Below are positions 1-38,650 of a stretch of DNA of 38,650 nt, piece by piece. The notes under the pieces were generated by a model. That model was not told where the DNA came from. It worked only from the letters and a program-made list of their open reading frames with translations, and searched no databases. Within the stretch, counting starts at the first letter, position 1. Every line of letters starts with the position of its first letter. Made by a program: the position numbers and the translations under genes. Origin of the DNA: [Limnothrix rosea] IAM M-220. GTDB lineage: Bacteria > Cyanobacteriota > Cyanobacteriia > Cyanobacteriales > MRBY01. The stretch covers positions 14,568-53,217 of the forward strand of contig NZ_MRBY01000026.1 of NCBI RefSeq assembly GCF_001904615.1. Reading direction: 5' to 3'.

Positions 1-114
1 GGAAGTACGACGCGGTGAATGGAAGAGCGAGAGATCGGGAGATGTTTTTATGCAAACAATCCTCGCTTTCAAAAAATGCAAATTTTCGTTGCTTCCCCCT
101 GTCTCTCCCTCTCC

Positions 115-169
115 GTGTCTCCTTTTCTCTAAAGAATTTTGGCTACATTCTTATCCATAACTGACGTTA
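115..169 (+). repeat. Left copy of 55-bp inverted repeat
   Basis: These 55 bases, starting GTGTCTCCTTTTCTC and ending TCCATAACTGACGTTA, are the exact reverse complement of the last 55 bases of the window. Homology stops at 169/170, next to the 3' end of the phycobilin lyase gene. On the other side the repeat may run leftwards into the purine/pyrimidine-skewed sequence at about 80-114, but the matching part of the other copy lies outside the window. No transposase is adjacent. It is probably a dispersed non-coding repeat. Confidence 0.9.
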
Positions 170-232
170 ATTATTGAATTATGGCACATTTATTTCTATG
201 GGCTTGATAGTTCTTCGCTTGACTTGAATGCC

Positions 233-763
233 TTAGAGGACGCGCGTTTCTAAGTATTGCCCGACCATTACTTCCTGTCCGGCTTTAGAGATGATAGTTT
301 GGCGAGTGCGATGGCCTTGGCCAATAAATTTAATTTCTTCCTCGAATGCTGCTCCGTCGTAGGCTGTTGCTAAATGTAATACTTCTGGGCTGGGGATCGC
401 AAAGGTGGCAACGATTGGTCTGGGTGTGGAAAAACCGCGATCGCGATACATTTTATTGTCTTGAATGCCGAAGAGGGTTTCTCCTTGTAATGGTTTACGC
501 TGGACGTTGGTGTAGGTACTTTCCCAGACAATTTTTGCGCCGCAACTAAAGGGGATTGGTTGTGTTAGTCCGTGCTTTTTAGCTAGCTCTAGTAGTTCGG
601 GGCGATCGCCTTCTAGAAAGAACACTTCCAGCTGAGAATCCGCTTCTAATACAGGATCATTTGTAGAATTGAGGGTGTAGTAGCGCCGCTGCGAATGCCA
701 TTTACCGACTGATCGCTGTAAAAATTCTGTGACGATTGTTGGGGAAACCGAGCAAAGCTTCAT
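233..763 (-). CDS. CpcS/CpeS-family phycobiliprotein lyase
   Basis: This 176-residue protein is a CpcS/CpeS-type chromophore lyase. These lyases attach phycocyanobilin to conserved cysteines of phycobiliprotein subunits (typically Cys-82/84) during phycobilisome assembly in the cytoplasm. The family signatures visible are an N-terminal FLQRSVGKWHSQRRYYTL segment, a central VWESTY strand, MYRDRGF, and a C-terminal RTRQTIISKAGQEVMVGQY block. These match the lipocalin-like beta-barrel fold, and the length is normal for the family. The ATG start precedes MKLCSVSP. Upstream lies about 200 bp of non-coding sequence, so the gene probably has its own promoter. I cannot tell from sequence alone whether it is the CpcS, CpcU or CpeS subgroup, so no symbol is given. 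The family assignment is firm; subunit specificity is unknown. Confidence 0.88.
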   Translation of the reverse strand: MKLCSVSPTIVTEFLQRSVGKWHSQRRYYTLNSTNDPVLEADSQLEVFFLEGDRPELLELAKKHGLTQPIPFSCGAKIVWESTYTNVQRKPLQGETLFGIQDNKMYRDRGFSTPRPIVATFAIPSPEVLHLATAYDGAAFEEEIKFIGQGHRTRQTIISKAGQEVMVGQYLETRVL

Positions 764-973
764 TCTGCAAACACTCTTTAGCTTAATTATTTCTGGAGTT
801 TGTCAATAGACTCTATTGCTATTGTTACATTTATTTATGTTGTGCCACAAGTCCCTAGGCACATTCGTTGTTGGGACTTTGGTTGATAGCATGGGCTAGA
901 AAGTCGGGGCGATCGCCTTTCGTGCAAAGAAGACAAGGGATCGCCTATTACAGATGTGCAGCACAATCAGCCC

Positions 974-1156
974 TTAGCGAATGTATTCCCACTTTTGCTG
1001 AATCAACGCCAGAAATGTCGCATAGCCCTCAGAGCTAGAAGGTAAATCAGGCTTATGGTACTTGGGAAATTCCGTGTAGGGCTTCCAAGGTTCAAAGGAA
1101 CTAAGACGCAAATGCAATACACCTACTGATGTTCCGCCGTTGGGACTCCAAGTCAT
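974..1156 (-). CDS. Small hypothetical protein
   Basis: This is a 60-codon frame from an ATG (MTWSPNGGTSV...), open a further 11 codons to a GTG at 1189. It ends in LIQQKWEYIR. I do not recognise the family. The sequence is rich in Trp, Tyr and Pro, is not low-complexity, and has no membrane segment or signal peptide. The frame stays open upstream of the GTG until an in-frame TGA near 1220, so it could be the remaining C-terminal part of a longer ancestral protein. No good ribosome-binding site precedes either start. It is kept as a gene at modest confidence because the translation looks protein-like and no other gene occupies the region. Confidence 0.4.
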   Translation of the reverse strand: MTWSPNGGTSVGVLHLRLSSFEPWKPYTEFPKYHKPDLPSSSEGYATFLALIQQKWEYIR

Positions 1157-1399
1157 TTGTCCAACCTGTTTCACTCTAACTCCTTGCACTGAGCATTTTT
1201 TAGTAATTAATACTCAATTATGGAGATCTATTTAAAAGTCGCGGTAAGAATTGTTACAAAGAGTTTGGCAAAAGAGGCAAAATATGCTTTCTGGTGCAAT
1301 GGAACTAGATTAATTATCCAATTTAACCTAGTGAGAGAGATCGCCAACGTTATACAGGCTCATGATTTCTATGGAGAACGATAAAAAAAGAAGAAAAGT

Positions 1400-1612
1400 C
1401 TAAAGTTCTTGTGTTACTGATATTTTGCCGCGGGTCACAGAGCGAATAATCCGGTTAATGGCTCTTCTTTCATCTTCGGATAGGTTGTCGTCTAAAGATG
1501 CCGCCAATAAACCGTAGCGATCGCCCAATTTTAATTTACCTGAATCAGAAACTGAGGCAAGCATCTCAGATACGGCTCCGGGTAAAAGTCGAACTTTGGG
1601 AAGGGACATCAT
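1400..1612 (-). CDS. Small conserved hypothetical protein
   Basis: This is a 70-residue cytoplasmic protein (MMSLPKVRLLPGAVSEML...) with a predicted mostly helical C-terminal half (LSEDERRAINRIIRSVTRGKI). The style resembles short cyanobacterial proteins of unknown function in which an LxLxDRYGLxAA segment is followed by an SEEExRxINRLIR helix; that resemblance is from memory. The reading frame can be extended 12 codons to a TTG at 1648, but two consecutive ATGs at 1612 and 1609 are more likely starts. It has no transmembrane segment, and its neighbours give no functional hint. A HIP1 site lies inside the coding region. Confidence 0.6.
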   Translation of the reverse strand: MMSLPKVRLLPGAVSEMLASVSDSGKLKLGDRYGLLAASLDDNLSEDERRAINRIIRSVTRGKISVTQEL

Positions 1613-1699
1613 TATTTTGGCTAAGATTTCTCTATTTATATAATCCAAAAAAATCTGTCCCTATTGGGTGATTTCAAAGTTCATTTTTTGTGATTTAAA

Positions 1700-2188
1700 T
1701 CACATTTTTGGCGAAAGTTCTAAATCCTGTAAGGCCAAACGAATTTGCTCGAGGCGACGTTTGTTAACACCAAGGTCTGATTCGCCAAGGCGAGACGCAG
1801 AGCGAATATGAATAATATCTTCATCCTCAGGGAAATAGAATTCTACGTCATCGACAAATCCAAGGAGACGGCTACTAGACTCAGCGCGCAAGTAGGTATC
1901 TGTGGCCTCAATAATCTTTGTGCGAGGCACAACGCTTAAAACATCTTCTAGGGCCTGCCGAACGGTGGCGCGATCGCCGACATAGGAGATGGGGGCAATG
2001 GCATGGGTCGCGTCGGTATCTTCACTCACAACACAGTTTGGTGTCGCGGGGCAGGGGGTGAGGTGGTTGCCTCTAACGCCGAGATTATCCGGAGAAGAGC
2101 CGGGAAATAGAGCAGCAGCGGAACTAATCCCTGGGTTTAGACACCAGAGCAAACCAACAAGCACAACGGCACAAATACGAAACAACAT
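1700..2188 (-). CDS. DUF1499 exported protein
   Basis: This 162-residue protein starts with a cleavable-looking signal peptide (residues 1-25, a hydrophobic run ending SSAAALF) followed by a DUF1499 domain. The family pattern is clear: LGVRGNHLTPCPATPNCVVS near residue 40, then FVDDVEFYFPED, then a C-terminal SASRLGESDLGVNKRRLEQIR block. Function is unknown; in this family the conserved cysteines and the acidic motif are thought structural. It is presumably periplasmic or thylakoid-lumenal. The ATG at 2188 is the only sensible start. It is followed by a small conserved gene on the same strand after about 90 bp and may not be co-transcribed with it. Confidence 0.8.
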   Translation of the reverse strand: MLFRICAVVLVGLLWCLNPGISSAAALFPGSSPDNLGVRGNHLTPCPATPNCVVSEDTDATHAIAPISYVGDRATVRQALEDVLSVVPRTKIIEATDTYLRAESSSRLLGFVDDVEFYFPEDEDIIHIRSASRLGESDLGVNKRRLEQIRLALQDLELSPKM

Positions 2189-2238
2189 AGGTTAATTAAT
2201 CGCAAAAAAATAAATAATGCTCTCTATGCTAAACAAAA

Positions 2239-4029
2239 TTAGCGGCTAATATCAGTGCTAATTTCAATGGGACGGCGGGATTGGTTTTGCTGTAGGGTGT
2301 TGTGATTTTCGAGCAGGTAGGCGATCGCCCGTTTAAAATGCTGGGGTTCATCGGTAGAAAAGAGCTTTTCATCGAGGTCAATATTACGGAGGCGATCGTT
2401 CACCCCTTGGCGATAGGCCGTATTGTCCACAAGCTTTAGAGCAAGTTTGACATAGTCATTGGCATTGGTTGTGACGAGCTCGGCCATGCCGATTTGTCTT
2501 AACAGCTGAGAACCGATACGATTCGCCCATTTTTTACCTTCGTAGCCCACAATGGGTTTGCGTAAATAGATATTGTCGAGCATGACATTAGACCCACCAA
2601 ATGGATAGGAATCCAACGTAAAATCTCCTTCTTCTAGTAATGCCATGTAGTCGTTATCGGGTTGTCCAAGAATAATTTCAAAGGCATCGCTCGGCAAAAT
2701 GGCAGACAGATCGCCGATGAGAGGGATTAAGCCATTTTTACGGAGGGAGTGGCTAGTAAAGAAGCGGAAAAATACTTTTTTAGTCGCTTTTTTTTGGATA
2801 TAGCCTAATAATTTAATCAGTGGCTCATTCATTTTTTGGCCAAGCCATGGACAGTTGATAACGACTTCAGATCGAGCTTTTTTGGGATGGTGCAGTTCAT
2901 AGTGAGGGCATTGGTAAACAGCGCCATTACCGGGGAGCAAAATAAGTTTTTCGTCGTAATGTTTCGCTGCGAGGGAGCGGATTTCCACAGCTCCGCCAGA
3001 CATCATATAGTCAATTTCAGAGCCATAGGTGCTAACGGGGTGACCTGTACTAACAATTTGGATAGGTGCAATGCGTAAATTTGAAAGTAAGATACTTTCT
3101 GGACTCATGCCAATATCTAAAAAATAGGCGATCGCAAAATCATTTTGGCGGATAGGTTCAATCTCCAAAGCCCCATCTACAATTTCTAAGGGAATAACTT
3201 CTTTAAATAAGGCTTGATCCACATCGGCTAACTTTGAGCCGAGGTAAATGAGTGTTAGTTCATAATCTGGAACCAAAGCTTTTAAATAGGCGTAAAGGGT
3301 TCGATATACAGAATGGTTTTGGTGGCAAAAAGCGGTGATGACGGCAATTTTCCGTGGATTGGGATTAGAGTTTTGAATCTTTGCTGTTTGGCAAAAAGTA
3401 TTGGCTCGAATTGCTTGGTTTAGACGTTGTTTAATGGGGCGATCGCCCTCATGGTTAATGTAGGTGGAGCCATAATAGACATCCGCAATATTGGCAAACT
3501 CCACTAATCTTTCGTCATCGGCATAGGCAATGTGGTTACGGAGATTTTTGCGGGCGATGGGGTTGACTTGAGCGGAGAGATACAGCTCGATGTAATAGGA
3601 ATACCAGTGGCTAGCAAGGGTCGCATTGGTATCAAATAACAAAGGATAATCGATGGTCGTTGTGCAGCGAGGGTTTAATAAGGTGAGAATTTTAATAAAA
3701 TTTTGCGGCTGCTTCTGCAACATTTGCAGATAATAATCCGTTGTTTTTTGGTGGGAAATGGCTGTTAAATTGGCAATAACTGGGTTGAGTTGGATAAATC
3801 GTAGGGCATGGCGATCGCCGACAATGTAGTCCGGCTGGGAAAATAAATACAGAAAATTTTTAATAAAAACATCAACAAAATATTCCAGCTCCGGCGTAGC
3901 CTCCGTATAAAGCACCGTTTCAAAATGGGTCAGTACTTCAATAAAGGCTTCTGATAACTGGTCATACTGGCCGTTGAGATAAAGCTGAAGATAGGTTTTG
4001 GGATTAAAAGTCGGCTGGGAATCTTGCAC
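2239..4029 (-). CDS. GT41 / HMW1C-like glycosyltransferase
   Basis: This 596-residue protein has the C-terminal half of a GT41 (SPINDLY/OGT, HMW1C-type) glycosyltransferase. Visible are KIAVITAFCHQNHSVYRTLYAY at the start of the first Rossmann-like half, STGHPVSTYGSEIDYMMSG, a YDEKLILLPGNG strand and, near residue 500, LDSYPFGGSNVMLDNIYLRKPIVGYEG, the conserved nucleotide-sugar-binding region. The N-terminal 200 residues are helical and tetratricopeptide-free, as in HMW1C (an alpha-helical AAD-like domain). HMW1C proteins transfer hexoses to Asn or Ser of adhesins in the cytoplasm; the acceptor here is unknown and no adhesin is adjacent. The start is GTG at 4029 with no clear Shine-Dalgarno. 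It lies about 100 bp downstream of the protease gene on the same strand. Confidence 0.75.
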   Translation of the reverse strand: MQDSQPTFNPKTYLQLYLNGQYDQLSEAFIEVLTHFETVLYTEATPELEYFVDVFIKNFLYLFSQPDYIVGDRHALRFIQLNPVIANLTAISHQKTTDYYLQMLQKQPQNFIKILTLLNPRCTTTIDYPLLFDTNATLASHWYSYYIELYLSAQVNPIARKNLRNHIAYADDERLVEFANIADVYYGSTYINHEGDRPIKQRLNQAIRANTFCQTAKIQNSNPNPRKIAVITAFCHQNHSVYRTLYAYLKALVPDYELTLIYLGSKLADVDQALFKEVIPLEIVDGALEIEPIRQNDFAIAYFLDIGMSPESILLSNLRIAPIQIVSTGHPVSTYGSEIDYMMSGGAVEIRSLAAKHYDEKLILLPGNGAVYQCPHYELHHPKKARSEVVINCPWLGQKMNEPLIKLLGYIQKKATKKVFFRFFTSHSLRKNGLIPLIGDLSAILPSDAFEIILGQPDNDYMALLEEGDFTLDSYPFGGSNVMLDNIYLRKPIVGYEGKKWANRIGSQLLRQIGMAELVTTNANDYVKLALKLVDNTAYRQGVNDRLRNIDLDEKLFSTDEPQHFKRAIAYLLENHNTLQQNQSRRPIEISTDISR

Positions 4030-4128
4030 AATAAAATGTCTTGGCTCACGTGGGGCGATCGCTCACCAATTCAACGTTTTTTGTATTCTTTTTTTTGCAT
4101 TATAAAGGACACAAAAGCTGGCAGTACC

Positions 4129-5349
4129 TCAACTTTCGTCTTGGAGTTGGGCGGCAATTTCGACGACGGGAAATCCCTTCGGATAGATGCGTTCAGCCCG
4201 TATTTTCTGGATTTCTTCAGGGGACAATTCTAAACCGTATTGCTTGGCGATCGCCTGGGTGATTTGGGCACGATCAATAATGCCAGCGACAGCGCCAGCG
4301 GGAGAAAGCACCGTAATAAAATTATCTTCTAGGGCCTCTAAACGACAAATAACCTGCGCTAAATTTGTGTCCTCGGTCACAGATTCAAGCTGTTCAAGGG
4401 CGATCGCAATGTCGTTCAGCTCTAAACTATCCCATTGACTCCGCTCAATATTTTGCAAACTATTTGACCGAATTAACCCGCGGTAACGTCCTTCTGAACT
4501 CGCAAAAATTGCTTTTTTAGGAGCCATGGTTAACTGAGGCAGCACATATTTTTCGGTAAATTCCACGAGAGACAGATGGGCATTAACGACTCGAAAATCC
4601 CGGGTCATCACTTCGTGAGCCGTTAGGGACAAAAGAATACTCTGTAGATCAGAAAAACGCTCGTAGGAACTAGCATTGCGGAAAATAAACCAGCCAAGGA
4701 GTGCCACCCATAGCCCCATAAAATCGCCGGCCAGTAGGACAACGAATAGTCCTAAGGCAACAGCGAGGCTACCGAGTAATTTGCCACTTGTTGCCGCATA
4801 ACGGACTCCCTTGAGGCGATCGCCCGTTGCTTTCCAAATAATCGCCTTTAACATTTGACCGCCATCTAACGGCAGTCCCGGGACTAAATTAAATAGGGCC
4901 AGAATTAAATTAATGCGTGAAATATCCCGTGCAAAAAAATTAATTAGACTAGGTTCTGGCGAATAAACTCGAATGCCATAGCACAGCCCAAAAATCGCAA
5001 GACTGACTAAGGGGCCGGCGATCGCCACCGCAAAAGCTTCAAAAGGCGTTTTCGACTCCCGTTCAATCGATGCCAACCCACCAAACAAAAATAGCGTAAT
5101 CGACTTCACCTGAATGCCCTGAGCCTGAGCCGTCAAGCTATGACCAAGCTCATGGAGTAGTACCGACAGAAATAACAACAATGCCATCGTTAATCCCATC
5201 AGCCACGCTAGCCACGTTGAGCCGGCGATCGCCTTTACTGCCACATCATTCGCATCAACACTTGTGACGAGAAAGAGGATCAAAAACCATGAGCGATCAA
5301 CGAATAGCGGGATGCCAAATAAAGCCCCTACCTGCCAATTCTTCTGCAT
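4129..5349 (-). CDS. Site-2 protease family M50 metalloprotease with CBS domains
   Basis: This is a 406-residue multi-pass membrane zinc protease of the S2P/SpoIVFB family. The active-site HELGH is at residues 66-70 within a hydrophobic helix, and the third zinc ligand is in NLVPGLPLDGG (Asp at about 162). An N-terminal membrane helix carries FGIPLFVDRSW, typical of the SpoIVFB-like rhodobacter/cyanobacterial branch. The second half (about 245-390) is a CBS-domain pair, which in this subfamily senses adenine nucleotides or ions and gates proteolysis. Likely role: regulated intramembrane cleavage of an anti-sigma factor or other membrane protein; the substrate is not evident here. The start is ATG at 5349, divergent from tRNA-Pro. 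Length and domain order are normal for cyanobacterial homologues. Confidence 0.9.
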   Translation of the reverse strand: MQKNWQVGALFGIPLFVDRSWFLILFLVTSVDANDVAVKAIAGSTWLAWLMGLTMALLLFLSVLLHELGHSLTAQAQGIQVKSITLFLFGGLASIERESKTPFEAFAVAIAGPLVSLAIFGLCYGIRVYSPEPSLINFFARDISRINLILALFNLVPGLPLDGGQMLKAIIWKATGDRLKGVRYAATSGKLLGSLAVALGLFVVLLAGDFMGLWVALLGWFIFRNASSYERFSDLQSILLSLTAHEVMTRDFRVVNAHLSLVEFTEKYVLPQLTMAPKKAIFASSEGRYRGLIRSNSLQNIERSQWDSLELNDIAIALEQLESVTEDTNLAQVICRLEALEDNFITVLSPAGAVAGIIDRAQITQAIAKQYGLELSPEEIQKIRAERIYPKGFPVVEIAAQLQDES

Positions 5350-5477
5350 AACTTACAAAATGATAAGGACGAGAAATAACTCGAAGCCATCGTTATCATA
5401 ACAACTCCCGAATTTCTTGACGCAAAAAGCTTGCCATTCTGAAAAAATGCGTCTAGAATGTAAAACTGTTGAGAAAT

Positions 5478-5551
5478 CGGGGCGTAGCGCAGCTTGGTAG
5501 CGCACCACTTTGGGGTAGTGGGGGTCGTGGGTTCAAATCCCGCCGCTCCGA
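5478..5551 (+). tRNA. tRNA-Pro (anticodon GGG)
   Basis: The 74-nt cloverleaf folds completely. The acceptor CGGGGCG pairs with CGCTCCG (one G-U). The D stem is GCGC/GCGC. The anticodon stem CCACT/AGTGG holds loop TTGGGGT with anticodon GGG at 5512-5514. The T stem GTGGG/CCCGC has loop TTCAAAT, and the discriminator is A. CCA is not encoded. It reads CCC (and CCU) proline codons. The antisense strand gives a spurious frame with the well-known 'GFEPTTP' artefact. Confidence 0.97.
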
Positions 5552-5589
5552 CTCTAATAAAACAGTCGAAAATATCACCCTTCAAGCGA

Positions 5590-5620
5590 AACTTCCAAAA
5601 TATCTTTTGGGAGTTTTTTT
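5590..5620 (+). terminator. Rho-independent terminator of tRNA-Pro
   Basis: The stem is AACTTCCAAAA/TTTTGGGAGTT (11 bp with one G-U), the loop is TATC, and a run of seven T follows. It lies 38 bases after the tRNA and ends its transcription. Confidence 0.88.
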
Positions 5621-5672
5621 GATGCTTTCACATTACGTTTTTTTGCTCAAGCCACTGGTTTAAAACGAATTA

Positions 5673-5736
5673 TTTATTCAGCAATATATTTATTCAGCAA
5701 TATATTTATTCAGCAATATATTTATTCAGCAATATA
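5673..5736. repeat. Four perfect tandem copies of a 16-bp unit
   Basis: The unit TTTATTCAGCAATATA is repeated four times without mismatch at 5673, 5689, 5705 and 5721. It is AT-rich and lies in non-coding DNA between the tRNA-Pro terminator and the response-regulator gene. The identity of the units implies recent slippage, so copy number may vary between isolates. Confidence 0.97.
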
Positions 5737-5930
5737 ATGAATTGCGATTTATTTTATTGTCTAGCTCCATCGAAGACACCGAGCTTTAACCGACGACACA
5801 AAAGCGTCAACAAGGGACTTATTTTGTTGCTCGATTATTTTGAGAACAGCATTCGGACTAGTTTTATCGACCGATCAAACAATTTTTGCAACGTCTTAAA
5901 TCACCAAGAAAAGTCGCAAGCTATTTTTTT

Positions 5931-5960
5931 GTGACTTTTACTACTGTAACTTTTACTACA
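5931..5960. promoter_or_regulatory. Candidate direct-repeat operator upstream of REC-AraC gene
   Basis: GTGACTTTTACTACT is followed directly by GTAACTTTTACTACA: two 15-bp tandem copies differing at two positions. They end 92 bp before the ATG of the AraC-type response regulator. AraC-family and OmpR-like regulators often bind direct repeats of about 10-20 bp, so this could be an autoregulatory site. That is inference; the repeat itself is plainly visible. Confidence 0.4.
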
Positions 5961-6052
5961 TTTACATTTAAACGAGTAGTCCCTAATGGATGACATTAAG
6001 CTTTATGGTCGATCGCCATAGGTTTTTTGCTAGTGCTTGATTTGGTATATCG

Positions 6053-6859
6053 ATGACAAAAATTTTAATCATTGAAGACGAAGCACAAACTCGCAATGTC
6101 TTTCTTCGATGCTTAGAGATTGAAGGTTTTGATACCTGTGCCGCAAGTAATGCCCTAGATGGACTTGAGCTGGCCTTGCGTGAGCAACCGGATCTGATTG
6201 TTTGTGACATCCTTATGCCGGATCAAACGGGTTATTTTGTTTTATCTAAATTGCGGCGATCGCCCCAAACGGCCGCGATTCCTTTTATCTTTCTTACGGC
6301 AAAGGTCACCATGTCTGAATTGCGCCAAGGTATGCAATTGGGAGCCGATGACTATCTCACGAAACCCTGTACGGTTGAGCAATTTCTAGAGGCGATCGCC
6401 GTTCGCTTACAACGTCACCAAGATGTAATCATTAGCCAATCCAATCAAAACCCGAGTACGGGTATAGCATCCCAACCAGTTACGAACAGATTTGACGAAT
6501 CAGAAAGTCTAGATTTTTGCTTTCCCCATAATGAGACTTTAAACCCGATTTTCCGATTTATTGAGACCCATTACAATCAATCAGTAAAGCTCGATGAGAT
6601 TGCAAGGGAAGTGGGCTATTCTCCGGCCTATTTAACCAATTTAGTGCAAAAAGAAACCGGGCGAACTATTAAGCAATGGATTATTGCCCGACGAATGATG
6701 CAGGCACGAAAACTCCTTAAAAACACCACCCAAACAGTTAGAGAAATCGCCAACCATTGCGGTTACCCCGATGCCGGTTACTTCACGAGTCAATTTCGCA
6801 AGTTCCACGACGAAACGCCTTTAAAATGGCGCAAAACAGCAACAATTGCTACAAAATAA
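6053..6859 (+). CDS. Response regulator, REC domain + AraC-type HTH
   Basis: This 268-residue two-component response regulator has a receiver domain at about residues 3-120, with acidic pocket ED (9-10), phospho-acceptor Asp-52 in LIVCDILMPDQTG, Thr-82 in FIFLTAK and Lys-104 in DDYLTKP. After a 45-residue linker comes an AraC/XylS double helix-turn-helix (about 160-262), with the LDEIAREVGYSPAYLTNLVQKETG and VREIANHCGYPDAGYFTSQFRKF signatures. This architecture matches the cyanobacterial UirR-type REC-AraC regulators; the resemblance is of domain order, not proof of orthology. No histidine kinase is adjacent. It lies 265 bp upstream of the cyanate operon on the same strand, so it could regulate it, but nothing in the sequence proves that. 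The ATG start lacks a strong ribosome-binding site. Confidence 0.9.
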   Translation: MTKILIIEDEAQTRNVFLRCLEIEGFDTCAASNALDGLELALREQPDLIVCDILMPDQTGYFVLSKLRRSPQTAAIPFIFLTAKVTMSELRQGMQLGADDYLTKPCTVEQFLEAIAVRLQRHQDVIISQSNQNPSTGIASQPVTNRFDESESLDFCFPHNETLNPIFRFIETHYNQSVKLDEIAREVGYSPAYLTNLVQKETGRTIKQWIIARRMMQARKLLKNTTQTVREIANHCGYPDAGYFTSQFRKFHDETPLKWRKTATIATK

Positions 6860-7014
6860 ATAATTATTTTTTTAGACAGAAAACAAAGAGTATCAACATT
6901 TAGATCATGCCTTCTGTAGTTGATTTAACAAAAAAAAGCCTTTTTGACATTAGTAAAAAAAGTGCATAAAAAAACAACATTTTCACCAAAAAAAGTCCCA
7001 TGTCCATTATCGAA

Positions 7015-7028
7015 GTAGCTGCTAATAT
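7015..7028 (+). promoter_or_regulatory. NtcA-like box (GTA-N8-TAT) upstream of cynA
   Basis: GTAGCTGCTAATAT fits the NtcA consensus GTA-N8-TAC in five of six defined bases, and AT-rich sequence resembling a -10 lies about 22 bp downstream. NtcA activates the cyanate operon under nitrogen limitation in Synechococcus (established knowledge), so the location, 97 bp before the cynA ATG, is sensible. The last base departs from consensus, so this remains a candidate. Confidence 0.45.
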
Positions 7029-7124
7029 GATGAACATCTTTCAGCAATTTTATTGAAACACCAAACAAGAGTGAAAACACAATTTCTTTGGTTTCAATTG
7101 TCAATTTTTTAGTGGGCGTGGACT

Positions 7125-8759
7125 ATGACTTTGATTTCAGCGCAGCAAACATTACGAGGTTTGGGGCAATCTAGTTTGAACCCTAGCCGCTCTAATCTAC
7201 AAACACTTTGTGCAACTTGTGGTGAGTATCATGCCGCTGGTGGTCATGCGGACTTTATGGCGACAATGCCTCAAGATCCCGTGGAACTTGTCGATGATTT
7301 CGTCAAGATGGGACTTTATCAGGAAAATCAATTGCAAGCCGCTGATGGCGTTAATGCTTACGAATTAAGAAAAGCGCTATTTCTCAAGCGTGTGGGTCGG
7401 GGTAGCCCCAAGCGAGAAAAGCTCATTTTGGATCTGTGTCAGCAGGCTGGTGGCCTTGATAATGCGATGGCTGCGGCGTTTGGCTCCAAAGCTGGTCTCT
7501 TTTTCTCGGATGCGATTCGTAATGGTCAGCAGACTCGCCGCGAATTTTTACGCAATATGGCAGTGGGTGCTGCACTCGTGAGTTTGGCGAGTTGTGGTCA
7601 AGATACGGCTCCTCCGGCTGGTGATGAGCCGGCAGATGTGGAAGTTGGCGACCTAGAAAAAACGGATTTGCAAATTGGTTTTATTCCGATTACTTGTGCA
7701 ACGCCCATTATTATGTCGGAGCCTCTGGGCTTCTATGAGAAGTATGGTTTTAATGCCAAGGTTGTGAAAATGCCGAGTTGGGGGGCGGTCAGAGATTCGG
7801 CGATCGCCGGCGAATTAGATGCCTATCACATGCTTGCCCCCATGCCCATCGCCATGACCCTCGGCCTTGGTTCCGGTGCCTTCGGTGTGAAGCTCGCTAG
7901 CATCGAAAACATTAACGGTCAAGCCATTACCGTTGCCGAACGTCACAAAGGCAAAGTTAATGGCCCCGCTGACTTTAAAGGCTTCACCATCGGCGTGCCA
8001 TTCCCCTACTCCATGCACAATCTCCTATTGCGGTATTACCTCGCCACAGGCGGTATCGATCCCGACGTGGATGTGCAAATTCGTCCCGTTCCCCCACCAG
8101 ATAGCATTGCCCAGCTCATCGCCGGTGATATTGACGCATATCTCATGCCCGATCCCTTTAACCAACGCGCAGTATACGAAGGGGCAGGCTTTATCCATAT
8201 GCTCACTAAGGAATTGTGGCCGGGTCATCCCTGTTGTGCCTTTGCAGCCAGCGACCAGTGGATTGACGCAAACCCCAATACATTCCGCGCTCTTAATAAA
8301 TCCATTATTGAAGCAGCAGCCTACGCCCAAGTGCCAGAGAACCGCCCAGAGATTGCCAAGGCGATTTCCGAGCGGGCATTCCTCAACCAACCCGTCGAAG
8401 TTGTGGAAGCAGTGCTTACTGGAAAATTTGACGATGGTAACGGTAATACCCTCGATATTCCCGACCGAATTGGGTTTGATCCCTATCCTTGGCAGAGTTT
8501 TGCGAACTGGATTTCGTCTCAGCTCGTGCGTTGGGATCTCCAAGGTGATGATCTTGCGCCCACGATTATTCCAGAGAAAGGTTACGACACCGTTGGCACA
8601 GATGTCTTCCTCACCGACTTAGCACGGGAATTAGCCACAGAACTGGGTCTAGAAGCTCCAGAGGAAATCTATCGGGAAGAAACCCTCAAGTTTGACACTT
8701 TTGATCCCGCTGACCCCGCTGCCTATGTGCAACAGCAAATTGATGAATATGGCGTTTAA
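7125..8759 (+). CDS. cynA: Cyanate ABC transporter substrate-binding lipoprotein CynA with N-terminal extension
   Basis: This 544-residue CmpA/NrtA/CynA-family binding protein captures cyanate in the periplasm for the CynBD transporter. The binding domain runs from about 180 (LQIGFIPITCATPIIMSEPLGFYEKYGF) to the end. The unusual part is in front. A twin-arginine motif TRREFLRN at 137-144, a hydrophobic stretch and a lipobox LASC (Cys-157) form a normal Tat lipoprotein signal, but about 130 residues precede it. That extension contains CATCGEYH (CxxC, residues 29-32) and a helical stretch. An internal ATG at residue 115 would give a conventional length. No good ribosome-binding site marks either start, and the frame is fully open from 7125, so the long form is annotated. 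It is the first gene of the cyn operon, 19 bp before cynB. Confidence 0.85.
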   Translation: MTLISAQQTLRGLGQSSLNPSRSNLQTLCATCGEYHAAGGHADFMATMPQDPVELVDDFVKMGLYQENQLQAADGVNAYELRKALFLKRVGRGSPKREKLILDLCQQAGGLDNAMAAAFGSKAGLFFSDAIRNGQQTRREFLRNMAVGAALVSLASCGQDTAPPAGDEPADVEVGDLEKTDLQIGFIPITCATPIIMSEPLGFYEKYGFNAKVVKMPSWGAVRDSAIAGELDAYHMLAPMPIAMTLGLGSGAFGVKLASIENINGQAITVAERHKGKVNGPADFKGFTIGVPFPYSMHNLLLRYYLATGGIDPDVDVQIRPVPPPDSIAQLIAGDIDAYLMPDPFNQRAVYEGAGFIHMLTKELWPGHPCCAFAASDQWIDANPNTFRALNKSIIEAAAYAQVPENRPEIAKAISERAFLNQPVEVVEAVLTGKFDDGNGNTLDIPDRIGFDPYPWQSFANWISSQLVRWDLQGDDLAPTIIPEKGYDTVGTDVFLTDLARELATELGLEAPEEIYREETLKFDTFDPADPAAYVQQQIDEYGV

Positions 8760-8778
8760 TTTTTAGGAGTTTTTTACC

Positions 8779-9618
8779 ATGGCAGTCACTAGTAAACGAC
8801 TACCAAAATCAGCCTACGCCCGACCGAAAGAATCCCTTTGGCAAAACGAAAATTTTCTGGCATTTTTGCTATTTCTCGGTGCGCTGATTACCTTTCTCAC
8901 CGTCTGGGAAATCGGCGCTCGCATGGAGCTTCTCGCCAAGGGGATGCCTACTGCTTCTAAAACCCTTGAGGAATTGTGGTGGTGGACGACCCACCCCTTT
9001 TTCGACAATGGCCCTAATGACTTGGGGATTGGGTGGAATTTACTGATTAGTCTCCGGCGGGTGGCGATCGGCTATATTGCAGCTTCTGTGGTCGCTGTCC
9101 CCCTCGGAATTTTAATCGGCATTTCTCCCATCGCCAGAAAAGGTTTCAATCCTTTTATCCAGCTGCTGAAGCCCGTTTCTCCCTTGGCTTGGCTACCCCT
9201 CGGTCTCTATATCCTGCGCGATTCGGAGCAGACTGGTGTCTTTATCATCTTCATTTCTAGTATCTGGCCGACATTAATTAATACCTCCTTTGGTGTTGCG
9301 AATGTCAGTAAAGAATATTTGGACGTGACAAAAACCCTTGGTGCTTCTCGCTTCCGAACTATTTTTAAGGTAATTATTCCAGCTGCCCTGCCCAACATTT
9401 TGTCGGGTCTCAGGATCAGTATGGGGATTGCTTGGCTGGTGATTGTCGCGGCAGAAATGCTGTTGGGAACGGGGCTCGGCTATTTCATTTGGAATGAGTG
9501 GAATAACTTATATATTCCCAATATTCTGGTGGCGATTTTTATCATCGGTTTGGTCGGTTTAATTCTAGATAGTTGCTTTGCGGCTGTCGAAAAGTTTGTT
9601 GCATTTGGTCGAAAATAA
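8779..9618 (+). CDS. cynB: Cyanate ABC transporter permease CynB
   Basis: This 279-residue inner-membrane permease is of the NrtB/SsuC (BPD_transp_1) family. It has six predicted transmembrane helices, with the first at about residues 27-45. The EAA-type loop that contacts the ATPase is visible as TKTLGASRFRTIFKVIIPAALPNILSGLR (about 180-208). It works with CynA and CynD in ATP-driven uptake of cyanate. A ribosome-binding site, AGGAG, lies 8-10 bases before the ATG. The stop codon TAA overlaps the cynD ATG (TAATG), indicating translational coupling. Cyanate rather than nitrate or bicarbonate is inferred from cynS downstream; the permease sequence alone does not settle the substrate. Confidence 0.9.
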   Translation: MAVTSKRLPKSAYARPKESLWQNENFLAFLLFLGALITFLTVWEIGARMELLAKGMPTASKTLEELWWWTTHPFFDNGPNDLGIGWNLLISLRRVAIGYIAASVVAVPLGILIGISPIARKGFNPFIQLLKPVSPLAWLPLGLYILRDSEQTGVFIIFISSIWPTLINTSFGVANVSKEYLDVTKTLGASRFRTIFKVIIPAALPNILSGLRISMGIAWLVIVAAEMLLGTGLGYFIWNEWNNLYIPNILVAIFIIGLVGLILDSCFAAVEKFVAFGRK

Positions 9619-10511
9619 TGAGTGTTACGCCCGTGAATCACGCAACTCCCCTCACACCGGAAGATACTTTTTCTGATACGGCTCAACTTTCGATTCGTAA
9701 TGTAACTAAGGTCTTCCACGGTAAACAAAGTTTATTAGACAAGGTCACTGGTAAAAAAACGAAGGATTTTGTGGCGATCGAGGATATTAGTCTTGATATC
9801 GAACCGAATACCTTTGTTTCGATTATTGGCCCTTCTGGCTGTGGTAAGTCTACTTTGCTCGATATGATCGCAGGTCTCTCGCCTGTTACCTCTGGTGAAA
9901 TTCGCCTGAATGGTATGCCAATCACTGGGCCGGGGCCAGACCGGGGCATGGTGTTCCAGAGTTATGCGCTGATGCCTTGGATGACTGTTGAAGAAAATCT
10001 TTATTTTGCGGTGGAAACGGTTTATCCGGATATGCCGAAAAAGCAAATCCAACGCACGATTAAAGAGCATATTCAGTTAGTCGGTTTGACTGGTGCGGAG
10101 AAAAAGCATCCCCACGAGATTTCTGGTGGGATGAAACAGCGGGTGGGTATTGCCCGTGCTCTGGCGATTAATCCACAAATGTTGTTGATGGATGAGCCGT
10201 TTGGGGCATTGGATGCGTTAACTCGTGGTTTTTTGCAGGATGAGATTGAACGGATCTGGGAGCGGGAACGGAAAACGGTAATTATGATCACCCATAGTAT
10301 TGATGAAGCGCTGCTTTTATCTGATCGGATTATTATGATGACCCGTGGTCCTGCGGCTGGTGTGGATGAGATTTTAGATGTGCCTTTTCCTCGCCCGCGT
10401 AATCGTGAGGAGTTGGATCAGTATCCGGCTTACCATGATCTGAAGGTGGAGATGGAGCGTCATTTATCTCGCGAAACGCGGGCTGTTGAGGCGGCGAGAA
10501 TTACCCGCTAA
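9618..10511 (+). CDS. cynD: Cyanate ABC transporter ATP-binding protein CynD
   Basis: This 297-residue ABC ATPase of the nitrate/sulfonate/taurine class energises CynB. Walker A is GPSGCGKST, the Q-loop is in VFQSYALMPW, the signature is ISGGMKQR, Walker B is LLMDEPFGALD and the switch His is in MITHSIDEAL. There is an N-terminal leader of about 30 residues before the domain and a C-terminal tail of the NrtD type. The frame is open upstream, but the ATG at 9618, overlapping the cynB stop (TAATG), gives the expected N-terminus; the longer frame would add a Cys-rich stretch that is simply out-of-frame cynB. It is a cytoplasmic membrane-associated subunit and the third gene of the operon, followed by cynS after 54 bp. 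Confidence 0.92.
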   Translation: MSVTPVNHATPLTPEDTFSDTAQLSIRNVTKVFHGKQSLLDKVTGKKTKDFVAIEDISLDIEPNTFVSIIGPSGCGKSTLLDMIAGLSPVTSGEIRLNGMPITGPGPDRGMVFQSYALMPWMTVEENLYFAVETVYPDMPKKQIQRTIKEHIQLVGLTGAEKKHPHEISGGMKQRVGIARALAINPQMLLMDEPFGALDALTRGFLQDEIERIWERERKTVIMITHSIDEALLLSDRIIMMTRGPAAGVDEILDVPFPRPRNREELDQYPAYHDLKVEMERHLSRETRAVEAARITR

Positions 10512-10565
10512 TCAACATACTGCGACTTTTTTACATTGTAATTTTTGATTTTTTAGAGGATTTGA

Positions 10566-11012
10566 ATGATGGCAATTTCTGATGTAACGGAAAAGCTTTT
10601 GGCGGCAAAGAAGGCGGCTGGTGTTTCTTTTGCGGATTTGGAGGGGAAAGTGGGCCGTGATGAGGTGTGGATTGCGTCTGTTTTTTATCGTCAAGCGAGT
10701 GCTTCTGTGGAGGAGGCGACGAAGATTGTTGAGGCGATCGCCGCTGATGAGTCTTTGATTGAGCCTTTGACGGAATGTCCGGTGAAGGGGGGTTTAGATC
10801 CTTTGGTTCCGACTGATCCGCTCATCTACCGTTTTTATGAAATCATGCAGGTTTATGGGATGCCTGTGAAGGCGGTTGTCCATGAGAAGTTTGGGGACGG
10901 CATTATGAGTGCGATTGATTTTTCGATTGATGTGGAACGCGAAGAAGATCCGAAGGGCGATCGCGTGAAGGTTATTATGTGCGGTAAGTTCTTGCCCTAC
11001 AAGAAATGGTAA
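10566..11012 (+). CDS. cynS: Cyanate hydratase (cyanase)
   Basis: This 148-residue enzyme catalyses bicarbonate-dependent decomposition of cyanate to carbon dioxide and ammonia (via carbamate), supplying nitrogen and detoxifying cyanate. It is a cytoplasmic homodecamer. The N-terminal helix-turn-helix-like domain has the family motif [18 protein letters not shown]. The catalytic triad Arg-89, Glu-92 and Ser-115 is found in [11 protein letters not shown] and GIMSAIDF, equivalent to E. coli Arg96, Glu99 and Ser122. Length is near that of E. coli cyanase (156). Two adjacent ATGs exist (10566 and 10569), with GAGGA 5 or 8 bases upstream; either may be used. It is linked to the transporter genes, the usual cyanobacterial cynABDS order. 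Confidence 0.96.
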
Positions 11013-11114
11013 GGCAGGGCTACTGAGCAAATAATGGTTTGATTGTGGCTGTTGGTGGAAACTGATAGTCACTTTTTTGTGAATTTTTCAGGGTAATCGA
11101 GGCTATTTAAAATT

Positions 11115-11591
11115 ATGACTACAACGTCGAAAAAGTTAGTGCCGCCTTTTGATCGGGAGACGGCGATCGCCAAAGTACGGATGGCTGAGAATGCTTGGAA
11201 TGGTCGCAACCCGGATAGGGTTTGTCTAGCCTACACCGAGGATAGTTTCTGGCGGAATCGGGCGGAAGTTTTTCAGGGTCGGGAAAATATTCGTGAGTTT
11301 CTGCGCCGTAAATGGGACAAAGAATTGAACTATCGTCTAGTAAAAGAACTGTGGGTCTACGGCGATGACCGGATTGCGGTGCGGTTTCAATATGAATGGC
11401 AGGATGATGCGGGGCAATGGTATCGCGCCTATGGTAATGAAAATTGGGAATTTGACGCAGCGGGTTTGATGCGCCGTCGGGAAGCCAGTATTAATGACAA
11501 ACCGATTGCTGCATCTGAGCGACGTTTTTTCTGGGATGCACCCGGCGATCGCCCCTTAGATCATCCCGGTTTAATTGATTCTCCCGAATAA
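11115..11591 (+). CDS. DUF1348 / NTF2-like protein at end of cyanate operon
   Basis: This 158-residue cytoplasmic protein is of the DUF1348 family, part of the NTF2/SnoaL-like fold. Family landmarks are [18 protein letters not shown] near the start, a [14 protein letters not shown] strand, REFLRRKW, and a C-terminal [11 protein letters not shown] and [10 protein letters not shown] segment. Biochemical function is unknown to me; the fold often makes small cavities that bind or isomerise substrates. It starts 102 bp after cynS on the same strand with no terminator between, and a terminator follows it, so it is probably the fifth gene of the cyn operon. A role connected with cyanate or its products is inferred only from position. 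GAGG lies about 12 bases before the ATG. Confidence 0.85.
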
Positions 11592-11623
11592 TTGATTGAA
11601 CAACAAATGATATTTCAATCATT

Positions 11624-11654
11624 CCACTCTGGATTAAACGAGGGTGGATTTTTT
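11624..11654 (+). terminator. Rho-independent terminator of the cyn operon
   Basis: The stem is CCACTCT/AGGGTGG (one G-U) with a 10-nt loop, extended by one T-A pair and followed by ATTTTTT. It lies 33 bases after the DUF1348 stop codon and ends the cyanate operon. Confidence 0.75.
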
Positions 11655-12292
11655 GATGAAAATAATTAGCTTATCTTGCAAAACCAAGAGGAAAATGACT
11701 GCTGCTTTGCTCTCAATTTGATGACATACCTCATATATATCAAAGCATTCGTCAGGATATGGAGCTGAAGTCAACCATTAGCAAAAGACCAAAGACTAAT
11801 TTCAGTTAATGCTCAAAAGAGTCGCTATCTAACCGATAAGCAGAGAGAACAGTACCGCATAAATAAAAAAGTGTAGACTTGTTCTCACTTCATTCACTTG
11901 CCTTACCGACAGACGATTTAACTTTAGACTAAGCAAAAAAAGATAGAGGCTGCACTACTATTGCAGCTTAAACAAGTCAAAACGCTTAGGCAGAACAAAA
12001 TCCAGTATTAGATAGCGCAGAAATCCCTGCTACTCCATATGTTCAGACATCACATTAAGGTAATTTAGTTGCTCCTAACCCTCGCAATAAGATTACTGAA
12101 TGACAAACAGCCATTTACTTTAATCCTTCAATTATGCTCCATTAATAGTCAAGGTTGAGCTGTTGCTAGCTGTCTAAAAAATACCAATCTCACCCAGAAA
12201 ATCTAAAGCTTCATCAAAGTTTCAATTAAGACTTCAATAAAAAGCAGCTTTTTTAACTAAGATTAGATTATTGAGCATTAAGGTTGAGTTAA
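11655..12292. other. Gene-free region with possible decayed coding sequence
   Basis: About 640 bp with no convincing gene on either strand. Short protein-like stretches appear in shifting + frames, for example PHIYQSIRQDMELKS near 11735-11780 and KSRYLTDKQREQYRINKK near 11818-11870, each closed by stops. This looks like an old pseudogene but I cannot assign a family. HIP1 sites, common elsewhere in the window, are absent here. The last 60 bp hold the promoter region of the following membrane-protein gene. Confidence 0.4.
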
Positions 12293-13027
12293 ATGTGGGC
12301 TAATAAATCAAAGGCACATCTTACGGCATATTTTCTCAGTGGTATTGCATTAGCTCTTGTCGCCGCAAGTATCTTGGGCTGGGCAATGTACTACTGGCCG
12401 CACCATAACTCTCTACAGTTTATGTTGACGCGTTTTTTTAATGTGGATGGGGAAAAGAATATTCCAGCTAGTTTTTCAACTTTGCTGCTTCTCGGTGCGT
12501 CGGTTTTGCTCGGTCGGATTTCTTTCATGCAGTTCAGGAGAAAGGCTCCTTTTACTCACTGGCTTGTGTTGTCCGTCGGTTTTTTGATGATGGCGATCGA
12601 CGAATTCCTTTCTTTTCATGAGCGGCTGATGAAACCGGTGAAAACCTTATTAAATGTTGAAGATGTTGCAATTTTTCGCCATGCTTGGGTCATTCCCGCA
12701 GCACTTTTAATTCTTTTACTAATTCCATATTTTTGGAATTTTATGCGGCAGTTGCCAACTAGGACAGCGCGCATGTTTATTATTGCTGCCTCGCTTTATT
12801 TGGGAGGGGCTTTAGGGATCGAAGTGATTGGTGGGTATTATGCTTCGACGCAGGGATTTGACTTCATGTACAAGATGATCGCGACTGTTGAAGAAAGTTT
12901 AGAAATGGCTGGTGTGATTTTATTTATTCATGAGTTGATGATATTTATTGGTGATTCAAAGAATTGGCAGACTAAGCAGTCGGAGAATAAGATTGCGGCT
13001 GAGTCATCTAGTGAGTTTGCTGGGTAA
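12293..13027 (+). CDS. Multi-pass membrane protein of unknown function
   Basis: This 244-residue integral membrane protein has about six helices (roughly 11-33, 60-77, 88-105, 128-148, 160-180 and 195-218) and a polar C-terminal tail. I do not recognise the family with certainty. Acidic and histidine residues lie inside or at the edge of helices: DEFLSFHE at 103-110, EVIGGYY at 177, VEESLEMAG at 199-206 and IHE at 212-214. Such a pattern is reminiscent of metal-dependent membrane hydrolases (for example ceramidase-like proteins), but that is speculation. The gene stands alone: 700 bp free upstream and a strong terminator downstream. The ATG start follows AAGGTTGAG. Confidence 0.75.
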   Translation: MWANKSKAHLTAYFLSGIALALVAASILGWAMYYWPHHNSLQFMLTRFFNVDGEKNIPASFSTLLLLGASVLLGRISFMQFRRKAPFTHWLVLSVGFLMMAIDEFLSFHERLMKPVKTLLNVEDVAIFRHAWVIPAALLILLLIPYFWNFMRQLPTRTARMFIIAASLYLGGALGIEVIGGYYASTQGFDFMYKMIATVEESLEMAGVILFIHELMIFIGDSKNWQTKQSENKIAAESSSEFAG

Positions 13028-13061
13028 CGTCTTGTATCGCTGTTTAGCGCGTGATCTACGG

Positions 13062-13085
13062 CCTACCTTCATCGGTAGGTTTTTT
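13062..13085 (+). terminator. Rho-independent terminator after membrane-protein gene
   Basis: The stem is CCTACC/GGTAGG with a six-base loop TTCATC, then a run of seven T (13080-13085 and beyond). It is placed 34 bases after the stop codon of the membrane-protein gene. Confidence 0.9.
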
Positions 13086-13231
13086 GTTTGTTGTGTCCCA
13101 GATGCTTTGAGGTTGTGTTGCAAGGTTATCGGCGGCTGGGGTTGATAGCGATGTTGGAACCTTAGGCTTACTAGGTCAGTCAAACAAGCAAGCTACAGTA
13201 GGTTAGTTATGGGCGGGAGCTGCGAAAGGGA

Positions 13232-15088
13232 ATGAGTATGGGCAAAAGTCGTCGCTTTGTGGCAAATTATGTCGGTGTTTTGATGGGGGCTGCCCTAGGT
13301 TTTGGCTTTGGTTCAGAGGCGATCGCCGCCGATACTTTGCGGTTACGGATTGGGCCTTTGCAGCAAACCTTAGCTGTTGATGATTTGGAAGCATTTGCAG
13401 AAACTGGCGAGCTACCGACAAACCTACGCCCCTATAAAAGTTTTCTGGGTTCTAATATGCGGAGCTTTCTGCGTAAAAGTTTGAATGTACAGCCGGAAGT
13501 TGCCACGCAGTTTTTGGACGAACTATGGCGATCGCCCGCCGGAAAAATTGTTTTAGATCAATTGCAAGTTGCCCTACCCAATAGTTCTGTGGATGGCTTA
13601 AAAAGTGCACTCAATAGCGTTGCTAGCCAAGAGCTTAATCTCAGTGCTTTAAATGTTTTACGAGCTTATCCAGCCAAGGAACTCACCGTAGATTTGACCG
13701 CCGTTGCGGGATTATTATTACAGGCAAATTTACCCAACCTGCAAAGTCAAATTCTCAGCCCAAAAATTACCAACGATTTAGAAATCGAGACCGAAACGGC
13801 AGTTGCAATTATTCCCCAAACCCTAGACCCCACTACCGCGGGTCAACAGGTGGTGCGCCGTCAAACGGTTGTGTTGCAAGATTATCAGCGGGATCGCACG
13901 ATTCCCATTGATATTTATGATAGTCCTGTGGCAAAGGATCAACTCATTGTTTTGTCCCACGGTTTTGCTGCAAATCGTCGCTTTTTAGATTATTTGGGAT
14001 ATCACCTCGCTTCCCATGGCTATACCGTCGTTACACCAGACCACCCCGGTAGTAATGTGCAGTCGCTATTTAATTCGGGTTTAACCTTTGAAAATCTATT
14101 GCCGGCTGAGGAGTTTATCGAGCGGCCAAAAGATATTAGTTTTGTTTTAGATGAGTTGGAAAATCTTGACGAATTAGCGGAATTTCAAGGTCGTTTTACA
14201 ACGGATGATGTGACGATCATTGGCCATTCTTTTGGAGGATATACGGCTCTAGCTTTAGCGGGTGGCGTTGTCGATCCCCCTGCCATTCGGAACCACTGTC
14301 ATCAATCTAATCCCCTGATGCGATCGCCGGGCGACTGGCTCCAATGTGCGGCTTCAGATTTACCCTATGGACGTTTAAATTTACGGGATGAACGGATCAA
14401 ACAGGCGATCGCCCTCAACCCGATTATTGGAGAAGTCTTTGGGGCTGAAGGCCTCGGCCAGATCAAGATTCCGACAATGGTGCTGACAGGAACAAAGGAT
14501 GCCATCACACCGAGCCTAACCCACCAACTTTTACCCTTTAACAAATTAGGAGGCGATAAATATTTAGTCGTCGCTGACGGCGCAACCCACATGAGCGTGA
14601 CGGATTTGAGTAATCGAGATAGCCCCCTTTCACGCAGCACCCTAGTGCCGGAAGTCATGGGCAAGGAAGCAGAACCCGTTCGCCAAATGTTGAAAGCCCT
14701 CAGTCTGAGTTTTGTGGAACGACGAGAAGCAACGGCGGAAAATTATGACAGTTTTTTATCCCCCGGCTACGTACAATCTCTTTCGAGTGAAACAATTCAA
14801 TTGCGCTTCACCCAAGAAATTTCGGTAGAGCTCAATCAATTTCTGAGCCATTTACCCCAAGCAAAAATTCAAGTTGCTCGCGCCCAACAATTACAATTTC
14901 CGCCCCAAGAAAAATCCGTTTTTAGCTTTTGGCGATCGCCCCACAAATCAGAATTACAACCCTACCCAACAGGCATTTTAAACGCCAATTTAGCGCCACT
15001 ATTTACAGCCACCCAAGAAATTGAAGCCCATAATTTTTACTCCGTTGCCTATCTCGATGCCATGCCGTTAACCGAGCAATGGCACTAG
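13232..15088 (+). CDS. Secreted alpha/beta hydrolase with DUF1400 domain
   Basis: This 618-residue protein has a signal peptide (residues 1-33, ending SEAIAAD), a DUF1400 domain (about 34-150: LRLRIGPLQQTLAVDDLEAFAETGEL...) and a dienelactone-hydrolase-like alpha/beta hydrolase (about 210-500). The oxyanion-region HGF is in LIVLSHGFAANRR and the nucleophile Ser is in IGHSFGGYTALALAGG. The acid is probably in VLTGTKDAITP and the His in ADGATHMS. The substrate is unknown; it could be an exported lipase or esterase. The combination with DUF1400 is typical of cyanobacteria. Two Met codons (13232, 13238) are possible starts; GAAAGGG is spaced better for the second. The gene is monocistronic by spacing. 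Confidence 0.88.
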   Translation: MSMGKSRRFVANYVGVLMGAALGFGFGSEAIAADTLRLRIGPLQQTLAVDDLEAFAETGELPTNLRPYKSFLGSNMRSFLRKSLNVQPEVATQFLDELWRSPAGKIVLDQLQVALPNSSVDGLKSALNSVASQELNLSALNVLRAYPAKELTVDLTAVAGLLLQANLPNLQSQILSPKITNDLEIETETAVAIIPQTLDPTTAGQQVVRRQTVVLQDYQRDRTIPIDIYDSPVAKDQLIVLSHGFAANRRFLDYLGYHLASHGYTVVTPDHPGSNVQSLFNSGLTFENLLPAEEFIERPKDISFVLDELENLDELAEFQGRFTTDDVTIIGHSFGGYTALALAGGVVDPPAIRNHCHQSNPLMRSPGDWLQCAASDLPYGRLNLRDERIKQAIALNPIIGEVFGAEGLGQIKIPTMVLTGTKDAITPSLTHQLLPFNKLGGDKYLVVADGATHMSVTDLSNRDSPLSRSTLVPEVMGKEAEPVRQMLKALSLSFVERREATAENYDSFLSPGYVQSLSSETIQLRFTQEISVELNQFLSHLPQAKIQVARAQQLQFPPQEKSVFSFWRSPHKSELQPYPTGILNANLAPLFTATQEIEAHNFYSVAYLDAMPLTEQWH

Positions 15089-15144
15089 ATAGTTCGTATT
15101 AGACAACAGGGTAAGATAAAACATTGCCATTGATTCCAAGTCCT

Positions 15145-16419
15145 ATGTCCCAGTCTGTCCAGCTCTCTAAATTTGGTACGCAAATGTCCCGTCTCACGGG
15201 TGTGCGCGCCATTATGAAAGATATTATCGATACCCTCAAGGCCGGAACTGGACAAGAATTTATTAATCTCAGTGCAGGCAATCCTGTGATCATTCCCGAA
15301 GTGGAGCAGCTTTGGCGAGACTGCACAGCGGATTTATTAGCAAGTTCTGAATATGGTGAAGTGGTTTGCCGTTATGGCTCTTCCCAAGGCTATGAACCAC
15401 TCATTGAGGCGATCGCCGCGGATTTTAATCAACGTTACGGCTTAAATCTCACCAGCGACAATATCGTCATCACACCCGGCTCCCAATCCCTTTACTTCCT
15501 CGCCGCCAATGCCTTTGGGGGATACGACGCAGGCGATCGCCTCAAAGAAATTATTTTGCCCCTCAGCCCAGACTACACAGGTTATGGCGGCGTGAGCTTA
15601 TACCCCGAAGCCGTGAAAGCCTTTAAGCCGAGCCTCGATATTGACCAAAAAAACCACCGTTTTAAATATCGCCCCGACTTTAACCAACTAAAAATCGACG
15701 AAAACACTGGCTGTGTCATTTTTTCGCGTCCTTGCAACCCCACAGGCAATGTCCTAACCAACGAAGAAACTCAAAAAATCGCAGATTTAGCCGCCACCTA
15801 TGACGTACCCGTCTTAGTCGATTCCGCCTATGCACCACCTTTCCCCGCTTTAAATTTCACCGAAATGAAACCATTATTTGGCGGCAATGTGCTCCATTGC
15901 TTGAGTCTGTCAAAGGCGGGTTTACCCGGTGAGCGAGTCGGCATTGCCATTGGCGAACCAAAGTTTGTCGGAATTTTACAGGCCTTTCTCACAAACGCTT
16001 GTATCCACTCCTCCCGCTACGGTCAGGCGATCGCCACCAGAGCAATCCAATCAGGAGCCCTAGCAGACATCGCCCTTAACATTATCCGCCCCTACTACCA
16101 AAATAAAATCGAATTACTGTCCAGTAAGCTCGACGCATTAATGCCCAGCGATATCCCTTGGTATCTCCACCGTGGCGAAGGCGCAATCTTTGCATGGCTA
16201 TGGTTCGATGAGTTACCCATGACTGACTGGGAACTATACCAAGAACTAAAAAAAGTGGGAGTCATCGTCGTGCCCGGCAGCCCCTTTTTCCCCGGCTTAC
16301 GAGAAGAGTGGCAACACAAACAACAATGTCTCCGCATTAGCCTCACCGCAACCAACAGTGAAATCGAAACAGCCGTCGAACAACTCGCTACTTTAGTGAA
16401 AGAAGTTTATGGCAAATAA
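15145..16419 (+). CDS. avtA: Valine-pyruvate aminotransferase
   Basis: This 424-residue fold-type I PLP aminotransferase is of the AvtA type. It interconverts valine plus pyruvate with 2-oxoisovalerate plus alanine, in the cytoplasm. The PLP lysine is Lys-257 in SLSKAGLPGERVG, the Asp that binds the pyridine nitrogen is in VPVLVDSAYAPPFP, and the substrate-carboxylate Arg is in QCLRISL near the C-terminus. SAGNPVIIPEVE near residue 43 and SRPCNPTGNVLT are family-typical. The ATG at 15145 (MSQSVQLSKFG) is preferred over a TTG seven codons upstream. It has no operon partner: 56 bp after the hydrolase gene and convergent with psaJ. Confidence 0.9.
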   Translation: MSQSVQLSKFGTQMSRLTGVRAIMKDIIDTLKAGTGQEFINLSAGNPVIIPEVEQLWRDCTADLLASSEYGEVVCRYGSSQGYEPLIEAIAADFNQRYGLNLTSDNIVITPGSQSLYFLAANAFGGYDAGDRLKEIILPLSPDYTGYGGVSLYPEAVKAFKPSLDIDQKNHRFKYRPDFNQLKIDENTGCVIFSRPCNPTGNVLTNEETQKIADLAATYDVPVLVDSAYAPPFPALNFTEMKPLFGGNVLHCLSLSKAGLPGERVGIAIGEPKFVGILQAFLTNACIHSSRYGQAIATRAIQSGALADIALNIIRPYYQNKIELLSSKLDALMPSDIPWYLHRGEGAIFAWLWFDELPMTDWELYQELKKVGVIVVPGSPFFPGLREEWQHKQQCLRISLTATNSEIETAVEQLATLVKEVYGK

Positions 16420-16611
16420 AAAAGCCCCCTTCCCAAAGGAGTCGAAGAGTGGATTTTCTCTAAATTACGCAACCAACTGAAACCCCTTCCTTACCCAAAA
16501 AACTCCCCAAAGAAGACAAAGACTCATTCCTCAAATTCATTCAAAATCACGATAATTTCACCAGCTTCATAAACTTGTTTATTCAGAGCCGTTCGTTCAC
16601 TACTGAAAAAG

Positions 16612-16647
16612 TAAAAAAGGTACAGAATCAAAATTAATTCTATACCT
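16612..16647 (-). terminator. Rho-independent terminator of psaF-psaJ
   Basis: Read on the minus strand, AGGTATAGAAT pairs with ATTCTGTACCT (11 bp, one G-U), with an eight-base loop followed by six T. It lies 40 bases beyond the psaJ stop codon. Confidence 0.85.
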
Positions 16648-16687
16648 CTAAATTTATATCTTTTTTTGTTTTAGTAAAAACCGATTT

Positions 16688-16807
16688 TTATCCCAAAGGA
16701 TGGAACAACAGATCGGGGAAAAAACGATTAAACTCAATTAAAATACCAGCCGTAAAAACCATCATTGCGGTTAGAAGAACTGGTGCAGAAGATAAAAATT
16801 TATCCAT
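16688..16807 (-). CDS. psaJ: Photosystem I subunit IX (PsaJ)
   Basis: This 39-residue single-span thylakoid membrane subunit of photosystem I binds chlorophyll and carotenoid and packs beside PsaF. The N-terminus [11 protein letters not shown], the hydrophobic helix (about 8-26) and the conserved C-terminal [15 protein letters not shown] match PsaJ, whose usual length is 38-44. GGAG is located 8-11 bases before the ATG. It follows psaF after 46 bp on the same strand and is ended by a strong terminator, so the two form the psaFJ operon found in most cyanobacteria. Confidence 0.96.
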
Positions 16808-16853
16808 GTGTTTTACTCCAGAAAGTAATGACTAAACCTGAGCAGAATTTTCT

Positions 16854-17366
16854 CTAGCGAGGAGAAATGGGGACTTCGCCTTCCTTCGCAGTAAGCTCAC
16901 CAGAAGTGAATTCCTTGAGAGCTGCTAGAGGCCATGCAAAGCCAGTTAGCATCACTTTAATTGCGAGGGGAACATCAATGATGATTTCCTTCATCGCAGC
17001 AGTTTTGGGATCCTTACGGACTTCGATGAGGTAGGCGCGGCCAACCCAACCAATCCAACCGGCGACGAATAGAAATAAAACGCTAGGGATCAAGAAATCA
17101 CCAGCGTGGTCGAGGCGACCATCAACAATAAGGCGGGGCAGACCCTCGGGGCCACAAAGCGCCTCAGAGTACATCTCTGCGCGCTTTTGACCAGATTCGG
17201 GGTCTGCGGTGGTGTTGCGGAAGTTCTTTGCTCTGTTTTGGAATGCGGCAGACTCACTACAGGGAGTAAGGTGAGTCAAAGAATCAGCTTGTACAGGTGT
17301 CGCAAAGCCAAACCACAAGGTTAAAGAAAGAGCAAAGGCGCAAACAACAGCTACGAAACGTTGCAT
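16854..17366 (-). CDS. psaF: Photosystem I subunit III (PsaF)
   Basis: This is the 170-residue precursor of the plastocyanin/cytochrome c6-docking side subunit of photosystem I. A signal peptide (1-27, cleavage after VQA) directs the N-terminus to the thylakoid lumen. The mature protein starts [12 protein letters not shown] and carries the two conserved Cys, then a transmembrane helix (about 95-115, [21 protein letters not shown]) and the C-terminal [23 protein letters not shown]. The frame is open 19 codons further upstream, but the ATG at 17366 gives the family N-terminus and follows GGAAAC. It is divergent from tsaD with a 155-bp promoter region between. I looked for an HLR1/RpaB site: GTTACA occurs at 17383, but a correctly spaced second half does not. 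Confidence 0.97.
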
Positions 17367-17521
17367 AAGTTTGTTTCCTTTTGTTACAAAATAGTTAAGT
17401 TTTTTGTACAAAAGATACGCCAATCCATTTGTACTTCGGAAGCAATATTAATGGTAATAGCGTATCCAGTAAAGGCAAAAAAGGTTAAAGTTATTAACTT
17501 AAATCTAAGTTATACCGATAT

Positions 17522-18586
17522 ATGGGTATTGTTTTAGCAATCGAAACAAGTTGTGATGAAACTGCCGTTGCAATTGTTAATAATCGTAAAGTTCTAGGTA
17601 ATGTTGTTGCTTCACAAATCGACATACATCGAGAGTTTGGCGGGGTCGTTCCTGAGGTTGCTTCTCGCCACCATTTAGAAAGTATTAATGTCTGTATCGC
17701 CAGTGTTTTTGAGCAGGCGGGTTTTGGTTGGGATGAGGTTGAGGCGATCGCCGCGACCTGTGCGCCGGGATTGGTGGGGGCGTTATTAGTCGGGGCTTCG
17801 GCAGCAAAAACCCTCGCGATGCTAAAACAAAAACCTTTTATCGGTGTGCATCATTTGGAAGGTCATATTTATGCGAGCTATCTCAGTCAGCCGGATTTAG
17901 AGCCGCCTTTTTTGTGTTTGCTGGTTTCGGGCGGCCATACGAGTTTTATTGAGGTCAAAAGCTGCGGTGAGTATGAATTGCTCGGACAAACTCGTGACGA
18001 TGCGGCGGGGGAGGCTTTTGATAAGGTGGCGCGGCTGTTAGGGGTGGGTTATCCGGGTGGCCCTGTGATTGATCGGTTGGCGAAGGAGGGCAATCCACGC
18101 GCTTTTCCGTTGCCGGAAGGTCGCATTTCGTTGCCGGAAGGTGGCTATCACCCCTATGACTGTAGTTTTAGTGGTTTGAAAACGGCGGTTTTGTATCTGG
18201 TGCAAAGGCTAGAAAAAGAGGGGAAAGATATTCCTGTCAATGATATTGCGGCTAGTTTTCAATATACGGTGGCCAAGGCGCTCACGAAACGAGCGGTGCG
18301 ATGTGCCGGCGATCGCCAACTGCAGACCATTGTGGTGGGTGGTGGTGTTGCGGCTAATAGTGGTTTACGGCAAACCCTGACTGCTGCTGCCCAAAAAGCA
18401 GGGATTGCGGTACATTTTCCGCCTTTGAAGTTTTGTACTGATAATGCCGCGATGATTGCCTGTGCTGCCGCAGAACATTTTGACCGGGGTGATCGCAGTA
18501 CTTTGGATTTGCCTGTGCAATCCCGCTTACCGATCACCGAAGTTGCGTCTTTATATGACACAGCAGAAGTGTTGCCAAACCTTTAA
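17522..18586 (+). CDS. tsaD: tRNA N6-threonylcarbamoyladenosine transferase subunit TsaD
   Basis: This 354-residue ASKHA-fold protein transfers the threonylcarbamoyl group to A37 of ANN-decoding tRNAs, together with TsaB, TsaE and TsaC. The family landmarks are complete: [13 protein letters not shown] at the start, metal-binding [11 protein letters not shown] (His about 109 and 113), [34 protein letters not shown], and [10 protein letters not shown] near the C-terminus. Length is standard. The start is ATG at 17522, divergent from psaF, an arrangement common in cyanobacteria. No ribosome-binding site is obvious. The stop is followed by an inverted repeat AAACCTT/AAGGTTT without a T-run. Confidence 0.97.
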
Positions 18587-18720
18587 CCCAAGAAGGTTTA
18601 ACTCGTACGTATAATAATTCCAGATCGCTACGGATCGGGGCAAAAAGTCGCTGTAGACAAATTAAAGCTCATCTCCTTGCCTCTTCGTCACGACAATTGC
18701 GAAATATTTTGCTCAACCAT

Positions 18721-19671
18721 ATGCGCCACTTTTTTTGCACGGGGGCGATCGCCTTTTTGCTAATCTATGGCTGTTCTAGGCCAGCCCCTGATTCGTCCCG
18801 TCAGCCCCCTCCGGCGGATGTTGATAGCCAAGCATCGGTAGTTGAGCAGGCGGAGGAAGACAATGAATCCCTAGAAAAACTCACCATTGTGATTTTGCCG
18901 GATCGATCTAGTCCAGAGCGGACGGAGAAGATTGCCGCATTACAACAATATTTGGTGGAGACGTTAGCAATTCCAGTCGAACTTAATGTGGCCAGTGATT
19001 ATGAAAATGCCGTCGAGCAACTGGTCAATGGCACAGTGAATATGGCTTATCTGGGGCCATTAACCTACATTCAAGCGAAGGAACAAAATCCTAGCATTGA
19101 GGCGATCGCCGCTCCCATTGACGAAAATAGCGGGAGACCTTGGTACACAGGGGTCATCATTGGCCACACAGACATAACCACCCTTGAGGATCTAAAAGGT
19201 CGACGCTTTAGCTTTGTCAATGACGCTTCTACATCGGGTTTTTTATTACCCAGCTATGAATTTAAAAACCTTGATATCGATCCAGAAAGGGATTTTGCCG
19301 CGGTACATTTCGGTGAGACCCATGACCAAACTTTGCAGCTGCTACTCCAAGGAAAAGTGGAGGCGATCGCCATCAATCGCGCCACCTACAACAAAGCCCT
19401 AGAAACTGACATACTAGACTCTGAAAAAATTCAGCTCCTTTGGGAGTCAGATCCCATTACCAATGCTCCTATTGTCGTGTCAGGATCTGTACCAGAGAGC
19501 TTTAAACCCATCCTTCAAAAAGCCCTAATTGAAGCCCCGGCAGGATTAGTGAGCGTCAGTGTTTCAGAAGCTCAGGGTTACACTATTGTGGAAGATGGTG
19601 ACTACGAAACGATCCGCCAGCTCTATCAAAATTATCAACAGCAGGCTCAAGAAGAAGACTCCGGCGTTTAG
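18721..19671 (+). CDS. PhnD-like periplasmic binding lipoprotein
   Basis: This 316-residue phosphate/phosphonate-type (PhnD family) substrate-binding protein has a lipoprotein signal with lipobox LIYGC around residue 18, a Pro/Ser/Glu-rich linker, then the periplasmic binding fold from about 55: LTIVILPDRSSPERTEKIAALQQYL, VNMAYLGPLTYI, DLKGRRFSFVNDASTSGFLLP and FGETHDQTLQLL. These are typical PhnD segments that hold the ligand between two lobes. No permease or ATPase gene is adjacent. Instead a membrane histidine kinase starts 34 bp downstream, so the protein may serve as a sensor subunit rather than for transport. The ATG at 18721 is preferred over a TTG at 18697 because it gives a compact signal peptide. 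Confidence 0.85.
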   Translation: MRHFFCTGAIAFLLIYGCSRPAPDSSRQPPPADVDSQASVVEQAEEDNESLEKLTIVILPDRSSPERTEKIAALQQYLVETLAIPVELNVASDYENAVEQLVNGTVNMAYLGPLTYIQAKEQNPSIEAIAAPIDENSGRPWYTGVIIGHTDITTLEDLKGRRFSFVNDASTSGFLLPSYEFKNLDIDPERDFAAVHFGETHDQTLQLLLQGKVEAIAINRATYNKALETDILDSEKIQLLWESDPITNAPIVVSGSVPESFKPILQKALIEAPAGLVSVSVSEAQGYTIVEDGDYETIRQLYQNYQQQAQEEDSGV

Positions 19672-19705
19672 GAGTTTAATGCCATTTTCTGGTTGACCAC
19701 GTTCT

Positions 19706-21922
19706 ATGAAAATCTCTACCAAATTTTTTAGTTCATCCCTCGGTCTTGGCGCTTTAATTATCGCTTTGGTCAGTGGTGCCAATATTTGGATACAGCTGCA
19801 AGAGCTACGGATTGAAACCAGAGAAAGTGCTGTCCGCGCAAGACAGGAGCAATATACCCAGCTTCGGCTATTGCTCGATGAGCAGATTATTGGTTTAAAG
19901 GATTTTCTCGTACTCAATCGCGACCCAGAAGAAATTGAACGCTACCAAAAAGCAAAATCGGGTTTTGTCCTTACCCTCGAAGAGCTGCGGGCAGAATATC
20001 CCGAAAAAGAAGCCCTAATTTTTCTAGAGCAACGCTATCAAAATATCCGTGCCATTGCCGATCGCCTCGGAGACACCGTCGAAAATGACTCTATTTTGCA
20101 ACAGGATATCCGCAGTATTAATTTTTTTCGCCGTGATATTGAGCTTTATCTCAATGAATTAGAGCAAGAGGTCGAAAGTCAAATCTTGGCGGCGATCGCC
20201 GAAAAAAAAGACCTAAACCAACTTTTTGCCCGGATTATTTGGGTTGTTGTACTGTTCATCGTGGCGCTCATGGTGCTGCAATATCAGGCGATCGTGAGCC
20301 CCGTACTAGCCTCCTTAGATCGTCTTAGCAAAGGCGCAAAACACTTAAGCAATGGTGATTTTGAGTACCGCCTCAATATTCAAGGCAGTGACGAACTCGC
20401 CCATGTGGCTCAAACCTTTGATCGGATGACAGCCGCACTAGCAACAGCCTACGAAGACTTAGAATTTAAAGTTAATCAACGCACCGCTCAAATCGAACAA
20501 AAAAATGCAGTTTTAAAAGATGAAATCCTTAAACGCGAAGTCATTGAAGAAGAATTGCGGCGTATTTTTGAAGATACAAAACAATCGCAACAGCTACTAT
20601 CGAGCATCATTAATGCCACTCCCGATTGGATTTTTGTGAAAGATACTAACTTTCGGTTTGTACTCGTTAACGATAGTTTTGCCAGCCACTTTCAGCTGAA
20701 CCACGAAGATATTATCGGTAGAACTATTTCAGAAATTCTAACGACTCAAGATTTAGGCGAGGGTATCACAAGTAAAGATGAAAAAATCATTCGCCAAGAA
20801 GATGAAGAGATTTTATTAGGAAAAACAGTACATAACCCCAGCGACCATGTCACAGATGTTCATGGTATTGAATATGTTTTAGACACCCAAAAAATACCGT
20901 TATTAGATGAAGAGAAAAATGTAGTTGGTATCTTAGGCGTTTCGCGGGATATTACAGATCGGCATTTAGCCATCGAAGCCTTAGAACAATCAGAAGGGGA
21001 GTTACGCCAAAAAGCTGATGAGTTGGAAAAAACGTTACAGCAGTTACGGCAAACCCAAACCCAGATTGTGCAGAGTGAAAAGATGTCGAGTCTCGGGCAA
21101 ATGGTGGCGGGAGTCGCCCATGAGATTAATAATCCTGTGAATTTTATTTTTGGCAATATCAACCATGCGCGGGATTATATTAGCGATTTGCTGGGATTGA
21201 TCGAGCTGTACCGTACTGAATATCCGGAGCCGAGCCAAACTATCCAGGCAGAAATTGAAGTGATTGAGCTGGATTATGTTATTGAGGATATGCCCAAACT
21301 TTTATCTTCAATGATGGTGGGAGCAGAGCGTATTCGAGAAATTGTGAAATCCCTGCGGGTTTTTTCACGCCTAGATGAGTCGGAAATGAAGCAGGTGGAT
21401 ATCCATGCGGGTATTGATAGTACGTTAATGATTTTGCAAAATCGTCTTAAGAAAAGCCAAGAACGGGGGGCGATCGCCATCGAGCGACAATATGGAGAGT
21501 TGCCGTTAGTCGAATGCTATGCGGGTCAGCTCAATCAAGTATTTATGAATATTTTGAGCAATGGCATTGATGCTCTTGATGACTATAATGCCCGGCGATC
21601 GCCAGCAGAAAAGCAAGCAAAACCGAGTCGCATTACAATCAAGACAGAAAAACAAGCACCCACTCCCGATTTATCCGGCCGGATTAGGATTCGCATTATC
21701 GATAATGGACCCGGTATTCCAGAAAAAGTGAGACAGCGTTTATTTGAACCGTTTTTTACGACAAAAGAAGTGGGTAAGGGAACCGGTTTAGGATTGTCAA
21801 TTTCCCACTCAATTATTGTAGAAAAACATGGAGGGGAGTTAACTTGTTTTTCTGAGGAAGATCAAGGAACTGAATTCATCATTGAAATTCCCATCAAAGC
21901 AAAAAAAATGATGGCTTCCTAG
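19706..21922 (+). CDS. Membrane sensor histidine kinase (HAMP-PAS-HisKA-HATPase)
   Basis: This 738-residue kinase has TM helix 1 at about 10-30, a helical extracytoplasmic domain of some 145 residues, and TM helix 2 at about 176-196. Next come HAMP (198-250), a coiled coil, PAS (about 297-420), a second coiled coil, HisKA with His-472 in GVAHEINNPVNF, and an ATPase domain with N-box NQVFMNILSNGIDAL, G1 DNGPGIP, F-box FEPFFTTK and G2 GKGTGLGLSI. The HEINNPVN subtype is common in cyanobacteria. It probably forms a sensor pair with the PhnD-like protein encoded 34 bp upstream. No response regulator follows; the gene ends tail-to-tail with purU, sharing four bases. The ATG start lacks a strong ribosome-binding site. 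Confidence 0.9.
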   Translation: MKISTKFFSSSLGLGALIIALVSGANIWIQLQELRIETRESAVRARQEQYTQLRLLLDEQIIGLKDFLVLNRDPEEIERYQKAKSGFVLTLEELRAEYPEKEALIFLEQRYQNIRAIADRLGDTVENDSILQQDIRSINFFRRDIELYLNELEQEVESQILAAIAEKKDLNQLFARIIWVVVLFIVALMVLQYQAIVSPVLASLDRLSKGAKHLSNGDFEYRLNIQGSDELAHVAQTFDRMTAALATAYEDLEFKVNQRTAQIEQKNAVLKDEILKREVIEEELRRIFEDTKQSQQLLSSIINATPDWIFVKDTNFRFVLVNDSFASHFQLNHEDIIGRTISEILTTQDLGEGITSKDEKIIRQEDEEILLGKTVHNPSDHVTDVHGIEYVLDTQKIPLLDEEKNVVGILGVSRDITDRHLAIEALEQSEGELRQKADELEKTLQQLRQTQTQIVQSEKMSSLGQMVAGVAHEINNPVNFIFGNINHARDYISDLLGLIELYRTEYPEPSQTIQAEIEVIELDYVIEDMPKLLSSMMVGAERIREIVKSLRVFSRLDESEMKQVDIHAGIDSTLMILQNRLKKSQERGAIAIERQYGELPLVECYAGQLNQVFMNILSNGIDALDDYNARRSPAEKQAKPSRITIKTEKQAPTPDLSGRIRIRIIDNGPGIPEKVRQRLFEPFFTTKEVGKGTGLGLSISHSIIVEKHGGELTCFSEEDQGTEFIIEIPIKAKKMMAS

Positions 21923-22767
21923 GCAAATACAACGGTTCGATTCCCGTAAACTAAAACGCGATTTTGTAAGTGCAATCTGACGGCGCGGGACAAAACGACT
22001 CGCTCTAGATCTTTGCCTTTACGAATTAAATCTTTGACATCGTCTCTGTGGCTGACTCGCACGACATCTTGTTCTATGATGGGGCCTTCATCTAAATCTT
22101 GGGTGACGTAGTGGGCGGTTGCGCCAATGATTTTAACGCCGCGGTCGTGGGCACGATGGTAGGGTTTAGCGCCAGCAAAAGCTGGTAAAAAGGAATGGTG
22201 AATATTAATCACATGGTTGAATTTTTGCAAGAAATTAGGGCTAAGCACCTGCATATATTTAGCCAAAATTACTAAATCAATCTTGTACTGTTTTAGTAAT
22301 TCTAATTGTTTTTGTTCTTGATCAATTTTTGTTTCTTTTGTAATGGGAATATGGTGGAAATCAATGCCAAATTGTGTGGCGATCGCCGCTAACTTTTCGT
22401 GATTGCTCATGATGAGCGGGATGGAGGCTGGCAATTCCTTCGCCTGTTGTCGCCATAAAAGATCCAATAAACAATGATCTTGCTTTGTCACCCAAATGGC
22501 AAGGCGGGGAATTTGATCGGAAAAATGCAGTTTCCAAGTGGCATTCCATGGCTTGGCGATCGCCCCAAAGGCAGGATCGATCACTTCTCTTGGTAAATTA
22601 AAGCCTGCTAATTCCCACTCAATCCGCGTGAGAAATAGCCCTGCGCTAAAGTCGGTATGCTGGTCGGCGTGGATGATATTGCCGCCGTTCGAATAAATAA
22701 AGTTCGCGATTTTAGCAACAAGTCCCTGTTGGTCAGGGCAAGAAACGAGAAGGGTAGCTGTGGGCAT
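21919..22767 (-). CDS. purU: Formyltetrahydrofolate deformylase
   Basis: This 282-residue cytoplasmic enzyme hydrolyses 10-formyl-tetrahydrofolate to formate and tetrahydrofolate, balancing one-carbon pools. The N-terminal ACT domain (about 1-85) starts ATLLVSCPDQQGLVAKIANFIYSNGGNI. The C-terminal formyltransferase-like domain (about 90-282) carries LAKYMQVLSP, the catalytic HHSFLPAFAGAKPYHRA and GATAHYVTQDLDEGPII. Length is standard. The ATG start is at 22767. Its stop codon overlaps that of the convergent kinase gene in the palindrome CCTAGG. Confidence 0.96.
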   Translation of the reverse strand: MPTATLLVSCPDQQGLVAKIANFIYSNGGNIIHADQHTDFSAGLFLTRIEWELAGFNLPREVIDPAFGAIAKPWNATWKLHFSDQIPRLAIWVTKQDHCLLDLLWRQQAKELPASIPLIMSNHEKLAAIATQFGIDFHHIPITKETKIDQEQKQLELLKQYKIDLVILAKYMQVLSPNFLQKFNHVINIHHSFLPAFAGAKPYHRAHDRGVKIIGATAHYVTQDLDEGPIIEQDVVRVSHRDDVKDLIRKGKDLERVVLSRAVRLHLQNRVLVYGNRTVVFA

Positions 22768-22920
22768 TGAGACGTAATTAAAGAAACAAAAGTGTAGGGA
22801 AATGGCAACGAAAAAACACTGATAAATTAATGCAATTAAGACCGAACGTTAGCCTTCGCTATTAGCTAATTATTAAACAACTAGCCAAAATATCAAGCCC
22901 CAAAGGGCGATCGCCGTACC

Positions 22921-24018
22921 TTAGGCGGACATGGGTGTCAGCACATCTTCAATCAACTCTGATCTAACTTGGTCGGTAATCAAAACCTCACCAATTTTCG
23001 TAGGCAAAATAAAACGAACCTTGCCCGCCCGCACCTTTTTGTCACTTTGTAATGTCCGGAGAATATCCCCCACCTGCAAATGCTCAGGACAATCAACAGG
23101 CAAACCAGCCTTTTGGATTAAAGCATCCTGTCGCTGCACTTCATCACTTGTCCATAAACTCATTTTCATGGCGATCGCCCCCGCTAGAGCCATCCCAATT
23201 GCCACCCCTTCACCATGGACAAATTGCTTATAGTGGGTCAAACTTTCCACCGCATGACCAAGGGTGTGACCATAATTAAGAATGGCGCGAATCCCCGATT
23301 CCCGTTCGTCTTGACCCACAACATCCGCTTTCGCCTGACAAGACCGTTCCAAAATAAGATCTAGTAAATCAGCGCTAATTGTTTCATAGCTGTCAATACT
23401 TTCCGCAATTTCTAACTCCTTAAACAGTTCGCGATCCCAAATCACACCATACTTAATCACCTCTGCCATACCCGCCCGGAACTCTCGTAGCGGAAGCGTT
23501 TCAAGAACCGTCGGATCGATCATCACAAATTTTGGCTGATAAAAAGCGCCGATTAAATTTTTACCCTGGGGGTGATTGACACCCGTTTTACCACCGACCG
23601 ATGCATCCACCATTGCCAGTAACGAGGTCGGTACCTGCACAAAATTAATACCCCGCAGCCAAGTCGCAGCGGCAAAGCCCGTCATATCACCAATAACACC
23701 GCCACCCAACGCTAAAAAGGTCGAGGAGCGCTCAATACGATTTTCTAGGGCAGTATCATAAATCTGCTGAATCGAAGTGAGATTTTTATACTCTTCTCCC
23801 GCCGCAATTAAATGTGTACAAACTTCAAAACCAGCTTGGACGAGGGAACCAACGACCGTTTCGCCATAATGACCAAAAATCTCAGGATTAGAAATAATCA
23901 GAATCTTTTTGCCAAGATTTAGTTGACTAAGCTCAAGACCAAGCCGCCCTAACTTACCATTAGCGATGGCGATATCGTAGCTATTTTCTCCCAACTCAAC
24001 CCGGATTCTTGCGTCCAT
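22921..24018 (-). CDS. aroB: 3-dehydroquinate synthase
   Basis: This 365-residue shikimate-pathway enzyme converts DAHP to 3-dehydroquinate with NAD+ and a divalent metal. The NAD site is [19 protein letters not shown]. The loop [34 protein letters not shown] is complete, and the metal-binding Glu and His are in MAEVIKYG (Glu), [12 protein letters not shown] and HGEGVAIGM. The frame runs 40 codons further upstream, but the ATG at 24018 ([10 protein letters not shown]) gives the family N-terminus; the upstream codons are HIP1-containing non-coding sequence. It is monocistronic by spacing. Confidence 0.96.
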
Positions 24019-24240
24019 AAACTTGCGTAACCTAATCTCAATCTGCGTTTGTAATATTCCAACACAGGATATCTTACTGTATTGCCCCAGTCTTTTCCCG
24101 CGGCGATCGCCACACTTAATTTCCCAGTAACAATTCAAGAATAATCAATTCACGACCGTTCACAAAAGATTTTAAAGCAATAAATTTGATGATGTTTTTT
24201 AGATAAACTCTTGAGCACAAATCTTGCCTCTCAATCAACT

Positions 24241-25938
24241 ATGGCTAATGTTTTTAAATTAAAATCTTCTTTTCTAACCCTATTTTGGCTTATTTTAGGC
24301 GGGATATTACGGCTATCCAATATCAATACAAAGCCGCTATGGACAGACGAATTCGCTTCTATTTTATATGCCCGTGGCGATGATTACAGCACAATTCCCA
24401 TTGCTCAAATCATCTCAGCAGCAGAACTTTTGGAGCCCCTTAAGGGTTATCCAGTTTATGGTTGGCAAAGGGTCTCAGAACTTCTCATTCAGCATAATAA
24501 TCACCCTCCATTATATTTTTTAATCGTTAATACTTGGCAGCGATTATTTCCTTTAGATCCAGCAGGTTATGTTTCAATCTACAGCACTCGTTATTTATCT
24601 GCTTTTGTAGGAATTTTTGCAATACTTAGTCTTTATTGGGTTGCAAAAACAACTTTTAAATCAGAGAGAATTGCCCAATTCAGTGCCGCTTTGATAGCAT
24701 TTTCTCCTTTTCATATTTATTTATCCCAAGAAGCTCGCCATTACACTTTAATGACTACTTTGGTTATTTTTTCGCTGGGATATTGCCTCTATTATATTAA
24801 CTACTTGATTCGGCAAAAATCTTTTTCCGCCCCTTTTATTTTTAGTTGGTTGGGCTTAAATATTTGTGGTTTATTAAGCCATTACTTTTTCGGTTTGACA
24901 ATAATTGCTGAGGCGATCGCCCTCATTTGGTTACTGTGGCGCAAAACAATATTTATTAATAAATTACAACTTTTACAGCTTGTTTTTGTTGTGATGGGTG
25001 TCGGAAGTTTTAGTCTTATTTGGATCACACAAATTTTGCCCGTAGGCTATGGCAGCACAATGACCGACTGGATTCGCCTTGATATGTCCAACTGGTTAGA
25101 CTTCATTTGGCCAATAGTTCAGCTATTTTATGTTTTGATGACCATGATTTTTTTATTGCCAGTACAGGCAAGTTTATGGCCAATTGCCATCGTATCTTTT
25201 GTCATTATTGCAATATTTAGTATTCAGCTTTATCGCCTCTGGCAACAGAGTAATAGCAACCAAATAATCAAACCTCAATACCAAGCATTAATATTTTTTC
25301 TCAACAGATTTATTGTGTCTATCTGGGGTTTATTTGCTATTTTAACCTACAGATTTGGCTACGATATTACCCGTGGTGCGCGTTATAGTTTTGTCTATTT
25401 TCCGGCTATCATTTTATTGGTAGCTATCACCATTTGTTCATTTTGGCAGCAAGAAATCCCCATTTATTTTCCCCTACAAAAAATATTTTCTTGTTTCTCC
25501 CAATCTGGCTGCCGGGCGATCGCCGCCATTTTTTGTTGTAGTTTTCTCGGTGGCGTTAGCGTCATTACAAATTTAGCCTATCAAAAGCCCTATAATCCGA
25601 CTTCGATCATTCAGAAAATTGCGGTCGATAATCAGCCTGCATTAATTTTAACGGCCTACAAAAGTACAGTTCAGACAGGCGAAATGATGGCGATCGCCTG
25701 GGAAAAACACCAAAGATCTAGTCCTAGTGACATCTCCTTTACCCTTGTACCTTTTCAAACAAATCCCAAAAAATATGACGACGAAATTAATCAACTTACT
25801 GAAATAATTGATCATCAACAATTTAAATTATGGGTGCTTAACTTAGAAAATTCACTAACACCAAAACTTTGTGAACATGAGCAGCGTACCCGCCAAGCAG
25901 GCTACTACGGTCATATCTATCAATGCACAAAAAATTAG
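24241..25938 (+). CDS. GT-C type membrane glycosyltransferase (ArnT/PMT-like)
   Basis: This 565-residue polytopic membrane protein has about 11-12 predicted helices. The first periplasmic loop has the GT-C catalytic acidic motif LWTDEFASI (about 35-42) and then NNHPPLYFLIVNTW, the HPPL motif of ArnT/PMT/GT39-family enzymes that transfer sugars from polyprenyl-phosphate donors. SPFHIYLSQEARHYTLM follows after the next helices and is also typical. The acceptor is unknown; cell-envelope polysaccharide or lipid is likely. The ATG at 24241 is preferred over a TTG ten codons upstream. It is AT-richer than its neighbours. It stands alone and is convergent with the carotenoid oxygenase gene. Confidence 0.8.
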   Translation: MANVFKLKSSFLTLFWLILGGILRLSNINTKPLWTDEFASILYARGDDYSTIPIAQIISAAELLEPLKGYPVYGWQRVSELLIQHNNHPPLYFLIVNTWQRLFPLDPAGYVSIYSTRYLSAFVGIFAILSLYWVAKTTFKSERIAQFSAALIAFSPFHIYLSQEARHYTLMTTLVIFSLGYCLYYINYLIRQKSFSAPFIFSWLGLNICGLLSHYFFGLTIIAEAIALIWLLWRKTIFINKLQLLQLVFVVMGVGSFSLIWITQILPVGYGSTMTDWIRLDMSNWLDFIWPIVQLFYVLMTMIFLLPVQASLWPIAIVSFVIIAIFSIQLYRLWQQSNSNQIIKPQYQALIFFLNRFIVSIWGLFAILTYRFGYDITRGARYSFVYFPAIILLVAITICSFWQQEIPIYFPLQKIFSCFSQSGCRAIAAIFCCSFLGGVSVITNLAYQKPYNPTSIIQKIAVDNQPALILTAYKSTVQTGEMMAIAWEKHQRSSPSDISFTLVPFQTNPKKYDDEINQLTEIIDHQQFKLWVLNLENSLTPKLCEHEQRTRQAGYYGHIYQCTKN

Positions 25939-26011
25939 ACCTCTCTAACAATGTAAATGGACAACAGCATTATTTAATTTATCTTTTAGTTATTTTGAGA
26001 TCACCACTAAC

Positions 26012-27493
26012 CTAAAAAGAAACAAACGTTTTTGGTGTCCAGCTGCCATGTAAACCATAGGGAATATGTTGCTTGATATGCACCGTGGCGATCGCCCCTT
26101 GTTCAATATTACGAGCATCGAAAATCCCAACATCAGAACCATGGCGGGCAGCATCATAGGTCATGAGCAGCACCCAGCCATCATCCTCCGCTTCACCACA
26201 GGAGTTCGGCACAAAAATCGGTTCCCCAGCAAAACCATCCGGCGCAAAGGAATAAAGCTGGGACTCACCCGTTTTAACATCTAGTTTCCACAGCGCCTGC
26301 AAAGGCGCATTGCCAGTCTGGGAATGGGTCGCACCAATATAGGCATAACGATAATCACGACCGACATAATCAGGATGCACCACCGGAAATTCACAGCAGC
26401 GCGTATCTAATAACTCACGGGTCACCTTTTGGCGTTCAAGATCTAGTTCAAAGCGCCACAATTGCCCCGGATCGAGCTGGTCAAAATCAACATTTTTGTA
26501 ATCAACATCAGCCTGAACTTGGGGAATTGATTGATAACAAACTGAATCGACAATGATTTTATTGTCCTTTTCAAAGGCATTAGCATGGTGAAAAACAAAA
26601 CCCGCTTCAGCTTCTAATGTTTGCACATTATTGTTGGCTGGATCGCGAGGAATAACGACCATTCTCGTTGGCTTATCGGCCTGAAAATTCACACATTCCC
26701 CGGCTCCCTTTAATCCGAAAGCATAGGGTAAGGGGTTAAAACTCACTGTCGCCTGAAAAAAAATGACATAGTTTGGCGTAATGATAAAGTCGTGGATAAA
26801 GGCAAAACCATCTACTTTATGTTCTTTGTAGCGCCGTAATTCGCCGCTGGGGCTAATTTCATAAATCACTAATGTGGTGTTTAAACCGGGCTTAATGGCA
26901 AAGTTTACAAGGCAGCGATCGCCGTTATCCCAAATGCAAGCAGGATCAATGCGGGGGTGCGCCGAAAAAGCATCACCAGATTTTAAAATACCCTTTAAAT
27001 AGTCAATGCCTTTCGTCTCTAAAGTTCCCGGATCAAGGCGATGGGGTTCGGCGGCTTCCCAAAGGGCGAGGAGTTTGTCACCCCAATAAATAACATTAGT
27101 ATTAGCAATATTTTTGAGGCGTAAATCGAACATATTATTCAACAAACCGCCGGGTTTTTCTGTCCCAAAGACACCGCGATATAAAGGCTTTTCTGCTTTT
27201 TGTTCGGTGACAAATCCCTCGGTGCGGACAAAGCGATTTTGAAAATAGGCCTTACCGGCTTTAAAAGTCATGGCGCAGACCATGCCATCGCCATCGAAGG
27301 GATGCTTAATGGGAAATCCACCGATATCTAAAAGTCCGGGGCCGTTACGGAACAGTGTCCCTTCTAATTCTTGGGGAATTTGACCGTCAATATCTGTCAC
27401 TTCATAGGCTATTTCACAGGGTTGCGACTCATAACCCCGCTGCCAAGCGGTCTGGTCATAAGACTTTTTTGTGGAAGGAGAGGTAGCCGTCAT
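26012..27493 (-). CDS. Carotenoid oxygenase (apocarotenoid 15,15'-oxygenase type)
   Basis: This 493-residue non-haem iron dioxygenase of the carotenoid-cleavage family has a seven-bladed beta-propeller. The four iron-binding histidines are present and spaced as in Synechocystis ACO: His-179 (FSAHP), His-234 (IHDF), His-302/303 (FHHANAFE) and His-482 (GLHGSW). RNGPG near residue 49 and HPFDGDGMVCAM near 64 are family hallmarks. It probably cleaves apocarotenals to retinal-type products, perhaps with a membrane-associated patch; true specificity cannot be read from sequence. The start is ATG at 27493. It is divergent from the cobQ-like gene with 284 bp between. Confidence 0.93.
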   Translation of the reverse strand: MTATSPSTKKSYDQTAWQRGYESQPCEIAYEVTDIDGQIPQELEGTLFRNGPGLLDIGGFPIKHPFDGDGMVCAMTFKAGKAYFQNRFVRTEGFVTEQKAEKPLYRGVFGTEKPGGLLNNMFDLRLKNIANTNVIYWGDKLLALWEAAEPHRLDPGTLETKGIDYLKGILKSGDAFSAHPRIDPACIWDNGDRCLVNFAIKPGLNTTLVIYEISPSGELRRYKEHKVDGFAFIHDFIITPNYVIFFQATVSFNPLPYAFGLKGAGECVNFQADKPTRMVVIPRDPANNNVQTLEAEAGFVFHHANAFEKDNKIIVDSVCYQSIPQVQADVDYKNVDFDQLDPGQLWRFELDLERQKVTRELLDTRCCEFPVVHPDYVGRDYRYAYIGATHSQTGNAPLQALWKLDVKTGESQLYSFAPDGFAGEPIFVPNSCGEAEDDGWVLLMTYDAARHGSDVGIFDARNIEQGAIATVHIKQHIPYGLHGSWTPKTFVSF

Positions 27494-27777
27494 GTTATGT
27501 GAATTTTTGTGAAGTGCTTTTCTGAGTTTAGCATTCTTCTCTTGGACAATTCATAGGGTTTAGATTAGTACATCTATTGGCTTATTGTTCGGTGTAGAGT
27601 GCCGCCAAGATGAATTGCTCTGTGGTGTTTCATGTTATTAGTAATTTTTTTGTCGGGTTTAACCATGAATCCGGTTGGTGTTTAATTCTTTTGTAACTCT
27701 TTCGGATGATTGGCTATATTGTGAAAAGTGTATGAATGCCTTTTTAAAAGTTAATTTACGTAATTTGAGGAATATCC
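27494..27777. other. Divergent promoter region, no riboswitch seen
   Basis: This region separates the carotenoid oxygenase (minus) from the cobQ-like gene (plus). I looked for a cobalamin riboswitch (B12 box) because of the CobQ annotation and found none. Only a ribosome-binding site GAGGA, about 9 bases before the plus-strand ATG, is clear. Confidence 0.5.
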
Positions 27778-29280
27778 ATGCGGGCGATCGCTGTATTTAG
27801 TCCGACCTGTGGCGCTGGCAAATCATGGTTTGCAACAGCTCTTTGTCGGTGGCTAACACGGGAAGACTGGAATGTTACGCCATTCCAAGCGCAGGCTGAT
27901 ATCTCCCAGGGTTACACGATTGACCATAATGTTACGGTGAGTCACTCTGTGGCATGGCAAGCATGGGCGGCTCGGGTGAAGGCAACGGCTATGCTGAACC
28001 CAGTAATTTTAAAGCCTTCTGATGGGCCTAGTTTGCAATATCAGTTGTTTATCCAAGGACGTGGTATCGGCACGGTCAGTCGCTCTGATTATTATCAAAA
28101 TTATTATGGTATTGCGAAGCCATTAATCCAAGAATGTTTGGATAAGCTGTATAAATCGGCTCATAATCTCATGGTCTTTGATACCTATCGCTATGGTCTT
28201 TATAATCCTTTTTTAAGTGATACGGATGAAAATTTTGAATTGCTAAAATCTTCTTCGTTTCATCCTGCTGGTGTGATTATTATTGATTGTCGGCAGGGGG
28301 GGGCTCTGAATCAATTATGTGGTTTTTGGGAGCGGCTAGCGGCGGAGAATAGGAAGCTTATCCGCGGTGTTATTTTTAATCAGTGGGAAGGCGATCGCCG
28401 CATTAGCGACATCCAGAACCGTTGGGTACAGGAGCATTTAAACTTACCTGTTCTTGGTCATTTACCCTCCTTAACTAGTCAATATTTCCATCCAGAAAGT
28501 CCCTTAACTTTCGATATCAACTCCCGCCACTCACCGCAAAATCGTCTCAAAATTGTTATTCTGCGGCTCCCCCACCTCGCCCATCACACGGATCTTGATC
28601 CCCTCGAAAGTGAACCGAGTGTGGAGCTGAGTTATTTTGACCCGGCAAATCCATTGGGGTATCCCGATGCTGTTATTATTCCCCACACATCTGAGGCGAT
28701 CGCCGATCTCGACTATCTCCACAAATATAAATTCCATACGCAGCTACAAAACTACGCAGCAGCCGGCGGCACTATTTTAGGATTGTGTAATGGCGCTGCA
28801 ATGTTGGGGAAACAGGTCAATCAAAAAGCCTTAACAGTCAATGTCCCTCCAGTAGAACAGCCGGGTCTATCTTTGCTACCCACAAAAAGCGAATTTCGTG
28901 GAACATCACAACAAGCCGAACCCCTTCAAACACTGTCCGAAACGTTATTTGAAAATTTACCCATTCGCGGTGAAGTTTATCGTTATAGCAAAAATTCCGT
29001 CTTAAATCGCGACATCGTTGCCCAACTTTTCCAAGAGCTGGATGCGGGACTCATTAATCAAGGTCGCAATATTTGGGCAATTAATTTTCATGGCCTATTC
29101 AATAACGGCCCTTGGCGGCGATTTTGGCTCAATCAACTCCGTCAAAAACGAGGCTTATCTTCCCTAGCCACAGGTATTGCAGACTTTACTGAAAGACGCG
29201 AAGTGATTATCGATAATTTGGCAAATCACATCGACCAGCATGTAGAATTAGCACCGTTATTGACAGATTATGACTATTGA
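27778..29280 (+). CDS. Divergent cobyric acid synthase (CobQ)-like protein
   Basis: This 500-residue protein has the CobQ/CbiP layout: an N-terminal dethiobiotin-synthetase-like ATPase (about 1-235, P-loop SPTCGAGKS at 8-16 and FNQWEGD at 200-206, cf. FNKFRGD) and a C-terminal class I glutamine amidotransferase with Cys-337 in LGLCNGAAMLG and His-438 in NFHGLF. CobQ amidates cobyrinic acid a,c-diamide in cobalamin synthesis. Several signature segments deviate: GLCNGAAMLG for the usual GICGGYQMLG, IPHTSEAIADL for LPGTKNTIxDL, and GRGIGTVSRSDYY for the usual GxxxG..DYY. It may therefore be a paralogue with another substrate, or a fast-evolving CobQ. The symbol is left empty for that reason. A 34-codon frame overlaps its stop. 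Confidence 0.75.
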   Translation: MRAIAVFSPTCGAGKSWFATALCRWLTREDWNVTPFQAQADISQGYTIDHNVTVSHSVAWQAWAARVKATAMLNPVILKPSDGPSLQYQLFIQGRGIGTVSRSDYYQNYYGIAKPLIQECLDKLYKSAHNLMVFDTYRYGLYNPFLSDTDENFELLKSSSFHPAGVIIIDCRQGGALNQLCGFWERLAAENRKLIRGVIFNQWEGDRRISDIQNRWVQEHLNLPVLGHLPSLTSQYFHPESPLTFDINSRHSPQNRLKIVILRLPHLAHHTDLDPLESEPSVELSYFDPANPLGYPDAVIIPHTSEAIADLDYLHKYKFHTQLQNYAAAGGTILGLCNGAAMLGKQVNQKALTVNVPPVEQPGLSLLPTKSEFRGTSQQAEPLQTLSETLFENLPIRGEVYRYSKNSVLNRDIVAQLFQELDAGLINQGRNIWAINFHGLFNNGPWRRFWLNQLRQKRGLSSLATGIADFTERREVIIDNLANHIDQHVELAPLLTDYDY

Positions 29281-29374
29281 TTGGGATGAAATTGATTGGG
29301 ATGAAATTGATTGGGATGAAATTGCCAAACTTAAAGCAAACATCACCACAATGCTTGCCCTAAGTTTTTCTTGA
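29270..29374 (+). CDS. Micro-ORF encoding three IDWDE repeats
   Basis: This 34-codon frame starts at an ATG 11 bases before the end of the cobQ-like gene, in another frame. It reads MT, three IDWDE units (15-bp DNA repeats, 29276-29320), then IAKLKANITTMLALSFS and a stop. Its overlap with the cobQ-like stop would permit translational coupling. The segment after the repeats looks protein-like, but the whole is short and I know no family for it. It could be a real small acidic protein, the truncated start of a longer ancestral gene, or chance coding of a DNA repeat. Confidence 0.4.
   Translation: MTIDWDEIDWDEIDWDEIAKLKANITTMLALSFS
29276..29320. repeat. Three perfect tandem copies of a 15-bp unit
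   Basis: ATTGATTGGGATGAA occurs three times in a row at 29276, 29291 and 29306. The period is a multiple of three and preserves the micro-ORF frame, so copy-number changes would add or remove one IDWDE unit. The first copy includes the stop codon of the cobQ-like gene. Confidence 0.97.
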
Positions 29375-29408
29375 AATAAAAGAGGCTTTGTAATCGAGAT
29401 GAAGTCTA

Positions 29409-31466
29409 TTAAATCTCAGCCATTGCTCCTTTTGCCATAGAGGCGATCGCCTGATCTGTAGCCTTAGGCAAACGATAATACTTACCACCCGCTTGTTTCG
29501 CCAACTCTTTACCAAATCCAGAAGAGATAAATTTCTTTTCCGTATCGATAATCAGCAGCTTCATACCCGAAGCACGAATTTTGCCAGCAATATCAAGCAG
29601 CTCTTCCTTAATATCCGGTTTTGGGTCACCCTCTTCCGGCACTTCACCCAGAGAACGAGCCAGCGGAATATTGCCACGACCATCCGTGATCGCCACAATG
29701 ACCACTTCCCCCACATCGCCAGACATCTTAGCATTCACACCAATATGAACAGCCTGCGTTAAACCATGGGACAACGGCGACCCCCCACCACAGGGCATTG
29801 TTTCTAGCCGATTTTTCGCGAGAGTAATAGAACGAGTCGGCGGCAATAACACCTCTGCCATTTCACCCCGGAAGGGAATTAAAGCAATTTGATCACGATT
29901 TTCGTAGGCCTCCGTCAACAAACGCATTACAGCACCTTTCGCCGCATTCATCCGATTGAGAGCCATCGAACCCGACGCATCCACAAGAAAGACAATTAAA
30001 GAACCAGCTTTGCGAGCCATACGTTTAGATCGCAAATCGCTTTGTTCAACAATGACATTACGCTCCGGATATTTCACGCGGCGGGCTTTTTGATAAGGGG
30101 CGGCAGCACGTAAAGTAGCATCTACCGCAATGCGACGCACTTTTCCCCTAGGTAACATGGGCTTGATATAACGACCCCGATCATCAGAGAAAATCATGCC
30201 TCGCTTACCCGAACTCCCTTGACTCTTGTTCTGCATCATTTGAGCAAAAGCAAGCACATTCGGATCTAAAACAACCCCCTCTGGGTCAAAGATAAATTCT
30301 TCAGGAATGGTCGGCTCCTGTTCGGGCTGTTCTTCTTGATCTTCGTCTTGGTCTTCATCATCTTGGTCTTCGTCATCCTGATCATCGTCGGAAGATTGGT
30401 CTTCATCGTCTTGATCATCTTGGGATTGTGGTGGCGGCGGTGGCGGCGGTTGCATCTCATCATCATCATCCGGCGTTGGAATTGTGGTTGCCCGCGGCAA
30501 AATCACCAACTCAACAGCAGTACGCAGATCATCAGCTGTAACGACATTTCGGCCATCTAAAGCCGCGGCGGCCATGGCAACCCGCACGGCGAAAAGTTCT
30601 GCTCGGTGGCCTTCAACAGTGCCCCTCACGGCTTCATTTACAAGATAAGCCACTTGATCTGTGGTGATGTTGACTTCCTTGAGCCATTCCCGCGCCAAAA
30701 TAATCTGGGTGCGTAGGGCATCTAGGTCATCTTCATAGGAAGCCAAAAATGCCTTCGGAGATTCGGCATATTGCACAACTTGTTCGACGGCGGCTACCCG
30801 TTCTTCGAGGAGAAGTGGACGATCTGCGGACAGGGTAACGGCAATACGATCGCGCAAATGTTCGCGGAGATTTCCTTCTTCGGGATTATAGGTGGCAATT
30901 AAAAGCGGACGGCAGGGATGGGAAAAGCTAATGCCTTCTCGCTCAATCTGGTTGCGACCGTCGGTGAGAACACTTAAAAGTTGGTTGGCGATTTGGTCGT
31001 CAAGGAGATTAATTTCGTCGATATAAAGTACACCGCGATGGGCTTGCGCCAAAAGTCCGGGTTGAAATACAGGTTCACCCTGACGTACTGATGCTTCTAC
31101 GTCTACCGAACCTAGCAACCGATCCTCGGTCACCCCCAAGGGAATTTGGACAAAAGGGGCAGCAATGACTGCCGTCGGAATCTCTTCTGTTTTAATGCCA
31201 TTAAACTCAAGAGCTGTTAGGTCATCCCACTCGTTAGGGTTAGTCGGGTCGCAATGGTACTGATTTCCTTTAATAATTTCAATTGGTGGTAATAGTGAAT
31301 GGATTCCCCTCGCCATCACTGATTTGGCAGTACCACGTTTGCCGGCGATCGCCACCCCCCCAAGGGCAGGATCCACAGCACCAAGGAGTAGAGCAGTTTT
31401 AATTACATCTTGACCCACGACTGCGGTCAAAGGAAAAGACATTCGAGATGTCGTTAGAGTAGGCAT
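29409..31466 (-). CDS. chlD: Magnesium chelatase subunit ChlD
   Basis: This 685-residue subunit of the ATP-driven magnesium chelatase acts with ChlI and ChlH to insert Mg2+ into protoporphyrin IX, the first committed step to chlorophyll. The N-terminal AAA+ domain (about 10-330) has Walker-A-like GKRGTAKS (42-49) and [13 protein letters not shown] proline run at about 340-346 is followed by an extremely Asp/Glu/Gln-rich linker to about 390. The C-terminal VWA domain (about 490-685) has the MIDAS DASGS at 496-500. Length and order are standard. The ATG at 31466 is used; a second at 31442 is possible. It is transcribed toward the cobQ-like gene and convergent with it. Confidence 0.96.
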
Positions 31467-31520
31467 CTATCTAAAAAATGGGTGTTAAAAAAATAAAAAA
31501 TAAATAAAAAAGATTCTTGT

Positions 31521-31562
31521 AAAAATAAGGAGAAACTTCCCAAAACTTGAGACTTTTCTCCT
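31521..31562 (-). terminator. Probable terminator of tpiA
   Basis: On the minus strand, AGGAGAAA pairs with TTTCTCCT (8 bp) across a 19-base loop and is followed by ATTTTT. It lies 50 bases after the tpiA stop and ahead of chlD. The long loop lowers certainty. Confidence 0.6.
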
Positions 31563-31613
31563 CAACCAATTTTGCAACTCCTAGGAGGCACAAAATATCA
31601 ACCATCAAAATGG

Positions 31614-32339
31614 TTACACAAAATTAACGAGGCGCGCAAAACTATCCGCTTCGAGACTTGCGCCACCCACTAATGCACCATCAATCTCCGGCTGCGCCAT
31701 AATTTCATCAACATTAGCAGGCTTCACAGAGCCACCATACTGAATGGTCACATCTTTATTGGCGAGCTTTTCGCGGATCAGACTAATAACGCGATTAGCC
31801 TCCTTCGCATCACAGGTTTCACCCGTGCCGATCGCCCAGATAGGCTCATAGGCAAGAACTAATTTGCCTTGGTCAACGCCAACTAAATCCTTTTCAAGTT
31901 GCGCAAAAATAACATTTTCAGTTTCACCGGCATCACGCTGTGCCTTACTTTCACCCACACACAGAATTGGAATTAAACCATGACGTTGGGCAGCTAAAAG
32001 ACGCTTATTAACAGTGTCGTCTGTTTCCCCAAAATATTGACGACGCTCACTATGGCCAACAACAACATAACGAACACCAACTTCCGCCAGCATTGCGCCA
32101 GAAATTTCGCCAGTAAACGCCCCCTCATCTTCCCAGTGGACATTCTGTGCTCCGAGGCGAATTCTAGTGCCGTGGAGACTCTTGGACATAATGCCCAAGT
32201 TTGTAAAAGGGGTACAAATCACCACCTCTCGTTCCTCGTGGCCATCGGCAATTTTGGGTAATAATGCCGTGAGAAACTCTAAAGACTCAGCTTGAGTCTT
32301 ATACATTTTCCAGTTGCCCGCAATAATAATCTTTCGCAC
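31614..32339 (-). CDS. tpiA: Triosephosphate isomerase
   Basis: This 241-residue TIM-barrel enzyme interconverts dihydroxyacetone phosphate and glyceraldehyde 3-phosphate in the Calvin cycle and glycolysis. Asn/Lys of the active site are in AGNWKMYK (about 7-14), the electrophilic His is in [13 protein letters not shown], the catalytic Glu is in [13 protein letters not shown], and the phosphate loop is [11 protein letters not shown] and GALVGGASL. The start codon is GTG at 32339, supported by the family N-terminus ([14 protein letters not shown]). Length is slightly short of 250 but normal for cyanobacteria. Confidence 0.97.
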
Positions 32340-32482
32340 GGTAATCCTAAACTTTCGGCTTTTTTAATCTTGATTTATGCACAGTTAGACAGTTTACCGC
32401 ATCAATGCTGTAGCGTTGGGGTGATCCTCCATTTCGGGATCGGTTGATTTTGGGTAAAGTCTGGCGATGCAATTGTAAATGC

Positions 32483-33376
32483 CTAAAGTTTCAAGAGCCC
32501 TTTGTCTGCATCAAGGGTGACCTCCTGACCGACTGGTAAGCAGCAGTTCATACCGTCATGTCCAAAGGGTAACTCAGCAATCACCGGAATGTTTAAATCT
32601 GTGAGGCGATCGCCGAGAACTTCCAGCACCGAAAAACTATCGGCTGACCCTAGCACATCACAGCGACTAAAACGTCCCACAGCAATCCCTTTAATCTTTT
32701 CAAAAACGCCCTGTAAGCGCCATTGGGTTAACATCCGATCCACACTGTAGGGCGCTTCCGTGACATCCTCGATCGCCAAAATAATGTTCTCAAAATCCGG
32801 CTGTAACGGTGTACCAAGCAGATGAGTAGCCACATTTAAATTTGCGGGTAAAAGAATTCCTGTCGCTTGTCCCTCAACCCAAGTTTGTCCTTTGAGTGGT
32901 GGTAATGGTTTACCTTGCACTGCATCAAAAAGTCGTTGTCGTGACCAATCCGGTTCCTTTGCTAAAGTCGTCAACACAGGGGCATGGAGGCTCCCAACAC
33001 CAACAGTCGCTAAACTCCACAACAGGCTAGTAATATCGGAAAAACCAATGATCCATTTAGGCGTAACTTGATCGATTTGCCAGTCCCAATTTTCCAGCAC
33101 ACGCATGCCGCCATAACCGCCCCGCGCACATAAAATACCTTTGCACTCTGGGTCAAACCACGCCTCAGCCAATGCATTTCTGCGAGTTTTGTCATCGCCA
33201 GCGAGGTAACTATATTTTTGATCCCAGCCATTCGTAAATTCGACATGATAGCCCTGCGATCGCCAAATCTCTACACCAGCCATCAACGCATCATATTCAA
33301 GTAAACGACCACTCGGCGCAACAACCTTCAGCAAATCACCCGGTCTGAGGGGGTCAGGCATTTTGAGTTGTTCCAT
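32483..33376 (-). CDS. LD-carboxypeptidase (S66 family)
   Basis: This 297-residue LdcA-type enzyme removes the terminal D-Ala from the tetrapeptide of recycled muropeptides, in the cytoplasm. The nucleophile is Ser-113 in GFSDITSLLW; the neighbouring ILCARGGYGGMR and VGSLHAPV are family blocks. The catalytic Glu is in AIEDVTEAPYSVDRML and the His in PFGHDGMN near the C-terminus. Two ATGs are possible (33376 and five codons later). It is followed upstream on the same strand by an SDR gene after a short gap of about 40 bp, so the three genes from 34839 down may be co-transcribed. Confidence 0.88.
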   Translation of the reverse strand: MEQLKMPDPLRPGDLLKVVAPSGRLLEYDALMAGVEIWRSQGYHVEFTNGWDQKYSYLAGDDKTRRNALAEAWFDPECKGILCARGGYGGMRVLENWDWQIDQVTPKWIIGFSDITSLLWSLATVGVGSLHAPVLTTLAKEPDWSRQRLFDAVQGKPLPPLKGQTWVEGQATGILLPANLNVATHLLGTPLQPDFENIILAIEDVTEAPYSVDRMLTQWRLQGVFEKIKGIAVGRFSRCDVLGSADSFSVLEVLGDRLTDLNIPVIAELPFGHDGMNCCLPVGQEVTLDADKGLLKL

Positions 33377-33418
33377 GGCAGCTATTTGGATCTGTTGAAA
33401 TGTACTGGCGAGATTAAC

Positions 33419-34156
33419 TTACCAAGGTAGACGGGAACCGTCCCACGAAAAAAATGCACCGTTATCGTCTGGCGTGAGATTACTAATGACTGTGCGTAGT
33501 AAAGTAACGGTTTTCTCCGGCGGAAACAGTTTACCCTCTGGCACATTTTTCTGGAAAGGTTTCGACAAATCCGTGTCTGTTGTGCCGGGATGAAGCATCG
33601 TCACCACGACATTTGGCGTTTTACGTCGCCACTCAATGGAAACATTTTTGAGCAACATATTAAGGGCGGCCTTGGAAGCACGGTAGCCGTACCACCCTCC
33701 CAAACCGTTATCGCCGATACTCCCGACCTTGGCGGAAATTGCCGCAAAAATCGCTGGGTTTGCTCCCCGCAAAAAAGGAAATAAATATTTTGTCCAGAGC
33801 ACTGCCCCAACGGCATTGACTTGAAAATAAGTAATCAGATTGTCGGCTTGGATGTGACGTAAACTTTTCTCTGGCTGCATCTGCTCGTTATGCAACAAAC
33901 CCACCGCATAAATGACTTCATTGAGAGACTGGGTTTGCTGTTTGAGGGTGGCGATCGCCCCTTGTATTTCACTTTCTTTAGTCACATCCACTTGCAAACA
34001 AACTAATTTGTCTGGATAGGCCGCCGCCAGTTGATTAAGGGGCAACGATGATTGACGAAACGTCGCAAAAACTTTTTCGTAGGCGGGATCGGCTAAATAT
34101 TGTCGCGTGAACTCTAACCCAATCCCTCGCCCTGCACCAATGACTAATACCTTCAT
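33419..34156 (-). CDS. Short-chain dehydrogenase/reductase (C-factor-like)
   Basis: This 245-residue Rossmann-fold SDR protein has the coenzyme-binding GAGRGIG (about 7-13), NNAG-equivalent IYAVGLLH (somewhat degenerate) and the active site YGYRASKAALN (YxxxK) with an upstream Ser in AAISAKVGSIGDN. The C-terminal HPGTTDTDLSKPFQKNV is typical of the C-factor/csgA-like SDR subgroup. The substrate is unknown and the protein is cytoplasmic. The ATG overlaps the stop of the upstream membrane-protein gene by 4 nt (ATGA), implying translational coupling and perhaps joint function. Confidence 0.88.
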   Translation of the reverse strand: MKVLVIGAGRGIGLEFTRQYLADPAYEKVFATFRQSSLPLNQLAAAYPDKLVCLQVDVTKESEIQGAIATLKQQTQSLNEVIYAVGLLHNEQMQPEKSLRHIQADNLITYFQVNAVGAVLWTKYLFPFLRGANPAIFAAISAKVGSIGDNGLGGWYGYRASKAALNMLLKNVSIEWRRKTPNVVVTMLHPGTTDTDLSKPFQKNVPEGKLFPPEKTVTLLRTVISNLTPDDNGAFFSWDGSRLPW

Positions 34157-34839
34157 ACCGGTGCTACTTCCTTCGACTGCTCAGGTTCTGAAATTGTCTG
34201 TTCTTGGGTAGGGGGACGGAGGGTGAGATAAACCGCCATACCAAAGGGAGGAGTCAAGGCGATCGCCCAGAAAATCCATGTTTTCTCCCCTAAACCCCGG
34301 CGAGCCAAATCATCTTGCAAAATTGTGGGGAAGAGCAAGGATAACGCACAAAAATCCAGACTCATAACATGAATAAAGCGATCGCCCTTAAAACGAGTCA
34401 CATAATCTGCCCAATCCCCCTGACTAAAACCATAGTAAAAAAGCACAACTAAGCCGATCAAAGTTAAGGCACCGAGAATGCGGGAATCTTGCCACCTTAG
34501 CCACCAATTTTTTTCTCCTGCAAAAGTCGGGTTCTCTTGGCGCAGAGCTAAATAGGGCATCAAGGCAAAAGCCCCCAAGAAAAAGCTTCCCGTTGAAAAC
34601 GCCCAAGCAGGCAATTTTTGACCCCGACCATCAAGGAAAAGCACCGCACCATACATCAGCGGCAGAATTCCCATCACATTAAACAGCGCAATAATCAGTG
34701 GATTAACACCATCCCACTCACCACTGGACAGTTGCGTAATCAAATCAAACGTTTCCGGCTGATTCGGTGGCGCAAACACAAAAGCGTAAATTGAAAAAGT
34801 TAGCCAAATTAAACCGAGGGCGATCGCGCGGGGAGTCAT
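34153..34839 (-). CDS. Conserved polytopic membrane protein
   Basis: This 228-residue membrane protein has about five to six predicted helices (for example 4-20, 45-70, 80-100, 125-145 and 185-205). LxLIWLTFSIYAFxFAPP near the N-terminus, an FNVMGILPLMYGA helix and GDRFIHVMSLDFCALSLLFP are reminiscent of a family shared by cyanobacteria and plastids whose function I do not know. The start is ATG at 34839; a TTG five codons upstream is less likely. It is translationally coupled to the SDR gene. A HIP1 site is located in the first codons. Confidence 0.75.
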   Translation of the reverse strand: MTPRAIALGLIWLTFSIYAFVFAPPNQPETFDLITQLSSGEWDGVNPLIIALFNVMGILPLMYGAVLFLDGRGQKLPAWAFSTGSFFLGAFALMPYLALRQENPTFAGEKNWWLRWQDSRILGALTLIGLVVLFYYGFSQGDWADYVTRFKGDRFIHVMSLDFCALSLLFPTILQDDLARRGLGEKTWIFWAIALTPPFGMAVYLTLRPPTQEQTISEPEQSKEVAPV

Positions 34840-34915
34840 AGCTGTAGATTCCAAAAACTCTGGTAAAAATTATTGATAGCTGTTAAACCCAAAACAACAA
34901 CAGTACAAAATCGAT

Positions 34916-35293
34916 TTAAAGCGTATGAAGATAACTTAAAAGATCCGCCATTTCTTGAGGGGCAGGCTGAAACTTTGGCATCGGGGGCGTATTGCCACTA
35001 ATAACCTGCTGGATCAGACGACTATCAGATTTACGCTGACTTACCTCTTTCAAGCTAGGGCCAACATTGCCATTTCCCCGCATACCATGGCAACCAGCAC
35101 AATTAATCTGAAAAATAGCGTTTCCTTGAATTTCGTCACCACCAAGTGCCAAAACCTCACGAGTGTAAGGATCTGCTGCTGCCTGCGACGCATAAACTCC
35201 CACAAAACCAGAAACGACGATCCCTAAGATTAGAGCTAGAACGAATAGTAACTTGGGAGTCTGCTTAGATGTAGATTTGTCAGATTTAACCAC
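34916..35293 (-). CDS. cytM: Cytochrome cM
   Basis: This 125-residue class I c-type cytochrome has an uncleaved N-terminal membrane anchor (about 14-35) and a single haem site CAGCH (65-69) in a short domain. The distal ligand is probably Met-105 in TPPMPKFQ. It ends with ADLLSYLHTL. Small size, a retained anchor and a single haem fit CytM, proposed to act under stress or heterotrophic conditions as an alternative electron carrier or regulator; the exact role is debated. The assignment against cytochrome c6 rests on the anchor and weak similarity to PetJ. It is divergent from petG with a 191-bp shared upstream region. Confidence 0.82.
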   Translation of the reverse strand: MVKSDKSTSKQTPKLLFVLALILGIVVSGFVGVYASQAAADPYTREVLALGGDEIQGNAIFQINCAGCHGMRGNGNVGPSLKEVSQRKSDSRLIQQVISGNTPPMPKFQPAPQEMADLLSYLHTL

Positions 35294-35402
35294 AGAACTT
35301 GAAAAGAAAACAATGTAATTGCGTTGATTTTATGCAACGTTTCTTAACACTTATGGTACTGTGATTTACCTTGCCTTGTCGAACTAAACTTTGGCCTACT
35401 CC

Positions 35403-35432
35403 TTGGCGATCGCCAGCACTATCCCATAAAAT
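35403..35432 (+). promoter_or_regulatory. petG: Candidate sigma-70 type promoter of petG
   Basis: TTGGCG at 35403-35408 and TAAAAT at 35427-35432 are spaced 18 bp, 53 bp ahead of the petG start codon. The -35 overlaps a HIP1 octamer. It is a plausible but weak match, suggested by position. Confidence 0.3.
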
Positions 35433-35484
35433 AAGCAACAATTGACATCACAACCTTTAACAAAGCCACCAAGGAGAATACAGC

Positions 35485-35601
35485 GTGATCGAACCTCTCT
35501 TATTAGGTATCGTCCTCGGACTCATCCCCGTCACTCTTGCCGGACTTTTCGTACAAGCCTATATGCAATACAAGCGCGGTAATGACCTCGGCATGGAGTA
35601 A
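35485..35601 (+). CDS. petG: Cytochrome b6f complex subunit V (PetG)
   Basis: This 38-residue single-span subunit is needed for assembly or stability of the cytochrome b6f complex in thylakoids. The sequence ([19 protein letters not shown]..., then [11 protein letters not shown]) is unmistakable, and the usual length is 37-38. The start codon is GTG, with AAGGAG 8 bases upstream. The gene is monocistronic and closed by a strong terminator 46 bases after the stop. Confidence 0.97.
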
Positions 35602-35647
35602 GCACGACCGATTTCAAACCAAGCAATATTAAAAAAAATTTTCCCTT

Positions 35648-35675
35648 TCCTTGCTACCATCAGCAGGGATTTTTT
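35648..35675 (+). terminator. Rho-independent terminator of petG
   Basis: The 8-bp stem is TCCTTGCT/AGCAGGGA (one G-U), with the six-base loop ACCATC and then six T. It is placed just after petG. Confidence 0.9.
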
Positions 35676-35830
35676 GTATCCATAGTTTCCTCACTGGTAC
35701 CAAGACTTACAGCAAGCATTTTCCTAGGGCAACCAAAACCCAGACATTCAGCCATGTAAATTTGTGTAAATAGTATTTTGGAAAATCTACCATGACCAAA
35801 TAAATTCCGCCCAAGACAAAATTACCTTGC

Positions 35831-35892
35831 TACAATCGCTTCATATCAAAATGTGAGTAAACTAAGACAGCTCCTAAAAGCGCTCACATTTT
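35831..35892 (+). promoter_or_regulatory. -10 box and leader hairpin of the PBP gene
   Basis: TACAAT at 35831-35836 is a near-perfect -10 box (no good -35). Starting about 12 bases later, AAAATGTGAG (35848-35857) is exactly complementary in inverted order to CTCACATTTT (35883-35892), separated by 25 bases. If transcription starts near 35843, the 5' leader would open with this 10-bp hairpin. There is no T-run, so it is not a plain terminator; it could affect translation or stability or bind a protein as DNA. Confidence 0.5.
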
Positions 35893-35929
35893 AAGCAACT
35901 TTTTCTCGGTATTTATGAGGTCGTAAGCA

Positions 35930-37867
35930 TTGTCATCCAGCACTGTCCAACCGAAAGTCCGTCGGATTCGGCGTAAACAAAAAAAAGCAAATCCTTTCCT
36001 GCAATTCGTTGGGGGAGTCGTTCAAAATGCCGCTGGCACAGTGATCGGCACCACAATGATCGTTAGTGCGATCGCCGCAGGTGGACTAGTTGGATTGGCC
36101 GTCAGTTTTCGGAACCTACCCGATGTACGCACTCTCAGAGGCTACGTCCCCACTGAAACAAGTTATATCTACGACATCAATGGCACACTGCTTCTCAGTC
36201 TCCACGGCGAAGCAAACCGAACCAACGTCAATATCGAAGATGTTTCTCCCAACCTCAAGATGGCAGTAATCGCCATTGAGGATAGTCACTTTTATCAGCA
36301 CAAAGGCATTAACCCCACCAGCGTTGGCCGTGCCCTCATCAGTAATCTCGAAGAAGGGGCGATCGTTGAAGGAGCATCAACCATTACGATGCAGCTCGTT
36401 AAAAACCTCTTTCTCGCCCAAGATCGCACCTATAACCGTAAATTAGCAGAAACAGTTCTCGCGCTACGTATCGAGCAAATTTTCCCGAAATCAGAAATTT
36501 TAGAAATGTACCTCAATAATATTTATTGGGGTCACAACAACTATGGCGTGCAGACTGCCGCCGAATCCTATTTCAATAAACCAGCCTCTGAACTAACCCT
36601 TGCCGAAGCCAGTGTCATGGCAGGCATGATCCAAGCCCCTGAGGAATATAGCCCTTTCCGTAACTATCAATCGACGAAACAGCGTCAAAGGATGGTTCTC
36701 AATCGGATGCGTGATTTGGGCTGGATTTCGGCGGAAGCGGCTGATGCGGCCTACAATGAACCCCTATTAGTCGGTCAACCTACGGCTTGGAAGAGTAGTG
36801 CCTCTCCCTACATTACCCAGGCTGTCGTTGAGGAGTTAAAGCAACGTTTTGGGGAAGAGCTAGTTCAGAAAGGGGGGATGCGGGTTCAAACAACGGTTGA
36901 TGTCAATTTTCAGCGACGCGCCGAAGAAACCGTTAGACAGGCATTTCGTAGCGCCCAAAACCGTGGTCTTCGGGCTGACCAAGTCGCTTTAGCTGCCGTT
37001 GATCCCCGTACCCATTTCGTGAAGGCCTTGGTGGGTGGCACAAGTTATGAAAGCAGCCAGTTTAACCGGGCAACCCAATCAAAACGCCAACCGGGCTCTT
37101 CGTTTAAACCATTTGTTTACTATGCTGCCTTTGCTAGTGGGCGCTATAGTCCCTATACGACGATTCAAGATACACCTGTTCGTTATAGAGATGGGACGCA
37201 ATGGTATGAACCCCAAAACTATGGTGGTGGCTTTTCGGGCACAGTTTCTTTGTTTGATGCCCTAAAGGTGTCTAAAAATATTCCGGCGGTGAAACTTGGT
37301 AAGGCTGTTGGCTTGGATCGAGTGATTGAGGTTTGTCAGGTTCTTGGTATTGAAAGTGAATTATTACCTGTGGTGTCTTTGCCTCTGGGTGCTGTGGGGA
37401 TTAGTCCTCTAGAAATGGCTGGAGCCTATGCCACATTTGCGAGTAATGGCTGGCAAAGTGATACGACTTTGATTCTCCGGGTGACGGACAGTCAGGGTAA
37501 TGTGCTGTTGGATAATACGCCTGACCCTCGTTTGGTGCTTGACCCTTGGGCAACGGCTTCTTTAACGAGTATTTTGCAGGGTGTTATTGATAGTGGTACG
37601 GGTAAAAATGCGGCTTTAGGCGATCGCCCTGCGGCCGGGAAAACAGGGACAACGTCTTCGGAGCGGGATGTGTGGTTTGTGGGCTATACGCCTCAATTGT
37701 CTGCGGCGGTATGGATCGGCAACGATGACTATCGTCCGATGGGTAGTGGTGTAACGGGTGGCGGGTTTGCGGCACCGGTTTGGAAGGCGTTTATGCAAGA
37801 AGCGCTTAAAGATGAAGAGCCTCGCTATTTCCCTGCAGCGTCGAAGTATGACCGTCCAAAACCCTAA
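35930..37867 (+). CDS. Class A penicillin-binding protein (PBP1A family)
   Basis: This 645-residue bifunctional peptidoglycan synthase has a basic N-terminal tail, a membrane anchor (about 25-60) and a GT51 transglycosylase (about 75-255: IEDSHFYQHKGINPTS, EGASTITMQLVKNLFL, YLNNIYWGHNNYGVQTAAE). After that comes the transpeptidase (about 300-620) with the active-site Ser in GSSFKPF (SxxK), SKN in KVSKNIPA and KTGT in AGKTGTTSSERD. It acts on the periplasmic side in elongation or repair of the cell wall. The start is probably TTG at 35930, with GAGG nine bases before; an ATG 15 bases upstream hits a stop after three codons, and the next ATG lies inside the anchor. The gene is followed convergently by a DUF393 gene after 36 bp. 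Confidence 0.93.
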   Translation: MSSSTVQPKVRRIRRKQKKANPFLQFVGGVVQNAAGTVIGTTMIVSAIAAGGLVGLAVSFRNLPDVRTLRGYVPTETSYIYDINGTLLLSLHGEANRTNVNIEDVSPNLKMAVIAIEDSHFYQHKGINPTSVGRALISNLEEGAIVEGASTITMQLVKNLFLAQDRTYNRKLAETVLALRIEQIFPKSEILEMYLNNIYWGHNNYGVQTAAESYFNKPASELTLAEASVMAGMIQAPEEYSPFRNYQSTKQRQRMVLNRMRDLGWISAEAADAAYNEPLLVGQPTAWKSSASPYITQAVVEELKQRFGEELVQKGGMRVQTTVDVNFQRRAEETVRQAFRSAQNRGLRADQVALAAVDPRTHFVKALVGGTSYESSQFNRATQSKRQPGSSFKPFVYYAAFASGRYSPYTTIQDTPVRYRDGTQWYEPQNYGGGFSGTVSLFDALKVSKNIPAVKLGKAVGLDRVIEVCQVLGIESELLPVVSLPLGAVGISPLEMAGAYATFASNGWQSDTTLILRVTDSQGNVLLDNTPDPRLVLDPWATASLTSILQGVIDSGTGKNAALGDRPAAGKTGTTSSERDVWFVGYTPQLSAAVWIGNDDYRPMGSGVTGGGFAAPVWKAFMQEALKDEEPRYFPAASKYDRPKP

Positions 37868-37903
37868 AGTGCCAGTTGAGGCGATCGCCCTATTTTTGAG
37901 ACA

Positions 37904-38344
37904 TCAAATGGCACATTCTGCATCAACAGCACAGGTTTGACGTGCTTCTCGCTCTTGAATTAAAGTGACGAGATCCGGTCTCCCAGTAACCTTGAGACGA
38001 TATTTTGCCCAAATACCATAGGCGAAATCTACAGCCTTACCAATAACCGGGATTTTAGTGAGGCCATAGACCCATCCCATTCCCAAAATTTCGTAAACGC
38101 GACGGAACACAGCGACATTTTTCAGGATTGTGCCGTCGGGTAAATAGGCGTGAATCCGTTCCATGGCCTCAAAAAAAGTAATGCCAAAATTTGCTTCAGG
38201 ATCATAGTTATCGTCAGCGACATCGACGAAACGGACTAAACCACGCCCTTGATCTTTGCGTTGCAGGAAATTCACTTCCCTCATGCATAGTGGGCAATCG
38301 CTGTCATAGAGCAATGTGATTTTCCAAGGGTGATCGGCAGTCAT
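37904..38344 (-). CDS. DCC family thiol-disulfide oxidoreductase-like protein (DUF393)
   Basis: This 146-residue protein has the family's thioredoxin-like N-terminal motif LYDSDCPLCMREVNFLQRKD (CxxC, in place of the eponymous DxxCxxC), then RFVDVADDNYDP and YLPDGTILKNVAVFRRVYEILG. The second half contains a hydrophobic helix (GWVYGLTKIPVIGKAVDFAYGIWAKYRL) typical of DUF393. A redox role is predicted, but substrates are unknown. Two further Cys lie near the C-terminus (TCAVDAEC). The ATG at 38344 is chosen over a TTG five codons upstream. It is convergent with the PBP gene. Confidence 0.85.
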   Translation of the reverse strand: MTADHPWKITLLYDSDCPLCMREVNFLQRKDQGRGLVRFVDVADDNYDPEANFGITFFEAMERIHAYLPDGTILKNVAVFRRVYEILGMGWVYGLTKIPVIGKAVDFAYGIWAKYRLKVTGRPDLVTLIQEREARQTCAVDAECAI

Positions 38345-38595
38345 GGCGTGTAAAGTCAAATCCTAAGGTTACTCTTCGTAAAATAACGCAATTTTTAATC
38401 GCAAAGGTGGGAGCGTTTGCTGTGATGGCCAAGGCGAGTAGGAGTAGTACTAATGTCTTGGGGTTTAAACGTCGGAGATTTTTCTAAAGGTTTTGTGTAC
38501 TTCGCTAGGATTTCACAAATCCCTGCTTTTTTAGTCATAAATGTCTTGGCTTTGACTGGAATGGGCCATAGATGATTTGAGCCTAATAAACTAAA
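38345..38595. other. Non-coding end region with possible terminator
   Basis: No convincing gene. A plus-strand frame with the ATG at 38425 is only 20 codons long and ends FKRRRFF. A small hairpin, GGATTT/AAATCC with loop CAC (38508-38522) and TTTTTT after three bases, might end a plus-strand transcript. The region then leads into the right inverted-repeat copy. Confidence 0.4.
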
Positions 38596-38650
38596 TAACG
38601 TCAGTTATGGATAAGAATGTAGCCAAAATTCTTTAGAGAAAAGGAGACAC
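38596..38650 (-). repeat. Right copy of 55-bp inverted repeat
   Basis: This is the exact reverse complement of 115-169; the match runs to the last base of the window and probably continues beyond. At its inner edge (38595/38596) homology ends sharply. No target-site duplication or transposase can be seen from within the window. Confidence 0.9.

Follow-up and report, generated by a model that had tools for sequence, protein, structure and literature searches.

Tat signals are commonly viewed as short tags for TatC, their specificity being provided by separate chaperones. In Salmonella TtrA, transport is reportedly controlled by a regulatory domain that lies within the twin-arginine signal peptide. 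TtrA-like Tat precursors with regulated or enlarged n-regions share with CynA, the protein analysed here, the presence of extra sequence ahead of the twin arginine (RR) and a potential export gate, but in CynA the leader forms a conserved domain, some 110 residues long, that carries a four-ligand Cys/His set, it is not found in a cofactor-containing redox enzyme, and we know of no chaperone for it. The extended signal peptide region of autotransporters, in which no Cys/His site is known to us, can also be compared to the CynA leader. It is a long extension as in CynA, but it belongs to the Sec pathway and has a doubled n/h layout (PMC2805444, in its available part). The actinobacterial Rieske protein and further Sec/Tat proteins whose Tat signal is internal carry the RR far from the N-terminus, as CynA does, their pre-RR part being made of transmembrane helices (accessible sections of PMC5449189), unlike the CynA leader, in which none of the 19-residue windows starting at residues 1-117 has a mean hydropathy above 0.85. 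As for length, Tat signals are about 30 residues long (available text of PMC6708511), and the 46-residue Tat signal of BKC-1 has been termed unusually long (excerpt of PMC8262980). The mature part of CynA is like that of the NrtA/CmpA proteins (nitrate, bicarbonate), which, among those examined, also have an N-terminal Tat signal, except for one that has no RR (L159), but the NrtA/CmpA-type proteins that we examined do not carry the Cys/His leader domain.

The locus lies in a 4.07 Mb cyanobacterial genome, and we call "the window" the whole stretch of DNA that was analysed, 38,650 nucleotides long. The earlier note on this DNA had described the cynA frame as open from position 7125, and we indeed find an ATG at 7125 and a stop at 8759; upstream of this ATG, the frame continues for four further codons up to an in-frame stop (548-codon frame, ATG at index 4). 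The features are the following:

7125-8759, + strand: cynA, complete frame of 544 aa, made of an extension, then a Tat lipoprotein signal, then a cyanate-type substrate-binding protein
7125-7532, + strand: N-terminal extension, residues 1-136 (extension search, 100-row alignment, mature-part search, dN/dS)
7125-7190, + strand: weakly conserved tail, residues 1-22 (mean entropy 2.45 bits, dN/dS 0.270)
7209-7247, + strand: four-ligand Cys/His set C29-x2-C32-x3-H36-x4-H41, proposed zinc-knuckle-like metal site (four ligands in 99 of 100 relatives)
7269-7529, + strand: conserved helical core, residues 49-135, including the AGG..NA.AAAFG....FF block (alignment, dN/dS, models)
7467-7469, + strand: Met115 codon, candidate internal start of the earlier note (Phe in 95 of 100 relatives)
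7533-7592, + strand: Tat signal, TRREFL (RR138-139 at 7536-7541) and h-region (R138, R139 and F141 invariant in 100 of 100)
7593-7595, + strand: Cys157 of the lipobox, where signal peptidase II is predicted to cut (Cys at this position in 86 of 100, at 156-158 in 97 of 100)
7593-8756, + strand: mature substrate-binding protein, NrtA/CmpA family (PF13379 and PDB sequence matches)
8779-9618, + strand: cynB, permease (relatives adjoin cynA in 78 of 80 loci, the best 80 of 117)
9618-10511, + strand: cynD, ATPase (relatives adjoin cynA in 78 of 80 loci, the best 80 of 117)
10566-11012, + strand: cynS, cyanase, PF02560 at E 2.5e-36 (relatives in 67 of 80 loci, the best 80 of 117)

The gene order is thus that of CynABD with cyanase, with cynB, cynD and cynS beside cynA; several of the 80 loci stop at contig ends. 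The mature part of CynA has an NMT1_2-type periplasmic-binding fold (PF13379 over residues 176-415, E 1.6e-76, 257.9 bits for a cut-off of 24.7), and its PDB sequence matches include CmpA 2i48 and NrtA 2g29. The operon, together with the branch on which the protein falls, points to CynA as a putative cyanate binder.

Other genes can be found in the vicinity. An NTF2-like gene (window 11115-11591) follows cynS and has matches in 38 of the 80 cyanobacterial loci (best 80 of 117), and two cyn clusters of proteobacteria have a gene annotated as "nuclear transport factor 2 family protein". Directly upstream of cynA, the gene at window 6053-6859, whose product we take to be a response-regulator receiver with an AraC-type DNA-binding half, has matches near cynA in 55 of the 80 loci (best 80 of 117), five of them on the opposite strand. 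A response regulator is also annotated beside cynA in Pseudanabaena, and three proteobacterial loci have a divergent sigma-54 regulator in its place. The intergenic stretch at window 5670-5740 contains a short tandem repeat with a unit like TTATTCAGCAATATAT.

The CynA extension is a translated, conserved and unclassified protein domain. When its 135 residues alone are used as a query, they find 31 of 386 cyanobacterial genomes at E<=0.01, the closest being two genomes of the same genus (72% and 71% over the extension); the closest named record, among the best 80 of 117, is that of Picosynechococcus sp. PCC 7117 (89%). Among these, the match of G288 belongs to a frameshifted remnant, that of G297 (E 0.009) is weak and probably due to chance, and so, probably, is that of G383 (locus L031, E 7e-4), because of its five stops and since the profile found it again neither at that place nor in a larger stretch (L178). 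The mature part alone gives a set of CynA places chosen independently of the extension. At E<=1e-90, it finds 29 places in 28 of the 386 genomes, all with frames of at least 531 aa, one genome (G170) having two places on different contigs, and an extension match lies at the same place in 29 of the 29. This count covers the mature relatives at that threshold, the weakest of which has an E-value of 3.9e-160, while the next relative in the window's own genome is at 8e-52. The alignment of orthologues that the earlier note had proposed as a check therefore finds the extension conserved. The named loci cannot show an absence of the extension, since two of the six query patterns used to collect them came from the extension and the best 80 of 117 were kept, and the start positions are no evidence either, because the start chosen by the script is late in some rows (such as L089).

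Selection was measured as dN/dS, pooled over 19 close pairs in which no sequence is used twice. The values are 0.270 for residues 1-22, 0.097 for residues 23-48, 0.054 for residues 49-135, 0.044 for the Tat signal, 0.102 for the linker that follows it (residues 161-182) and 0.046 for the mature part, so that residues 49-135 are about as constrained as the mature protein. Among 100 distinct sequences (110 loci with a frame, minus L002, L028, L098, L102 and L107, and minus five exact duplicates), P52, D58, L85, L104, A108, G109, G110, A117, A118, F119, G120, F126 and F127 are invariant. The earlier note had considered an untranslated leader, translation starting at residue 115; the upstream frame would then be open by chance or non-functional. 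The weak conservation of residues 1-22 agrees with this, but residues 23-135 are under strong purifying selection, the extension is kept at all the places just described, and position 115 is a Phe in 95 of 100 relatives. Neutral substitution, which the note held would speak against a real domain, is not what we observe, since residues 1-115 as a whole have a dN/dS of 0.091. The identity of position 115 and this purifying dN/dS lead us to reject the untranslated leader, to which we leave next to no chance.

We then come to the question of whether such a domain is known elsewhere. Among 57 leader members, no convincing match was found in Pfam (best E 0.015) or in NCBIfam (best E 0.0049, in 2 of 57), and the zinc-family models gave chance-level scores only (Zn_Ribbon_TF in 1 of 57, E 0.1); the PDB sequences gave nothing convincing for the leader either (best E 0.18). 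Two AlphaFold2 models of the leader, of modest confidence (pLDDT 72.5 and 70.5, pTM 0.45 and 0.41), are helical, the second containing in addition two single bridge residues. With these models, Foldseek found no match at E<=0.001, and the best row of a further fold comparison (Z 4.1 over 60 residues) is within the range counted as common, but the models being uncertain, a missing fold match says little.

A leader profile run against the 386 genomes gives matches in 41 of them at E<=0.1. The strong ones are the CynA places and the remnant of one genome, G288, and 13 others are weak (E 0.002-0.09 for one genome). Three of these 13 were inspected and look like chance helical matches: L174 (1261 aa) and L175 (1254 aa), which are presumably magnesium chelatase H, and L176, presumably GroEL. 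On the window, the 80 named loci and 13 plasmid loci, the profile additionally matches a second copy of CynA in six loci and both halves of the frameshifted L102 gene. The earlier note had also suggested a separate function fused to the transporter, and as a domain known elsewhere this finds no backing in the profile, Pfam, NCBIfam or PDB results. Taken together, the ordinary readings (a misannotated start, a chance frame, a known fused domain) fail or lack support in the sequence comparisons that we made. The available parts of articles on cyanate and on cyanobacterial uptake (PMC6627978, PMC8786288, PMC5333837) do not mention the leader domain, and a search on cyanate and Tat returned no title on such a leader among the matches listed, within a scope that mostly leaves aside the subscription literature.

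Some of these loci have features of their own. In G288 (L028/L177), cynA is decayed, the extension and the Tat signal being spread over three frames, and the mature part was not found. The cynA gene of a MAG (L102, 4001-5571) has its extension and its mature part in different frames, through an assembly error or a recent frameshift. A second CynA-like gene, 57-62% identical to the CynA of the window, lies within a few kb in L043, L046, L049, L055, L060 and L092; these copies carry the extension as far as it is visible, those of L043, L046, L049 and L055 missing the first 45-63 residues at the ends of the loci.

The extension also contains a Cys/His set. The earlier note had pointed to a CxxC in the segment CATCGEYH, and this segment is indeed found at residues 29-36, but the CxxC is not a constant and is part of a four-ligand set, C-AT-C-GEY-H-AAGG-H in the window, of which the note had overlooked the fourth ligand, H41, as well as the ligand shifts and the Cys/His swaps among relatives. 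When the alignment is anchored on the invariant Pro52, 99 of 100 relatives have four short-spaced Cys/His ligands, as expected for a zinc-knuckle-like site, and fall into three geometries: C-x2-C-x3-H-x4-H (82), C-x-C-x3-H-x4-H (6) and C-x-C-x2-C-x6-8-H (11, including the four named Prochlorococcus rows L106, L108, L109 and L110). The sole exception, L105, has three ligands. A constant number of ligands, swaps between His and Cys and a one-residue shift of a Cys are what metal coordination produces, and the set suggests, at the level of sequence, a zinc-knuckle-like metal site, most likely for Zn2+. The zinc knuckle pattern is C-x2-C-x4-H-x4-C. Its ligand types are those of the CynA leader, whose final ligand is a His or a Cys among relatives, and its spacing is near-identical, but the CynA site, unlike the zinc knuckle, is not in a nucleic-acid-binding protein.

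The two cysteines could also be thought of as a thiol redox switch, in which a cytoplasmic disulfide between C29 and C32 would gate export according to the light or dark redox state of the cell. The organism is phototrophic, and the C-x2-C exists in the 82 sequences of the first geometry as well as, displaced by one position, within the C-x-C-x2-C of the 11 that have the third. It is, however, absent in the six cyanobacterial sequences that have a CxC, and in 10 of the 12 proteobacterial sequences presented below (by eye), 99 of 100 retain two further Cys/His ligands for which a dithiol has no use, and redox proteomics names CynS, not CynA (available portion of PMC4080843). We consider such a switch very unlikely.

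To look beyond cyanobacteria, we examined 19 of the 484 plasmid records with a match to CynA. A single one comes from a cyanobacterium (Pseudanabaena, L114) and carries the long form, and 12 are proteobacterial, all on the cyanate branch. In these 12, the open frame before the RR contains a CxC (by eye), as in CSCGAHASQAAH (Methylobacterium), CACGQHASQSEH (Caballeronia), CRCGKHVNQAEC (Moraxella), CACGSTHGDDEEC (Variovorax) or CGCHSC (SC52). Four of them (L117, L122, L123, L160) have a Cys at the expected place of the last His, and four (L112, L118, L119, L154) have fewer than four close ligands, both by eye. The annotated start includes the motif in 8 of the 12, about 49-81 residues before the RR, it is downstream of the motif in L118 (Acetobacter) and L154 (Bradyrhizobium barranii), and the records of L116 and L122 have no annotation. 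The other six plasmid records are of the NrtA/CmpA type or more distant, and none has such an extension. Neither does the relative from the window's own genome (L162, frame MNQFSRR, from an unannotated genome), which has, like L121, L155, L156, L157 and L158, 5-11 residues before the RR from the annotated or first evident start (L156 and L158 being without annotation).

A tree was built from 41 mature domains, namely 22 of the 100 cyanobacterial sequences, L114, the 12 proteobacterial ones and six without extension, L163 and L159 being left out. The 35 extension-bearing rows form one side of a branch with a support of 100/100, and the presence of the extension is explained by one change in 100% of 200 bootstrap trees. 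Among the proteins examined, the extension is thus restricted to the cyanate-type branch. In part of the proteobacterial branch, the neighbours are genes of the nitrilase-like, aldoxime dehydratase or molybdopterin oxidoreductase type and no cynS was seen in the stretch, which means that the extension follows the branch and not strictly the cyanase. An extension-bearing subfamily (L119, L122, L123, L154, L160) is present in Bradyrhizobium, Bosea and Variovorax; three of its five members adjoin genes of these three kinds, and its substrate may be other than cyanate.

The relationship between the long and the short extensions is less clear. An hhalign comparison of the long profile (A2, 57 rows) with the short one (A3, 9 of the 12 proteobacterial extensions, L118, L154 and L160 being left out) aligns 33 columns around the Cys motif with a probability of 10% and an E-value of 0.003, a match too weak to establish a shared origin, and the Acetobacter extension (L118) does not match the short-form profile. 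Judging from these sequences, either an old core with the Cys motif would have been enlarged by cyanobacteria or the likeness would be a convergence.

The extension is followed by a normal Tat lipoprotein signal, internal to the protein as the earlier note had stated, whose motifs (RR138-139 and Cys157) are kept across relatives. An S/T-R-R-x-F-L motif precedes a hydrophobic h-region, and a lipobox Cys stands at its end. As for the curated models, TIGR01409 scores 13.1 bits on the CynA of the window for a cut-off of 16.7, and PF10518 reaches E<=1 in 14 of 57 relatives, its best value being 1.3e-4. In 100 relatives, the RR is preceded by 107-157 residues (median 138, with the start chosen by the script), so the unusual length that the note had ascribed to the n-region is apparent when compared to whole Tat signals of about 30 residues (PMC6708511, part available). 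The RR is bound by TatC on its cytoplasmic face, with the signal inserted in the form of a hairpin (accessible text of PMC7317946), so a domain located before the RR should stay in the cytoplasm, and a lipobox Cys at 156-158 in 97 of 100 relatives implies that the mature protein should be cut free.

Cleavage might nevertheless not take place. The h-region would then stay in the membrane as an uncleaved signal anchor linking the mature CynA outside to the cytoplasmic domain, in line with the precedents of Rieske and TtrA (accessible sections of PMC5449189) and with the three relatives that have no lipobox Cys (L017, L019 and L020). We find this improbable, as a lipobox Cys in the 97 others, followed by a variable linker (mean entropy of 2.01 bits over residues 161-182), is the usual layout of a cleaved lipoprotein. 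The reading of the leader as a cytoplasmic domain removed on export and that of a folding or quality-control element, both raised by the earlier note, are compatible with each other, and both survive these observations, given an intact Tat signal and a lipobox Cys within one residue of 157.

If the leader is cytoplasmic and cleaved off, evolution keeps, under a constraint like that of the mature part, a domain that is absent from the final transporter. Such a domain can act on the folding or export of the precursor, or afterwards as a separate cytoplasmic fragment. Our tentative preference goes to the former, and it could well be, although we stop short of holding it probable, that the leader controls the export or assembly of CynA and is removed with the signal peptide. 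We infer its metal binding, topology and cleavage from sequence, and its control function from its position. The leader would comprise the four-ligand Cys/His site, most likely loaded with Zn2+, then a small helical domain directly before the Tat lipoprotein signal. The CynA preprotein would fold in the cytoplasm, and the leader would withhold or present the RR until it has folded and taken up its metal, or until it has encountered a partner. The RR would then dock on TatC and the h-region insert as a hairpin, its n-side remaining cytoplasmic, so that the leader would never cross the membrane. Finally, the lipoprotein signal peptidase would cut before Cys157, yielding the mature lipoprotein outside and leaving on the cytoplasmic side a fragment of about 156 residues made of the leader and the signal peptide. 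We favor export control because the most constrained block (residues 108-127) sits 11-30 residues before the RR, and because a metal-like site is present and the loss of a cofactor can block Tat export: blocking FeS binding stopped that of NrfC and NapG (PMC6708511, part available).

The cleaved fragment, anchored in the membrane, could instead bind CynD, CynB or CynS and regulate or couple the transporter, taking the place of the cytoplasmic regulatory domain of NrtC/CmpC. Indeed, CynABD has a single short ATPase (window 9618-10511), the mature CynA matches, in solved structures, the regulatory C-terminus, similar to an SBP, of CmpC and nitrate-transport ATP-binding proteins, the leader is encoded in one operon with cynB, cynD and cynS, and the strength of its constraint suits a binding surface. 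Signal peptide fragments are, however, usually degraded, which argues against a job after cleavage, and we regard this role as rather unlikely.

Export control by the leader could also take a more specific form, that of an export licence responsive to cyanate or metal. Isocyanic acid inside the cell would carbamoylate the Cys/His site of newly made CynA, or cyanate would coordinate it, and the altered fold of the leader would decide whether the RR engages TatC. The active form of cyanate reacts with the -NH2 and -SH groups of proteins (available text of PMC3753499), and it is this reactivity that makes a built-in brake on the number of importers plausible, as a speculation, for cyanate-type proteins and not for nitrate-type ones. 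We give this version only a slender chance. If true, it would mean that the number of importers is set by a post-translational feedback from a toxic substrate, through a substrate-sensing pro-domain ahead of a Tat signal, which is undescribed for ABC importers in the literature covered.

In CynA, an entire conserved domain, probably with a metal site, precedes the Tat tag, and it does so in one branch of a widespread transporter family. This leader spans cyanobacteria from Prochlorococcus to filamentous ones, with a shorter Cys-bearing counterpart in proteobacteria, and it is easily overlooked because PF13379 matches only past the signal. It raises the question of whether a built-in cytoplasmic pre-domain times the export of a folded protein, and whether cyanate, metal or nitrogen status acts through it. 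That a conserved domain ahead of the signal should stay in the cell when the protein is exported suggests that the building of this transporter is subject to a control that has so far gone unrecognised.
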